The position numbers and the translations under genes were made by a program. A stretch of 64,000 bases of DNA, from positions 1-64,000 of the forward strand of contig QCKO01000003.1 of NCBI GenBank assembly GCA_003215315.1. The letters run 5' to 3'. Origin of the DNA: Prochlorococcus sp. AG-409-P19 (GTDB lineage Bacteria > Cyanobacteriota > Cyanobacteriia > PCC-6307 > Cyanobiaceae). This document shows, piece by piece, positions 1-64,000 of the stretch. The notes beneath the pieces were generated by a model, which did not search any database, was not told where the DNA came from, and saw only the letters and a list, made by a program, of their open reading frames with translations. How positions within the stretch are numbered: position 1 is the first letter of the stretch; every line of letters begins with the position of its first letter.

Positions 1-37
1 CAAGTAACCCTAGTTGCAGAACACTAGCTCTTGTCAA
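1..37 (-). CDS. Truncated 5' end of a DUF3007-like small protein
   Basis: The left edge holds an open frame read leftward from a TTG at 35-37, giving MTRASVLQLGLL before the window ends. A strong Shine-Dalgarno (GGGGAGGAAT) lies just upstream, overlapping the last codons of ndhL. The N-terminus resembles cyanobacterial DUF3007 proteins, which I recall beginning MTRGQ/MTKGQ before a hydrophobic run and often lying next to ndhL. Only 12 codons are visible, so the family is an inference from context and start pattern. The rest of the gene is outside the window. Confidence 0.45.
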   Translation of the reverse strand, partial: MTRASVLQLGLL

Positions 38-39
38 TG

Positions 40-291
40 TTATTCCTCCCCTTGACCACTCATTCTGAGGTTTAAGAACGGAGCAAATATAATCAAACCA
101 GGGAAAAATAGGAAAACCAAACCATAAACGAATAATCGCTCATACTTTCCCATATTGTTCCATCTACTATTCATCCAATAAAAGATTAGGATCGGGATCA
201 AAATCAAATAGACAAAACCAATTAGGACATATGCCGCAACAACAAACACTGGGCTATAGGTTATGAGGTTTCCCAATAACAAGAAAAGCAC
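40..291 (-). CDS. ndhL: NAD(P)H-quinone oxidoreductase subunit L
   Basis: This 83-residue protein is a small integral-membrane subunit of the cyanobacterial NDH-1 complex. NDH-1 moves electrons from reduced ferredoxin to plastoquinone in thylakoids and serves cyclic electron flow and respiration. The sequence shows two strongly hydrophobic segments (about residues 14-38 and 52-70) separated by a short polar loop, with the conserved WMNSRWN element between them and a short charged tail. Length and topology match NdhL (about 70-85 residues). It is followed within 3 bp by the start of a DUF3007-like gene, so the two probably share a transcript. Identification rests on the sequence pattern and is fairly secure. 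Confidence 0.85.
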
Positions 292-419
292 TATAAGCTA
301 AATTCATAATAAACAAATCCTTGAAAGAAACAATGTAAGTTCTCTAGGCCGTTAAAGAAATCATCGACTATTAGCCTAGTAATACAGAATATCAACCTTA
401 AAAATTGCAAATAAATTTA

Positions 420-506
420 TGGGAGTGGGGGGACTTGAACCCCCACGGCCAAAAAGCGGCCAACAGATTTTAAGTCTGGTGCGTCTACCAATTCCGCCAC
501 ACTCCC
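420..506 (-). tRNA. trnL-UAA: tRNA-Leu (UAA), intronless
   Basis: The reverse strand folds as an 87-nt type II tRNA. The acceptor stem pairs GGGAGTG (500-506) with CACTCCC (421-427), with discriminator A at 420. The anticodon loop is CTTAAAA with anticodon TAA (complement of 470-472). The long variable arm (GGCCG...GGCC) is typical of tRNA-Leu, and the T arm carries GGTTCAAGTCC. CCA is not encoded. Many cyanobacteria carry a group I intron in this anticodon loop. Here the loop is uninterrupted. Confidence 0.97.
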
Positions 507-668
507 TTATTTTGATCTTATACCTAGGTGCCTATTTGTCAGATTCATTTCCACATCAAGTCCCAAAACCTGGACATTTCTTATCAAACAAAAGAAGCAG
601 TGTTTTTTACTGAATTTCAAGTAAATAGATCAAACAACCTTCAAACGTATGCTATTGATCTAACAATA

Positions 669-1736
669 TCAATCCAAAACTGACCATCTCAAGGTTTCTC
701 CAGCATGAAAAGGCACTAAAGGTTTTTCGTTATTTCCTAGATCTGAACAAATATCTATACTGTAAGGAACAACAACGTTCTTACGAATCAAAGTAATCTT
801 TTCATTATTCAAAGGTAATCCATAAAAAAGAGCACCATTTTCACTAGCAAAAGCTTCTAATTTATCAAGTGCATTTTCTTCATAAAAGACTTCTGCGTAA
901 CTCTCCAAAGCAAAGGGTGCATTAAAAATCCCTGCACATGCGCAAGAAGCTTCCTTGGAATCTCTAGGATGAGGGGCTGAATCAGTACCTAAGAAAAAAC
1001 ATTTTTTGCCACTAGTTGCAGCTTTTCGTAAGGCAATCCTGTGCTTTTCTCTTTTTGCAACTGGTAAACAGTAAAAATCACTCCGCAAGCCACCTAAAAA
1101 CATAGCATTTCTATTTATATGTAAATGATGAGGAGTAATAGTAGAGGCCAACTTATATTGTTGACTACTTTCTACAAAAGAAACAGCATAATCAGTCGTT
1201 ATATGTTCTAAAACAATTTTAATCCCAGGAAACCGAGTCAACAAAGGAGAGAGATGTCGATCAATAAAAACAGCCTCTCTATCATAGATATCTACCGATG
1301 GATCATTAACCTCTCCATGAATCAATAGAGGCATTCCGACACGCTCCATCATCTCTAGAACGGAGTCAATGTTTTTCAAATCACTAACTCCATAAGACGA
1401 ATTTGTCGTAACATTAACTGGGTAAAGCTTGACAGCATGGAAAATTCCTCGATCAAACCCTTGCTCCAAAACCTCTACAGATGCATCATCCGTCAAATAT
1501 GCAGTCATCAGTGGAGTAAAGCTTATCCCCTGAGGAATTAACTGCATTATTCTTTTCCTATATTCAATAGCCTGCTCTAAAGTAGTTATGGGTGGATTTA
1601 AGTTTGGCATAACAATGGCGCGGCTAAATATCCTGGTTGTATGAGCTATTACATTCGCCAACATGTCTCCATCTCTCAAATGCAAATGCAAATCATCTGG
1701 CTTCCGTATAGTTATTTGATTAGCAGAGAAATTCAA
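669..1736 (-). CDS. pyrC: Dihydroorotase (class II, E. coli type)
   Basis: Catalyses the cyclisation of carbamoyl-aspartate to dihydroorotate in pyrimidine synthesis. Visible active-site elements are DLHLHLRDGD with metal ligands H17 and H19, the carboxylated-lysine region AVKLYP, LIHGEV, LEHITT and GTDSAPH. All match the E. coli-type enzyme. The frame is open back to a TTG at 1784 and contains no ATG near the N-terminus. I place the start at the TTG at 1736 because that gives MNFSANQITIRKPDD, which aligns in length with family members (355 residues). The gene is divergent from the antiporter at 1884. A second dihydroorotase homologue at 54059 lacks these residues, so this is probably the working enzyme. 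Confidence 0.93.
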   Translation of the reverse strand: MNFSANQITIRKPDDLHLHLRDGDMLANVIAHTTRIFSRAIVMPNLNPPITTLEQAIEYRKRIMQLIPQGISFTPLMTAYLTDDASVEVLEQGFDRGIFHAVKLYPVNVTTNSSYGVSDLKNIDSVLEMMERVGMPLLIHGEVNDPSVDIYDREAVFIDRHLSPLLTRFPGIKIVLEHITTDYAVSFVESSQQYKLASTITPHHLHINRNAMFLGGLRSDFYCLPVAKREKHRIALRKAATSGKKCFFLGTDSAPHPRDSKEASCACAGIFNAPFALESYAEVFYEENALDKLEAFASENGALFYGLPLNNEKITLIRKNVVVPYSIDICSDLGNNEKPLVPFHAGETLRWSVLD

Positions 1737-1883
1737 AGCAAAAACTATTTTAGTCCTATAGATTAAATAGCATTTATTCAGCAATCTTCAAGTATCAATA
1801 TAAGAACTAAATTACTAACTATATACCTCTGACAAATATTATTTAAAAAACCTTTAAAAACTATTGATCAAAGTCTCTCGCTA

Positions 1884-2975
1884 ATGCCCTCATTTCTAAT
1901 CCCGACAATAGAGCTTCTTACTGGAATCTTTCTGCTTTTTGGAGGCGGTGAATGTTTTGTTCAAGGGTCAGTTGCATTAGCTTTAATTCTTGGGATACCA
2001 CAATTAGTGATTGGTCTAACGGTGGTTGCTCTTGGGACTAGTGCTCCTGAACTTTTTGTCAGCGCCAACTCTCTTTTCCAAGGTTCTGATGCTCTAGCCG
2101 TAAGCAATGTTGTAGGGAGTAATATCTTTAACGTAATGGTTGTCCTTGGGAGTAGTGCACTTATAAGGCCCCTAAAGGTAGATAGTCGTCTAGTACGTAG
2201 AGATGTTCCTCTCCTCTTAGGTGTATCAGCCGCTGTATGGGGAATGACATCTACAGGGACACTCACATGGCAATCAGGCGCTTCACTATTACTGGCTCTG
2301 ATTCTAAATACTATATGGGAAATTAAAACAGCTAGAGAAGATCCTCAGAAAATACAAGAAGCTGAGCCTGAAATAAAACCAGGCAAAGACTCTACAAGCT
2401 TAACTAATGCCTGCGCAAAGATACTAGGAGGTATTTTATTACTTACTCTTGGATCAAAGGTGTTAATCAATGGAGCCAGTGAAATAGCAGGCCTACTAGG
2501 TGTTAGTGAAGCTGTAATTGGCTTGACTATCGTTTCATTTGGCACTTCAATGCCAGAGCTAATCACCTCATTAGTGGCAGCCATACGAGGTAGAACAGAC
2601 TTGGCTATAGGTAATGTCGTTGGCAGCTGCTTATTAAATCAATTACTAGTTTTAGGAGGTTGCTCTCTATTATCAGGACAAACCGGGCTGATGGTAGAAA
2701 ATTCTCTCATTCAAAAAGATCTACCAATAATGGTAATCACTACAATTGCATGCATGCCTATTTTTTGGACAAAAGGGAAAATAACCCGTGGCGAGGGCGG
2801 TACATTAGTGAGCCTTTATTTAATATATTTAACAGACAAAGTAATACCTCTTATATTTCCAAGTATATATTCAACATTTCATATTTTTGTAACCATAATA
2901 ATAATTACCACTCTTACTTTATTAATAATAAAATCAGCAAAGTATTGGTTAAGATTAAGAAAAGGAAGCTTATAA
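1884..2975 (+). CDS. CaCA-family calcium/cation antiporter
   Basis: A 363-residue membrane protein of the Ca2+:cation antiporter superfamily (YrbG-like). Two homologous halves each carry the diagnostic alpha-repeat: GTSAPELFVS in the first half (about residue 51) and GTSMPELITS in the second (about residue 219). The Glu in each is the expected ion ligand. GNVVGSNIFN and GNVVGSCLLN follow the two repeats. Around ten hydrophobic segments flank a cytoplasmic loop rich in charged residues (about 148-170). It probably exports Ca2+ in exchange for Na+ or H+ at the inner membrane. It converges with gor, 21 bp away. Ion specificity cannot be read from sequence. Confidence 0.9.
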   Translation: MPSFLIPTIELLTGIFLLFGGGECFVQGSVALALILGIPQLVIGLTVVALGTSAPELFVSANSLFQGSDALAVSNVVGSNIFNVMVVLGSSALIRPLKVDSRLVRRDVPLLLGVSAAVWGMTSTGTLTWQSGASLLLALILNTIWEIKTAREDPQKIQEAEPEIKPGKDSTSLTNACAKILGGILLLTLGSKVLINGASEIAGLLGVSEAVIGLTIVSFGTSMPELITSLVAAIRGRTDLAIGNVVGSCLLNQLLVLGGCSLLSGQTGLMVENSLIQKDLPIMVITTIACMPIFWTKGKITRGEGGTLVSLYLIYLTDKVIPLIFPSIYSTFHIFVTIIIITTLTLLIIKSAKYWLRLRKGSL

Positions 2976-2996
2976 AAAGCAACAAGAATTAGAAGA

Positions 2997-4373
2997 TTAA
3001 ATCATAGTCACAAATTCTTCAGCCACAGTAGGGTGCAATGCCATTGTCAAATCAAAATCAGATTTCTTAGCTCCCATCATGAGAGAAATTGATGCCATCT
3101 GAATAATTTCAGATGCATCATCACCAATCATATGGCAGCCTAAAATTTTGTCATTGCTAGTATCAACAATTAATTTTAGGATACATTTATTTTCGGCTTT
3201 AGGTAAACTATACGCTAAGGATCTAAATTCAGATCTAAAGATCTTTACATTATCCTTACCTAATAATTTAACTGATTGTTCTTCACTTAGGCCAACTGAA
3301 GCAATCTCAGGCTTACTGAAAACCGCAACTGGAACCTGATTATAATTCACTATACGTTTAATATTGCCAAAAACTCTATCAGAAAATACCCTACCTTCTT
3401 CTATTGCAACAGGTGTCAAATTGAATCTATTAGTGACATCACCTATCGCATAAATATTTGGAATATTAGTTCGATTCTCCTTATCCACTTTAATCCTATT
3501 CTCATCAATAACTATTCCTGCCTTATCTACTTTTAGTCCTTCAAGGAAAGGCTCTCTACCCGTTGCAAAAAGCACTCCATTAGTATCAATACTTTTATCT
3601 GCACTTGTCTCAACATGCAAACAACCAGGCTCACCTTTTATGGAAACAGGGTATTCATTAAATCTCAAATTAATATTTTTAGACGTCATTGATGCACCAA
3701 GAAAAGATGTCAACTCTCTATCAAAACCTTTCAATAAATGATCCCCTCTCACTAATTGCGTGACCTCAACACCATATCCATTTAAAATACAAGCAAATTC
3801 ACATGCAATAAATCCAGCTCCTACAATAACAATTTTATTCGGGAACCTTTTTAACAAAAACATATCATTACTCATCCAAGCCAAGGAAGATCCTTGAATA
3901 TTCGGACGCACAGGACGTCCTCCCACCGAGATCAAGATCAGCTCACTATTAACGATTTGTGTAAAGTGATCATTTTCTCTACTTCTTACTTGAATAGTAT
4001 TTCGATCAATAAATTCACCCCATCCTTGAATAATCTCAACTCCAGACTTCTCTAAAAAATTCCTATGCATATCACTTAAACGCATTACCTCCTTTTGGAT
4101 ATTCCTTAATAAGACCTCAGAATTAATTTTTACACTTCCGATATTAAATCCATAAGAACCAGTATGCTTGAGTGCATCTCCATACTTAGCACCATAAGCC
4201 ATCAATTTCTTTGGCACGCAACCCCGAACGACACAAGTGCCTCCTATTTGATCGCCTTCAATGATTGCAACTGAAGCCCCATAGCTCGCAGCCCTTTTAG
4301 CAGCAGCCAATCCACCAGAGCCAGCGCCTAAAACAATCAAATCGTAATTTTTCAATTTAAAATTAGTACTCAT
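2997..4373 (-). CDS. gor: Glutathione reductase
   Basis: An NADPH-dependent flavoenzyme that reduces glutathione disulfide. The N-terminal FAD fold has GAGSGGLAAA, followed by the redox-active pair C47/C52 in GGTCVVRGCVPKK. A second dinucleotide motif, VGAGFIACEFA, binds NADPH. The FAD contact TNIPNIYAIGDV and the C-terminal HPTVAEEFVT with the catalytic His are also present. The 458-residue length is normal. Its start is only about 20 bp from the divergent GST-like gene, which fits a shared redox role, although that gene's promoter would then have to lie within or beside the gor start. Confidence 0.93.
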   Translation of the reverse strand: MSTNFKLKNYDLIVLGAGSGGLAAAKRAASYGASVAIIEGDQIGGTCVVRGCVPKKLMAYGAKYGDALKHTGSYGFNIGSVKINSEVLLRNIQKEVMRLSDMHRNFLEKSGVEIIQGWGEFIDRNTIQVRSRENDHFTQIVNSELILISVGGRPVRPNIQGSSLAWMSNDMFLLKRFPNKIVIVGAGFIACEFACILNGYGVEVTQLVRGDHLLKGFDRELTSFLGASMTSKNINLRFNEYPVSIKGEPGCLHVETSADKSIDTNGVLFATGREPFLEGLKVDKAGIVIDENRIKVDKENRTNIPNIYAIGDVTNRFNLTPVAIEEGRVFSDRVFGNIKRIVNYNQVPVAVFSKPEIASVGLSEEQSVKLLGKDNVKIFRSEFRSLAYSLPKAENKCILKLIVDTSNDKILGCHMIGDDASEIIQMASISLMMGAKKSDFDLTMALHPTVAEEFVTMI

Positions 4374-4395
4374 TCTTTAATTGTCGTTTAATTCA

Positions 4396-5655
4396 ATGAT
4401 TTCAGTCAAAAATCCAATGAGTTGGGAAGAATTAGCAACATATACAGATGCAGAAGTTGATCGAATCAATGGACCTACAAACGCCTATTCAACGCTTCGT
4501 TTATTTAATAAGCACAAGTCAGAACTCCAAGTAACTCTTTACAGAGATCATCATGCTTGGTGTCCTTATTGCCAAAAAATTTGGCTATGGCTGGAATTCA
4601 AGAAAATTCCTTATCGTATTAAAAAAGTCACAATGCGATGCTATGGAGACAAAGAAAGCTGGTATTTAAGTAAAGTTCCTTCAGGGCTCCTGCCTGCACT
4701 AGAAGTGAACGATAAAGTTATAACAGAAAGTGATCAAATCCTTTTTGTCCTGGAGAAACTTTATGGTCCCCTTGGTCGATCTCTCGAACACCCCCAGATA
4801 ACTAAGCTTAGAAAATTAGAAAGAGAATTATTTAGAGCTTGGTGTGAATGGCTATGTTATAGATCAGTTTCAGAGACCCAAGAACAACGCAAAAAAGAAA
4901 GGTTTCAAAACATTGCAAAGAATTTTGAGAATCAAATAGAGGAAAGTAAGAGTTCTTGGATTGATGCTTCTAAATCTCGTTTTAGTTCAATACCAGGAGT
5001 AGGCGATATAATTTTCATTCCCTACATAGAGAGGATGAATGCATCTCTTGCATACTACAAAGGTTTTTCTCTGCGAGAAGAGCATCCTATGATAAATAAA
5101 TGGTTGAAAAATCTAGAAGAGCTAGACGAATATCGTGGAACCCAAGGAGACTTTCATACACATGCTCACGATTTACCTCCTCAAATGGGGAATTGCTTCT
5201 TAAATCCGAACATCAAACAGAAAGAGTTGGCAAGAAAAATCGACGAAGGTTACGGTCTAGGATCTTTAGAACTATACCTACCTCAATCAACTGAACTTTT
5301 TCAAAGAAAGATGAAAACCATTGCTCTTACTAGAGTAGTCAAACACAGAGAAAATATTATAGCGACAAATATTATGGGAGACAAGCATTTTGACCAACCA
5401 CTCAGAGCAGCGCTAACAAACATGGTTGCCAACTACAGATGCCATCCTGAAAAAGGAAGCGCTTATGGGTTACGTTATTTGAGAGATAGGATCTCTGTAC
5501 CTAGAGACATGCCTCTAATACCCGCCCGGCATTTAAGACAAACAATTGAATTAACTGCACAACTAGATGGAGAAACCCAAGGTCCTAAAATTCCTATTAG
5601 GAATAGATTTGACCAAAATCCAATTCCTTTCATCTATTCAAAAACTTTGAGCTGA
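4396..5655 (+). CDS. Glutathione S-transferase-family protein
   Basis: The N-terminal thioredoxin-like fold carries a CPYC motif (from 4561), as in glutaredoxins and omega/Xi-like GSTs. It is followed by KVPSGLLPALEV with the cis-Pro used to bind glutathione and then ESDQILFVLEK. A helical C-terminal domain follows, and the last roughly 150 residues form an extra region I do not recognise. At about 419 residues it is much longer than ordinary GSTs (about 200-230). I chose the ATG at 4396; an in-frame TTG at 4381 is possible. Divergent with gor, so a glutathione-dependent redox or detoxification role is likely, but the substrate is unknown. Confidence 0.8.
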   Translation: MISVKNPMSWEELATYTDAEVDRINGPTNAYSTLRLFNKHKSELQVTLYRDHHAWCPYCQKIWLWLEFKKIPYRIKKVTMRCYGDKESWYLSKVPSGLLPALEVNDKVITESDQILFVLEKLYGPLGRSLEHPQITKLRKLERELFRAWCEWLCYRSVSETQEQRKKERFQNIAKNFENQIEESKSSWIDASKSRFSSIPGVGDIIFIPYIERMNASLAYYKGFSLREEHPMINKWLKNLEELDEYRGTQGDFHTHAHDLPPQMGNCFLNPNIKQKELARKIDEGYGLGSLELYLPQSTELFQRKMKTIALTRVVKHRENIIATNIMGDKHFDQPLRAALTNMVANYRCHPEKGSAYGLRYLRDRISVPRDMPLIPARHLRQTIELTAQLDGETQGPKIPIRNRFDQNPIPFIYSKTLS

Positions 5656-5690
5656 TGTAATTAGATTTAACACATTATTTTTAAAGTAAG

Positions 5691-7091
5691 TTATTTTCTT
5701 TTCCTCGAATCTATTTGCAGTAAATCCTTGATTTTCTGCACCTGACTTGCCATTTGAGGATCTGTAGAAAGCTTCTTTTCAATCTGCTCGATTGCATACA
5801 TAACAGTTGTATGGTCCTTGCCACCAAAAGTTTCACCAATTCGTGGCAAACTTAAGTCAGTACCATGCCTCATTAAGTACATCCCTACTTGCCGTGCTTG
5901 ACTAACTGGCCGACGTCTACTTGAACTGCGCATTTCATCGGCCGTTACAGAAAAAACCTCAGAAACTTTTTCAATCACCTGCTGAGGAGTAACTTCCACT
6001 CCTTGACCATTAGGATCAAGCATTGGAGCTACAGACTCAACAGTCATAGGTAATCCTGTAATAGAAGAGAAAGCAACAGCCCTAGTAAAAGCACCTTCTA
6101 GTTCTCTAATATTTGAAGTGAAACGACCTGCGATGAATTGAATTAATTCTCTTGGTAATCGCATACGCTCTTGCTCTGCCTTCTTTTGAAGTATCGCCAT
6201 TCTAGTTTCAAGATCTGGAACCTGAATATCTGCTATCAATCCCATTGAGAACCTGGAAATCAATCTCTCCTGAAGACGTGGTATCTGACTTGGCGGTCTA
6301 TCACTAGCTATCACTATTTGACGTCCCGCCTCATGTAAAGCATTAAAAGTATGGAAAAATTCCTCTTGAGTGTATTCTTTGCCTTCAATAAATTGAATAT
6401 CGTCTACAAGTATTAGGTCTGCAGCTCTATATCGATTTCTAAACGCCTGCATACCATCTTTTCGTATTGCAACAATCAAATCATTAGTAAAAGTCTCGGT
6501 CGAAACATATGCGACCTTTGCCCCAGGATCAATTTCTAAACGATAATGACCAATTGCTTGCATCAAATGAGTTTTACCTAGGCCAACTCCACCACAAATA
6601 AATAAAGGATTAAACTCACGTCCAGGTGCTTCAGCTACAGCCATGGCCGCAGCATGCGCCATGCGACTATTTGGGCCAACAACAAATCGGTTAAAAACAT
6701 ACCTAAGGTTTAAAGCAGGCAAACGTTTTTTAACAGGATTCTTCAGAGTGGTTTCATTTCGTTCTTCTAAACCCGCAGCCTTCTGAGAATCCTGGATTGA
6801 ACGATCAGAAGAATTCACTTCACGAGTAATGACAGTCTCTGTACTTGCCTTAACATGCACTTTCACAGATTGTCCATAAATCTTTCCAGCGACTTCCTCA
6901 ATTGTGCGTAAATAATTTTTTCTCAACCAATCACTGGAAAAACTATTGGGAGCTATCAAAGTCAATTGACCATCTTTGAAATCGCTGAATTTCGCAGGGC
7001 GAATCCATGTTTCATAAGAAGGCTTGCTTAAATTTTTCTGAAGAAACTCCTGAACCTTGGTCCAAAGCTCACCTCGCGTTGGCACCGGCAT
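5691..7091 (-). CDS. dnaA: Chromosomal replication initiator DnaA
   Basis: An AAA+ ATPase that binds DnaA boxes and opens the replication origin. Domain I (residues 1-85) is followed by a variable linker (about 86-125). The AAA+ domain has Walker A GGVGLGKT (167-174), Walker [10 protein letters not shown] and sensor residues. The C-terminal DNA-binding domain IV has the signature region [13 protein letters not shown]. Length (466) is normal for cyanobacteria. dnaN and an obvious DnaA-box cluster are not in the window, so this is not clearly the origin. A single near-consensus DnaA box lies about 130 bp upstream (7219-7227). Confidence 0.97.
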
Positions 7092-7356
7092 TACCTAATG
7101 GAAGCTGAATCTAGACACTAATCTGAAATAGGTCATTGTTTAATGAGCAGATTAGATTCTGTCTCCTCAAAGCGCTTCTTCAACAAACCCATTGATGTGA
7201 CAGGAAATTATAATAATTTTATCCAAATACAAAGTAAAATTTTAATCTACAAAATTTAATTAGATGCAATGAAGAGTAACGTAAAGATCAAAAGAACATT
7301 TTAAAAACTCATACGTATCAAATTTCATTATCAATCCATCAAGAAAAAAACTATCT
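7092..7356. promoter_or_regulatory. dnaA / glycosyltransferase divergent intergenic region with one DnaA-box-like site
   Basis: A 265-bp AT-rich region between the divergent dnaA and the gene at 7357. It presumably holds both promoters. I see one DnaA-box-like 9-mer, TTATCCAAA at 7219-7227, which differs from TTATCCACA at one base. That would be compatible with dnaA autoregulation, but one such site can occur by chance. No RNA gene or convincing small ORF was seen. Confidence 0.35.
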
Positions 7357-8046
7357 ATGGAATCAAAAAACATTTCAATTATTATTTTAATGGCTCGCTG
7401 GCACGCATTTCGTCGCTGTAAAAAAAGACTCTCTAGGGTTGTTGGATCATTACAAGCAGCAAAAATACAAAAACAACTAACGGTTCATACAACATCAGTT
7501 GCTTCTGAACTAGCAAAACATGAAGATGTCGAAATTCATATTGCCATCTCGGGGATTGGAAGTAATGCAGGCAAACGATGGGCACGCTCACAAGGAATTC
7601 AAAATGTCACCATTCAAAGCTCGGGAAATCTTGGTTGCAGAATGAAAAAAGAAATAATAAAAGCTCATTCAAATAGAAGAGGCCCTCTAAAAGTTGGAGC
7701 AACAATTCTCATTGGGACAGATTTACCTACTTTATCCAAAATTGATCTCCTTGAAGCAATCAACGTTCTAAAAAAGAAAGATATGGTCATAGGTCCATCA
7801 GAAGATGGTGGCTACTGGTTAATTGGGTTTTCAAAAAAACTAATAAATCCTTTATTTAGCTGGCCTTTTAACGGAATAAATTGGGGGAGCAATCAAGTTC
7901 TAAATGAAACAATACATATCGCGACAACAAAAGAAGTGGATTACCAATTACTTAGATCTCAAAATGATATCGACACAATAGAAGATTTAGAGCCATGGCA
8001 AAATCTCAAGAAAATCAAACCATATCAATTGTTATACCAACAATAA
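7357..8046 (+). CDS. TIGR04282-like glycosyltransferase family protein (DUF2064)
   Basis: A 229-residue protein with the layout of the DUF2064/TIGR04282 family of nucleotide-diphospho-sugar-transferase-fold proteins: an N-terminal strand with KKRLSRVVG (nucleotide binding), ILIGTDLPTL (metal-binding Asp region) and IGPSEDGGYWLIGF. The overall fold resembles CofC/MobA-like nucleotidyltransferases. It overlaps the next gene, a TIGR04283-like glycosyltransferase, by 52 bp. The two families commonly travel together. The substrate is not evident. Confidence 0.8.
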   Translation: MESKNISIIILMARWHAFRRCKKRLSRVVGSLQAAKIQKQLTVHTTSVASELAKHEDVEIHIAISGIGSNAGKRWARSQGIQNVTIQSSGNLGCRMKKEIIKAHSNRRGPLKVGATILIGTDLPTLSKIDLLEAINVLKKKDMVIGPSEDGGYWLIGFSKKLINPLFSWPFNGINWGSNQVLNETIHIATTKEVDYQLLRSQNDIDTIEDLEPWQNLKKIKPYQLLYQQ

Positions 8047-8699
8047 ATGAAGCTAAAAAGCTGCCTCTTTTGCTTGCTGATATAAAAAAATGGGCTCATA
8101 GCCATGACATAATTGTTATAGATGGAGGAAGTAAAGATCTAACTTTACTAACAACAGACCTGGCCGGAGTTGATTCAATTAGAACAAAGGAAGCTAATCG
8201 AGGTAATCAATTAAAAATCGGGGCTTCGAAAGCTATGCGGCAATGGTTACTATTCCTACATGCAGACTGCAGACTTAATAGAGAGTGTGTTGAAAAAGTG
8301 GAAGCGATAATACATAATTCTAAATCTAAGAACTATGCTTGGTATTTTGATTTTAAGATTAACAGTAATTCTTTATCATTAAAAATTCTTGAAAAAGCAG
8401 TTGCTTTAAGGAATTTAATATTCAAGACTCCTTACGGAGACCAAGGATTGTTAATACATAAAGATCTATATATTCAGTCTGGAGGGTACAAATCTCTTAA
8501 AATAATGGAGGATTTAGACTTAATCCTAAGATTACATAAATTAAGCGCACCAAAAAGGATAGGGACAGCTCTAACAACAGATAGCAGAAAATGGAAACAT
8601 GAAAACATAATAAAACGTGCATTCAAGAACGCAAGGCTAAGAAGATTATGGAAACTAGGCGTTAATGATAATGAACTTTTCAAACATTATTACTCTTGA
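7995..8699 (+). CDS. TIGR04283-like family 2 glycosyltransferase
   Basis: A GT-A-fold glycosyltransferase of 234 residues. SIVIPTINEAKKLP at the N-terminus is the classical family 2 opening. IIVIDGGSKD and FLHADCRL supply the nucleotide-sugar and DxD-like metal sites. YGDQGLLIHK and MEDLDLILRL contain the later acceptor and catalytic acidic residues. The start ATG lies inside the upstream gene in another frame (52-bp overlap), which makes translational coupling likely. Some members of this family are named for arsenosugar synthesis, but nothing here proves that role. Confidence 0.82.
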   Translation: MAKSQENQTISIVIPTINEAKKLPLLLADIKKWAHSHDIIVIDGGSKDLTLLTTDLAGVDSIRTKEANRGNQLKIGASKAMRQWLLFLHADCRLNRECVEKVEAIIHNSKSKNYAWYFDFKINSNSLSLKILEKAVALRNLIFKTPYGDQGLLIHKDLYIQSGGYKSLKIMEDLDLILRLHKLSAPKRIGTALTTDSRKWKHENIIKRAFKNARLRRLWKLGVNDNELFKHYYS

Positions 8700-8721
8700 A
8701 AGCTATTATTTATTATTGAAT

Positions 8722-9261
8722 TTAATTTGAATACCAAAAAGCACATTTACAACCCTTAGGTTCTAATATCCATCCTTGATTTCTATAAAAAGATATAACA
8801 TTAGCATCCGCAAATAGAGTTACTCTTTTAACTCCAATATTCTTTAATCTTTTTATTAAGTACGTCATTAATCTTCGCCCCAAGCCAGAGCCTTGATAAA
8901 CAGGTTGTATTGCTACATCCCAAACTGTAGCGTCAATAATACCATCTCCAGTACATCTTGCGAAACCTATTAGCCTAGGGAATTTCTGGTCATGCTGCCA
9001 CAAACCAACTTTTAAAATACTATTTTCCAAAGCTCTTTTAACTCTTCTCAATGGTCTCCGGCCCCAACCAACAGATTGAAGAAGTTGTTCTAATTCGATA
9101 AGATCAAAATCTCTATATTGACTTAAAACAAAGGAGTCTTTAAATTCAGGTAAAATAATTTCTGACGCATATTCTCCATAGTTTTCTAATAAAATCTTCT
9201 TGGGGATTAAATGTTTAGAATTATACTCACTAAACTCTTTAGAACCTAAATTAAAAAACAT
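8722..9261 (-). CDS. GNAT-family N-acetyltransferase
   Basis: A 179-residue acetyltransferase-like protein. The acetyl-CoA-binding motif A is visible as VAIQPVYQGSGLGRRLMTYL (Q/RxxGxG/A type), followed by VTLFADANVISFYRNQGW, the usual motif B with the conserved tyrosine. The N-terminal 60 residues are less conserved. It resembles plastid/cyanobacterial GNAT proteins (RimI/AANAT-like). It sits 13 bp downstream of the ABC exporter on the same strand and may share its transcript. The substrate cannot be assigned. Confidence 0.8.
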   Translation of the reverse strand: MFFNLGSKEFSEYNSKHLIPKKILLENYGEYASEIILPEFKDSFVLSQYRDFDLIELEQLLQSVGWGRRPLRRVKRALENSILKVGLWQHDQKFPRLIGFARCTGDGIIDATVWDVAIQPVYQGSGLGRRLMTYLIKRLKNIGVKRVTLFADANVISFYRNQGWILEPKGCKCAFWYSN

Positions 9262-9274
9262 ATTAATATACCAA

Positions 9275-11071
9275 TTAAAATTTAGTCAAGCCACTTTCTT
9301 GCAAATCTGCAAGTTGAGAATAAAGACCACCTTGATCCCTTAGTTGATTATGAGTACCTTCCTCTATAAGTTTTCCTTTCCTCATAACTAAAATACGATC
9401 TGCAGACTCTACTGTCGCAAGTCTATGTGCAATTACCAAAGCTGTTCTTTTCTGCAACAATCTATCTAAATCTCTTTGTAAGGTAGCTTCTGTAGAGGGG
9501 TCCATAAAAGCGGTCGCTTCATCCATAATCAAAACCTTAGGATTCCTAATTGCAACTCTAGCGACTGATAGTAGTTGCCTTTCTCCAGAGGATAAATTAC
9601 CTCCTCTCTCTCTAATATATGTATCTAATCCTTCTGGTAATTTATCAAGTAAGCTTGCTAGACCCAATTCATTACAAACCTCTAATAGTCGCTTATCATT
9701 AATATCTGAGTCCAACCTTAAATTATCTGCAACATTTCCGCTAAATAAAAATGTATCTTGTAAAACTACTCCTAACTGCTTTCTTAATGAGTGAATAGGT
9801 ATATCTTTAATATCAACTCCATCAATTAGGATAGAACCCTTTTGTGGCTCATATAGGCGACAAAGAAGTCTTATTAAAGTTGTTTTCCCTGAACCAGTAG
9901 GGCCAACTAATGCAACATGTTCCCCTGGCTTAATTTTAAAGTTTAAATTATCAATTATTAATTCATCATTGCGATAAGAAAAGCTTACATCATCAAAAGT
10001 TAACTCACCGGTAATACTTTTTTCTGTGGAGTTTGAAATATTTTCATTAGAAGGTAAGGTTAATTTATCTTGAATTTCAATTTCTTTTTCCAATAATTCA
10101 CTTATTCTTTCAACAGCGGTTAGGCCACCCTGGATTTGTGTGAATCTTTCAGCTAATTGTCTTAAAGGTTCAAAAAGTCTCTGCGAATATAAAATAAAGG
10201 TAGTCAAAGTTCCTAACCCCATAGCACCCGACGTTACCATCCAACCACCTAAAGCAATTACAAGTGCCACCGCAGCCAAGGAGACCCATTCAATAAAAGC
10301 TGAGATACTGCTGTCATAAAAAATAGTTCCATTTACAGCGTTTTTATATTTAACTCCTGTCTTATTAAAATTATTACCATTAATAGTCTGTCTTCTAAAC
10401 ATTTGAACAACCTCCAAACCCTGCAAATTCTCTTGAAAATCAGCATTTAACTGTGACAATTCCTCCCTGACCCGATAATTAGCTTTTCTATATCTCTTTT
10501 GCAACCAAAGAATTAAGAAAGTGACAGGAACTTGAGTTACTAAAAGTAAAAATCCTAAGCGCCACTCAATCAAAAGCATCGTAATAACTATTACCACTAA
10601 AGTAATAAAGTCAGCTATTATCCCTACAGCACCACTACCAAAAACTTCTGACAATGCATCTACATCACTAGTTAACCTTGTAAGCAACTTACCTACAGGC
10701 ATTTTGTCATGAAAACGCAAAGATAATGACATTGAATGTGAAAACAAATCATTACGAATACGAGCTGTAAGTCTTTGCCCTACAGCCTGAATATTGTAAG
10801 TTTGAAATCCCTGAAGTCCTAATCTACAAAGAACAGATATAAATAAAATGCTAACTATAAATCTTATTGGTGATTGCCCAGAAAAATTATCAATCCAAAA
10901 GAATGTTTCTTCTCCTTTTAAAGTAGCTATTGCTTGCCCAACCAAAAGTGGTTGAATAGCGCCTGCTACTGCAACTGGAATCAGTATAAGAACAATTAAT
11001 AACAACCTTCCTTTTTCTTTTCGCAAATAACGGCCTAGTTTCTTTATTCTTTGTATATCTTTTAAAGCCAT
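9275..11071 (-). CDS. ABC exporter, fused permease and ATPase (MsbA/MdlB-like)
   Basis: A 598-residue half-transporter that would work as a dimer. Residues 1-320 form a type I exporter membrane domain with six predicted helices. The ATPase domain has Walker A GPTGSGKTT (about residue 389), the signature LSSGERQLLSVAR, Walker B VLIMDEATAFMD and the switch His in VIAHRLAT. Q-loop VVLQDTFLFSG is present. Relatives export lipids, peptides or drugs. The cargo is unknown. It lies 8 bp downstream of hisG, which need not be functionally related. Confidence 0.9.
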   Translation of the reverse strand: MALKDIQRIKKLGRYLRKEKGRLLLIVLILIPVAVAGAIQPLLVGQAIATLKGEETFFWIDNFSGQSPIRFIVSILFISVLCRLGLQGFQTYNIQAVGQRLTARIRNDLFSHSMSLSLRFHDKMPVGKLLTRLTSDVDALSEVFGSGAVGIIADFITLVVIVITMLLIEWRLGFLLLVTQVPVTFLILWLQKRYRKANYRVREELSQLNADFQENLQGLEVVQMFRRQTINGNNFNKTGVKYKNAVNGTIFYDSSISAFIEWVSLAAVALVIALGGWMVTSGAMGLGTLTTFILYSQRLFEPLRQLAERFTQIQGGLTAVERISELLEKEIEIQDKLTLPSNENISNSTEKSITGELTFDDVSFSYRNDELIIDNLNFKIKPGEHVALVGPTGSGKTTLIRLLCRLYEPQKGSILIDGVDIKDIPIHSLRKQLGVVLQDTFLFSGNVADNLRLDSDINDKRLLEVCNELGLASLLDKLPEGLDTYIRERGGNLSSGERQLLSVARVAIRNPKVLIMDEATAFMDPSTEATLQRDLDRLLQKRTALVIAHRLATVESADRILVMRKGKLIEEGTHNQLRDQGGLYSQLADLQESGLTKF

Positions 11072-11079
11072 TAGTAAGA

Positions 11080-11721
11080 TTAATTTGTCAAAGTTTGAGT
11101 TTGAATAGCTTCAATGATTTTTTGAAGGTCTCCGTTATCCAATCTTAAGGAAAGAGGGTGTCCCACAAGACGAGCGCTGGAATGAAAAAGCTCATCGATC
11201 TCAACTAATCCATTATCTCTCAAAGTACGGCCCGTCGCGACCAAATCCACAATTGCTTCAGCCATTCCCGTAATCGGACCTAATTCCACAGAACCGTTCA
11301 AATGAACCAATTCAACAGGCAGATCAATTTCCTCAAAAAAAGCCCTTGCACAGTTCGTAAACTTACTAGCCACCCGACAGTTAGCTGGCAAGGAAGAAGC
11401 ACTTTCATAACCACTAGTTGCTTTTACTGCCACAGACATATGACAAGTACCAAAGCCAAGATCAACAAGGTTAGCAACAGGCAATTGGTGCTCCTTAAGA
11501 ACGTCATATCCAACCACACCTAATTGAGCTTGCCCATAAGATACGTAAACAGGCACATCTCCATTACGAACAAGTAAAGCTTTTGCCTTACCGCAAGCAG
11601 ATGGCACCATCAACTGCCTATTAGAGGGAGCAAGAACCTCAGAGAAGTCCAATCCAACTCTTAAAAACATTGATACAGAGTCTTTTAACAAGGCTCCCTT
11701 AGCTAAAGCAACAGTAAACAT
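11080..11721 (-). CDS. hisG: ATP phosphoribosyltransferase, short form
   Basis: Catalyses the first step of histidine synthesis, joining ATP and PRPP. The N-terminus [16 protein letters not shown] fits HisG, so I use the ATG at 11721 rather than an upstream in-frame codon at 11772. [14 protein letters not shown] and the PRPP-binding stretch [18 protein letters not shown] are diagnostic. At 213 residues it lacks the C-terminal regulatory domain. Short-form HisG enzymes normally need the HisZ subunit, which is not in this window. Confidence 0.93.
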
Positions 11722-11773
11722 GATTTCAAGCTTCCAATTAAACTTTACAGATCCAAACAAACAAATAAGCAAA

Positions 11774-12529
11774 TTGACTAAAAATAGTGAATTTTCTGTT
11801 CATCCAATAAATGTGTTAAGAGACAATATCGTTTGGGTCTGGGTAGCAGGAGCTGAAGCTGTTGTTATTGACCCTTCAATTAGTAAACCGGTTATTAACT
11901 GGCTTAAGAAAAACAATCTTCTGGTTAGAGCAGTATTGCAAACTCATCACCACGAAGATCACATTGGGGGGACAAAAGAGATAATAAAAGAATGGCCAGA
12001 TGCGGATGTTATAGCTTCAAAAAATGACATTCATAGAATCCCCTTCCAAACCTTATCAGTCAAAGACAATGATCTCATCAATCTTTTGGGGTACCAAATA
12101 AAAATAATTGCTGTACCTGGGCATACGCTTCATCATATTGCTTTCTATATTACTGATTTTTATGAAAATAAAAAGCCTATTCTATTTCCAGGTGATACCT
12201 TGTTTGCTGCGGGTTGTGGCAAACTATTCGAAGGGCTACCAATCGATATGTATATGAGCCTTAAAAAGCTAAATACTTTACCCAAAGAAACAAAGATTTA
12301 TAGTGCACATGAATATACAGAGGACAATTTAAGATGGGCTTTAAGTCTTAAGCCCAAGGACAAATATCTTGTCTCAAAGTTAAAAGAAGTAAAAATCAAA
12401 AGAGAACATCATTTGAACAGTTTGCCTTCAACAATAGAAGAAGAAAGAAAAACGAATCTATTCGTTCAGGCAAAGAATATTAAAGAGTTCTCAAATTTGC
12501 GTAAGCTTAAAGATAATTGGAAAGGATAG
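11774..12529 (+). CDS. gloB: Hydroxyacylglutathione hydrolase (glyoxalase II)
   Basis: A metallo-beta-lactamase-fold hydrolase that releases lactate and glutathione from lactoylglutathione. The binuclear metal motif is [10 protein letters not shown]. Further ligands lie in [28 protein letters not shown] and [10 protein letters not shown] choose the TTG at 11774, giving [15 protein letters not shown] and 251 residues, as in typical family members. The frame stays open to an ATG at 11720, but that ATG would overlap the divergent hisG start codon and leave no promoter space. It matches the glutathione genes found elsewhere in the window. Confidence 0.88.
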
Positions 12530-12559
12530 TTTGTTTTTCAGAATAACCTTGATCTATTA

Positions 12560-12576
12560 TGTAACCTAGAGTTACA
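12560..12576. promoter_or_regulatory. Inverted repeat just upstream of ridA
   Basis: TGTAAC (12560-12565) and GTTACA (12571-12576) form a perfect 6-bp inverted repeat with a 5-bp spacer, ending 10 bp before the ridA ATG. The position suggests an operator or a leader hairpin. It looks like an NtcA site but has GTA-N9-TAC instead of GTA-N8-TAC, so I do not call it one. Confidence 0.35.
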
Positions 12577-12586
12577 AGAAAACAAC

Positions 12587-12976
12587 ATGATTGCAATCAA
12601 AACTAATAATGCACCAGACCCTGTTGGTCCTTATAATCAAGCGATTCTTGTCCAGGGATGGCTATATTGCTCTGGACAAATAGCCTTAGATCCTAGAACG
12701 GGAGAAATGATAGGGAGAGGAGATATCGTAGAAGAAACGCAACAAGTTCTTAAAAACTTGCTGGCTATAATAAAAGCTGCAGGGGGAGACAATTCAAATG
12801 TAGTAAGAACGACTATATTTCTAAAAAACTTAAAGGATTTTGAAAAAGTAAACGAAATCTACTCAAAAGTATTTAACAGCTCCAATAGTCCTGCAAGGGC
12901 ATGCGTAGAAGTTTCGAATTTACCTAAAGGCGGAAACGTTGAAATAGATTGCGTTGCGTGGCTTGGTAACGAATAA
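12587..12976 (+). CDS. ridA: RidA-family reactive intermediate deaminase
   Basis: A 129-residue member of the YjgF/YER057c/UK114 family, which as trimers hydrolyse reactive enamines and imines such as 2-aminoacrylate. Features include the N-terminal APDPVGPYNQAI, GWLYCSGQIALDP, the conserved RTTIFLKNLKDF, and SPARACVEVSNLPKGGNVEID with the catalytic Arg (PARACVEV). Length and motifs match. It stands alone between gloB and a small hypothetical gene, both on the same strand. Confidence 0.93.
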   Translation: MIAIKTNNAPDPVGPYNQAILVQGWLYCSGQIALDPRTGEMIGRGDIVEETQQVLKNLLAIIKAAGGDNSNVVRTTIFLKNLKDFEKVNEIYSKVFNSSNSPARACVEVSNLPKGGNVEIDCVAWLGNE

Positions 12977-13064
12977 AAAAAACAACCTTCGTAAAGCAAA
13001 CTAGCTTGCCACTTTGCAAATCGGCCCCATGATTGTCTAAATTAAACATGACCTGCGACAAACA

Positions 13065-13295
13065 ATGGCCGCAGCCAAGCTAACTATTGGCGAACTCGAG
13101 GCTGGTTACCCCCTTTACTGCAAGGCTTTAAGGCGTCTTTTGCAACAAGGTCGTTCAGCTAAAGAGATTCAGAGAACAGTCTGCTGGGGTCACCTAGAGA
13201 CCTTAAATCGCTGTCTCCCTGGAAGATACAAAGCCCCATCGTACTTAATGGCATTAATCAAAAGAGATCTGGAGCAGCCTAAAAATGATAATTAA
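13065..13295 (+). CDS. Small conserved protein, DUF3136-like
   Basis: A 76-residue soluble, Leu/Arg-rich protein with no signal peptide or membrane segment. It resembles the DUF3136 family that I associate with marine picocyanobacteria, but I cannot confirm this without a search. The function is unknown. It ends 10 bp from the convergent acRAF-like gene at the tail of the carboxysome locus. It is on the opposite strand, so it is a neighbour rather than a proven member of that system. Confidence 0.6.
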   Translation: MAAAKLTIGELEAGYPLYCKALRRLLQQGRSAKEIQRTVCWGHLETLNRCLPGRYKAPSYLMALIKRDLEQPKNDN

Positions 13296-13305
13296 AAGAA
13301 TTTAA

Positions 13306-13554
13306 TTATTCACTCAACAAATCTATTTCACATGCAAACTTCTGATCTGCATCTGTTAGCTCTCTAGAGTCATCATCCAAAGGCCTTACTGTAATGTTTA
13401 CGTAAGTCTTGCCAAAGCTGATATCTGGGTATCTATCTTTCTTTTCACTGTAATCACCAAGCCGATCTAAAAAATCTCGAGTTTTTTCATAGCAATCAAA
13501 TTCAAATCTCCTCTCTAGGCACAATGGTCTTTCTTTTTGCTTCCACTTATCCAT
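13306..13554 (-). CDS. acRAF: PCD-like alpha-carboxysome Rubisco assembly factor
   Basis: An 82-residue protein with the pterin-4a-carbinolamine dehydratase-like fold pattern (RFEFDCYEKTRDFLDRLGDYSEKKDRYPDISFG is its first half by position 13450-13530). FGKTYVNITVRPLDD corresponds to the later strand. Alpha-carboxysome loci carry such a PCD-like gene, whose product acts as a Rubisco chaperone/assembly factor rather than a dehydratase. The HH pair of true dehydratases is not evident. It follows csoS1E by 74 bp on the same strand, at the end of the cluster. The assignment rests on size, pattern and location. Confidence 0.75.
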   Translation of the reverse strand: MDKWKQKERPLCLERRFEFDCYEKTRDFLDRLGDYSEKKDRYPDISFGKTYVNITVRPLDDDSRELTDADQKFACEIDLLSE

Positions 13555-13628
13555 AATTTTTTTTCGAACTTATTAAAAGTTACACCTACAGGTATTCGAT
13601 TATTTATAAATATATTTTTATCTAATAT

Positions 13629-14162
13629 TTAACTCCTTCTTTTAGCACCACTGCCAACCAAAACTGGCTCAACCTCTACATGAGGACGAGCAATTATATG
13701 TGCGGCGACCAAACCATCTCCAACTCGCTCACAAGCATCTGCTCCAGCTCTAACGGAAGCATTAACGGCACCTGTCTCGCCACGAACCATTACAGTCACA
13801 TAACCTCCGCCAACATATTCTCTAACGACCAAAGAAACTTCAGCTGATTTAGTCATAGCATCAGCTGCTTCAATAGCAGGTACCATTCCTCTAGTTTCTA
13901 TCATGCCTAATGCAATACCACTTGAAGGCGAAGAAGGAACTCCTCTGGATTTGTCGTTTCTTTTGTCAATATTATTTCCGCTAAATTGATTTGATGATGA
14001 TTTATCCGTTCTTATCGTGCTTGTTTTTTTACCAGAGTCATTATTTTTAGTTGATTGAATTACTTTAGAAGTCGTTTTTACTGATACATCTACTATTTGA
14101 GCAGAAGGATCTAATTTAGAGTTTCCTGATTTTTTAGTTTGACGATTAGAAGGTGTAGCCAT
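13629..14162 (-). CDS. csoS1E: Extended carboxysome shell protein CsoS1E
   Basis: A 177-residue hexamer-forming shell protein. The C-terminal 95 residues form a single BMC domain close to the main shell protein at 20694 (GIALGMIETRG, VGGGYVTVMVRGETGAVNA, ADACERVGDGLVAAHIIARPH). Unlike that protein it has an N-terminal extension of about 81 residues, rich in Ser, Lys, Thr and Asn and without hydrophobic runs, hence probably disordered. This architecture is known as CsoS1E in some alpha-cyanobacteria, including low-light Prochlorococcus. It sits 58 bp after csoS4B in the operon. The extension may reach into the lumen or the cytosol; its role is not settled by sequence. Confidence 0.88.
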   Translation of the reverse strand: MATPSNRQTKKSGNSKLDPSAQIVDVSVKTTSKVIQSTKNNDSGKKTSTIRTDKSSSNQFSGNNIDKRNDKSRGVPSSPSSGIALGMIETRGMVPAIEAADAMTKSAEVSLVVREYVGGGYVTVMVRGETGAVNASVRAGADACERVGDGLVAAHIIARPHVEVEPVLVGSGAKRRS

Positions 14163-14220
14163 TTTTCTTAAAAGGATTTGTGAGTCAAATAAATTTCAAT
14201 TAAGGTTAATCTGCGATTAA

Positions 14221-14472
14221 CTAACCATCAGGCGACCAATGATCAATAATGCCTCCTATTGTTAGATCTGTCTGAGTATTAGGATCTTGACATGCAAACC
14301 TCGCAGCTGATCCACTAGCAGTAAAGACCCAATTACCTTCTCTAGCACCAACAGGATCAACTGCGACAAGTTGTTTCCCTTTATTATTGCAAAGTATACG
14401 GAGATTCATATGACCCAATCCTTCAACTCTTTGAGTGCAAACTAGACGCCCCATAACTTTCATTATTTCCAT
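14221..14472 (-). CDS. csoS4B: Carboxysome pentameric vertex protein CsoS4B
   Basis: An 83-residue pentamer-forming vertex protein of the BMV (CcmL/EutN) family that caps shell vertices. Visible features are MGRLVCTQRVEGL, LVAVDPVGAREGNWVFTASGSAAR and TIGGIIDHW. I use the ATG at 14472, whose A is also the last base of the csoS4A stop (TAATG) and which is preceded by AGGAGG. The longer frame to 14517 would overlap csoS4A by 46 bp and has no family support. The one-base overlap implies coupled translation of the two vertex proteins. Confidence 0.93.
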   Translation of the reverse strand: MEIMKVMGRLVCTQRVEGLGHMNLRILCNNKGKQLVAVDPVGAREGNWVFTASGSAARFACQDPNTQTDLTIGGIIDHWSPDG

Positions 14473-14747
14473 TAGGAACCTCCTATTTGATTTGACTTGG
14501 CAGAATCTGGTTCCCAATGGTCAATGATTCCTACAATTGTCAAATCGCTTGGATAAGACTTACTGCCGGCAGCTTCACGAGCAGCTGAACTTCCAACACA
14601 AATAACCCAATCATTTGGCTTACAGCCAACAGCATCTACAGCAACTTTTTTTGAACTCCCGTCCAAAACAACCTGAAGATGTTTATGTTCAAAGCCTGGG
14701 ATCCTGTTAGTAGAAACAAGGGGCTTAATTACTTTACAAATAAGCAT
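14472..14747 (-). CDS. csoS4A: Carboxysome pentameric vertex protein CsoS4A
   Basis: A 91-residue BMV-family vertex protein. It has MLICKVIKPLVSTNRIPGF, VAVDAVGCKPNDWVICVGSSAAR and LTIVGIIDHW, the same core as CsoS4B with a slightly longer polar tail. The start ATG immediately follows the stop of csoSCA with no gap. Together with CsoS4B it closes the twelve five-fold corners of the icosahedral shell and limits CO2 leakage, as shown for the family. Confidence 0.94.
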   Translation of the reverse strand: MLICKVIKPLVSTNRIPGFEHKHLQVVLDGSSKKVAVDAVGCKPNDWVICVGSSAAREAAGSKSYPSDLTIVGIIDHWEPDSAKSNQIGGS

Positions 14748-16277
14748 TTAATGAGACTCCTTTAGCGCAGGATCGAGAGATGACCCTACAACTTCGGCAG
14801 GGGACTTTTTATCTCGATCACGAATAGTAAGAAAAGTATGAAGAGAACCTTGATCATATAATTCGCTATAACGAGCTTTAATAGCCTCATCAACTCTCTT
14901 GCAATCAGCAAGTGCTCTTTCTCTAGCGTGCGGTACACTCCCTGAATAATCAAAACGAACTACAATTGGTATAGGTAAATTTTTAGAAATATTCAAACCT
15001 GTAAAAATCTTCACACCCACATCAAGATCTGGTGCTCCTTGTTCAACAGTATCCAAATGTGCAAAATAAGTTAGATTTCTAAGGTGAACTTCCTTAAACC
15101 CAATCCCTACGCCTATAAATCTTTCGGCATGTCCAGCATCTTTATACTGACCAGAATGAAACTTCTTTACATAATCAATTTGAGAAAGATTATTTGTAAT
15201 GAGTTTTGAAATAAAAGAAACCATATTTGAATCCATTTTTCCAGGGGAAACTGATGAGATAGTATCTTCAATCTTTCGAAGTGCTTCTTGATCTGTTAAA
15301 TATTGAGTCTCTTTATAAATTGATCTTGCACATATCCAAGATTTCAAATCAACATTGTTATCTATAGAAGGAGGGTGAACTCTAATTGCATCAGTATCAG
15401 TATCAATTCCTATCAAAAGCAGGTCAACAGAAGCCCCACAACAAAAAGTATTCTCAACGGCCTCGCGAAAACCAAGCAATCTTTCAAGTCCTTTAGCTGC
15501 AGCCAATTCATCATTGCTACCATGAGCTGCACATCCTTGATGATTAGGATCCACTGAGCTGAAGTGGTAGATAACTGCTTTTAAGTATCTTGTAGGATCA
15601 GATGATGAATTAGGGAAAGATTCTCTATATCTAGTATGTTCTGTTTTAATCCAGCGACCTACGGTCTTTTCAATATCAAAAAGGGCCCCAGCATGAGACC
15701 TTCGACGTACTGAGCTAAAAGGAATTCTTAAAGCATATGAAATAGCATGGGCTAAACGACCATCAGCACATGGAGTTATATCTAAAAGATGAAACCCACA
15801 CTCAGCAAGAAAAGATTGAAAAGATTTAGCTGAGCTACTATCACTTGATCCATTCAAAGGGTCCGAATTAAAAAACTCATCACTAGATTCTTGATGAGAG
15901 TAAAACACACACCAAGCAAACAAAGCTTTCATATCGACATTGCCAACCCATGCTTTTTCAAGAATATGAAGAGGCAAATCAAAACCTAATTCTGATCGAC
16001 TTAATTTCTGAGCTCTTTCTACAAAATCCTCATAATGTTGAAGACTAGAAACCTTTTTAAGTAAAGGAACAATCTTTTCAAAACGACCCTTTACTTTATT
16101 TTCATATAAATAAAGATGATGATTTTCCGAATGATTGGTAAGGGGATGATCCGGTAACGAAGAACTTTTCTTAATTTTCTCCTCTATAGGAGAAGTGTCT
16201 ATGGGATCAAATCTCTTTCTAGGAGCTGTAGGTCCTAGAGAAGGTTGACGAGTCCTGGCCAAATTCCGATAGGCCAT
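14748..16277 (-). CDS. csoSCA: Carboxysomal carbonic anhydrase CsoSCA (CsoS3)
   Basis: A 509-residue beta-type (epsilon-subclass) carbonic anhydrase of the carboxysome that dehydrates bicarbonate to CO2 for Rubisco. Likely zinc ligands are C170 (DITPCADGR), H238 (VIYHFSS) and C249 (HQGCAAHG). Their spacing is almost identical to the Halothiobacillus enzyme (C173, H242, C253). The N-terminal 50 residues are basic and Pro-rich, fitting a Rubisco/CsoS2-binding tail. The C-terminal half is the degenerate catalytic-like repeat. It lies 7 bp downstream of csoS2 and abuts csoS4A, so it is in the operon. Confidence 0.95.
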   Translation of the reverse strand: MAYRNLARTRQPSLGPTAPRKRFDPIDTSPIEEKIKKSSSLPDHPLTNHSENHHLYLYENKVKGRFEKIVPLLKKVSSLQHYEDFVERAQKLSRSELGFDLPLHILEKAWVGNVDMKALFAWCVFYSHQESSDEFFNSDPLNGSSDSSSAKSFQSFLAECGFHLLDITPCADGRLAHAISYALRIPFSSVRRRSHAGALFDIEKTVGRWIKTEHTRYRESFPNSSSDPTRYLKAVIYHFSSVDPNHQGCAAHGSNDELAAAKGLERLLGFREAVENTFCCGASVDLLLIGIDTDTDAIRVHPPSIDNNVDLKSWICARSIYKETQYLTDQEALRKIEDTISSVSPGKMDSNMVSFISKLITNNLSQIDYVKKFHSGQYKDAGHAERFIGVGIGFKEVHLRNLTYFAHLDTVEQGAPDLDVGVKIFTGLNISKNLPIPIVVRFDYSGSVPHARERALADCKRVDEAIKARYSELYDQGSLHTFLTIRDRDKKSPAEVVGSSLDPALKESH

Positions 16278-16284
16278 GAATTAA

Positions 16285-18663
16285 TTAACCTCTTGCTCCG
16301 CCAGAGAAAGTAACTAATTGACCTTCTCTAGTATTTCCACTAGCACCTGTTATCAAGAAATCAGGTTGGGGGAGTTCTTGATTCCTTTTTAATTCAGCCG
16401 CATTAATAGCATTCATTGGAACACCTGGTCTTGAGGGGTTTCTTCTATGAGCTGAAGCTCCTTCGGTACCAGTTACATTGTTCCCTCTAGCCCAATCATC
16501 ACCAGTAATGTTTAATCCTGCAGATTGTCCTTCGCCAGTTATAAGAGAAATTGGGCGTGTTTCTTTCTCATTATTTGATATTCGGTCTACTGGATTAGAT
16601 TCACCTTTTTGTTGTTTTCTATCAAAGCGAAATTGCTCTGTTCCCGTGACTTTATTAGCAGCCATGTCAAAGGGACCAGTTATTTTGGAACTATTTTCAT
16701 AGCTAGTTCCTGTAACACCTGACTTGATGTCTTTATTTATATGTGCTGCCCTTGCTGGAGATTGAACACTAAAACTAGTCCAAGCAGCTGATTGACTATC
16801 TTCTTGGAGTGGATAACTACCTGAAGGAGAAGTAATACCACATGTCTCACTCAGTTGATCGCCACCAATATATGGAGTTCCTGTTAATGGCTCACACTCT
16901 CCTCTTTGAGCTCCAGTCATTTTTCCGCCTATTCCAGGTTGCTGACCAGTAAGTCTCGCACCTGGAGTCGCCTTCCCATGAGGGGTTCTTTGTTGAATCT
17001 CCGTTATTGCAGGAGTGTCACACAACATATTTGCCTGTTCAATACCAGCATAAGGTGTACCTGTAACAGCCTTACAAGTTCCTGGTTCATCTCCAGTCAC
17101 CAAATGAGACCTCCCAGTCATTGTCCCACTTACAAATTGAGTATTATTAGTGAGACTTAAGCCGACCTTACGTGCTTCAGGCTCAGCTTTCCCTCCACAA
17201 AACGTCTCATATTGGTTAGCACCAACATATTCATCACCAGTTACTCTCTTACAACTACCAGCTTCATTGCCAGTCACGTGTTCTTTGCGTGAGACATCTG
17301 TACCAGTAACTCCATTACCTCTTACTGTTCTCAATGAACCGACTTTTTGAGCTGGCCTGCCATCAGGCAAAGGCTCAGAACCTAAATACTGATCACCTGT
17401 TAAACCTTTATTAGAGCCAGCCTCATCACCAGTTACCAACTTCGATCTTCCAGTCATTGTACCGCTGACTTTTTGTCCATCAAGCGTGCTGCTAAGACCA
17501 ATTTTCAGTGGAGAAGGACTTATCGCCCCACAATATTCATTGGACTGGTTAGCAGAAATATATTCTGTACCAGTAAGTGTTTTACAAGTTCCAGGCTCAT
17601 CTCCAGTAACTTTTTCAGATCTTCCAACTTCATTACCAGTTACACGATTCCCATGAGTGGTACTTGTAACCCCAACCTTAGGAGGTTGACTAATGGTAGT
17701 CGTTGATCCCTGGCAAAAAGTATCAACAACTTCACTGCCCAAATATTGAGTTCCAGTTATTGATCTACAAGTACTTGCTTCATTCCCTGTAGTTTTCATT
17801 GATCTATTTGCCTGGGTTCCAGTCACAATCTGTCCTGTAGAAGTCTCACTAACTCCTACTTTCCAATGCGCATCAACAGCTGGAGCTGTCTGCTTTGAAC
17901 CATTTTTATTTGGTCCACATGGACGTGTAACAGCCGCACGATTTTTACCTGTAGCACCTGTTTTACTTTTTAATTCTCGAACACGTTGAGCAATTTCTCT
18001 AGTCGTCAAATCAGGGTTGCCTTGACGAGCAACAGAAGCAGGAGTAGTAGGCTGCTTCCCTGCCGATTTCCCATGCTTTGAAAGAGCTTCGCGACGGGCA
18101 AGTACAAAAGCTCTACTCGCATTAGTAATGGCTCGCCTTTTGGAAGTATTTCTATTCTTAGAGTCTCTTTTATTTAAAGTAAGAGTTAATTCAGATGAAT
18201 ATGAAGGAGTATTATTTACTTTTGATTCATTAGCTTTTTGCTCACACTCTGGACAGCAATGTTCAGATTTAGAACTAGTTTTAGATAACGAACCATAGGA
18301 TTTGTTTTTCTCAAGATCTACTCTTGTTCTATCAGTAGTTTTATCTGCTGACTTACCTCTTCGAGACAAAGCTTCGCGTCTCGCTATTACTAACTCTCTG
18401 CTTGAGTGAGTTGCTGACTTCCTGATAGATCTATAACCATTTTGTCCACTTAAAGTTGATGTAGAGACCGAACTAGAAGCAGATGAATTATTAGTAGTAT
18501 TTTTGATTGGCTTAGCAAAAGACGCATCAGTTCTAGTTGCTCTTGCATCATTAGAAGAACGAACTCTGTTAGGGGTTGACCCTTGAACAGAAGCATTCTT
18601 TCCTCCTTGACTAAGTGCCTTACGGCGCTCAAGGACTAATTCGCGACTTGTTTGTTTTGCCAT
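16285..18663 (-). CDS. csoS2: Carboxysome assembly scaffold CsoS2
   Basis: A 792-residue, largely disordered scaffold linking Rubisco to the shell. The N-terminal third has four basic helical repeats: SRELVLERRKALSQGGK, SRELVIARREALSRRGK, SRAFVLARREALSKHGK and a shorter TTREIAQRVRELKSKTG. This type of repeat binds Rubisco. The middle holds six repeats of about 50 residues built on KVG..., VTG(T/D/N) and Cys pairs, which contact the shell. The C-terminal region has further ITG/VTGT motifs and ends VTFSGGARG, the conserved terminal peptide. I use the ATG at 18663; the longer frame begins with a TTG two codons earlier. There is one continuous frame. Whether a short frameshift form is made, as in Halothiobacillus, cannot be seen here. 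Confidence 0.95.
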   Translation of the reverse strand: MAKQTSRELVLERRKALSQGGKNASVQGSTPNRVRSSNDARATRTDASFAKPIKNTTNNSSASSSVSTSTLSGQNGYRSIRKSATHSSRELVIARREALSRRGKSADKTTDRTRVDLEKNKSYGSLSKTSSKSEHCCPECEQKANESKVNNTPSYSSELTLTLNKRDSKNRNTSKRRAITNASRAFVLARREALSKHGKSAGKQPTTPASVARQGNPDLTTREIAQRVRELKSKTGATGKNRAAVTRPCGPNKNGSKQTAPAVDAHWKVGVSETSTGQIVTGTQANRSMKTTGNEASTCRSITGTQYLGSEVVDTFCQGSTTTISQPPKVGVTSTTHGNRVTGNEVGRSEKVTGDEPGTCKTLTGTEYISANQSNEYCGAISPSPLKIGLSSTLDGQKVSGTMTGRSKLVTGDEAGSNKGLTGDQYLGSEPLPDGRPAQKVGSLRTVRGNGVTGTDVSRKEHVTGNEAGSCKRVTGDEYVGANQYETFCGGKAEPEARKVGLSLTNNTQFVSGTMTGRSHLVTGDEPGTCKAVTGTPYAGIEQANMLCDTPAITEIQQRTPHGKATPGARLTGQQPGIGGKMTGAQRGECEPLTGTPYIGGDQLSETCGITSPSGSYPLQEDSQSAAWTSFSVQSPARAAHINKDIKSGVTGTSYENSSKITGPFDMAANKVTGTEQFRFDRKQQKGESNPVDRISNNEKETRPISLITGEGQSAGLNITGDDWARGNNVTGTEGASAHRRNPSRPGVPMNAINAAELKRNQELPQPDFLITGASGNTREGQLVTFSGGARG
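16837..17862 (-). repeat. Six M-repeats coding for the CsoS2 middle region
   Basis: About 1 kb of diverged tandem repeats, each around 150-165 bp, encodes the six middle repeats of CsoS2. Each unit translates to KVG/KIG, then two or three (V/I/L)(T/S)G(T/D/N) motifs at about eight-residue spacing, then a Cys-containing end. Units 3 and 4 have lost one or more of the usual cysteines (unit 3 ends LPDGRPA). These are protein repeats, not a CRISPR or VNTR. Confidence 0.85.
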
Positions 18664-18715
18664 ATCCAATCAATTAAAAGATTGTAAAAGAAGAGTGAAT
18701 CAACTATGGAAATAG

Positions 18716-18740
18716 AGCCTCGAGAGTATCTTCCGAGGCT
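18716..18740 (-). other. Stem-loop between rbcS and csoS2
   Basis: A perfect 7-bp inverted repeat (AGCCTCG / CGAGGCT) with an 11-nt loop lies 22 bp after the rbcS stop. The transcript would continue into CUAUUUCC, so the U-tract is weak. It could be an mRNA-stabilising or processing hairpin, or a partial terminator that lowers csoS2 expression relative to rbcLS. Confidence 0.5.
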
Positions 18741-18762
18741 GTATTTCAGGAATTGAAAATTA

Positions 18763-19104
18763 TTAACGACCTTGGAAAACCACAAAGCAAGTACCCTGAC
18801 TTTGGGTATATGCGTCATATCCAACAATGCGAACATGGTGGTCTGGGTATGCACGATGGCAAGCCTCAAGCTCGCTTACAACTAGGTTAAGATCCTTTTC
18901 TCCGAAGAAAGGTAGCTTCCAGTAAGACCAATAGGTCTGCATAGAACCACTTGGATGTACATGCTCAATAACTGGACTCCAGCCTTGAGCAATAATGTAA
19001 GCGATTTGATCGTAAATTTCGTCCTGAGTCATCGGCGGTAAGAAGCCGAATGTTTCCAAGGTGGCGACTGTTTGGTAGTCACCAACTGTGCTTTGGAAAG
19101 GCAT
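18763..19104 (-). CDS. rbcS: Ribulose bisphosphate carboxylase small subunit
   Basis: A 113-residue form IA small subunit that caps the L8 core. Sequence marks are TFGFLPPMTQDEIYDQIAYI at the N-terminus, SYWKLPFFGE, and the C-terminal VRIVGYDAYTQSQGTCFVV. Length and motifs match alpha-cyanobacterial RbcS. It is the third gene of the leftward carboxysome operon, 106 bp after rbcL and 99 bp before csoS2; both gaps contain stem-loops. Confidence 0.97.
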   Translation of the reverse strand: MPFQSTVGDYQTVATLETFGFLPPMTQDEIYDQIAYIIAQGWSPVIEHVHPSGSMQTYWSYWKLPFFGEKDLNLVVSELEACHRAYPDHHVRIVGYDAYTQSQGTCFVVFQGR

Positions 19105-19132
19105 GGTGAACCTGAAAGTGTGAATATTTAGA

Positions 19133-19202
19133 GTTGATCCAAAGGACCAACAAATGAGAATTTAAAAGGATCGAGGAGAGTTGTTATATAAGCTCTCTCC
19201 TC
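19133..19202 (-). other. Two stem-loops in the rbcL-rbcS intercistronic gap
   Basis: The 106-bp gap holds two inverted repeats. GAGGAGAG (19173-19180) pairs with CTCTCCTC (19195-19202), a perfect 8-bp stem with a 14-nt loop, right after the rbcL stop. GTTGATCC (19133-19140) pairs with GGACCAAC (19144-19151) with a 3-nt loop and one G-U pair in the leftward transcript. On the coding strand the first hairpin is preceded by an A-run and followed by CUUUU, so it is at best a partial terminator. RNA processing or stabilisation is a likelier role. Confidence 0.55.
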
Positions 19203-19210
19203 AATTTTTT

Positions 19211-20623
19211 TTATTGAACGTCTAGCTTGTCTACTGTGTCGAATTCGAACTTGATCTCCTTCCAGGTCTCAAGTGCAATTGCCAACTCAGGACTATGCTT
19301 AGCAGCCTCTAAGAGGATGTCGCGACTTTCTTTCTCGATTTCTCTTCCTGCGTTACGAGCTTTAACACAAGCTTCAAGTGCTACACGGTTTGCAGCAGCA
19401 CCAGCAGCTGATCCCCATGGGTGACCATGCGTACCACCTCCGAACTGAAGACAAGAGTCATCTCCAAAGATTGCAAGCAAGGCAGGCATATGCCACACGT
19501 GGATACCACCAGAGGCGACAGCAAATACACCAGGCATTGAACCCCAGTCTTGATCAAAGAAGTTGCCGCGTGAACGGTCTTCAGGGACAAACGACTCACG
19601 AAGGTTGTCGATATAACCAAGAGTTGTCTGACGGTCCCCTTCAAGCTTACCTACAACGGTACCTGTATGGAGTTGATCTCCTCCAGATAGACGTAAGCAC
19701 TTTGCAAGCACACGGAAATGAATACCATGTTGAGGATGACGGTCTATAACAGCATGCATTGCACGGTGGATGTGAAGAAGCATGCCATTTTTACGGCACC
19801 AGTTAGCTAAACCAGTATTCGCAGTAAAGCCACCTGTGATGTAATCATGCATGATGATAGGCATGTCAAGCTCTTTAGCGAACTCAGCACGCTCATACAT
19901 CTCTTCTGGTGTAGTCGCTGTGCAATTAAGGTAGTGCCCCTTAACCTCTCCAGTCTCCTGTTGAGCAAGTTTTACAGCTTCAGCAACAAATTCAAAACGC
20001 TCTCTCCAACGTTGGAAAGGCTGAGAATTAATATTCTCATCGTCTTTAGTGAGATCTAATCCTCCACGAAGGCATTCATATACGACACGTCCGTAGTTTT
20101 TACCAGAAAGACCCAGTTTTGGCTTAATAGTACATCCCAGTAATGGACGACCGTACTTATTTAGGCGATCGCGCTCTACAACGATTCCACTAGGAGGGCC
20201 ACCACATGTCTTAATGAAAGCCATTGGGAAACGAATATCTTCAAGACGAAGATGACGTAATGCCTTAAAACCAAAAACGTTTCCTACTAAAGAAGTTAAA
20301 ACGTTAGTGATAGATCCTTCTTCAAAAAGGTCTAGCGGATAAGCGATAAAAGCGTAGAAAGCATCCTTGTCACCAGGGACATCTTCAATGCGATAGCACC
20401 TACCTTTGTAAAACTCTAGGTCAACTAATAATTCTGACCATACAGTGGACCAAGTACCAGTTGACGATTCAGCGGCTACAGCTGCTGCAACTTCTTCTTT
20501 TGGTACACCTTCCTGACCAGTGCATTTAAAACATGCAAGAAGGTCAGTATCTAGGGGGACATAGTCGGGAGTGAAGTAGGTATCTCTATACTCCTTGACC
20601 CCTGCATCATACTTTTTAGCCAT
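19211..20623 (-). CDS. rbcL: Ribulose bisphosphate carboxylase large subunit (form IA)
   Basis: The 470-residue catalytic subunit of Rubisco, which fixes CO2 inside the carboxysome. Active-site elements include the [11 protein letters not shown] loop with its catalytic Lys, the [13 protein letters not shown] motif with the carbamylated Lys and Mg ligands, and loop 6 [19 protein letters not shown] has Gln where many enzymes have His, which I recall as usual for this lineage. The short N- and C-termini and the form IA signature agree with the neighbouring alpha-carboxysome genes. It lies 70 bp downstream of csoS1. Confidence 0.98.
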
Positions 20624-20693
20624 GAGATAGCTCCTTTTATTAAGTAATTAGGATTTGAGAAATTGAACGGTCCTTAAAGGAATTCATTCAAAC

Positions 20694-21005
20694 TCAGTCC
20701 TTTTGACCTAAAAAGTTGCCATTACCCAAAGCAGGCTCAACTTCACGATGAGGACGAGCAATGATGTGAGCTGCAACAAGTCCGTCTCCTACTCGCTCAC
20801 AAGCATCTGCACCAGCGCGAACAGCAGCATTAACAGCACCTGTCTCACCACGAACTAAAACAGTTACGTAGCCACCACCAACAAATTCGCGACCAATCAA
20901 GCGCACTTCGGCGGCCTTGGTCATTGCGTCAGCAGCTTCAATCGCAGGAACTAGTCCGCGTGTCTCGATCATGCCGAGAGCAATACCCATAGTTTCGCTA
21001 GCCAT
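20694..21005 (-). CDS. csoS1A: Major carboxysome shell protein CsoS1
   Basis: A 103-residue hexameric BMC-domain protein forming the flat facets of the shell. It has GIALGMIETRGLVPAIEAADAM, RLIGREFVGGGYVTVLVRGE and ADACERVGDGLVAAHIIARPH. It is the first gene of the leftward operon csoS1-rbcL-rbcS-csoS2-csoSCA-csoS4A-csoS4B-csoS1E-acRAF. It is the only short single-BMC paralogue here, so it must supply most facets. The 337-bp region upstream carries a repeated 15-bp element. Confidence 0.97.
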   Translation of the reverse strand: MASETMGIALGMIETRGLVPAIEAADAMTKAAEVRLIGREFVGGGYVTVLVRGETGAVNAAVRAGADACERVGDGLVAAHIIARPHREVEPALGNGNFLGQKD

Positions 21006-21021
21006 GTCCTATTTCTGTAAA

Positions 21022-21036
21022 GGGATGGAATGTTCA
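21022..21036 (-). repeat. 15-bp direct repeat, copy next to the csoS1 start
   Basis: GGGATGGAATGTTCA on the plus strand (TGAACATTCCATCCC in the operon direction), ending 16 bp before the csoS1 ATG. An identical copy lies 235 bp farther upstream. The flanks of the two copies do not match beyond the core. Confidence 0.7.
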
Positions 21037-21256
21037 GGAAAGAGAATGACCTGCGGAGAACCAATAAGTCAAGGGAATCAGACAAATACGGCCATCACAG
21101 TTTTTACTGTCATTGATAAGGGAAACTTATCACCCTTGCTACGACAGTTAAGAAACACTCCTGCCATCGTGGTCAGCGCTTGAAGATATTGCATTGCGTA
21201 AACCAAGTTCGCTGGTTATTTTTACTTACCGAGGCAGGCCCCTAGCTATTCGTCAG

Positions 21257-21271
21257 GGGATGGAATGTTCA
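21257..21271 (-). repeat. 15-bp direct repeat, distal copy
   Basis: The second identical GGGATGGAATGTTCA, about 250 bp upstream of csoS1 and 72 bp before rdgB. Its first bases also form the right arm of a CCCCT...AGGGG inverted repeat. A shared protein-binding site for the divergent genes is one possible explanation. Confidence 0.65.
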
Positions 21272-21342
21272 ACCAATCCTGTCTCAAAATATTTTTTTAA
21301 TTGAAATAGAGCCTTTAGCTGTAAAAATAGTTAGAACAAAAT

Positions 21343-21939
21343 ATGGGTTACTTGGAAAGACCGCTTTTAACAATTGCGAGTGGAAATGCTAGAAAGGTGG
21401 CCGAGATTGAAGCAATGCTTGGGCCTCTGCCTATAGAAGTACGCAGGCAACCAAAAAGTTTAGAAGTCGAAGAGACGGGATCAACTTATTTTGAAAATGC
21501 ATTATTAAAGGCAAAAGCAGCCGCGAAAATTACTGGTAGTTGGGTCATTGCTGATGACTCTGGACTTGAAATAGATGCATTAAATAATGGTCCAGGCATA
21601 TATTCGGCCCGTCTCGCGGAAACAAATCAAAAAAAGATAAAAAAGGTTCTTCAAGCCTTAGGAGATAGCCCTTATCGAAGTGCTCGATTCTGCAGCGCAA
21701 TGGTTTTCTGCAATAAAAAAGGTGACTTAATTAAAGACTCTTTCGGGATCTGCTGGGGAGAAATACTAAAAGAGCCTGCTTATAAAAACGGGGAGTTTGA
21801 ATCACTACTTTGGATTCGGGAAACGAACTGCACTTATGGAGAAATGAATAATGAACAATTAACCAAACATGGAAGCAGGGGAAAAGCCGCTAGATCGCTA
21901 GCCCCATATTTACTAGAAGCATTAGGCCTAACAAAATAA
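21343..21939 (+). CDS. rdgB: dITP/XTP pyrophosphatase (Ham1/RdgB)
   Basis: A 198-residue nucleotide-pool cleansing enzyme that hydrolyses ITP, dITP and XTP to monophosphates. It begins with LTIASGNARKVAEIEAML, the family substrate loop (T/SxNxxK), then VEETGSTYFENALLKA, ADDSGLEIDAL with the metal-binding Asp residues, and the C-terminal SRGKAARSL. Length is normal. It is divergent from csoS1 and converges with csoS1D, so it physically separates these two shell genes. No functional link to carboxysomes is implied. Confidence 0.93.
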   Translation: MGYLERPLLTIASGNARKVAEIEAMLGPLPIEVRRQPKSLEVEETGSTYFENALLKAKAAAKITGSWVIADDSGLEIDALNNGPGIYSARLAETNQKKIKKVLQALGDSPYRSARFCSAMVFCNKKGDLIKDSFGICWGEILKEPAYKNGEFESLLWIRETNCTYGEMNNEQLTKHGSRGKAARSLAPYLLEALGLTK

Positions 21940-21944
21940 ATCAA

Positions 21945-22724
21945 TTAACGATTTCGATTTATCTCTTCTATTGCTCTCATTGCTGCCGCGGACGCCTCTT
22001 CTACGTCTCCTTCTCTTCCCGCAAGAGTAAGACGTCCAAAAGCTCCCACTGCTTTAACATCAACGATAGTTATATTTGAAGCTTTCTCTGCCTCGTTAGC
22101 TGCTTTCAATACATAGCCAGCAGGTTCGGTTTCTAAAATAAACATACTCATACCTGATTGAATCATGGATCCTCTACGATTCTGTCTATTTATCAACACA
22201 GCATGATCAGGTGTAATCGCACGAATAACTTCGGTCCATGTCACTTCAGGAGTTGTTCTGCGTTCGATTTTACTTCTAATTGCATCTAGAACCACATCGC
22301 CAGAATGAAGAACAGTACTTTGATCTCTGTGATAAAGAGCTAAAGATCCAAAAGCCCTCTCAACAATCATCTGACCAAGACGTACATTACTCGCCTTAAG
22401 AGCTATATCAGTAACCCTATGAACTGCCATTCCAGGGGAAACCTCCATCCATAGACAGGCATCTCCAGGAATTGGTAAAAAACCTGAGCTAGCAGTTCCC
22501 ATATATGCTGCTAGTTGAGGTTGCAAGGAATCTAGAAAAACATATGTTCTCAGCTCTATTTCTTTGACATGGCTTGCCTGACGAGTCACCAAAGACTGCT
22601 CTGAATCGGTTGTTATTAATGAATTAGCTTTATTTATTTCAATCTGCTCTCCTTCTGCACCAGTAATTTTAAGACTTCCTACTGGCCGCCTTCCATTATT
22701 TTCAAACGTAGCAAATCTTGTCAT
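21945..22724 (-). CDS. csoS1D: Tandem-BMC shell protein CsoS1D
   Basis: A 259-residue shell protein with two BMC domains that forms a trimeric pseudohexamer with a large, gated central pore. The first domain covers about residues 55-150 and the second about 155-259 ([27 protein letters not shown] at 22050-22135, [19 protein letters not shown]). VERAFGS (E122, R123) matches the conserved Glu-Arg pair that gates the pore in the MED4 protein. The first 50 residues are an N-terminal extension. It is on the operon strand but beyond rdgB, so it probably has its own promoter. It is thought to pass larger metabolites such as RuBP. Confidence 0.93.
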
Positions 22725-22822
22725 GGGCGAGATAATACCTTAAAGATTGACTATTTAGCTAGTAAAAGACTTGCAAGGAGAAAAGAAGCCGATAACTTCT
22801 AAACAATATTCCTTACAGAAGG

Positions 22823-23194
22823 ATGACTTCTACTCAAAAAACGCCTGAAGAATCTCAGGACTTCTCGAGCAAACTAAATCCTGATCAGGCACTGGGATTA
22901 GTTTCACTAAGTCTGATGCAAAAACTTGCAAACAAGGGGGTTTCAGATTTCAAATGGCTGGCAGAGGAAAATAACGATAAGGCAGATCTTCAATCACTCC
23001 GCCAACGTCTTGAATTAATTTCTTTAGCAATAGAAACAGGGGCCCCATTAACCACTTCAGAAGTATCACAACTTATAGGGGTAAGACCTAATTCTCCAAA
23101 AATAGAAAGAGGGGGGTTAGTTGCAAAAAGAATAAGCAGAAATGTCTGGAAATTAACTCGCGCAGAAAAAGAATCTTCTTATTGGAGAAATTGA
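22823..23194 (+). CDS. Conserved hypothetical protein between csoS1D and chlN
   Basis: A 123-residue soluble protein I do not recognise. The central part (LNPDQALGLVSLSLMQKLANKG, then a Leu/Arg-rich helix) is helical and acidic. The C-terminal half, with GAPLTTSEVSQLIGVRP and a basic GGLVAKRISRNVWKLTR, looks like a small winged-helix or HTH-type module. It lies divergently from csoS1D (98 bp) and 174 bp upstream of chlN on the same strand. A DNA- or RNA-binding role is a guess from the C-terminal pattern only. Confidence 0.6.
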   Translation: MTSTQKTPEESQDFSSKLNPDQALGLVSLSLMQKLANKGVSDFKWLAEENNDKADLQSLRQRLELISLAIETGAPLTTSEVSQLIGVRPNSPKIERGGLVAKRISRNVWKLTRAEKESSYWRN

Positions 23195-23347
23195 AATCAT
23201 TTTCAACTAACGTAATTAAAAAAAAAATACCGATAAATTTATTTAAACAAGAATCAATCAAATGTTACTAAAACAATACAGAAGGCGCTTCAATCCCAAA
23301 GAGTTTTAGTGATAGTTGACGAGAAGCACTAAATGGATGCAATTTAA

Positions 23348-24625
<1,278 letters not shown>

Positions 24626-24628
24626 AAA

Positions 24629-26215
24629 ATGGAACTCACTCTCTGGACTTATGAAGGACCTCCTCATATAGGTGCAATGCGAATTGCTACTTCCATGAAA
24701 AAAATTCATTATGTTCTTCATGCACCGCAAGGAGATACATATGCAGATCTACTTTTTACCATGATTGAAAGGCGAGGGAGTAGACCGCCAGTTACATATA
24801 CCACTTTTCAGGCTCGTGATTTAGGAGGAGACACCGCTGAAATGGTCAAAGGGCACATAAAAGAAGCAGTTGAAAGGTTTAAACCAGACGCTTTATTAGT
24901 AGGCGAAAGTTGCACAGCAGAATTGATTCAAGATCAACCAGGTGCATTAGCTCAAGGAATGGGTTTCAACATCCCAATCGTTAACCTTGAATTACCTGCA
25001 TATAGTAAAAAAGAAAATTGGGGTGCCTCAGAAACTTTTTATCAAATAGTTCGTAAATTATTAACCAATAGTGAAAACAAAGAAGGTTTATCTTGGAAAG
25101 AAGCAGGAAGAAGGCCACGGGTAAATCTACTAGGACCATCATTATTAGGTTTTAGATGCAGAGATGATGTTATCGAAATACAAAAGATTCTTGCCGAACA
25201 TGGAATAGATATAAATGTTGTAGCGCCTCTAGGTGCTACGCCTGAAGATCTAATTAGACTTCCCGATGCAGATATTAATGTTTGCTTATACCCTGAAATT
25301 GCTGAATCAACGTGCCTTTGGCTTGAAAGAAATTTAGGAATGCCATTTACAAAAATAGTTCCGATAGGAATTGCTGCAACACAAGAATTTTTAAAAGAGT
25401 TACATCAATTATTGGGAATGGAAAGCCCAAACATTATAGAAGAATCTCACAAATCAAAACTCCCTTGGTATTCACAATCAGTAGATTCTAATTACTTAAC
25501 TGGCAAAAGAGTTTTTATATTTGGTGACGGAACACATGCATTAGCTGCAGCAAGGATTGCCAAAGATGAACTTGGGTTTGAAGTTGTTGGATTAGGAACT
25601 TATAGCCGTGAAATGGCAAGAAAAGTTCGCCCTGTTGCAAAAGAATTGGGGCTAGAAGCATTAATTACAAATGATTATTTAGAAGTAGAATCTGCAATAA
25701 AAGAAACTGCTCCGGAACTAGTTCTTGGCACTCAAATGGAACGACATAGTGCAAAACGCCTTGGAATTCCATGCGCAGTAATCAGCACACCGATGCATGT
25801 TCAAGATGTTCCAGCAAGATATAGCCCTCAAATGGGATGGGAAGGTGCAAACGTTATTTTTGACGACTGGGTTCACCCTCTTATGATGGGACTGGAAGAA
25901 CATTTAATTGGAATGTTCAGACATGATTTTGAATTTATAGATGGTCATCAAAGTCATCTAGGACACTCTGGAGGATATTCAAATAAAAAAGAGATCGAAA
26001 AAAATAATTCAGCCGAAGCCCCTCATCTTCCCCAATCTTCTTTATCAACAGAAGGTCCCACATGGACTGTTGAAGGCCAAAGAGAACTTGCCAAGATACC
26101 TTTCTTCGTAAGAGGGAAAGTAAAAAGAAACACTGAAAAATATGCAAAGCAATCTGGCTGCAGAGAAATAAATGAAGAAACTTTATATGACGCGAAAGCC
26201 CACTTCAAGGCTTGA
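24629..26215 (+). CDS. chlB: Light-independent protochlorophyllide reductase subunit B
   Basis: The second NB-component subunit of DPOR, 528 residues. D36 ([10 protein letters not shown]) is the unusual Asp ligand of the NB [4Fe-4S] cluster. [12 protein letters not shown] and the C-terminal domain [20 protein letters not shown] are typical. A polar stretch at about residues 448-478 (KKEIEKNN...) is a variable linker before the C-terminal domain. It follows chlN by 3 bp; chlL starts 183 bp downstream. Confidence 0.97.
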
Positions 26216-26389
26216 CTGGACTAGCAAAACAAAGCCCCAAAGAGATGAGTAAATATACCTCTATTTGTTCAACTAGCAGGAGTTTTCTTTTATTAAGCTG
26301 AGAAAATAAAATTAAATGTATCGAAATCGGCAAACATTAACTAAAGCCTTCTTTGGCTGCTTGAATATATATATAAGGCTTTTAATTGA

Positions 26390-27289
<900 letters not shown>

Positions 27290-27304
27290 CATAAAGAAAA
27301 GTTA

Positions 27305-28318
<1,014 letters not shown>

Positions 28319-28379
28319 TTATTTATCTATGCCTTATCAATGATCACTTACAAATCTAATCCTGAAAAAGGAAAAGTTT

Positions 28380-28799
28380 TCAACGCCAAATAACTCTGAC
28401 ACTATTTGGCGTAATCCATTGATCCTGTTCTCTCATAAATCTTCTCTGACCTCCCACAGTGAACAATTTATCAAATCGATTTCTTAGTCTCTCAAGCATT
28501 ACTTCCTCTTTTCTTAAAAGGAAAGAGAGTTCTATTTGTCTTCTAACCCTGTGATGAGAAGCAATTCCAAGGTTAATAAAACTAGAACCAAATATTGCAA
28601 GCAAACCAATTTTCATCATTAGTGCTAGATACCCATAAAAAAGCTCCTTTTTTTCTTCTCTCTTTTGCAATTTTGAAGCCAAACTATAAGCATCAAGCTT
28701 TTGAGTTGTTCCTAAAACAGAAGCATTCAAGACACTCTGATGCCTAGTTCTTTTTTTTCTTCTTGGCTGCTCTATTAACTGAGGTTGAGCCAAAATCAA
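28380..28799 (-). CDS. Conserved single-membrane-span protein of unknown function
   Basis: A 139-residue protein with a very basic N-terminus (QPRRKKRTRH), one predicted transmembrane helix at about residues 56-77 (ALMMKIGLLAIFGSSFINLG) and a charged C-terminal region likely to form a coiled helix (LRKEEVMLERLRNRFDKLF). It ends with QWITPNSVRVIWR, a motif I associate with conserved cyanobacterial proteins of unknown role. It lies between psaM and por on the same strand. A thylakoid or chlorophyll-related role is only suggested by the neighbours. Confidence 0.65.
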   Translation of the reverse strand: MILAQPQLIEQPRRKKRTRHQSVLNASVLGTTQKLDAYSLASKLQKREEKKELFYGYLALMMKIGLLAIFGSSFINLGIASHHRVRRQIELSFLLRKEEVMLERLRNRFDKLFTVGGQRRFMREQDQWITPNSVRVIWR

Positions 28800-28863
28800 T
28801 CATCAATTAATTCGCTTGTATCGCATAGTTGCCAACTTGCCAAGGGGTCAATAACTTTTAAAG

Positions 28864-28965
28864 TCAAGCATCCCTTAAATTTATTCCTAAGCGCAAAGCC
28901 AACGTACCCGCGAAAATAACAATCAACATGCAAAAGCCTGCAAGATCTGGTGTAAGTTGCTCCAT
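28864..28965 (-). CDS. psaM: Photosystem I subunit XII (PsaM)
   Basis: A 33-codon frame gives MEQLTPDLAGFCMLIVIFAG followed by TLALRLGINLRDA and a TGA stop. It has one transmembrane helix and the LALRLG-xx-L end typical of PsaM, a tiny peripheral photosystem I subunit that helps trimer formation and carotenoid binding. The C-terminus carries RDA instead of the usual short YK tail. It is just upstream of the membrane protein gene at 28380 on the same strand. Very short genes like this are often missed; the identification relies on length, helix and the conserved end. Confidence 0.7.
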   Translation of the reverse strand: MEQLTPDLAGFCMLIVIFAGTLALRLGINLRDA

Positions 28966-29021
28966 TGTGAATTTCGTTATTTTGTATATTCTCGACTTTA
29001 TTTTCGATTATTGGGGGAAAT

Positions 29022-29123
29022 TTGAGAAGCCTGTTACTTATTGTGGTTGAACTTATTGGACTTTTCCTTAATTTTCAAGGTGCCACCAGTCGTCACAAAA
29101 TAATCTCAAAGGACTATCAATGA
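29022..29123 (+). CDS. Possible tiny membrane peptide upstream of the lipoate-ligase-like gene
   Basis: A TTG-started frame of 33 codons encodes a hydrophobic N-terminal half (RSLLLIVVELIGLFLNF) and a polar, basic tail (TSRHKIISKDYQ). GGGGGAAA lies immediately upstream as a plausible ribosome-binding site. The stop TGA overlaps the ATG of the next gene as ATGA. This is the organisation of translationally coupled genes, but a 33-codon frame can occur by chance, and I recognise no family. Confidence 0.3.
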   Translation: MRSLLLIVVELIGLFLNFQGATSRHKIISKDYQ

Positions 29124-29893
29124 TTGAATCTATTCTACAAAACAATCAAATTCAACATAAAGGACTAATTATCGAGCCCCTTGAACTAACTGGCTCAGAG
29201 CAAATGTTAATAGACTTAATGTTGTTAGATAAAAGCATCAAAGATCAATCAATATCAATGATAATTCGTTTTTATACATGGAAGGGAGATTGGTTATCAA
29301 TAGGCAAGAATCAAAAAAATATTCCACAAACGTGGCAAAAAATTGCTGATACAAAAAGAATGGGTATTGTCAGGAGACCTAGTGGTGGTAATGCCGTGCT
29401 TCATAGTGGCGGTTTAACATATTGTCTAATCTGGGACTCTCCTCCAAAAAACAAAAAAGAATCATATCGAATAACAAGTCGATGGTTAACAAATGGATTC
29501 GCTGAATTAGGCATAAAGCTTCAAGCCGGAAGTCAAACAACATATAACCAACTACACAACTGTTTTGCAGTCTCTACAGCAGCAGATCTAATTAATGAAT
29601 ATGGTAATAAACAAATTGGTAGCGCACAGTATTGGAAAGAAGGGAATCTCCTACAACATGGAGAAATAATCATAGAGCCAAATCAGTCTTTATGGGTTGA
29701 TCTATTTAACTCACCACCTCCTAAGAGGAAACCGGCTTTTCCTAAAAAGAAACAACTAGAAGAGTCTTTACAGCAATCATTAATAAAAACAAGGCCAGAT
29801 CTAAATTGGTATAGATATAGAATTAAAAAAACGGAGCTAAATCAAATAAAAATCGAAGCAGAGAAATCTCATCTGGGATTAAAACTATTTTGA
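29120..29893 (+). CDS. Lipoate-protein ligase A-family protein
   Basis: A 257-residue protein of the biotin/lipoate A/B ligase superfamily, which attaches or transfers lipoyl or octanoyl groups to lipoyl-domain proteins. RRPSGGNAVLHSGGLTYCLI is the diagnostic (R)RxxGGxxVxHxxGxLxY block. NQLHNCFAVSTAADLI and KQIGSAQYWKEGNLLQHGEI give the conserved later Lys and the GxxLxHG loop. It may be LplA-like or an octanoyl-transferase-type enzyme. Its 3' end overlaps the convergent M50 protease gene by 25 bp. Confidence 0.82.
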   Translation: MIESILQNNQIQHKGLIIEPLELTGSEQMLIDLMLLDKSIKDQSISMIIRFYTWKGDWLSIGKNQKNIPQTWQKIADTKRMGIVRRPSGGNAVLHSGGLTYCLIWDSPPKNKKESYRITSRWLTNGFAELGIKLQAGSQTTYNQLHNCFAVSTAADLINEYGNKQIGSAQYWKEGNLLQHGEIIIEPNQSLWVDLFNSPPPKRKPAFPKKKQLEESLQQSLIKTRPDLNWYRYRIKKTELNQIKIEAEKSHLGLKLF

Positions 29894-31125
29894 TTATTTA
29901 TTAAGCCACTAGTTAACATTGAATCAACAATACTAGGTAGGGAAAGTCCTAAGGGATAAGCATTTTGTTTTTTTGCAGACCTAATAAATTCATCCGGTAA
30001 TGTTAGTCCTATTTCTTTTAAAACTGATTTTCCGATATCAACTCTATCAACAGTACCAATTGGCAAACCTGCAAGACTTAGAACAAGGAGTCTACCTTTA
30101 TCTGATTTTTCCAAGTTTATTATAGCTTTCCATAATGGATCATTCTCAATAATGGAAGGCAATTCAGTTAAAGGAATTGAATATTCATATAATTTTTTTT
30201 CATCCCACATTTGAACAGGTATATCTTTTAATATTAATTCTGTTAAGTAACCAACCCACCTACCATCTCTGCATAGGAGTATCCATTGATATTCTTTAGT
30301 AGTTTTCTTACTAATTGGAGTACTCCTACTAATTGCTCTAACAGATAATCTATCTTCTACGACTCTATAATCTCTAGCATGTACTTTATTAACTTTAAAT
30401 TCACATAGTATTTTTTGTATTCGCAAAAACTGACTTTGTGCCCTAGAAGAAGAAACACCTAACAACCCAATAACTATTATCCATAGTCCAAAAATGAGAT
30501 TTCCATTAAGCATCAACAAAAGGCCAAGAGAAAAGAATAAAAAAGAGACAAAGCGAGCAGAGAAAATTGCGAACTTAATTCCTTTTATCTGACTGCCTGA
30601 ATAACGCCAAACCAAAGATTTCAAAACAACCCCTCCATCAAGTGGAAGAACTGGAAGTAGATTAAAAATGCCCACTAAAAAGTTAAGAGTTCCTATTTGC
30701 TGGCAAATATTAGAAATTATCAAATTGGAATCTAATAAAAACGAACCAGCGGAAACAAATCCAATTGCCAAAGCAATGCTAGTCAATGGACCAGCCAAGG
30801 CAATTCTTAAAGTCCCCATAGGAGTTGAACATTCTTTAACAACTTTTGAAACCCCACCAAGAAAAAACAAAGTAATACTTTTAACTTGAACCCCTTCATT
30901 TAAGGCTGCGACACAATGACCAAATTCATGAAGCAATACAGATATAAAAAATAAAATAGAAGTAATAAGTCCCATAACCCAACTATCAATATATGTAATG
31001 CCCTCATCAGCTAATGTATTAAGTTGAAAAGATGCTGTTGAAGTGAAATAGATAAAAACAAAAAACCAACTAGGATGAACCCTTAGCGATATACCTCTTA
31101 TTCGCATAAACTCCCAAGAATTCAT
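29869..31125 (-). CDS. Site-2 protease family (M50) intramembrane metalloprotease
   Basis: A 418-residue membrane protease. The zinc motif is LLHEFGHCVAAL (HExxH, about residue 65) and the third ligand is the Asp of LLPVLPLDGGVVLKSL (about residue 160). Four to six hydrophobic segments surround it. The C-terminal 200 residues are soluble and resemble the CBS-type regulatory extension of cyanobacterial S2P homologues (weak). Such proteases release membrane-tethered factors or act in stress responses. The target is unknown. The gene overlaps the convergent lipoate-ligase-like gene by 25 bp and is divergent from trpF (66-bp gap). Confidence 0.88.
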   Translation of the reverse strand: MNSWEFMRIRGISLRVHPSWFFVFIYFTSTASFQLNTLADEGITYIDSWVMGLITSILFFISVLLHEFGHCVAALNEGVQVKSITLFFLGGVSKVVKECSTPMGTLRIALAGPLTSIALAIGFVSAGSFLLDSNLIISNICQQIGTLNFLVGIFNLLPVLPLDGGVVLKSLVWRYSGSQIKGIKFAIFSARFVSFLFFSLGLLLMLNGNLIFGLWIIVIGLLGVSSSRAQSQFLRIQKILCEFKVNKVHARDYRVVEDRLSVRAISRSTPISKKTTKEYQWILLCRDGRWVGYLTELILKDIPVQMWDEKKLYEYSIPLTELPSIIENDPLWKAIINLEKSDKGRLLVLSLAGLPIGTVDRVDIGKSVLKEIGLTLPDEFIRSAKKQNAYPLGLSLPSIVDSMLTSGLINNQNSFNPR

Positions 31126-31191
31126 ATCTTGACCGATCCATGATCAATAAAAAGACGATAATTAATCAATTCTATTAAGGGGGAACTTCCT

Positions 31192-31863
31192 ATGCATATT
31201 AATATTAAGCCCCAAACATCAACCCGAATCAAAATTTGCGGTATTACGCAAATTTCGCAAGCCAAAGATATTGCGAAATTAAAGGTTGATGCAATTGGTG
31301 TCATTGGTGTCCCAAATTCTCCTCGTTTTGTATCTGAGGAAAAGAGATTAAGAATTTTCGAAGAAGTAGAAAAAGTTTCTAATAAAATCGAGCGAGTTTT
31401 AGTTGTTGCAGATATAGATAATGAGCAACTTGAAAAAATAATCAACAACAAAACGTTCCCATCAGTCATTCAATTGCATGGCCAAGAGTCAAAACATCGC
31501 TGCAAAGAAATAAAAAAAATATATCCCACAATAAAAATCTGGAAAGCTATTAGAATCAAGTCCGAAAGAGATCTTTCCAATGCCGAAAATTATCAAGAAA
31601 ATGTAGACGCTCTTCTTTTAGATGCTTGGGATCCTCATCAAATAGGCGGTACAGGAAAAAATCTTCCAATAGAGTGGCTTCAAAAGATAAATTTCAATAT
31701 TCCATGCTGGGTTGCAGGTGGAATGTCAGCAGAATGGATCCCAAAATTATTTTCTCATTTAACCCCCTTTGGGATCGATGCATCCAGTCGTCTAGAAGTC
31801 TCACCAGGTATCAAAGACCTTAACAAGGTTAATGCACTTATAAATACAATTCGTTCTTATTAA
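31192..31863 (+). CDS. trpF: Phosphoribosylanthranilate isomerase
   Basis: A 223-residue TIM-barrel enzyme that isomerises phosphoribosyl-anthranilate in tryptophan synthesis. RIKICGITQISQAKDI contains the catalytic Cys of the KICG motif. FPSVIQLHGQES, DAWDPHQIGGTGKNLP with the catalytic Asp and phosphate-binding Gly residues, and PFGIDASSRLEVSPGIKD are all present. Length is normal. No other trp gene is adjacent, so the pathway is dispersed. Confidence 0.95.
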   Translation: MHINIKPQTSTRIKICGITQISQAKDIAKLKVDAIGVIGVPNSPRFVSEEKRLRIFEEVEKVSNKIERVLVVADIDNEQLEKIINNKTFPSVIQLHGQESKHRCKEIKKIYPTIKIWKAIRIKSERDLSNAENYQENVDALLLDAWDPHQIGGTGKNLPIEWLQKINFNIPCWVAGGMSAEWIPKLFSHLTPFGIDASSRLEVSPGIKDLNKVNALINTIRSY

Positions 31864-31905
31864 AGCGAGACATGAGAAATAAGCATCAAACAAATCAAAA
31901 TAAAA

Positions 31906-32613
31906 TTAAAAAGCGCCTGTAGCAGGCATCAAAGTTAAATCCTCGATAATTTGATTACAAGGTTGTTCAGCAAGACGAAGCAGTTCTAATGCTACCTGTT
32001 GCGCTGAAAGCATTGCATTTCGGTCAAAGTTACTTTGGACAGTTTCAGAGTCCCAGAGTGTTGAATTAACTGATCCAAGTGTCAAAGTACAAGCGCGTAT
32101 TCCATTTTGCCTCTCCTCTGCAGCCAAACAACTTGTCAAACTAGCTAGAGCCGCTTTCGAAACACAATAAGCCCCCCATTGAGGGAAAGCATTTCTAGAA
32201 GCATGGCTACTAACATTAATAATCAGGCCACCTTTACTTCTCATACAAGGCACAACGGTTGAGCATATTTGAAAGACACTGTTTAAATTGACTTGCATAA
32301 TCCATTGCCATTTCTCAAGTGGCATAGAAATTAGATCACCAGTCCATGCAACTCCTGCATTATTTATCAATACATCTGGATAAAGGCCATTATCTAGTAA
32401 TTCATTAAGAGCTGGTGAAATTAATTTGGGTTGATTCAAATCCAAAGCCTTGTAAAAAACCTGGACATCTTTAAATTCATTTGAAAGATTCTTTAAAGAA
32501 TTTTCATCCCTAGAAACCAATAAAAGATTCCAACCAGATGAAGCAAAAGCTTGGGCAGTTTCCCTACCAATACCTTTAGAAGCTCCGGTAATTAAAGCTG
32601 TTGGCAATTTCAA
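31906..32613 (-). CDS. Short-chain dehydrogenase/reductase
   Basis: A 235-residue classical SDR with the nucleotide-binding TGASKGIGRETA, the structural NNAGVAW, catalytic Ser in INVSSHASRN and the YxxxK motif as GAYCVSKAAL. It resembles 3-oxoacyl-ACP reductase (FabG), but many SDRs share these motifs. It lies 36 bp downstream of accA and close to aar and ado, so a role in fatty-acid chemistry is plausible but not proven by sequence. Confidence 0.85.
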   Translation of the reverse strand: MKLPTALITGASKGIGRETAQAFASSGWNLLLVSRDENSLKNLSNEFKDVQVFYKALDLNQPKLISPALNELLDNGLYPDVLINNAGVAWTGDLISMPLEKWQWIMQVNLNSVFQICSTVVPCMRSKGGLIINVSSHASRNAFPQWGAYCVSKAALASLTSCLAAEERQNGIRACTLTLGSVNSTLWDSETVQSNFDRNAMLSAQQVALELLRLAEQPCNQIIEDLTLMPATGAF

Positions 32614-32649
32614 TCAATCATCAATATTCAAGATTTTAAACCTTGGTAC

Positions 32650-33624
32650 TTAATCGAAAGAATCTTTCTCCAAATATTGGCCTATTTTTCTAAATTTCTC
32701 ATATCTATTATCTCGTAATTCGTTAACTGATAGAGCCAATAAATCTTTTAAATGTTTTTCCAAGGACGTCTTTAAAGTTTCTCCAGCCTGCAAAGGGGCC
32801 CAATTATTTCCTCCTGCAGGCTCTTTTAAAACCTCATCGACAATTCCTAGCTCAAGCAAATCACTTCCAGTAATTTTCAACGATGCTGCGGCCTCAGGAG
32901 CTTTTGAAGCATCTCTCCATAAAATTGAGGCGCAAGCTTCAGGGCTTGCAACAGTGTAAACACTATGTTCAAACATAAGCAACCTATCTGCCACTCCTAT
33001 ACCAAGCGCGCCGCCTGAACCTCCTTCTCCAATAACAGTTGCGATAATAGGTACTCTAAGGCTGAACATTTCCCTTAAGTTGACCGCAATAGCTTCGCCT
33101 TGACCTTGTTCTTCTGCTAACAAACCCGCATAAGCTCCTGGTGTATCAATAAAAGAAATTATTGGCATTTTAAACCTGTCAGCATGGCTCATTAATCTCA
33201 ATGCTTTTCTATAGCCTCCAGGTTTTGCCATCCCAAAGTTTCTAGCAACATTTTCTTTTGTATCACGACCTTTCTGTTGACCAATCAATAGAACAGCTTG
33301 TTTGCCAATTCTACCTATACCTCCAACTAAAGCTTGATCATCAGAACTATTTCGATCTCCGTGTAATTCAACCCAGTCATCACAAAACATTTGAATATAG
33401 TCAAGTGTGCTTGGTCTTTGTGGATGGCGAGCTACTTGTATCTTCTGTGCAGGGGTTAAACATTGAAAAATCTCTTCTCTTCTTTTGGCGGCTAATGTCT
33501 CCAGTTGTAATAATTGCTGGCTCACATCAACTTCTGAATCCCTAGCTAGTTCTCGTATCTGATCAATCTGCTTCTCTAGCTCTACTAAAGGTTTCTCAAA
33601 TTCAAGAAGGTAACGTCTAGCCAT
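32650..33624 (-). CDS. accA: Acetyl-CoA carboxylase carboxyltransferase subunit alpha
   Basis: A 324-residue subunit that, with AccD, transfers the carboxyl group from biotin to acetyl-CoA to form malonyl-CoA. N-terminal coiled segment ([20 protein letters not shown]) matches the family. The crotonase-like core has [55 protein letters not shown] and the oxyanion loop [12 protein letters not shown]. It starts 15 bp after aar on the same strand, so fatty-acid initiation and alkane synthesis may be co-transcribed. Confidence 0.97.
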
Positions 33625-33638
33625 AAGAAAAAAGTGTT

Positions 33639-34679
33639 TTAAACAGCAACTGTCTGCAAATTTGACTTAAGACCAACAGCCGAAAAGCCATGTCTTATGG
33701 ATGATTCCCCAATAAAATCCATCTTTTCAAGAGAAATATTGTTTCTCCCCCAACTGAAATTTGTATGACAATCTTCAAATTCGAGAAGCATAGCTTCCGC
33801 AAAGCATGCAAACATTTCTCTTTTTGGATTTTCCATTTCCGCTAATTCCATCATATTCCAACCAATATCTTTAAAAAACTCCACAATTCCTCCTTTTAGA
33901 ACATGCACCCCAGAACCAGAAAATTTTTCGCCTAAGTTTTTTGGGTATCCACCGTCAATCATTAGACAAGGATTCTTAAGTAATGAAATGTCAATATCCA
34001 ATGTTTTAGGCATGCTTGCCACCCAAATAACAGCATCAGATTTTGGTAGTGCATCTCCAAGACTCAGAATTTCTCCACCACCTAATTCAGATTGAAGATC
34101 CTTTAAAGGTTGTTGTTGTCTTGCCACCAAAATCAATTCAGCAACACGTGTTCTATTTGATAGCCAACGGCAAACAGCACTACCAATGTCTCCTGTTGCT
34201 CCCACAACAGCTACTTTTGCCTTCTCAAGATTCAAACCAACTAAAGGGGCATTCTGTTCAAGCTGTCTGCATATAACCCAAGCCGTATGAGTATTCCCAG
34301 TTGTAAATTTCTTCCAATCCAAAGTTGTATTTCTAACTTGTTTATTTTGCAGCAAGTTGAAGTTCTCAAAAATAATCGAAGTAAACCCCCCTAATGCAGT
34401 TATATTAATTCCTTTCTTTTGGGCTAACTCCATTGCATTTAGTACTTTTCTCCTTGCTGTTTTGAAGCGACTAAGCATTTCAGGAACAAAACATGAATCA
34501 ATATATGCACCTTCAATAGTTTTACCAATTGCACTAACAACTTTCACATGCTCAACAAGTTGAGGTGGTGCGCTACACCAAACATCTAAATCACCTTCTG
34601 CTATATGGTCATATCCCAAACCAAGTGCCTTGCGCTTGGCATCTTGAAAACTGGTTGAATGTCCGATTAGCCCAAACAT
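33639..34679 (-). CDS. aar: Long-chain acyl-ACP reductase (aldehyde-forming)
   Basis: Reduces acyl-ACP to fatty aldehyde with NADPH, the first step of cyanobacterial alkane synthesis. I use the ATG at 34679 ([11 protein letters not shown]), the family start; the longer frame begins with a TTG three codons before. [25 protein letters not shown], the Rossmann motif [13 protein letters not shown] and [14 protein letters not shown] with the catalytic Cys are visible. Length is 346. ado lies upstream on the same strand, but a strong terminator separates them. Confidence 0.95.
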
Positions 34680-34751
34680 TTTGCACAAAAGAACATTGAA
34701 AGAGGAATTTAATAATTATCCAAGTTCAAAAGATTAGACCACTATGGTCTC

Positions 34752-34790
34752 AAAAAAGCAATTCCTCTAGAAATATAAACTCTAGAGGAA
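34752..34790 (-). terminator. Intrinsic terminator after ado
   Basis: TTCCTCTAGA (34762-34771) and TCTAGAGGAA (34781-34790) form a perfect 10-bp stem with a 9-nt loop. In the leftward direction the stem is followed by TTGCTTTTTTG, a U-rich tract. It lies about 35 bp past the ado stop and about 80 bp before the aar start, so it should uncouple ado from aar. Confidence 0.85.
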
Positions 34791-34824
34791 CCAATAAAGA
34801 CAAATTTCAAATATTGAATTCGGA

Positions 34825-35550
34825 TCAAATAACTGCAGCTAGAGCCATTCTGGCGATTTCTCTATTGTCTAAACCAATCTCCATCAGGGAATCTTGATAA
34901 GCAATCATAAATTCCTCCATCAACTCTTCTTTATCCATATGTAATACTTCTGCATCTTTTGCCACTTGATCAAGCATGGACTTAATCAAAGGTAAATTCT
35001 CTTTATTAGCTTTCATCAACTCTTTCTTACAAGATTGAAGGTTTGCTTTGAGCCACTCTTGTCCATAATTTAGATGTAGATATTCGTCCTGAACTACTCC
35101 TTCGGTAATTTTCTTAGCAAAGGGGTCTGCAACTTGTATATATACGTGATATGCAGAAATCGCAAAGGATTCAATAAGTATGCATTGGATTAAAAGACAG
35201 GTAGTTGTATTACCTTCTTTAAAAGCTTTTAAGAAATTATTATGTAATTTAGAAAAAAATGTTTTTGCGAATGGCATATCTGGAGTAACAGCAAGGTTTT
35301 TGCCACAAGCACAAAAACCACGCATGTGTTTTTTTTCCATCTTTCCAAGCCTTACAAGTTCTTCTGCATGCTCAGGTATTAATTTTGACAAATCCAGGAA
35401 ATTGGAATAGGCCTCTTCTTCCCCCTCAATAACAATTGCATTAATTCTGCTATAAGCGTCCTTATAAACCTCTGAGGAGAAGTCAGGAAGATCGGTTGAA
35501 TCTATCTGATCTTCTTTTAAGACTAATTTTTCTGTTGCTAGTGCCTGCAT
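34825..35550 (-). CDS. ado: Aldehyde deformylating oxygenase
   Basis: A 241-residue ferritin-like di-iron enzyme that converts fatty aldehydes to alkanes plus formate. The helical bundle supplies the expected ligands: Glu in VIEGEEEAYSNF, EKKH (residues 72-75), Glu in LIQCILIESFAISAYH and the DEYLH motif. Length and motifs match the Prochlorococcus MIT9313 enzyme. It is transcribed leftward, ahead of aar and accA, but is followed by its own intrinsic terminator. Confidence 0.96.
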   Translation of the reverse strand: MQALATEKLVLKEDQIDSTDLPDFSSEVYKDAYSRINAIVIEGEEEAYSNFLDLSKLIPEHAEELVRLGKMEKKHMRGFCACGKNLAVTPDMPFAKTFFSKLHNNFLKAFKEGNTTTCLLIQCILIESFAISAYHVYIQVADPFAKKITEGVVQDEYLHLNYGQEWLKANLQSCKKELMKANKENLPLIKSMLDQVAKDAEVLHMDKEELMEEFMIAYQDSLMEIGLDNREIARMALAAVI

Positions 35551-35639
35551 TGACCTTTTTAGAATTTATCAATTGAGTGATCTTACAGAAATAAACGATA
35601 AATGGTTGAATTTAAAAGAGATCTTATTACAAAAAAATT

Positions 35640-36488
35640 TTAACTCAGATTTTTCTGGCTCACAGGAGGCCAGTCACTCTCCATAAGATTGAAGAAAAGG
35701 TTTCTCCAATGAGCTATTAATAGCTCTTCAAGACTTTCACCTAATGCAGCATTAGAGCCATTACTATCTCCAATGACCCCATCTTTACTTATATCTTCAG
35801 TAAGCCAAGCACAAGGAGCAGCTCCTTCTAAACTCCATCCTTTGGGTACAGGGACTGAATCAATTAACTGAGAATGATTCATATCTATTGATTTTTCTAA
35901 AGCAACCATTTCTGGCGCCATATTCATCATCAAACTTGTTTCAGCTAGAGCTGCATGAAGTCCTTCTTCGACTTCTTTATGAGGCAATAAAGAATCCAGA
36001 CCATCCACTCCACTCCACAAGAAGCATGGTAAAACTGCTAAGGAAGGACATTTAACCCTTAACTGCCTAGAAACCGCCTGCAATAAACCTATTTGCCCAC
36101 CATGAGCATTAAAGAAAACCAATCTTTTGAATCCCATAGAAGCAATTTGTTCCCCTATTTCACTCACCAAAGCAAGCAACACTGGTGCAGACAAAGACAA
36201 TGTCCCTGGAAAAGAAACATGCTCAGGGGAAAAACCAATTGATTGGGATGGCAGCATCCAAATCGGCAAGTCCTCTGGCAAACGTGCAAGTGTTTTAATC
36301 AAAATATTTTCTGCAAAAAAAGTATCAGTTTTTAAAGGTAAATGAGGCCCATGTTGTTCACATGCCCCAAAAGGCCAAACCAAGGTAGAACCCTTTTGAG
36401 AAGAGGCTTTAGCAGCCTCTGGCCAACTTAAATTGTCAAAGAAAAAGGTTTTAGAAGTGATAGAAATCACCCATAAATCTAGAAACAA
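35640..36488 (-). CDS. Creatininase-family amidohydrolase
   Basis: A 282-residue metallohydrolase of the creatininase/FAPy-deformylase family. VWPFGACEQHGPHLPLKTD gives the E-x-H and Asp metal ligands. FNAHGGQIGLL and the Glu in ALAETSLMMNMAPEMV complete the usual site. The start is uncertain: TTG at 36488 or GTG at 36470. It is divergent from the S1-domain gene (47 bp). Members act on creatinine, cyclic guanidines or formamidopyrimidines; the substrate here is unknown. Confidence 0.82.
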   Translation of the reverse strand: MFLDLWVISITSKTFFFDNLSWPEAAKASSQKGSTLVWPFGACEQHGPHLPLKTDTFFAENILIKTLARLPEDLPIWMLPSQSIGFSPEHVSFPGTLSLSAPVLLALVSEIGEQIASMGFKRLVFFNAHGGQIGLLQAVSRQLRVKCPSLAVLPCFLWSGVDGLDSLLPHKEVEEGLHAALAETSLMMNMAPEMVALEKSIDMNHSQLIDSVPVPKGWSLEGAAPCAWLTEDISKDGVIGDSNGSNAALGESLEELLIAHWRNLFFNLMESDWPPVSQKNLS

Positions 36489-36535
36489 CCTAACCTTGGC
36501 TGTAAGAATGTGTCATCTAACACCCCAAGGGACTT

Positions 36536-37879
36536 ATGGCCGGATCAGATCATCCGCAGCCGAAAAAAGCAATCCCACCTAAACCGGCGGCCAGTGCTCC
36601 TCGAAAGCCATTACAAGTCATGCATATCAGTCGAAAGACTGAGGAAGAGCTTTTAAAGGAAACCACTACTAATAAATCCGAACAAAAACAATCAAATTCA
36701 GATATTCAAACTGGATTAAAAAATCCCAAAACCCCTGTAGAAATAGTTTCACCAAGTAAAACATATTCGTCAGGAAACAAACAAAATGATTCAGACATTT
36801 CTTCTGACGAGCAAAACCTATCAATGGAAGATTTGCTCAAATCAGAATTTAAATCAAACAAATTAGACAGAAACAATAATTTTTCTCAGGCAGATCAACC
36901 AGCCAATAATTCTTACAAAAATAGGGTTGTTGACGATTATGACTTTGATGAAGATGCTTTTCTAGCAGCACTTGACGAAACAGAACCCATAGGAAATACA
37001 GGTGAGATCGCGAAAGGTTCTGTGATAGGTGTTGAAAGTGATGGTATTTATGTAGATATTGGAGGCAAAGCTCCTGGCTTTATGCCTAAAAAGGAGTGCG
37101 GACTAGGCGTGATAACTAATCTCAAAGAAAGATTTCCAAAGGGATTAGAAGTTGAAGTCCTCGTAACCAGTGAACAAAATGCTGATGGGATGGTTACCAT
37201 AAGTTGTCGTGCTCTAGCACTAAGACAAAGTTGGGAAAAAGTGCAAAAGCTTGAGAAAGAGGGGCAAGTTGTTCAAGTAAAAGTAAATGGATTCAATAGA
37301 GGTGGCGTAACTTGTGACTTAGAGGGGCTAAGAGCTTTTATACCGCGTTCCCAATTAGAAGAAGGAGAAAACCATCAATCTCTAGTTGGCAAAACAATTG
37401 GCACAGCATTCCTCGAAGTAAACCCGGAAAGAAGGAAGCTTGTTCTTTCTGAAAAAAAAGCGGCTACTGCTAAAAGATTTTCTCAACTTGAGATAGGACA
37501 GTTAGTGGAAGGGAAAGTAAGCTCAATAAAACCCTACGGATTTTTCATTGACCTATCAGGAGTTAGTGGTTTACTCCATCATTCGATGGTAACTAATGGA
37601 AGTATCCGCTCTCTTAGAGAAATATTTGATATTGGAGAATCCATCAAAGCTCTAATTACTGATTTAGACCCTGGGAGAGGAAGGATTGGTCTAAATACTG
37701 CGCTACTTGAAGGCCCTCCTGGCGAATTAATCACTGACAAGCAAAAAATAATGGAAGAGGCAGAAGAGAGAGCTGTTCGAGCAAGAAATACTCTTAATCA
37801 AGAAAAGATAACTAAAAAAGATATTCTCAACGAAGAAAAAGAGAATAATTCAACTGAAACTGAGATTAAAGAATCATAA
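36536..37879 (+). CDS. rps1b: Ribosomal protein S1-like RNA-binding protein (Rps1b/Nbp1 type)
   Basis: A 447-residue protein with a disordered, Ser/Lys/Asn-rich N-terminal region of about 155 residues, then three S1 OB-fold domains: GEIAKGSVIGVESDGIYVDI, the VVQVKVNGFNRGGVTCDL domain, and LVEGKVSSIKPYGFFIDL. A charged tail follows. This layout matches the second S1 homologue of picocyanobacteria (Rps1b, sometimes labelled Nbp1). S1 proteins bind mRNA during translation initiation. tab2 begins 2 bp after the stop, suggesting a joint post-transcriptional unit. Confidence 0.82.
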   Translation: MAGSDHPQPKKAIPPKPAASAPRKPLQVMHISRKTEEELLKETTTNKSEQKQSNSDIQTGLKNPKTPVEIVSPSKTYSSGNKQNDSDISSDEQNLSMEDLLKSEFKSNKLDRNNNFSQADQPANNSYKNRVVDDYDFDEDAFLAALDETEPIGNTGEIAKGSVIGVESDGIYVDIGGKAPGFMPKKECGLGVITNLKERFPKGLEVEVLVTSEQNADGMVTISCRALALRQSWEKVQKLEKEGQVVQVKVNGFNRGGVTCDLEGLRAFIPRSQLEEGENHQSLVGKTIGTAFLEVNPERRKLVLSEKKAATAKRFSQLEIGQLVEGKVSSIKPYGFFIDLSGVSGLLHHSMVTNGSIRSLREIFDIGESIKALITDLDPGRGRIGLNTALLEGPPGELITDKQKIMEEAEERAVRARNTLNQEKITKKDILNEEKENNSTETEIKES

Positions 37880-37881
37880 TT

Positions 37882-38772
37882 GTGATAAGTAATAATCCAA
37901 AAAATGCTTTAAAGAAGTCTGACTGGGAAGTCGATTTTTATTCTCGCCCAATAATAGAAGCAAATGGTAAAAAAAGATGGGAGCTATTAATTTCAAGCAC
38001 ACCAGACATTTCAGGAACAAAACCTTTCCGTTGGGAAAAGATTTGCCCAGCATCAGAAGTTAATTCAATATGGCTCAAAGAAGCTTTAAATGAAGCAGTA
38101 AAGTCTGCTAAAGAAAATGGTTGGGAAAAGCCTTCTGTATTGAGATGCTGGAGATCCTCAATGAAGACAATGATCAAAAGAGCTGCTGAACAATTAGCAA
38201 TTGATGTACTCCCAAGTAGAAGAACCTACTCTCTAATTGAATGGATAATAGAAAGAGAAAAGTATATTTATCCAAATGAAGTTGGGTATATGGCTGGGCC
38301 GCTAGCAGCGCCCCCATCATCTATTACCAATCAACCAATACCATTACCAGAAGCAGTCAGAGGTGATTCCTGGAGTTTGGCATCACTGTCTATTGAAACC
38401 CTAAGAGATGCTGAACAATGGCCCATAGAATTCAAGGGGTTAATACCAATAAAAGAAACTATAGATAGTAATATCTTAATTCCTGGTATTAGGTTATTTA
38501 GTAAAAACAGATCTTTGGCTCTTGCCGCATGGCTAGGTGGCCTAGAACCAGTCAAATTAGTTATTGATGGCATTCAAGTAATTTTAGAAGCTGGTCTATC
38601 TGATAGATGGCTTGTGACTGATATTGACGAGGATGCATCTCAAGCTCTTGAAGCCAGCTTAAAAAGAACAAAGGATTTAGCTGAAGGAATTCAATTTATT
38701 TCAGTACAATCTCAACCAGATGATCAAAGTTTTACAGGCTTTTGGATGTTAAGAGACACTCCAGAAATCTAA
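37882..38772 (+). CDS. tab2: Tab2/Atab2-family RNA-binding protein
   Basis: A 296-residue protein homologous to Tab2 of Chlamydomonas and ATAB2 of Arabidopsis, which help translate photosystem I psaB mRNA. WEVDFYSRPIIEANGKKRWELLI at 37922-37990 is the conserved opening; PSVLRCWRSSM, PSRRTYSLIEWI and the C-terminal FQ.W.L.DTPE-like FTGFWMLRDTPEI are typical. It starts with GTG 2 bp after the S1-like gene. The role in cyanobacteria is inferred from the plastid proteins. Confidence 0.88.
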   Translation: MISNNPKNALKKSDWEVDFYSRPIIEANGKKRWELLISSTPDISGTKPFRWEKICPASEVNSIWLKEALNEAVKSAKENGWEKPSVLRCWRSSMKTMIKRAAEQLAIDVLPSRRTYSLIEWIIEREKYIYPNEVGYMAGPLAAPPSSITNQPIPLPEAVRGDSWSLASLSIETLRDAEQWPIEFKGLIPIKETIDSNILIPGIRLFSKNRSLALAAWLGGLEPVKLVIDGIQVILEAGLSDRWLVTDIDEDASQALEASLKRTKDLAEGIQFISVQSQPDDQSFTGFWMLRDTPEI

Positions 38773-38788
38773 GCAAAAAGCAAGTTGC

Positions 38789-39592
38789 TTGGAATCAATT
38801 ATTAAACTTCTCACAGAAAGATCAAAGAAAGAGACAGACTGGAAATTAGTATCAAAAAAAAACATTCAATATTTCCAATCAAGACTATTATTAAAAAATG
38901 AATTTACACATGCATTCTTTACAAAGAACTGCACAGACAATCATCCTTCATCTCTACAATCACATCTGAAATATTATAATCATATACATACAATGTCTCA
39001 GGTTCATAGCAACAATGTTTGCAACATAACAGATAAATTAAATACATTAATACCAAATGTAGATGCTCTAATAACAACTAAACCGCATCAAAGTCTATGG
39101 ATTTATACTGCTGATTGCATACCAGTTCTCTTAGCAGATACTGGAACCAGGAATATCGCGGCTGTACATGCTGGCCTTAATGGAATCAAGCAGAATATTA
39201 TCAAAAAAACGATTGAGAGTCTTAAACAATTAGGAACAAAATCCAAGAACATATTAGTTATTCTAGGACCAGGGATTAGCAAGAAAAATTATCAAGTCAA
39301 TAGTGAATATAAAGAAATATTTTCTCATGAAGAGTCACATCAATCATATACAGTGACTTTTAATAAGAAATTAAAACGAGAGGAGACATTAAATTATTTT
39401 GATCAACCTGAAAAATCTCAAAAAATCCTTTTAGATCTTCAGGCAAGTATAATAATACAAGCACTAAAAGAGGGCATAAATCCAGACAAGATAAGGCTAA
39501 ATAGACTTTGCACGTATGAAAATGATAAACTATTTAATTCATGGAGAAGGGAACATAGTAAAGCAAGGCAATGGAGTTTTATAGGTTCTTAA
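38789..39592 (+). CDS. Laccase-domain (YfiH/PgeF-like) purine nucleoside or peptidoglycan-editing enzyme
   Basis: A 267-residue protein of the YfiH family. The site is visible as MSQVHSNNV (His), TADCIPVLLAD (Cys/Asp), VAAVHAGLNG-type sequence IAAVHAGLNGIKQN (His) and NRLCTYEND at the C-terminus. Family members include a copper-dependent laccase-like domain, purine nucleoside phosphorylase activity, and the E. coli peptidoglycan editing factor PgeF. The start is a TTG at 38789, 16 bp after tab2, so it is probably in the same transcript. Which activity applies cannot be told from sequence. Confidence 0.82.
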   Translation: MESIIKLLTERSKKETDWKLVSKKNIQYFQSRLLLKNEFTHAFFTKNCTDNHPSSLQSHLKYYNHIHTMSQVHSNNVCNITDKLNTLIPNVDALITTKPHQSLWIYTADCIPVLLADTGTRNIAAVHAGLNGIKQNIIKKTIESLKQLGTKSKNILVILGPGISKKNYQVNSEYKEIFSHEESHQSYTVTFNKKLKREETLNYFDQPEKSQKILLDLQASIIIQALKEGINPDKIRLNRLCTYENDKLFNSWRREHSKARQWSFIGS

Positions 39593-39640
39593 CTTAAGAT
39601 AATCGCTAAATAATAAATCAAAATAATTTCAGTCTTATAA

Positions 39641-39991
39641 TTAACATATTGACCTGCCAAAACCTTGATCTTCAATTTTCTTTGAGAGATCAATTTCACT
39701 GCCTAATGGAAAAACCTTTGCCAAAAGTACTCCTTTATCAATGCCTTTTGGCCTAAGATTTATCTTTGTGTGCCTAGGCAACTGTATTTTTAACCAATCT
39801 TTTAATTCGTTTTCATGATCAGGGTATATATCTAAGCAAGATATTTTAACTGTATAATTTCTATTGTTATCGCCAATCAAAAGAACAGACGGGCTACTGA
39901 CTTGCAATACCTCTGCAGATAAAACATCTGATTCAAAGAAGAAAAAAGCAAAAGCAATAAATATTAAAAAGGAAATTATCTTACTCAGCAT
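39641..39991 (-). CDS. Small secreted protein, possibly SNase-like fold
   Basis: A 116-residue protein with a clear N-terminal signal peptide (hydrophobic residues 4-19, then SDVLSAEV). The mature part has the strand pattern [21 protein letters not shown] and ends [14 protein letters not shown], faintly like staphylococcal-nuclease-type domains (VKLxxIDxPE and LVexGxA). The catalytic Arg/Asp/Glu set of active nucleases is not evident, so it may be a non-enzymatic relative. It overlaps the 3' end of ilvB by 11 bp on the same strand. Confidence 0.5.
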
Positions 39992-41768
39992 TAAATTCTA
40001 ACGGCATTTCTGAAGATTCAGGTAGACCAACCATTTGGGCATTACTTTTACCTGGTGGAACCATTGGATAACAATTCTCATCTCTTCTAACATTAATATT
40101 TATAAGTGCTGGTCCATTTAATGCAAAAGCTTTTTGAAGTGCTGGTCGCAAATCAGATCTTTCAGTAATTAAAAATCCATCAACGCCAAAAGAATTTGCC
40201 AAAGCCACAAAGTCAGGCTCGCCATTCAACATATCTGAAGCAGAATATCTTTCTTCATAGAAACTTTCCTGCCATTGCCTAACCATTCCTTGCCAGCGAT
40301 TATTGATTATCACAATCTTCACATTCAACTTATAGTGCGCGATTGTACCTAGCTCCTGAATATTCATAAGAATACTAGAATCGCCAGCGATACAAATAAC
40401 TTGTTCCAAAGGTAAAGCCGCCTTAACCCCAAGAGCCGCTGGCATTCCATAACCCATAGTGCCCAAACCTGCGCTGCTGATCCATCTCCTTGGGCCATTT
40501 AACAAATATTGAGCTGCCCACATTTGATGCTGACCAACATCAGTTGTGACATATGCATCTTGAGCAATATCTCTAATCTCAAGTAAAACTTCTTGGGGGT
40601 AAATTTCTCCTTCTTTAGGAGGTGACATTAACGGGAAATTATTTTTCCACGATTCAATTTTAGTCAACCAGTTTGAAGTTTTTGGTTTAACATCCCTTTG
40701 ATTACTCAAGTCTAATAATTTAGCAAGACTTATCCCAACATCACCTAAAACAGATACATCTGCTGTCCTATTCTTATTAATCTCAGCCGGATCAATTTCA
40801 AAATGAATTACTTTCGCTCTAGGTGCAAAAGTATCAAGCTTCCCAGTGACTCTGTCATCAAATCTAGCTCCAATAGCAATTAATAAATCACAGGATGTCA
40901 CAGCAAAATTTGCATATGCTGTCCCATGCATCCCGAGCATTCCCAAAGAAAGAGAATCTCTTTCATCAAAAGCACCCTTACCCATCAAAGTGGTAGTTAC
41001 CGGAATTTGATAACGATTAGCAATTCCAGAAAGTAATTCATGTGCTCCTGAAGAAATCACCCCACCTCCAACGTATAGGAGTGGACTTTGTGCTCTCTCA
41101 ATAAGATCTAATGCCGAAGATATTGATTCATCATTTGGTTCTTGAGGAAGCTCAAATCCACTTGGAATAATTGAACCAGGCTCAATCGGAATGTAATCAA
41201 ACATCTCCTGACCCACATCTTTTGGTATATCGATCAAGACTGGACCAGGTCTACCAGAAGAAGCAATTAAAAAAGCTTGAGCCACAATCTTGGCCAGATG
41301 AGCAGGGTCTCTAACTACCCAAGAATGTTTAACTATTGGGAGTGTAATGCCAAAAATATCTGTTTCTTGAAATGCATCCGTTCCAATTGCAGGTCTAGGT
41401 ACCTGACCAGTAACTACCACAAGAGGTACAGAATCCATCTGTGCCGTAGCTATTCCCGTAACGAGATTAGTAGCACCTGGACCTGAAGTACCAAAACAAA
41501 CACCTACTCTTCCAGTCGCTCTTGCATAACCATCAGCAGCATGTGCACCTCCTTGTTCGTGCCTAACGAGAATATGTTTTAGCCATCCTTGCTCTTCAGC
41601 TTTATAAAGAGCATCATAAATAGGCAGTATTGCCCCGCCGGGATATCCAAAAATAGTATCTACACCATGTCTCCGAAGAGAATCCATTAGGGCATCTGCC
41701 CCTGAAATATGATATTGCTCTTGATGACCTGAATCACCTAGGGCCATAGGTGCTGAAGTCAAGGTCAC
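39981..41768 (-). CDS. ilvB: Acetolactate synthase large subunit
   Basis: A thiamine-diphosphate enzyme that makes acetolactate and acetohydroxybutyrate for branched-chain amino acids. The 595-residue chain has the N-terminal PYR domain with the catalytic Glu ([13 protein letters not shown]), a central FAD/Rossmann-like domain ([14 protein letters not shown]) and the C-terminal PP domain with GDSSILMN...NN for Mg-Th[14 protein letters not shown] and [14 protein letters not shown] are typical. The regulatory small subunit is not nearby. It lies downstream of hemH on the same strand (132-bp gap). Confidence 0.95.
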
Positions 41769-41900
41769 AGCGAATACAACTCTTATAAGACAATAAATCT
41801 TAAACCACTTATTTTCAATTTAAGAACATCAAAAAAAAAGAAAATTCTTAATTGTTAGGGTTTATTCCATTCTCAGTGAAAATCATTTTCTTCATTGTTG

Positions 41901-43079
41901 CTATATCAAACCCAATTGATGAAGAGGCCCATTACCAATTATTAATTCAATTAAAAAGGACAGGAAAACAACCATCGCAACTCTTCCATTCCAAACTTCT
42001 GAACTATTGTTCCAGCCCCACTGCCATTTCTCTTGGGGATAAAGTTTAACTCTGTCAGGGAGATTAGAAGCTTGTTCTAGACTAATTCCAGAAGAGCCTT
42101 CCAAGCAAGCCTCAACTAAGTCAGCAAGACCTTCTATAAATAATGGGTAAGTATCTAAAGCAGGTACTCTTCTAAAATTAGAGATTCCAAAATTCAGCGC
42201 AATTTCTCGATACTCAATATCTATTTCTTGAAGTGTTTCAATATGCTCACTAACGAAGCTTATAGGAACAACAACCAATTCCTTTGTTCCTTTTTTACCT
42301 AATTCTTCCAACACATCTTCAGTATATGGTTTTAACCACTCTTCAGGACCCACTCTACTTTGATAAGAAAGAGAAAACGTATTTTCATAACCTAATAACT
42401 TTTCAAGTTGATCAATAATTAAAAGTGAACAGTTTTGGATTTGATCCTGATACGGATCGCCTGCCTCATCTACATAACTTTTTGGGACTCCATGCGCAGT
42501 AAAAAAGATATGAGCTTTCTCAGGCTCTTCACAGGAAAGGACTTGCTTCTGAATTAATTCCGACATTGACATTACATAAGATGAATTATCAAACCAATTG
42601 CGGATACAACTAATGGGAAAATTTTTAAATTTATTATCTCCATCCCTTAACCTTCTAAGTTCTCTAAAACTTGAACCACTAGTGCTGATTGAGAAATGTG
42701 GATAAAGAGGCAGAACAATAACTTGATCTATTTCATCTGCTTTGATATCTGCCACTGCTGACTCGGTAAAAGGATGCCAATAACGCATTGCGACATAAGT
42801 AGTCGCATCAAAACCGCGCTTACGCAATTCACTCTGCAATTCCCTTGCTTGTTGTTCTGTGATACGTCGTAAAGGAGAGCCTCCTCCAATAGATTTATAT
42901 GCCTCTTGAGACCTCTTACTGCGAAGACTACTTATTAACCAAGCCAAAGGCTTTTGAAATGCAGGTACTGGCAACCGAATGATTTCGGGGTCAGAGAACA
43001 AGTTATATAAAAATGGGCCAACATCTTTTATTCGCTCAGGGCCACCAAGATTCAATAAAAGAACACCAACCCGAGACAT
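41901..43079 (-). CDS. hemH: Ferrochelatase with C-terminal chlorophyll-binding-like (CAB/Hlip) helix
   Basis: Inserts Fe2+ into protoporphyrin IX to make heme. The catalytic domain has [24 protein letters not shown] (with the metal-binding His), [18 protein letters not shown] and [11 protein letters not shown]. After residue about 350 a linker leads to [20 protein letters not shown], an ExxNxRxAM chlorophyll-binding motif in a transmembrane helix. Cyanobacterial and plastid ferrochelatases carry this Hlip-like helix, which tethers the enzyme to membranes and links heme and chlorophyll synthesis. Confidence 0.95.
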
Positions 43080-43094
43080 TTCAAAAAAAACTCC

Positions 43095-43108
43095 TTATAA
43101 ATTTATAA
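43095..43108. repeat. 14-bp palindrome between hemH and the recombinase gene
   Basis: TTATAAATTTATAA is a perfect palindrome lying 16 bp upstream of the hemH start and 49 bp before the recombinase gene. All bases are A or T, so chance occurrence is not negligible in this AT-rich sequence. It could be a promoter element or a binding site. Confidence 0.3.
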
Positions 43109-43157
43109 AAAGAATAGAAAACCCTATCTATGTTAAAGCTAGCTAAAATAATGAAAT

Positions 43158-44318
43158 ATGGATAACAAAGAAGAACTTTTCCAAATTAATAAAATTTTAG
43201 CCTTAAAGGGGATTAGATTAAAGGTAGAAAAAAGAGGTCAAAAGCTAAATATAAGAGGTCCATTGCCTTCCAAAACCTCTGAAGAGCAATTCAAAGTTCA
43301 AAGAATCAGTTTAAATATTTTCGCTGATCTTGATGGGCTCAAAGAAGCAGCCCAAATTGCGGAGCTAATTTCTTATCAACTTAAACACAAACAATTTTCT
43401 TGGTCAAACTGGTCCAAAAAGAAAAATGATTCAGCAGAAAAGAAAAAGGTCTTATCTATCAATGAAGTTCTTGATGATTTTAAGGATGCATTCTTTTCTG
43501 ATCCAAAAAGAAGTGTATCGGCATCAAGCAGAAATACGACATGGGAATCTGCTTATAAGCCTTATCTAAAAAGAGTCATGGAAATTGAGAACCAATTCGG
43601 GAAAAAGTTGAATAAAGACTTGTTTCTAGAAGTGCTTCTTAGTTATAAAGAAAATAGCCGAAGTAGGCAGCAGTGTGCAATAGCTATAGCTTCTTTAGCT
43701 CGTCATCTAAACCTTGAATTGCCAGATGAATGGACCAAAATTAGCGCAGGTTATGGAATCAATGAGTCTCGCTTTAGAGAATTACCAAGTGATGAATTAA
43801 TCAAAAGAACCTTTAAATTAATACCTAATCCTAAATGGCAATTTGTTTTTGCTCTCATGGCTACTTATGGACTTAGGAATCATGAAGTTTTCTATTGTGA
43901 TTTATCATGTCTAAAGAAAAATGAAGACAAAATTCTAAGGGTTTTTCCAACAACTAAAACTGGAGAGCATCAAGTATGGCCGTTTCACCCTGAATGGGTT
44001 GATTGTTTTAAGTTGAGTGATATAAATGATAATTCAAACCCTCTTCCTAAAATAAAGACAGACCTTAATTCAACCACTCTTCAAAAAGTTGGAAGAAGAG
44101 TCTCTGAACAATTCAAGCGCTATAAGCTTCCAATAACTCCTTATGACCTTAGGCATGCTTGGGCTGTAAGAACAATTCTTATTGGCTTACCCAATACAGT
44201 TGCAGCAAGAATGATGGGTCACTCAGTATCAATTCACACCAAAACTTATCATCATTGGATAACGCGTAGAGATCAACAACAGGCAGTTGACACAGCATTA
44301 GCCAGAAGAACAATTTAA
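43158..44318 (+). CDS. Tyrosine recombinase/integrase-like protein
   Basis: A 386-residue member of the tyrosine recombinase superfamily. After an N-terminal region of about 110 residues and a SAM-like core-binding domain (about 125-210), the catalytic domain shows Arg in ATYGLRNHEVF (about residue 240), a Lys in TTKTGEHQVWP, PYDLRHAW (about 330), His in MMGHS and the nucleophile Tyr in TKTYHHW (about 364). The usual first His of HxxR is Tyr here. No tRNA, att repeat or other mobile gene adjoins it, so it may be a resident chromosomal gene rather than an active integrase. Confidence 0.8.
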   Translation: MDNKEELFQINKILALKGIRLKVEKRGQKLNIRGPLPSKTSEEQFKVQRISLNIFADLDGLKEAAQIAELISYQLKHKQFSWSNWSKKKNDSAEKKKVLSINEVLDDFKDAFFSDPKRSVSASSRNTTWESAYKPYLKRVMEIENQFGKKLNKDLFLEVLLSYKENSRSRQQCAIAIASLARHLNLELPDEWTKISAGYGINESRFRELPSDELIKRTFKLIPNPKWQFVFALMATYGLRNHEVFYCDLSCLKKNEDKILRVFPTTKTGEHQVWPFHPEWVDCFKLSDINDNSNPLPKIKTDLNSTTLQKVGRRVSEQFKRYKLPITPYDLRHAWAVRTILIGLPNTVAARMMGHSVSIHTKTYHHWITRRDQQQAVDTALARRTI

Positions 44319-44405
44319 TTTTTAAAAAGTTTGATTTAATTAAACAATAAATATCATAAATATAAGAATAGATTAAATTGTAAAAAATATGTCCTTAAAA
44401 CTAAA

Positions 44406-45083
44406 ATGAGTGAAGATTTAAATCTAAAAGACCTGGATCAAAAAGCTTTAGATATAGGTATTGGTGGAGATTCTATTCCGGAGAAAAGCAAGGAAGACTA
44501 TCAAAAGAGAATGCAAAAAAGAAAAGAAGTACAGGTAAAGAGACTAGAGAAAAGAAATAAAGAGAAAGGGTTAATAATTGTTTTAACTGGTAATGGGAAA
44601 GGAAAGACAACTTCTGCTCTTGGTATGGCTCTAAGAACTCTTGGGCATAATCATCAAGTTGCAATAGTTCAGTTTATTAAAGGTGGTTGGGAGCCAGGGG
44701 AAGCTAGAGCTCTAAAAGTGTTTGGCTCAAAATTAAAATGGCATGCACTGGGAGAAGGATTTACTTGGGAGACCCAAGATAGAGAGAAAGATAAAGAACT
44801 GATAAATAAAAGTTGGGATAAAGCAGTCAATTACCTAAAAAATATCAACTATAAATTAATAATTTTAGACGAAGTGATTGTTGCCGTCAAACTTGGCTAT
44901 ATATCAGAAGAAAGCTTAATCAGTGCTATTAAAAAAAGGCCTGAATTAACACATGTAATCCTTACAGGAAGAGGAGCTACGGAAAAAATAATAAAAGAAG
45001 CTGATCTAGTTACAGAAATGAGGTTAACAAAGCACCCTTTCAGAGAACAAGGGGTAAAAGCTCAAAAAGGGATTGAATACTAA
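44406..45083 (+). CDS. cobO: Cob(I)alamin adenosyltransferase (CobO/BtuR type)
   Basis: Transfers the adenosyl group of ATP to reduced corrinoids in cobalamin synthesis. The 225-residue protein has the P-loop GNGKGKTTSALGMALR (about residues 62-77) and VAIVQFIKGGWEPGEARAL, FTWETQD and LIILDEVIVAVKLGY of the CobA/CobO/BtuR family. The first 55 residues are a basic, charged extension (KRMQKRKEVQVKRLEKRN). It stands alone, 87 bp after the recombinase gene. A partial cobK at the right end shows that the pathway is present. Confidence 0.93.
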   Translation: MSEDLNLKDLDQKALDIGIGGDSIPEKSKEDYQKRMQKRKEVQVKRLEKRNKEKGLIIVLTGNGKGKTTSALGMALRTLGHNHQVAIVQFIKGGWEPGEARALKVFGSKLKWHALGEGFTWETQDREKDKELINKSWDKAVNYLKNINYKLIILDEVIVAVKLGYISEESLISAIKKRPELTHVILTGRGATEKIIKEADLVTEMRLTKHPFREQGVKAQKGIEY

Positions 45084-45279
45084 AACAATGAAAACAAGAA
45101 GGAATTATAAAATTTCTTCTTAACTAAGAGTTATCAGTTAAATAAGGACAAATGTACAATTAATTTAAAAATTAAGCTATTAAAAAAGATCTTCTAACTT
45201 TCCTAACGCAAGGGAACCCATACAGATCGAAAGATTAGTAGTGAAGACTTGCTACTGTCAGTAAGATATTAGAGAATAA

Positions 45280-45993
45280 ATGGCATACAAAAGAGCACTC
45301 ATTAAACTCAGCGGTGAAGCGCTTATGGGTTGCAAACCATACGGTATAGACCCGGAAATAGTTCAATCAATTGCAGAAGATGTCTCTAAGGTTGTTGATA
45401 AAGGCACTCAGATCGCCATTGTCGTAGGGGGTGGCAACATATTTCGCGGTTTAAAAGGGTCAGCAGCTGGAATGGATAGAGCTACAGCAGATTATGTTGG
45501 GATGTTGGCCACAGTAATGAATGCAATAACACTTCAAGATGGACTTGAAAGAGCAGGAGTTGCCACAAGAGTTCAAACTGCTATAGAAATGCAGCAAATC
45601 GCTGAGCCTTACATTAGGAGAAGAGCAATAAGGCATCTAGAGAAAGGACGCGTAGTCGTTTTCGGGGGTGGTTGTGGGAACCCTTATTTCACAACAGATA
45701 CAACAGCCGCTTTAAGAGCAGCCGAAATCAATGCAGAAGTTGTATTTAAAGCTACAAAAGTTGATGGAGTATATAATCGTGATCCGAAAAAGTTTTCCGA
45801 TGCAGTTAAATATCAAAGACTCACTTTCCAAGAGGTTTTAAGCAAAGAAATTAAAGTGATGGATAGTACTGCCATCGCTCTTTGCAAAGACAATAAGATC
45901 CCAATTGTTGTGTTTGATATTTTTCAACCTGGCAATATTAATAAAGCTATAGATGGAGAACCCATTGGTTCAAGAATTTCTAATTTAAGCTAA
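45280..45993 (+). CDS. pyrH: UMP kinase
   Basis: Phosphorylates UMP to UDP in pyrimidine nucleotide synthesis. The amino-acid-kinase fold is clear: [11 protein letters not shown], the GGGNIFRG loop, [32 protein letters not shown] and [13 protein letters not shown]. Its 237 residues are a normal length. It is followed 55 bp later by frr, a widely conserved pair. Confidence 0.97.
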
Positions 45994-46048
45994 AAAGTTA
46001 GAATCAACAGCTAACTCCAACCAAAACAAATTTTAATTTTCTAAGCAA

Positions 46049-46597
46049 ATGTCAAACAAAGAGCTTCAATCATCAATGCATAAATCAGTAGAAGCGGCTC
46101 AAAGGAATTTCAATACGATTCGAACTGGTAGAGCCAATACCTCGCTTCTAGATAGAATTTCTGTCGAATATTATGGGGCAGATACACCATTAAAATCTCT
46201 TGCTACAATTACCACACCAGATTCCCAAACTATAGCTATTCAACCTTTTGATATTGGCTCATTAGCAGTTATAGAGAAAGCAATTGCGACCAGTGATCTT
46301 GGTTTCACTCCTAACAATGATGGAAAAATAATAAGAATTAACGTTCCTCCTCTTACAGAAGAACGTAGAAAGGAGTTTTGTAAGCTTGCATCAAAATATG
46401 CTGAAGAAGGGAAAGTTGCCTTAAGGAATATTAGACGTGATGCAATAGAAAGAATCAAAAAATCTGAAAAAGAAGGTGAACTTTCAGAAGATCAGTGCAG
46501 AGATGAGCAAGACACAGTTCAAAATCTTACTGATAAGTTTATCAATGAAATAGAAAGAAATCTTGCCGAAAAGGAAACTGAAATTCTGAAGGTGTGA
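46049..46597 (+). CDS. frr: Ribosome recycling factor
   Basis: Together with EF-G it splits post-termination ribosomes. The 182-residue protein has the long-helix bundle with [45 protein letters not shown], and [16 protein letters not shown]. Its stop codon TGA overlaps the GTG start of the next gene as GTGA, so translation of the two is probably coupled. The pyrH-frr pair is conserved, while the coupled reductase is an addition. Confidence 0.97.
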
Positions 46598-47736
46598 CTA
46601 TTAGAGATGTAATAATTATTGGAGGAGGAGCTTCAGGTTCGACAGCGGCTTATCACCTCGCAAAAAACAAGCATAAAGTTACAATTTTAGAAAAGAATAG
46701 CGCACATCTAATAAAGCCCTGTGGTGGTGGAATGTCAGCAGCAGTTCAACAGTGGTTCCCTTTTGACCTTTCACCAATTGTTGATGAAATCATTGAGAAA
46801 GTTGAGTTTACTTGGTGCCTTAATGATCGTGTAATCGCCGATTTACCAGGTTCCTCTCCTTTTTGGATTGTAAAAAGAGAAAACCTAGATTTATTTTTAA
46901 TTAACGAAGCAATTGATTCAGGAGCAGAAGTATTAACATCCTTCAATGTTATAAACATTAAAAAGTTTAATAACTTGTGGAAAATAAAGGCTATAGATGG
47001 AAGAGAGTTAGAAACAAAAGCTGTTGTAATAGCAGATGGATCTAATTCTCCCTGGAGTCAAAAGTTTAAACTAGGGCCTAATCAACTTCATCATGCTTCG
47101 ACTTATTCAATTCGTCTACAAGGTAATGGTCTCTTAAAAAAAAGAACAGCGAGATTTGAGTTTGGTTTAGTCAAAAATGGTTTTGCCTGGGCATTTCCTC
47201 TAAAAGATGAAATCAATGTAGGCGTTGGAACATTTATAGGTGACAATCAGAGTTCCATACCAATTGAAGGAATATTAGAAAAACTACTTCCAAATCTCGG
47301 TTTTAATCCTAAAGAAGGAAAAAAACAAAAAGCTTCACTTAGAGTATGGAATGGGCACCATTCTTTAAATGGAGAAGGAATTATTTTAATTGGTGACGCC
47401 GCCTCATTATGCGACCCATTTTTAGCTGAAGGATTAAGGCCTGCAATTTTAAGTGGCTATGAAGCTGCTAAAAGCTTAAACATGTGGCTAAAAGGCGATA
47501 TAGAGAATTTAGATTCATATTCAATTGCAATCAAAAAGAAATGGGGTTATTCAATGGCATGGGCTAAAAGAATCTCACAAGTATTCTATAGATTCCCAAA
47601 AATCGGTTACAACCTAGGGATAAAAAGACCTACAGCCCCTAAAAGAATTGCACAAATACTTTCTGGTGAAATGGGCTATGAAGATATAGCTCAAAGAGTT
47701 CTCAAAAGATTGATCTTGCGAAGTAAAGTTAATTAA
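46594..47736 (+). CDS. Geranylgeranyl reductase-family flavoprotein
   Basis: A 380-residue FAD-dependent oxidoreductase. The N-terminal dinucleotide motif is [16 protein letters not shown]; the family marks [20 protein letters not shown] and [19 protein letters not shown] are present. Geranylgeranyl reductases hydrogenate the isoprenoid side chains of chlorophylls or lipids, but this may be a ChlP paralogue with another substrate. It starts with GTG inside the frr stop (4-bp overlap). There is no hydrophobic anchor. Confidence 0.82.
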
Positions 47737-47810
47737 GAGCTTGCGATTATCTATCAAACACATCCAAAAGATATAGAAAAGTCAACTCATAATTTAATGT
47801 ATTCAAAAAA

Positions 47811-48812
47811 TTATTTTGTCAGCGCAGGGATTCCACCTTCAATTATCTTATTACGTTGCATCAATTGATTCTCTAGTTGATTAATAGCATCACTAAATCC
47901 TTTAATCCCCTCTGCAAGTTTCTCACTTGCCATTCTATCTCCTGCCATCATAAGTTCAAAAGAGTCTTTATCTAAATCAATATTTTCATCAACTACGGTA
48001 GGGTTTTGTTTATCTAATTTTTTTGGTAAGTACTTAGAAGTATCATTAAGTTGTTGAAGAAGCTTAGGTGAAATTGTAAGCAAATCACATCCTGCAAGTT
48101 CAGTGATTTCATCAATATTCCTAAAACTCGCACCCATAACTTCTGTTTTATATCCATTAGATTTAAAATAATTAAATATCTTGGTAACGGAGATTACACC
48201 TGGGTCCTCCACTCCTGAATATGAGTCTTTTCCAGTAGCTGACTTATACCAATCAAGAATGCGCCCAACAAAAGGAGATATAAGTGTCACACCAGATTCT
48301 GCACAAGCAACTGCTTGGTAAAAATTAAACAAAAGCGTTAAATTACAGTGAATCCCCTCTTTCTCAAGAGTTTCAGCAGCTTTAATACCCTCCCATGTAG
48401 AAGCAATTTTTATTAATACTCTCTCATTATTAATACCTGCAGAATTATATTTAGCTATAAGTTTCCTGGCTTTTTGAATAGTAGCTTCTGTATCAAAACT
48501 AAGACGAGCATCAACTTCGGTGGAGACTCTTCCAGGGATGATTTTTAAGATCTCTTTACCAAAAACAACACAAATTTCATCTAAAGCCTCAGCAACAACT
48601 TCTTGAATAGAAGCATTAGGACCCAATTCTCTTCGTGAAGAAAGCAAAGCCTCATCAATAAGGTTTTGATAAGCAGGTATCTGAGCTGCTGCCAAGATCA
48701 ATGATGGATTAGTCGTAGCATCCCTAGGCTTAAATTTTCTAATTGCCTCAAGATCGCCAGTATCTGCAACCACAACTGTCATTGAAGAAAGTTGCTTTAG
48801 AAGGGAATTCAT
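47811..48812 (-). CDS. tal: Transaldolase
   Basis: Transfers a dihydroxyacetone unit between sugar phosphates in the pentose phosphate pathway. I use the ATG at 48812 ([20 protein letters not shown]), which fits the family; the longer frame starts six codons earlier. DATTNPSL is the transaldolase signature, [15 protein letters not shown] holds the Schiff-base Lys and [17 protein letters not shown] follows. Length is 333. The last about 60 residues are the usual polar C-terminal extension of this class. Confidence 0.95.
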
Positions 48813-48906
48813 AAATGAAACTACTTTCACGATATTTACAACATTAGCTTCACTTGTATTGAATTACATCCCTAATTCAGTGGTTTGAACAAAATTTAGT
48901 CAAGTC

Positions 48907-50697
48907 TTAGTCTTTCATTGATAAAAAAGTGTTGTTTTTTGCACTCGGTGGAATTTTTTCTATAACAAGTAAGCTTTCTATAACTTTCTTTGCAACAGGA
49001 ACAGCAACAGTTGAACCATATGCGTATGGTTTTTGTGGCTCATCTACAACTACCAAAACTACATATCTAGGTTTTTCTATAGGAAGGCTTGCGACAAAAC
49101 TACAAATCTTTGAACTATAACTCTTACCATTTTTTGACTTCTGAGCTGTACCAGTTTTGCCACCTATTCTGTAACCGGGGACCTGTGCAGACTGACCACT
49201 TCCCTTCTCTACAACTGTCTCCATCCATCCCAGAACAGTATTAGTGACCTCAGGGCTTAAGACCTGTCTCCCTTCTTCAAGAGGAGGCGAATATTCTTGA
49301 TCATCTCCAATTAACCCTCTTGTAATGTGTGGAGTAACAAGCTTTCCACCATTAGCAATTAGAGCATGTAATTGAGCCAGTTTTAAAGGGGTAATAGAAA
49401 AGCCTTGTCCAAAAGCTGCTACCGCTGGTTCAATAGGTTGTTTAACAAAGATTTCTTTGGCTTTCAATTGCCCTGGAACCGCTCCAGGTAAATCAGTTTG
49501 AGGTTTATCATCTAATCCAAGTTTTCTCAACCATTCCCAATAATCTGTTGGATTTAATTTTTGCATAATTTTCACCATTCCAACATTACTGGACACCTGT
49601 AAAACCTCAGCGAAGTCAAGAATTCCGTTAGGTTTACGATCCCAATTGGATAAAGACCAACCACCTACATTAACTATTCCGTTATCGTTAACTTTTCCTT
49701 GCGGATCAATCACACCTTCTTCCAATGCTAAAGCAAGATTAATTGGCTTAAAAGTTGAGCCGGGCTCAAATAAATCTTGAACTGACCATTCTTTAAAAAG
49801 GATAGGTGAATAATTCCAATACGAATTAGGGTTATAACTCGGCGTTGAAGCCAATGCAAGAAGTTCTCCATTCGTTATATCCATGACAATTACGACACCT
49901 TTAGTGGCATCCCATCTCTTAACTTGAGCCGCCAATTCCTTTGTGGCTACTTCTTGTAGACGTGTATCCAAAGTTAAATGCAAATTCAAATGATCCATAT
50001 TCAAAACACCTGGCTGAATATCATCAGGTAAGGGTGTTCCATCTGCACCACGTCTCAAAATGCTTGCTTTTTCTTCTCTTAGCAAATGTTTATCTAAGCT
50101 CAACTCCAACCCTGCTTGTGGACGCCTATCTATATCCAGGAAACCGACAACATTTGCAAAAAGTGCTCCTTGAGGGTAAATACGTTGTGGGTAAGCTTCA
50201 AGATCTATACCGCTAATACGTAATTTTCTAATCTCATGAGCAATTTCTTGGTTAAGGTTTTCAGCAAGCTTAACTCCTGAAGACCGATCTCCAAGATCTA
50301 AAAGAATTTCATCTGTGCTTGTAGACAAAAGTTGAGAAAGCTTTTTTGCAACCTCTTCTGGTGTACGGCGTATCCCAGAAACATCTCCTGGGAATTGAAA
50401 GTATCGAGGATGTGCCCAAAGCCTATATCTCTCTTCGTCTAAAGCTACTAATCTCCCTCGTCTATCAAGAATTGAGCGTCGTGTTCCCAATGGCCTCTTC
50501 TTTTCTGTTTGAAACTCCCGAGCATGTGCCTCCAAAACCCTTGATTGAAATACTTGCAACCAAAAAGTCCTACCTAAAAGCCCCATTAGCCCTAAAGACA
50601 AAATCGCAAAAATCAACTTCAAACGAATTGAAGGGACTGGAGATAGTTTTAATCTCTTAGATTTTCTCCTTGTACGTGCACCAGATAATCTTTTCAT
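48907..50697 (-). CDS. ftsI: Peptidoglycan transpeptidase FtsI (PBP3-like)
   Basis: A 596-residue class B penicillin-binding protein for septal peptidoglycan. A basic N-terminus precedes one transmembrane helix (about residues 27-48), then the non-catalytic dimerisation domain (RSILDRRGRLVALDE). The transpeptidase has SxxK in EPGSTFKPINLA, SxN in SSNVGM and KTG in GGKTGTAQ. It is preceded by a small FtsL-like gene on the same strand (8-bp gap), the typical division pair. Confidence 0.94.
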   Translation of the reverse strand: MKRLSGARTRRKSKRLKLSPVPSIRLKLIFAILSLGLMGLLGRTFWLQVFQSRVLEAHAREFQTEKKRPLGTRRSILDRRGRLVALDEERYRLWAHPRYFQFPGDVSGIRRTPEEVAKKLSQLLSTSTDEILLDLGDRSSGVKLAENLNQEIAHEIRKLRISGIDLEAYPQRIYPQGALFANVVGFLDIDRRPQAGLELSLDKHLLREEKASILRRGADGTPLPDDIQPGVLNMDHLNLHLTLDTRLQEVATKELAAQVKRWDATKGVVIVMDITNGELLALASTPSYNPNSYWNYSPILFKEWSVQDLFEPGSTFKPINLALALEEGVIDPQGKVNDNGIVNVGGWSLSNWDRKPNGILDFAEVLQVSSNVGMVKIMQKLNPTDYWEWLRKLGLDDKPQTDLPGAVPGQLKAKEIFVKQPIEPAVAAFGQGFSITPLKLAQLHALIANGGKLVTPHITRGLIGDDQEYSPPLEEGRQVLSPEVTNTVLGWMETVVEKGSGQSAQVPGYRIGGKTGTAQKSKNGKSYSSKICSFVASLPIEKPRYVVLVVVDEPQKPYAYGSTVAVPVAKKVIESLLVIEKIPPSAKNNTFLSMKD

Positions 50698-50705
50698 TTT
50701 GAATA

Positions 50706-51185
50706 TTAATAGCCATGCGTTATTGGTAGGGAAATTAATTTTTTAATATAAACACCTTGTCTTGAATTAATTTTATTTTTTCGAGATAAAGTACTAGGCG
50801 CATCTATATAAATCAAATCTTCAGCCTTAGTGGGAACCATTTCTGTTGGTAAAGCTAAAGAGTCTGAAAAACTTGACTCAATAACAGCTGTAGATTCCAA
50901 CAAGCGACGATTGAGGTCCCTAGTTATTTCAAGTCTAGAAAAAGAACTTGTCCAAAGATATTGAGCATGTAAGGCGATAAACGACATAATTGAAACCGCA
51001 AAAATTATTCCAATTAATGCCCCATCTGTTGCTCTATGCAGAGCAGATAAAAGCGGATACTTCTTAAAAGATCTTCTTCCGAAAACTCTGGATTCAATCC
51101 ATGAGATAGGCAGCTTTTTATTTCTTATAAATCTGCCTAAAAAGTTAGTAGATGGTTTACTAACAAACAATGAACCTTTTAGCAA
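50706..51185 (-). CDS. FtsL-like division protein candidate
   Basis: A 159-residue protein with a basic N-terminal cytoplasmic part (about 50 residues), one membrane helix (about 56-77, IGIIFAVSIMSFIALHAQYLW) and a periplasmic segment starting with a heptad-like region (SFSRLEITRDLNRRLLEST). That topology, and its position immediately upstream of ftsI, matches FtsL, which is poorly conserved in sequence. The start is uncertain (TTG at 51185). I infer the role from context and topology rather than similarity. Confidence 0.6.
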   Translation of the reverse strand: MLKGSLFVSKPSTNFLGRFIRNKKLPISWIESRVFGRRSFKKYPLLSALHRATDGALIGIIFAVSIMSFIALHAQYLWTSSFSRLEITRDLNRRLLESTAVIESSFSDSLALPTEMVPTKAEDLIYIDAPSTLSRKNKINSRQGVYIKKLISLPITHGY

Positions 51186-51252
51186 TCAATCAAGTGAAAC
51201 ACCCTCTTCAATCAAAGGCAAGGGCGCAAACAGGTATCCTTTTATTTTTTCA

Positions 51253-52611
51253 CTATAAACCAACTAATAACAAACTAGAAAATGTAACTCCATTCCAAAT
51301 AGAATGCATAAGAGCACATGGGAATAGTCTTCCTGAAGTCAGCCTCAACAACCCAAGGCCAACACCTAAAACGAATAAAGGAGGCAACTCTCCAACACTT
51401 AAATGAGCCAACGCGAATACAAGAGCACTAAGAAAAACGCCTCCAAATCGTCCAATCTTCTCAACTAAGACGGGCAACAAAACACCTCTAAAAACTAACT
51501 CTTCAAAGAGTGGGGCAAAAACGACTGTAGTTATAAAAAGGAGGGCAAGAGAAAGAAAGTCATGACTACTTAAGACAAGATCCAAAAGTGGGTTGCTCCC
51601 ACCTTGATCACCAAAAAACAAATTCATTATCCAACCAGTTAGCAAAACCAACGGCATTACCATTAACCAACCTCTAAGAGCTTGAAAAGCTCCTCCAGCT
51701 ACAGGGTTTAACCGCCATTGGATCCATCCTCCTAATGGAATTTCAAGAAGATGAATCCCTCTCAATTGAGAACGAAGAATAAATAATGGTGCAATAGTCA
51801 TAGAACCATATCCAATTAAAACCTTTAAAGAATCTTTTAAAGGTGATTGAATTTGACTCAAAAATAAATCACTTAATGGAACGATAATTGCCGGGAAAAG
51901 GACCTCACCAATAACAACAAAACCACCTGCTACCAGCAAAATCATATCAAGGATAGATAATGGCAAAGGGAATAATGGTGGCCAAGGATTATCTTCCCCT
52001 ACCAATAAATCCCAAAGTTTTTTTATCAAAAAAATGATGCCAAAAACTGATGCCAAAAAAGGTAGAGATTGACTTACTACTAATCGAATGGCTCTATTAA
52101 ATGAAACTTCTTGATTTATACATTGTTCTGCAAAGCCTCCTAATTTCAAGCAAGAAAGTTGGTATAAAAGAGGATCAAGATTAATTCTTTTTAATTCTGC
52201 AAAATTTAATTTGGACAACTCATCACGTTTTAACGAGTTCGATAAAGACTGTTTTATTAGATCAAATTGTTGATTATCAAAATGTTTTTCTAAAAGTATA
52301 TTTTTTCGCTCTTCAGAACTCTCTAGTAAAGCTAGCATTATTCTCTCACGCTCTTTCATTTCATTTAAAGGTATGCCTTTTAAAGTCTCCAGCAAATTAA
52401 ATTCTGGATCTGCTCCTACAAAAACTTCCTGAATTGGTTCCCGGAGAGAGGAAGAAGCTAAAACCGCCATCTCTCGCTGCATTAGGGTAATCCTTGGGGT
52501 AACAGAAGGACGGTCAAAACTATCCTCTAAGCCCTTTTGCCATACCAAAACAGTTAACAGTAGCGAAAGAACTGCCATAATCACTTTCAAAGGAAATTTG
52601 GCTTTGCTCAT
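51253..52611 (-). CDS. CPBP-family intramembrane protease
   Basis: An approximately 452-residue membrane protein. The ABI/CPBP motif EELVFRGVLLPVL (EExxxR) and the later HLSVGELPP (catalytic His region) are intact. At the N-terminus a single helix (about 5-25) precedes a soluble domain of about 150 residues. The C-terminal half has six or more helices. I use the ATG at 52611 (MSKAKFPLKV); the frame continues seven codons upstream. The cyanobacterial family is conserved and its targets are unknown. It lies upstream of the ftsL-ftsI pair. Confidence 0.85.
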   Translation of the reverse strand: MSKAKFPLKVIMAVLSLLLTVLVWQKGLEDSFDRPSVTPRITLMQREMAVLASSSLREPIQEVFVGADPEFNLLETLKGIPLNEMKERERIMLALLESSEERKNILLEKHFDNQQFDLIKQSLSNSLKRDELSKLNFAELKRINLDPLLYQLSCLKLGGFAEQCINQEVSFNRAIRLVVSQSLPFLASVFGIIFLIKKLWDLLVGEDNPWPPLFPLPLSILDMILLVAGGFVVIGEVLFPAIIVPLSDLFLSQIQSPLKDSLKVLIGYGSMTIAPLFILRSQLRGIHLLEIPLGGWIQWRLNPVAGGAFQALRGWLMVMPLVLLTGWIMNLFFGDQGGSNPLLDLVLSSHDFLSLALLFITTVVFAPLFEELVFRGVLLPVLVEKIGRFGGVFLSALVFALAHLSVGELPPLFVLGVGLGLLRLTSGRLFPCALMHSIWNGVTFSSLLLVGL

Positions 52612-52721
52612 AAGATTTTCATGTAAGTACAAGACATTAAAAAAAAAAGTTTTTGCTTTACTAAAACAACTTTAGGTTGGCAGATTAAACATACGGTAAA
52701 TATCTCTAAGGCTATTCATCA

Positions 52722-54059
52722 ATGTCATTGCGTCTTATCTTGGTTCGTCATGGTTTAAGCAGTTTCAATAAAGAGGGGCGTATTCAAGGGAGAAACGACC
52801 TTTCAGTTCTAACTGAAGAAGGTAGGTTGCAAGCATTGAAAGCAGGGAAAGCCCTTTCGAAGGTACCGATAGATGCAATTTATAGCTCCCCATTGAAAAG
52901 GGCATCTGAAACAACAAAAATAATCATTCAAGAACAGACCAAAGCAATTGAGCCAGAATATACAGATGATCTTTTAGAAATTGATTTAGGGCCATGGAGT
53001 GGTTTAACAAAAAATGAGTTGAAGAAGAACTTCCCTAAGGAACTCGAGGTTTGGGACAAAGAACCTAAGGAGCTTGTAATCACAAGAGAAGATGGAACTT
53101 CCTATAAGCCAATCACAGAACTAACGAACCAAGTTGAACATTTCCTAGAGAAACTATTTAAATCTCATACCTCTTCAAACAATAGTGAAAAAACAATTCT
53201 TTTAGTAGCGCATAATGCAATCTTAAAATGTTTATTACTAAAATTATTGGGTGAGCCAACCAACGGTTTTAGAAGAATAAAACTTGATAATACTTCCATT
53301 TCAATTGTAAATATTAACCTCAACAAATTCAATCGTTTTCAGCCACAAATTGAATGTCTTAACAATATTACTCATTTAGACACTGCATTGCCTAAAAAGA
53401 ATTCAGGAGCAAGGGTTATTTTAGTTCGTCATGGAGAAACAGACTGGAATAATCAAGGCAGGTTTCAAGGGCAAATAGATATTCCTTTAAATGATAATGG
53501 TAAACTTCAGGCCGCATCAGCAGGCTTTTTCCTCAGTAATGTCTCTCTTCAAAAAGCTTATAGTAGTTCAATGTCAAGACCTCTCGAAACAGCAAAAATA
53601 ATATTAGAATCACACTCCATAAAAAATATCAAAACAAACAAAAATCTTATAGAAATAGGTCATGGATTATGGGAAGGGAAACTTGAATCAGAAATCAAAT
53701 CAACCTGGCCAGAACTTCTAGAAGATTGGAAATTATCACCTGAAAAGGTTCAAATGCCAGAAGGAGAGAATATTCAAGAAGTATCTAAAAGAGCTCTAAA
53801 AGCTTGGGATGAAATATGTTCAGAATTAGAAAAAAAAGATACTGCTTTAATTGTTGCTCATGATGCAGTGAACAAAGTAATTCTTTGCAACCTGTTGGGT
53901 TTAAGTCCTGCAGATATATGGATAATAAAACAAGGGAATGGAGGAATTACTATTATCGATCTTCCTACTACAAAAAACCAAGTTGCTATAGTTTCCTGTT
54001 TAAATATCACTTCTCACTTAGGTGGCATTTTAGACAAGACAGCAGAAGGGGCACTCTAA
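52722..54059 (+). CDS. Tandem histidine phosphatase (GpmB-like, two domains)
   Basis: A 445-residue protein made of two phosphoglycerate-mutase-like domains. Domain 1 (about 1-215) has LVRHGLSSFNKEGRIQGR and LLVAHNAILK; domain 2 (about 224-445) has LVRHGETDWNNQGRFQGQ and LIVAHDAVNK. Both keep the RHG His, the second Arg and the second His, so both could be active. The first departs from RHGE/RHGx(T/S) by RHGLS. Annotated relatives are called GpmB but may be phosphatases rather than mutases. Its stop overlaps the ATG of the next gene (TAATG). Confidence 0.85.
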   Translation: MSLRLILVRHGLSSFNKEGRIQGRNDLSVLTEEGRLQALKAGKALSKVPIDAIYSSPLKRASETTKIIIQEQTKAIEPEYTDDLLEIDLGPWSGLTKNELKKNFPKELEVWDKEPKELVITREDGTSYKPITELTNQVEHFLEKLFKSHTSSNNSEKTILLVAHNAILKCLLLKLLGEPTNGFRRIKLDNTSISIVNINLNKFNRFQPQIECLNNITHLDTALPKKNSGARVILVRHGETDWNNQGRFQGQIDIPLNDNGKLQAASAGFFLSNVSLQKAYSSSMSRPLETAKIILESHSIKNIKTNKNLIEIGHGLWEGKLESEIKSTWPELLEDWKLSPEKVQMPEGENIQEVSKRALKAWDEICSELEKKDTALIVAHDAVNKVILCNLLGLSPADIWIIKQGNGGITIIDLPTTKNQVAIVSCLNITSHLGGILDKTAEGAL

Positions 54060-55315
54060 TGAGTAAAGATTATCTTTTTGAGAATATCAACGTATTAATC
54101 GGTCCGAACGTGGAAGCAAAAAAGGACTCTGTTTTAATTTACAAAGGAGTTATCAGAGAATTTGGAGACAAAGCCCTTAAAGAGGGGAAAAGCTTAGGAA
54201 TAAGACCAGTCAAATCAAGTGACAAACTTCTAGCTCCTTGCTTAGTTGATCCTCATTCTTTTCTTGAAACAACTGATAGTGAAAGGCATGAGAATATAGA
54301 GAGCCTATCAAACAAGGCAGCGCTAGGAGGTTATGGACAAATAGCTCTTTTGCCAAGAAGTTCATCTTGGAGAGATAAAAGTGATGTCCTTCAACGTTTC
54401 AAATCTTATCAAAGCTCAGTAAAATTACATACATGGGGAAGCTTCAGCCTTAAAGGGGAAGGAAAAATACTCTCATGCCATCAAGATCTACTCCAGAAAG
54501 GAGCCATAGGATTAGCAGAAGACGACTTCATGCCTCCTATAGCACTTCTACGTCAAGGTTTCTTACTTGGAGAAATAGGCTCAAAGCCTGTTCTAATCGC
54601 AGCAAGAGACAAGGAACTGCAAGGCAAAGGAATGGTTAGAGAAAGCGTAGAAGCACTTAGAGCCGGATGGGTTCCTGACCCTGTAGAAAGTGAAGTGCTA
54701 CCTCTATGCCAACTACTTGAATTACATAAGAGGTACAACAATATAGCTCTTCGGCTCATGAACTTATCAACAGAGAGAGGGTTATCCATTCTTTCACAAA
54801 GTGCAACTATTCCATCGACAACTGTAGGCTGGTGGCATTTGTTAGCAGACAACTCAAACCTTTGTCCATATCAAATTGGATGGAGTGTCGTTCCATCTCT
54901 AGGAACGCCTAATGACAGGAAGGCATTAATTAATGGTCTAAAAACAGGATTAATCAAAGCTATAGCTGTAAATTCAACATACATAGACGATGCAGAAAAT
55001 AAACAGCCAGTTATATATAGAAAAAAAGGACTCAGTGGTTATCAATTAGTACTACCTCTATTATGGAAAGAGTTAATAATCAAGTCAGGTTTCAGCATCA
55101 GTGAGTTATGGGAAAAGATTAGCTTTGGACCATCCAAAATCCTCAAAACCAAAGAAGAAAAGTTAGCAAAAAATAGTAATAGGTGGTTGTTATATGACCC
55201 ATATCAGAAATGGGTACAGAAAAGCAATGGTACTAATTCAATTATTTCAACGAACCAACCTTTTGAAAAGCAAGAGATAGAAGGCAAGATAATAGATTGT
55301 GGCTTGAGTAATTAA
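54059..55315 (+). CDS. Dihydroorotase homologue lacking metal-binding motifs
   Basis: A 418-residue amidohydrolase-superfamily protein resembling type I dihydroorotase in length and order. The start is the ATG at 54059, overlapping the previous stop as TAATG; the open frame extends 58 codons further into that gene without support. The expected DxHxH is DPHSF, with the second His lost, and the TDHAPH region is AVNSTYID, so zinc binding should fail. It resembles non-catalytic DHOase partners such as PyrC' of Pseudomonas, which build aspartate transcarbamoylase complexes. The intact PyrC is at 669. The function is inferred. Confidence 0.75.
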   Translation: MSKDYLFENINVLIGPNVEAKKDSVLIYKGVIREFGDKALKEGKSLGIRPVKSSDKLLAPCLVDPHSFLETTDSERHENIESLSNKAALGGYGQIALLPRSSSWRDKSDVLQRFKSYQSSVKLHTWGSFSLKGEGKILSCHQDLLQKGAIGLAEDDFMPPIALLRQGFLLGEIGSKPVLIAARDKELQGKGMVRESVEALRAGWVPDPVESEVLPLCQLLELHKRYNNIALRLMNLSTERGLSILSQSATIPSTTVGWWHLLADNSNLCPYQIGWSVVPSLGTPNDRKALINGLKTGLIKAIAVNSTYIDDAENKQPVIYRKKGLSGYQLVLPLLWKELIIKSGFSISELWEKISFGPSKILKTKEEKLAKNSNRWLLYDPYQKWVQKSNGTNSIISTNQPFEKQEIEGKIIDCGLSN

Positions 55316-55453
55316 TAATCTTCTTTCAAGATTTATATCAAACAAAAATTAAATCGTTTTTCATTCTAAAAAGCTCATAAGTTTTATAAAGAGTTCTAAA
55401 GATAAATACGATCCAAAAAATATCCATCAAAAAATTAAATCATTTCCCAACTT

Positions 55454-56173
55454 TCAGTCAAGTTTTCCTAATCTATTAAATGGCCAAAACCGCCAAGAAG
55501 CTCTACCAATAATATTTTTTTCACTTAAGAAAGGGCCTCCTGGCCAAAACCTACTATCCCAACTATTTTTTCGGTTGTCTCCTAAAACAAAGACATGCCC
55601 GGATGGGACTAAAGCGTCAATAGATTTGCAAGCATTAAAGTTGAATGATTGATTGCAATAGTTTTGAACATATGGCTCATCTGATATTTCATTATTTAAA
55701 AAAACAACACCTTTTGAGTCAACGAAAACCTTATCCCCTTCCACAGCAATAACTCTTTTTATATAGGCATCACACGCCGGATCAACTATCCCAGGAAGCC
55801 AGGAAAAAAGAGGAAAAGTAACCAATGAACATTTAAAAGCAGATGGCAAATCATGGGTCCTACGTCCTATCAACTCTTTATCAAATGAGTAAGGAGATTT
55901 AAAAACAACAATTTCTCCATGACGTGGAGATCTTTTTCTAAATGATACTTTTTCAACCACTAGACGGTCATTAATTTTTAGGCCTGGAAGCATGGAACCA
56001 GAAGGTATATATCTAGCCTCTGCAAGATAATGACGAATACCAAAATATAAAGAAAGCGTAAGGATAAGAGGTGACCAATCCCCAAAGAATCTCTTAAGTA
56101 GATCAACTCCCTTCCAAGTCAAAAAATGTCTGAAATTTACTTTTGTTAATTCTCCTCTTTGGAATTTGATCAC
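55454..56173 (-). CDS. lepB: Signal peptidase I
   Basis: A 239-residue membrane-bound serine protease that removes signal peptides. One N-terminal helix (about residues 33-47, LILTLSLYFGIRHYL) precedes the catalytic Ser in IPSGSMLPGL; the general-base Lys is in YIKRVIAVEGD, and GDNRKNSWDSRFW is the conserved box E. The start is a GTG at 56173. The first 30 residues are basic and cytoplasmic. Nearby small membrane proteins are not obviously linked. Confidence 0.93.
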   Translation of the reverse strand: MIKFQRGELTKVNFRHFLTWKGVDLLKRFFGDWSPLILTLSLYFGIRHYLAEARYIPSGSMLPGLKINDRLVVEKVSFRKRSPRHGEIVVFKSPYSFDKELIGRRTHDLPSAFKCSLVTFPLFSWLPGIVDPACDAYIKRVIAVEGDKVFVDSKGVVFLNNEISDEPYVQNYCNQSFNFNACKSIDALVPSGHVFVLGDNRKNSWDSRFWPGGPFLSEKNIIGRASWRFWPFNRLGKLD

Positions 56174-56206
56174 TTAAAATAATTATCAAATGTATTTGTA
56201 TTGATT

Positions 56207-56572
56207 TTATACCTTTGGAGTATTAATCAGAAGTGCTTCTTCCCAAAGTTTTTTTTTAAACCCCACCAGAAATCTACTCTCATCAATCATCAAAAATGGT
56301 CTTTTAATTAATTTTGGATCTTTAATAAACAACTCAAAAACTTCATGGTCACTCATCAGTTTTATTTTATCAGCACCTATTTCTCTATACCTTTTACCGC
56401 TGGTATTATACAAATATTTTCTATGTCCAAGTTTTTCCGCTGCCTTAATAAGCATTTCTTTTGAGGGAGGAGTTTTCAAAATATCTAGTACATTAATTTC
56501 AAAATTATTTTCTTGAAGCCAAGAAAGGGCTTTTCTGCATGTTCCGCAGGAGGAATAACTAAAAATTTTCAC
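56207..56572 (-). CDS. ArsC/Spx-family thiol protein
   Basis: A 121-residue thioredoxin-fold protein of the ArsC/Spx family. FSYSSCGTCRKALSWL has the CxxC pair near the N-terminus (C9, C12); RPFLMIDESRFLVGF is the family C-terminal motif. It starts with GTG at 56572. It is closer to the Spx/MgsR or YffB type than to classical arsenate reductases. Whether it reduces arsenate or regulates transcription is not evident. Confidence 0.85.
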   Translation of the reverse strand: MKIFSYSSCGTCRKALSWLQENNFEINVLDILKTPPSKEMLIKAAEKLGHRKYLYNTSGKRYREIGADKIKLMSDHEVFELFIKDPKLIKRPFLMIDESRFLVGFKKKLWEEALLINTPKV

Positions 56573-56633
56573 AATTTTTCTCTCATTCTATAATTTCTAA
56601 TTAATTGGCCATCATAAACTAAAAAAAGAAACA

Positions 56634-57146
56634 TTATCTATTTTTAGCTTCAATACAAGTTCTGAGCAAATCTTCAACAGCATCAAAATCTCTCCATCCA
56701 TCTATAACAATCACTCTTCCTTCCAAGCTTTTATATGTTCGAAAAAACTCAGCAACATCCTCAAGCTGATTAGATGCTATTTGCTTAATGCTATTAATTT
56801 CCTTTTGACGAGGGTCGGCAACTGGTACACACAAAATCTTGCCATCATAGGCACCCGAATCATGCATATCTAACACACCTATTGGTCTAGCTTTTATTAA
56901 ACATCCTGCAAATGTTGGTTCCTCCATTATGACCATCGCATCAAGTGGAGCTCCATCTTCCGCCAAGGTATTTGGGATAAAGCCATAATCAAATGGATAT
57001 CTGACTGAAGAGTGAAGGACTCTATCTAGCGCCATGATGCCAGAAGTCGCATAATATTCATATTTATTTCGACTCCCAGCTGGAATTTCAACTACGAGAT
57101 TTACTAATCCAGGAGAAGGAGAAGGAGGAAGGGGAGTTAGATCCAT
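56634..57146 (-). CDS. ppa: Inorganic pyrophosphatase (soluble, type I) with altered active site
   Basis: Hydrolyses pyrophosphate to phosphate. The 170-residue chain keeps EIPAGSRNKYEY (E, K and E), VLHSSVRYPFDYGFIPNT and the HDSGAYDGK segment. The signature DxDPxD reads DGAPLD (residues 64-69): the middle Asp (D67 in E. coli) is Ala66. The first Asp of the next site is kept, while the Glu (E98 in E. coli) is Ser. The fold is certain. Activity needs testing, although a similar form may be common in marine picocyanobacteria. The start lies 59 bp inside the upstream gene. Confidence 0.92.
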   Translation of the reverse strand: MDLTPLPPSPSPGLVNLVVEIPAGSRNKYEYYATSGIMALDRVLHSSVRYPFDYGFIPNTLAEDGAPLDAMVIMEEPTFAGCLIKARPIGVLDMHDSGAYDGKILCVPVADPRQKEINSIKQIASNQLEDVAEFFRTYKSLEGRVIVIDGWRDFDAVEDLLRTCIEAKNR

Positions 57147-57381
57147 TGCGATCTAATGCAGTTGGTACATAACTTTTTTGTGCCGATTGTCTCTCTGTCA
57201 AAACAGCAAAAAAGGGTATTGCTACCATTAGTAATGATATTGCAAAACCAATCAAAGAAATTGAGGGTCCGCTCAAACTATAGGGGTCTTCTTCATCCGA
57301 AATAAATTGATCTCCTTCTTTTTTAATTGCTAAGGAATCAAAGTCATTAGATTTGGACAAAAGCAGAGGTTCTGAATCCAT
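57088..57381 (-). CDS. Small membrane protein overlapping ppa
   Basis: A 97-residue protein with an acidic N-terminal region (ISDEEDPYSLSGPSI), one transmembrane helix (about residues 43-61, LIGFAISLLMVAIPFFAVL), and a Ser/Arg-rich tail. I recognise no family by name, though the acidic stretch plus single helix resembles small thylakoid-associated proteins. Its last 59 bp overlap the start of ppa in another frame, which makes the C-terminal tail questionable. The real gene may be shorter, but no earlier stop exists. Confidence 0.6.
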   Translation of the reverse strand: MDSEPLLLSKSNDFDSLAIKKEGDQFISDEEDPYSLSGPSISLIGFAISLLMVAIPFFAVLTERQSAQKSYVPTALDRNGSNSPSSFSFSWISKSRS

Positions 57382-57497
57382 ACATTAAAGAAAAAATGCC
57401 AATCAATAGAAAAGTAAATTTCCTCTTGAGAGAGCTTACATGTAAAAAAGGAAGGAATGAACTTCAAACTTTTATTATTCTGCCATCTTATGATTAA

Positions 57498-57959
57498 TTA
57501 TGCAGCTTTCTTATCATCGTTATAAAGCTGGGATGAAAGGCTTTGTTTTTTTTCTTGGTCAGAAGTCAATTCCATCCTAATTAATCTTAATTCTTCAAGA
57601 ATTGCATTTAAAACATTTTGAGTGGCAGAGGATGGTGAATTTAGAACCTCTACTGTTACTTCTTTAATTCTTAAAATATCTTTTGCAAATCTTGCAACCT
57701 CATTTGGATGAAATAACAATGGATCTTTCTGATCACTTCTGTACTCAGGGTTCAGTTTCCTAGGATGAAAAGGAGGATTTAAATTTCTGGGGTCAGTATT
57801 AGTGTATCTATATACTGATGCCCTAGATCTATTTAAATACTTCTGAACATCATCAATTCCAACAAGAGAGTCCTCAACTTGTTTTGAAACATTTAATTCA
57901 TTATTTTTTTCATCTGATGGGCTGTAACTAGTATTCGAATTTATAGATCCATTAAACAT
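57498..57959 (-). CDS. Putative HTH-containing protein of unknown function
   Basis: A 153-residue protein. Residues about 33-52 (GIDDVQKYLNRSRASVYRYT) look like a helix-turn-helix of the MerR/excisionase type: a DxxxYLxxSRxxVYRY recognition pattern. A Pro/Asn-rich stretch and a Leu/Glu-rich C-terminal helix (NAILEELRLIRMELTSDQEK) follow; a coiled-coil is possible. DNA binding is inferred from the motif only. It stands alone, divergent from proS with a 174-bp gap. Confidence 0.6.
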   Translation of the reverse strand: MFNGSINSNTSYSPSDEKNNELNVSKQVEDSLVGIDDVQKYLNRSRASVYRYTNTDPRNLNPPFHPRKLNPEYRSDQKDPLLFHPNEVARFAKDILRIKEVTVEVLNSPSSATQNVLNAILEELRLIRMELTSDQEKKQSLSSQLYNDDKKAA

Positions 57960-58133
57960 AACTTAAAAGAAGGCTTCAATCAATATTGAGAGAAGTTAGC
58001 AGATTTAATAAAATAACACCATGTACATTGCCATTTTTTTGAAAAACAACATGATTCGAGAACATTAATCACGCTTTGGCATAAACCTGACTAATAGGTC
58101 CTAAAGTTGGAATATTAAATTGCAGGAAGTTTC

Positions 58134-59936
58134 ATGCGCGTCTCCCGCCTAATGCTGGTGACGCTTAGAGATGCCCCCTCTGATGCAGAGATTATCTCTC
58201 ATCAATTACTAATAAGAGGAGGGTTTATCCGAAAGATCGCCGGTGGGATATATGCATACATGCCATTAATGTGGCTTGTTCTCAAAAAAATTATCTCCAT
58301 AGTCGAAGAAGAGTTGAATGCAATTGGATGCTTACAAACTCTGCTGCCTCAATTACATCCAGCTGAAATTTGGCAAAAAAGTGGAAGGTGGAAAGGGTAC
58401 ACAGATGGAGAAGGAATAATGTTTCACTTAAAAGATAGACAAGGAAAGGAATTTGGACTTGGTCCAACACATGAAGAAATCATCACTCAAATAGCCTCTG
58501 AAATTATCAATTCTTATAAACAATTACCAATAAATATCTACCAGATTCAAACAAAATTTAGAGATGAAATACGTCCTAGATTTGGTCTCATGAGAAGCAG
58601 AGAGTTCATAATGAAAGATGCATATTCTTTTCATGTAAATGAGGAAGATCTAAAATCTACATATAATAAAATGAATTTAACATATAAAAAAATATTTAAT
58701 CGTTGTGGGCTTCAATTTGTTGCTGTAGATGCTGACAGTGGTGCAATAGGAGGAGCATCTTCACAAGAATTTATGGTAACAGCTGAAGCAGGGGAGGATC
58801 TTATTTTGAGAAGTGATGATAATTCATATGCAGCAAATCAAGAGAAAGCTATTTCAAACCCTAAAAAAGCAAATATTTTAGAAGTTGAAGAACCCTTTTT
58901 ACTTAAGACTCCTAATCAAAAATCCATCGAAGAAATTTGCTTACACCAGAAGCTAGATGCCACTCAGATCATCAAAGTTTTATTATATCTAGCCATAACG
59001 GAAGACGGAATAAAACAGCCTTTACTTATAAGCATTAGAGGTGATCAAGAATTAAACGAAGTAAAACTATTGAACTTTTTATCTGTGAATAAAGCCAAGT
59101 CAATCTTAGATCTAATTCCAATAGAAATGAAGCATTTAGATTTAGAAGGGATAGAGAATATTCCTTTTGGATATATTGGTCCAGATTTAAATGACCTACT
59201 CCTACAAAATGCAAAGAGTTGGGAGAAAAATTTCTTAAGGATTACTGATAAAACAGCATCCAATCTGCAGACTTTTGTATGTGGTGCCAACAAGCCAAAC
59301 GAACATAAGGTTGTTATCAATTGGGATTCAATTCAATCGAATCATCATATAGCCGACATAAGAAAAGCCAAGTCTGGTGATACTTGTATACATGACAAAG
59401 ACCAAAGGCTCCATGAGTGTAGAGGAATCGAAATTGGTCATATATTCCAATTAGGAAGAAAGTATTCAAAGATGCTTAATGCGACTTTTACAACTGATAA
59501 AGGTCATCTAGAGCCAGTATGGATGGGCTGTTATGGCATTGGAATATCTCGCTTAGCACAAGCAGCTGTTGAACAAAATCATGATAAAGAAGGTATTATT
59601 TGGCCAACAGCAATAGCTCCTTTTGAAGTAATCATTGTAGTAGCCAATATTAAAAATGAAGATCAGAAAAACTTAGGAGAGAATATATATCAAGAGTTAA
59701 AACAAGAGGGCATCGATGCCCTTCTTGATGACAGAGATGAGCGGGCAGGCTTAAAATTTAACGACGCTGACTTAATCGGAATACCCTGGAGGATAGTAGT
59801 AGGAAGAGACGCAAACGCTTGTCTGGTCGAACTTCATAACAGAAGGACAAAAGAAACTACTAAGCTGAAAGCAAATACTGCCAAGCAAACCGTCAAGGAA
59901 GCAATTAAAAAAGAAAAAATCTTATTTGCACCTTAA
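58134..59936 (+). CDS. proS: Prolyl-tRNA synthetase (bacterial type)
   Basis: Attaches proline to tRNA-Pro. The 600-residue class II enzyme has motif 1 (YAYMPLMWLVLKKI), motif 2 (FRDEIRPRFGLMRSREFIMKDAYSF) and motif 3 (GCYGIGISRLAQAA). The editing INS domain lies between (about residues 225-400), and the C-terminal anticodon domain contains DDRDERAGLKFNDADLIGIP. It is followed by psb27, 34 bp later. Confidence 0.97.
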   Translation: MRVSRLMLVTLRDAPSDAEIISHQLLIRGGFIRKIAGGIYAYMPLMWLVLKKIISIVEEELNAIGCLQTLLPQLHPAEIWQKSGRWKGYTDGEGIMFHLKDRQGKEFGLGPTHEEIITQIASEIINSYKQLPINIYQIQTKFRDEIRPRFGLMRSREFIMKDAYSFHVNEEDLKSTYNKMNLTYKKIFNRCGLQFVAVDADSGAIGGASSQEFMVTAEAGEDLILRSDDNSYAANQEKAISNPKKANILEVEEPFLLKTPNQKSIEEICLHQKLDATQIIKVLLYLAITEDGIKQPLLISIRGDQELNEVKLLNFLSVNKAKSILDLIPIEMKHLDLEGIENIPFGYIGPDLNDLLLQNAKSWEKNFLRITDKTASNLQTFVCGANKPNEHKVVINWDSIQSNHHIADIRKAKSGDTCIHDKDQRLHECRGIEIGHIFQLGRKYSKMLNATFTTDKGHLEPVWMGCYGIGISRLAQAAVEQNHDKEGIIWPTAIAPFEVIIVVANIKNEDQKNLGENIYQELKQEGIDALLDDRDERAGLKFNDADLIGIPWRIVVGRDANACLVELHNRRTKETTKLKANTAKQTVKEAIKKEKILFAP

Positions 59937-59970
59937 TTCTCCTAGAGTTATAGAGATTTCCTAAAAAAAA

Positions 59971-60405
59971 ATGACTTGTACCTTTCAAAGCCTTTCCAGG
60001 AGGCTAATAAAAGCATGTTTGGCTATTAGTCTAAGCATATTTCTCTTATTTTCTCCTTTTGGTTTAGGAGCAAATGCCGCCAAAACATTTATGTCTGGTG
60101 ATTTTGTTAAAGATACAATCTCTGTATCACAAACATTAAAAGACACAATAGAGTTACCCAAAGAGACACAAGGCTTATCCGAATCAGAAGAAGAAGCCAT
60201 TTTCCTCATTAGTGATTACATCTCCAGGTATCGCAATAGATCTCAAGTAAATACAACAGTAACTTTCACAACCATGCAAACTGCTTTGAATGCACTTTCC
60301 GGTCATTACAAGACCTTTGCTAGTAGGCCTGTTCCTGAGAAATTAAAAGAAAGACTCAATAAGGAACTTTCAAAAGCAGAAAAAATGGTTACAAGAGAAG
60401 GATAA
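59971..60405 (+). CDS. psb27: Photosystem II assembly protein Psb27
   Basis: A 144-residue lumenal protein that binds CP43 during photosystem II assembly and repair. A signal peptide covers about residues 10-37 (LAISLSIFLLFSPFGLGANA-A). The mature four-helix bundle has VKDTISVSQTLKDTIELP, SDYISRYRNR and TTMQTALNALSGHYKTF. Most cyanobacterial Psb27 proteins are lipoproteins with a Cys at the cleavage site; here no Cys follows the hydrophobic core, and an ANA-A signal peptidase I site is likely. It is 94 bp upstream of purA. Confidence 0.93.
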   Translation: MTCTFQSLSRRLIKACLAISLSIFLLFSPFGLGANAAKTFMSGDFVKDTISVSQTLKDTIELPKETQGLSESEEEAIFLISDYISRYRNRSQVNTTVTFTTMQTALNALSGHYKTFASRPVPEKLKERLNKELSKAEKMVTREG

Positions 60406-60475
60406 AAGATAATCTTTAATTCATTTCTTTGACTCAGGGTATAGAAATCTGCAAACCTTGAATGTTCTAAAATAA

Positions 60476-61813
<1,338 letters not shown>

Positions 61814-61837
61814 AAGATCTTTAAATAGATTTAATCA

Positions 61838-62854
61838 ATGTTTCCAAAAATGAATCAAACAACTGAGAATGATAAAAATATTGATGTATTAGGAATTGGC
61901 AATGCAATCGTAGATATTTTGGTTCAAACAACTGATGAATCTTTAAAAGAACTCTCCTTAACAAAGGGAAGTATGTGCCTAATAGATGAAGAGCAAGCAA
62001 ATAATTTATATGAGATTTTTGGGCCAGGGAAGCAATCATCAGGGGGGTCAGCAGCAAACACACTTAGTTGTATCGGCCAATTAGGTGGGAAAGGAGGGTT
62101 TATTGGGAGAGTAAAAAAAGATAAACTTGGTCAAGTGTTTACAAAAGAAATAATAAATAGTGGGGCAATTTTTAAAACTTCACCATGTAAAGATGGCCCA
62201 TCAACTGCCAGATGCCTGATTTTTGTAACACCAGATGCTCAAAGAACTATGTGCACTTACTTAGGTGCTTCCACATATTTAGAGCCTGAAGACTTGGATC
62301 TTTCTCTAGTAGAAAGATCCAAAATACTTTATTTAGAAGGGTATTTATGGGATAACCCATCAGCAAAGAGTGCTTTTATTAAAGCAGCAGAGTTATCTAA
62401 GAATGCAGGAACAAAAGTTGCACTTTCACTTTCAGATTCTTTTTGTGTGAACAGGCATCGAGAAAGTTTTATAAAGTTAATAGATCAATATGTAGACATA
62501 CTTTTTGCAAATGAATCTGAAATAAATTCACTATATCAAACAACAAATATAAATTCCTCTTTAAACAATATAAAAGGAAAGTGTGATATAACTGCTATCA
62601 CTTGTGGAGATAAAGGGTCTATAATACTTACAAATGAAAAACAAGAAGAAATAAAGCCCTATCACTTTGGTAAATTAATTGATACTACAGGTGCTGGGGA
62701 CTGTTATGCAGGAGGCTTTTTAAAAGGGCTTACTAGCAACCTGAGCCCTTATGATTCTGCTCACCTTGGATCAAAGTGTGCAGGATATATAGTTACTCAG
62801 TTAGGGCCAAGATCAGACATTCCTATTATTGAAAAAATCAATTACTACGGTTAA
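61838..62854 (+). CDS. PfkB-family carbohydrate/nucleoside kinase
   Basis: A 338-residue ribokinase-fold kinase. The N-terminal GNAIVDILVQTTDE and GGSAANTLSCIGQLGGKGGFIG match adenosine-kinase-like members, and DTTGAGDCYAGGFLKGL is the C-terminal signature with the catalytic Asp. LFANESEINSLY is the central conserved part. Following purA suggests a purine-nucleoside substrate such as adenosine, but sugars are possible. An in-frame ATG four codons later could be the start. Confidence 0.82.
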   Translation: MFPKMNQTTENDKNIDVLGIGNAIVDILVQTTDESLKELSLTKGSMCLIDEEQANNLYEIFGPGKQSSGGSAANTLSCIGQLGGKGGFIGRVKKDKLGQVFTKEIINSGAIFKTSPCKDGPSTARCLIFVTPDAQRTMCTYLGASTYLEPEDLDLSLVERSKILYLEGYLWDNPSAKSAFIKAAELSKNAGTKVALSLSDSFCVNRHRESFIKLIDQYVDILFANESEINSLYQTTNINSSLNNIKGKCDITAITCGDKGSIILTNEKQEEIKPYHFGKLIDTTGAGDCYAGGFLKGLTSNLSPYDSAHLGSKCAGYIVTQLGPRSDIPIIEKINYYG

Positions 62855-62858
62855 ACTT

Positions 62859-63188
62859 TTAATTCATAACACTAAAAGCCCACTGAGAGTATTTTAAAGA
62901 TGTTGACACATTGGAAGAAATTATCTCTGGAACATCATAACTACTTTCTTTTTCTATAATATCAAATATCTTATTCGAATTTTCTTTCCTTGTCTTAATA
63001 GATAGCTTAACTTCTTCAGATTGGCATATTGAACCTTCCCACCAATAGAGAGACTCAATCTTATGAAGATTAACACAACAAACAAGTTTCTTGTTTAAAA
63101 GTAATTCTGCCAACTTAATAGCTTTTGAATATGTAGATTCAGTAGTAGAGATTAAAACCAATTCCTCCAGTTCGATTTTTCTCTCCAT
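62859..63188 (-). CDS. cutA: Divalent-cation tolerance protein CutA
   Basis: A 109-residue member of the CutA1 family, trimeric proteins linked to copper tolerance. ELVLISTTESTYSKAIKLAELLL, CVNLHKIESLYWWEG and EVKLSIKTRKEN are diagnostic. I choose the ATG at 63188 because it gives the usual length and does not overlap cobK; the frame continues upstream to a TTG at 63254, which would overlap the cobK end by 35 bp. The exact role of CutA is unclear in the literature. Confidence 0.85.
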   Translation of the reverse strand: MERKIELEELVLISTTESTYSKAIKLAELLLNKKLVCCVNLHKIESLYWWEGSICQSEEVKLSIKTRKENSNKIFDIIEKESSYDVPEIISSNVSTSLKYSQWAFSVMN

Positions 63189-63219
63189 GTAATTTAAAAC
63201 CAGTTTTATTAATTCTGTA

Positions 63220-64000
63220 TCAAATGGAGCCGATAAGTTTATATATTTCTTCAAAAGTATTAATTGTTGCCATATCTTCTTCTAAAGATGGCCTTTTAAT
63301 CATCCACAAATGAATTCCTAATTTATGAGAGACATCTTTCCACATCCTTTCAGTTACGCCACCTGATTGCCTGCAAAGAACATCCGTAATTGCCCATTTT
63401 CTACAAAGGGCAAGTTCAAGATTAATATCACCGCCTTTAGATGGAGTCAAAATAGCAAGATTTTTCTCTTCTAAGTTACTTGATAAAGCCTTAACAAGAC
63501 TGTCTTGTGTTGGCAAGACACGAGCAAAAGTCTTTGCACCTGTCAGTTGAGCAGCTCTAACCGCCTCCCCTAATTGCCTCGAGCCAAGTGCCATTAATAT
63601 TGAATGATCCCTCATCCTAAACCTTGAGAATTCTTTAAGTCCAGAGACAAGAGATGCACCCGATATGTTTTCGATAGGTCTTTCAAAACGGATATAAGGT
63701 TGACCTATTTGCATACAGACTTTTTTCAAACATGAGGTAATTTTCAAAGCAAAAGGATGAGTCAAATCAATAACCCATTCAAATCCACCCTTATGCAGTC
63801 TTGTTTCTTCGATTAGATTTCTAATGGATTCTTCGCCGCTTAACTTACCAACAAATAAATTCTCCAGAGGAAATTGCAAATAAGGAATCGAAGCTTTTTT
63901 AGAAACTACGCTTACACTTACATTCCAGCCTCTTTCAATAAGTGAACACACCAATTCAGGGCCTTCTCCAGTGCCTGTTAACAACCATAGATGTCTCTGG
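63220..64000 (-). CDS. cobK: Precorrin-6A reductase (CobK/CbiJ), 5' end beyond the window
   Basis: Reduces precorrin-6A in cobalamin ring synthesis. LTGTGEGPELVCSLIERGWNV is the N-terminal nucleotide-binding part (GxGxGP), and WVIDLTHPFALKIT, PYIRFERP and LALGSRQL-like MALGSRQLGEAV are CbiJ/CobK marks. The C-terminus continues with AITDVLCRQSGGVTE. The frame is open to the right edge (RHLWLLTGTG), so the true start lies outside. It fits with cobO in the same window. Confidence 0.85.
   Translation of the reverse strand, partial: QRHLWLLTGTGEGPELVCSLIERGWNVSVSVVSKKASIPYLQFPLENLFVGKLSGEESIRNLIEETRLHKGGFEWVIDLTHPFALKITSCLKKVCMQIGQPYIRFERPIENISGASLVSGLKEFSRFRMRDHSILMALGSRQLGEAVRAAQLTGAKTFARVLPTQDSLVKALSSNLEEKNLAILTPSKGGDINLELALCRKWAITDVLCRQSGGVTERMWKDVSHKLGIHLWMIKRPSLEEDMATINTFEEIYKLIGSI

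Follow-up and report, generated by a model that had tools for sequence, protein, structure and literature searches.

A conserved structured RNA upstream of rdgB is predicted to pair with the leader of the carboxysome shell gene csoS1 in picocyanobacteria

The window, i.e. the whole stretch of 64,000 nucleotides that was analysed from Prochlorococcus sp. AG-409-P19, carries csoS1, the first gene of a carboxysome operon, and the divergently oriented rdgB. The region between them contains two identical copies of the 15-mer GGGATGGAATGTTCA (Table 1). A preliminary description of this DNA had reported both copies and had placed one at the start of csoS1 and the other near rdgB, within a CCCCT/AGGGG hairpin; the identity and both placements were confirmed. 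These are the sole exact copies in the 1.16-Mb draft genome, where the next-best match to the 15-mer has two mismatches and no third site lies within one mismatch. The copy on the csoS1 side ends 16 nt 5' of the csoS1 ATG, the A of which is at 21005 on the minus strand. The repetition is non-random, as had been supposed, since a repeated 15-mer was obtained in 2 of 20,000 first-order Markov shuffles of the 337-bp segment. The flanks had been described as unrelated. This does not hold: the similarity continues over 20 nt (90% identity), and the adjoining hairpin is also complementary to the ribosome-binding region of csoS1, weakly in this species and clearly in relatives.

Table 1. Features of the csoS1-rdgB region (positions in the window)
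Feature	Position	Strand	Remarks
csoS1, carboxysome shell protein, 103 aa	20694-21005	-	Predicted target gene; first gene of the carboxysome operon
csoS1 Shine-Dalgarno AGGA and ATG	21003-21010	-	Predicted second contact of the RNA
Repeat copy B, putative target site TGAACATTCCATCCC	21022-21036	-	Predicted 5' end of csoS1 mRNA
Predicted csoS1 promoter TTGACT-N18-CATTCT	21043-21072	-	TTGAC invariant in the alignment; -66 to -70 from the ATG in all lineages shown
Palindrome TGATAAG-N5-CTTATCA, candidate csoS1 regulator site	21114-21132	-	Conserved, -126 to -130 from the csoS1 ATG
Predicted RNA promoter	21194-21222	+	-35 TTGCGT (21194-21199), 17-nt spacer, -10 TATTTT (21217-21222); predicted start about 21229-21231
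Structured RNA element, three-way junction	21231-21285	+	Predicted to be a regulatory RNA or the beginning of the rdgB leader; covariance-model match, covariation in 78 relatives
P1 helix, 5' arm GAGGCAGG	21231-21238	+	Both sides change in 7 of the 8 P1 pairs; 95.3% of cells are paired
P2 hairpin CCCCT-loop-AGGGG	21239-21259	+	From folding; loop and 5' arm complementary to csoS1 ribosome-binding/start region (weak here, clear in relatives)
Repeat copy A, putative antisense loop GGGATGGAATGTTCA	21257-21271	+	UGGAAUGUUCA nearly invariant
P3 TGG/CCA, presents loop AATGTTCAA	loop 21264-21272	+	From folding
P1 helix, 3' arm CCTGTCTC	21278-21285	+	Pairs with the 5' arm; one G-U (an A-C mismatch on the other strand)
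rdgB, XTP/dITP diphosphatase family (Ham1)	21343-21939	+	Starts 57 nt after P1

The intergenic segment 21006-21290 shares 76-79% identity with most relatives of the same genus. This conservation stops just beyond the rdgB-side copy, and none was seen between P1 and rdgB in the relatives compared. Among 110 csoS1 upstream regions, nearly all those of Prochlorococcus and most of those of marine Synechococcus have the core GAACATTCC twice, once close to the csoS1 start and once about 231-238 bp further upstream. The same holds for copies or near-copies of the repeat among the examples examined, with a spacing of about 230-240 bp. Thus, both copies are present in close relatives, the absence of either having been proposed as an argument against a functional pair. 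The palindrome of this region, which we take to fit a site for a LysR-type (RbcR/CbbR-like) regulator, is a candidate only. A peptide reading of a 42-aa frame (21078-21206, minus strand) was set aside, the conserved features being instead structural and promoter-like.

Diverse members fold into one and the same three-way junction, made up of P1, the P2 hairpin and a small P3 that presents AAUGUUCAA. The rdgB-side copy sits between the arms GAGRCAGG and CCUGUCUC. A first MAFFT alignment, in which divergent Synechococcus rows were misaligned, revealed no structure with RNAalifold. The covariance model R1 was built from a stem-trimmed MAFFT alignment (A2) of 34 sequences. It scores the element in its own genome at 64.7 bits (E 1.3e-15), the window's own sequence being one of the 34 in the model. 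In an alignment of 78 R1 elements, which leans towards the structure because it was fitted to it, 12 of the 16 pairs change on both sides, 90.5% of the cells pair, 133 cells are double changes and the covariation score reaches 0.353; slid structures score no higher than 0.122, and 0 of 500 shuffles attain the observed value. The smaller alignment A2, which was not fitted, agrees, with changes on both sides in 10 of 16 pairs. Taken singly, the elements have modest energy z-scores (-0.4 to -2.7).

The differences between lineages also point to one strand: most are G-U pairs on the plus strand, which would be A-C mismatches if read on the minus strand (74 G-U vs 24 A-C cells on the plus strand; binomial p 4e-7, uncorrected for relatedness). 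At the level of sequence comparison, the element is established as a conserved structured RNA of the plus strand. In about half of the distinct relatives, a motif TTGnnn-17-TATTTT has its end 7-8 nt 5' of P1, and in others the distance is 10-11 nt; we infer that the RNA is transcribed from this predicted divergent promoter. The regulatory character initially proposed for the repeat and its tie to stem-loops are therefore retained, while its interpretation as operator half-sites or as a promoter duplication is not, one copy being part of a covarying plus-strand RNA with its own predicted promoter.

The loop sequence GGGAUGGAAUGUUCA is the reverse complement of UGAACAUUCCAUCCC, where the csoS1 mRNA is predicted to begin. 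The csoS1-side copy is placed at this 5' end because it follows a conserved minus-strand promoter, CTTGAC-N18-CATTsT. In the window, the antisense match between copy A and copy B is 14 nt perfect as scored and 15 nt by sequence. Co-folding revealed a second contact, between the loop side of P2 and the Shine-Dalgarno/AUG region of csoS1. Both contacts were compared with partners swapped between genomes, tests that overstate significance because the lineages share ancestry: the extension positions of copies A and B from one genome fit each other better than those from different genomes (p 0.0002), and, for P2 and the Shine-Dalgarno/AUG region in 44 non-redundant lineages, own partners reach a local score of 16.6 vs 14.3 for swapped ones (z 6.7), with an energy z of 6.9 and 0 of 50,000 swaps as good. 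Own P2 and leader partners also outscore reversed leaders and the opposite strand. For example, different lineages carry the matching pairs UGUCUAC/GUAGACA, UAUGUC/GACAUG, CAUUGCC/GGCAAUG, CUUGCGUA/UACGCAAG and CCUGGAG/CUCCAGG. In the window species the P2 contact is weak, with a longest run of 6. In NATL-like relatives the two copies differ at one base, which leaves a 10-nt contiguous match. The C/T vs T/C asymmetry between the copies has the expected direction and is not significant (about 10 vs 4, hand-counted, p 0.18). Two genomes, one of them G072, have one loop base changed (GGACUGUUC) and an unchanged csoS1 leader, possibly reflecting a decaying copy.

As in a base-pairing RNA, complementarity to the leader is conserved and its partners co-vary, and the structure is conserved on a defined strand. 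On these comparisons, pairing between the RNA and the csoS1 leader is probably real.

The RNA was found as a single copy in 198 of the 272 family genomes of at least 90% completeness (22 of 34 genera). In about 30 genomes in which both positions could be compared, it and csoS1 lie on opposite strands and at most 2 kb apart. In Cyanobium-like and related genomes, it is located 1.6-1.9 kb from csoS1, still on the opposite strand, and the intervening DNA carries sbtA and sbtB, both identified by reading the protein sequences. At four Cyanobium/Synechococcus-like loci, sbtA-sbtB are oriented like csoS1. In these arrangements csoS1 keeps its promoter and usually the palindrome, which is also present in most of the genomes shown with this insertion, and the RNA remains with rdgB. 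The antisense match is still 14-16 nt across this separation. That the match is kept over the sbtA-sbtB insertion speaks for an RNA whose target is an mRNA that it does not overlap, and against both a promoter duplication and operator half-sites.

The exact core GAACATTCC is found in the csoS1 leader of 36 of the 37 genomes with the RNA vs 7 of the 22 without a detected match, which is an association and not a count of independent events, because the genomes are related. At least two of these seven (G072 and G075) carry a diverged element below the model threshold. In genomes without the RNA, a search for matched diverged repeats found none. Five loci with no detected RNA have diverged leader cores (GAACCTCC, GAACTTTCCGCC, GAACTTCCGCC) in which GAAC is kept. 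Among 20 other GAACATTCC sites checked in five Prochlorococcus-type genomes, no second conserved target was found, most of the sites lying within coding frames or antisense to them. In a genome of the same genus, a TGAACATTCCATTC site (G110:C1:1072240) that appears to lie in non-coding DNA could be an extra target or due to chance. Furthermore, GTGGAATGTTCAACC occurs exactly in 34 viral contigs, which may reflect host sequence, copies of the RNA in phages or chance.

Considered as a whole, the repeat pair probably consists of an antisense loop and its target, and the RNA would be a regulator of csoS1 translation, probably a repressor. Because the repeat forms an RNA loop on one strand and the start of the csoS1 message on the other, pairing of the two RNAs is predicted, which would set the amount of shell protein. 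The RNA would be transcribed from its own predicted promoter, either as a short sRNA or as the start of the rdgB leader. Contact would begin between the P3 loop AAUGUUCAA and GAACAUUCC, at the 5' end of csoS1 mRNA. The duplex would then grow to a length of about 14-16 bp, and pairing of the P2 loop region with the Shine-Dalgarno sequence and AUG of csoS1 would follow. Ribosome loading on csoS1 would be blocked and less shell protein made. Repression is favoured because the pairing covers the Shine-Dalgarno sequence and the AUG, and we lean slightly towards it rather than activation; pairing at the mRNA 5' end could alternatively stabilise or activate csoS1.

The position of the RNA raises the question of its relation to rdgB. 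This gene lies downstream of the RNA in nearly every genome, its start being usually 45-80 nt after P1, and no conserved terminator was found after P1 among the genomes compared. Such an arrangement would suit a cis-acting leader of rdgB, i.e. a protein- or ligand-binding 5' UTR for which the csoS1 match is secondary. This is nevertheless unlikely, given that the csoS1 match covaries at two sites and still spans 14-16 nt at separations of 1.6-1.9 kb, that rdgB is up to about 630 nt away with the element intact (locus L180) and that the interval between P1 and rdgB is not conserved. The probable joining of the RNA to rdgB in many genomes, together with the greater abundance that we would expect for a shell protein mRNA, would also fit a regulation in the reverse direction, in which the csoS1 mRNA, being abundant, would bind the rdgB leader and control rdgB, or a mutual co-regulation. 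We hold this to be improbable: the pairing covers the ribosome-binding site of csoS1 and is well upstream of the rdgB start.

In the same way, two near-identical direct sites, one of which overlaps the predicted csoS1 start, could be read as DNA sites for one transcription factor between divergent promoters, and the palindrome between them suggests that a regulator acts in the region. Such an operator pair is very improbable, since one copy is inside a covarying RNA with a G-U strand bias, the distance between the sites reaches 1.9 kb in some genomes and the complementarity between P2 and the Shine-Dalgarno/AUG region would be left unexplained. Neither an operator pair nor a promoter duplication is supported, because the spacing is not fixed (230-240 bp or 1.6-1.9 kb) and the copies are placed differently relative to their promoters; furthermore, the csoS1 promoter (TTGAC...CATTCT) adjoins one copy only. 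A classical cis-antisense RNA was rejected as well: the element lies upstream of the predicted csoS1 start, at a distance of about 195 nt here and of up to 1.9 kb in relatives.

The regulatory RNA acting on csoS1 would be either an sRNA or the first part of the rdgB leader, and it is probably joined to rdgB in many genomes. Directly after P1, a terminator-like U run (AAAATATTTTTTT, 21286-21298) is clear in the window species alone among those compared. A more ambitious reading, which is possible although rather doubtful, is that the 5' leader of the rdgB mRNA acts in trans on the divergent csoS1 and controls shell-protein translation across picocyanobacteria, coupling nucleotide-pool sanitation to carbon fixation. 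If this were true, the untranslated region of one mRNA would set the translation of its neighbour's shell protein and thereby link the two processes.

It should be stressed that a large part of the carbon fixed in the ocean is fixed by Prochlorococcus and marine Synechococcus, and that little is known about how they control carboxysome shell levels. A conserved RNA, its predicted target, the contact bases and the compensatory changes can now be named.

No family was found in Rfam 15 at gathering or relaxed thresholds, the best overlap being RNaseP_bact_b with 14.5 bits vs a gathering threshold of 97; this agrees with the earlier remark that nothing known has this sequence, as no known family with the repeat was found. 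None of the new Yfr RNAs in Table 1 of PMC2518516 is next to csoS1 or rdgB. No RNA at the csoS1-rdgB locus was found in PMC1242208, nor in the main texts of PMC7368042 and PMC3898218; a 2014 Prochlorococcus dRNA-seq study may already map the transcript. The text of a 2026 review of CO2-concentrating mechanisms (PMC13249358) mentions neither sRNA nor small RNA. Yfr103 was rejected as a match, being 290-328 nt long and present in seven copies in Synechococcus CC9605 (PMC5069720).

The RNA family and its carboxysome target appear to be new, while the kind, an antisense RNA beside its target, is known. In E. coli, IstR-1/tisB and OhsC/shoB each consist of a divergently encoded antisense RNA adjoining its target, a toxin gene. 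Like them, the present RNA is a non-overlapping neighbour transcribed away from its target, with a short complementarity to the target's 5' region; unlike them, the target is a carboxysome shell gene and the RNA is a three-way junction that may be joined to rdgB. OxyS of E. coli represses fhlA by a two-loop kissing interaction and is encoded far from it. The likeness here is in the pairing layout, i.e. two loops of one RNA and two mRNA sites around the ribosome-binding site, whereas the present RNA lies near csoS1. Among picocyanobacterial base-pairing RNAs, Yfr1, Yfr2 and Yfr10 (PMC6778093, PMC2518516) have another position and another structure. A Yfr10 pull-down enriched csoS1 and csoS2 mRNA in MED4 (PMC6778093), which suggests that csoS1 is also controlled by this different RNA. 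RblR, the antisense RNA of rbcL in Synechocystis, is reported to be a positive regulator (PMC5306279); unlike it, the RNA described here does not overlap csoS1, and common to both is a cyanobacterial carbon-fixation gene under, in the present case predicted, RNA control.
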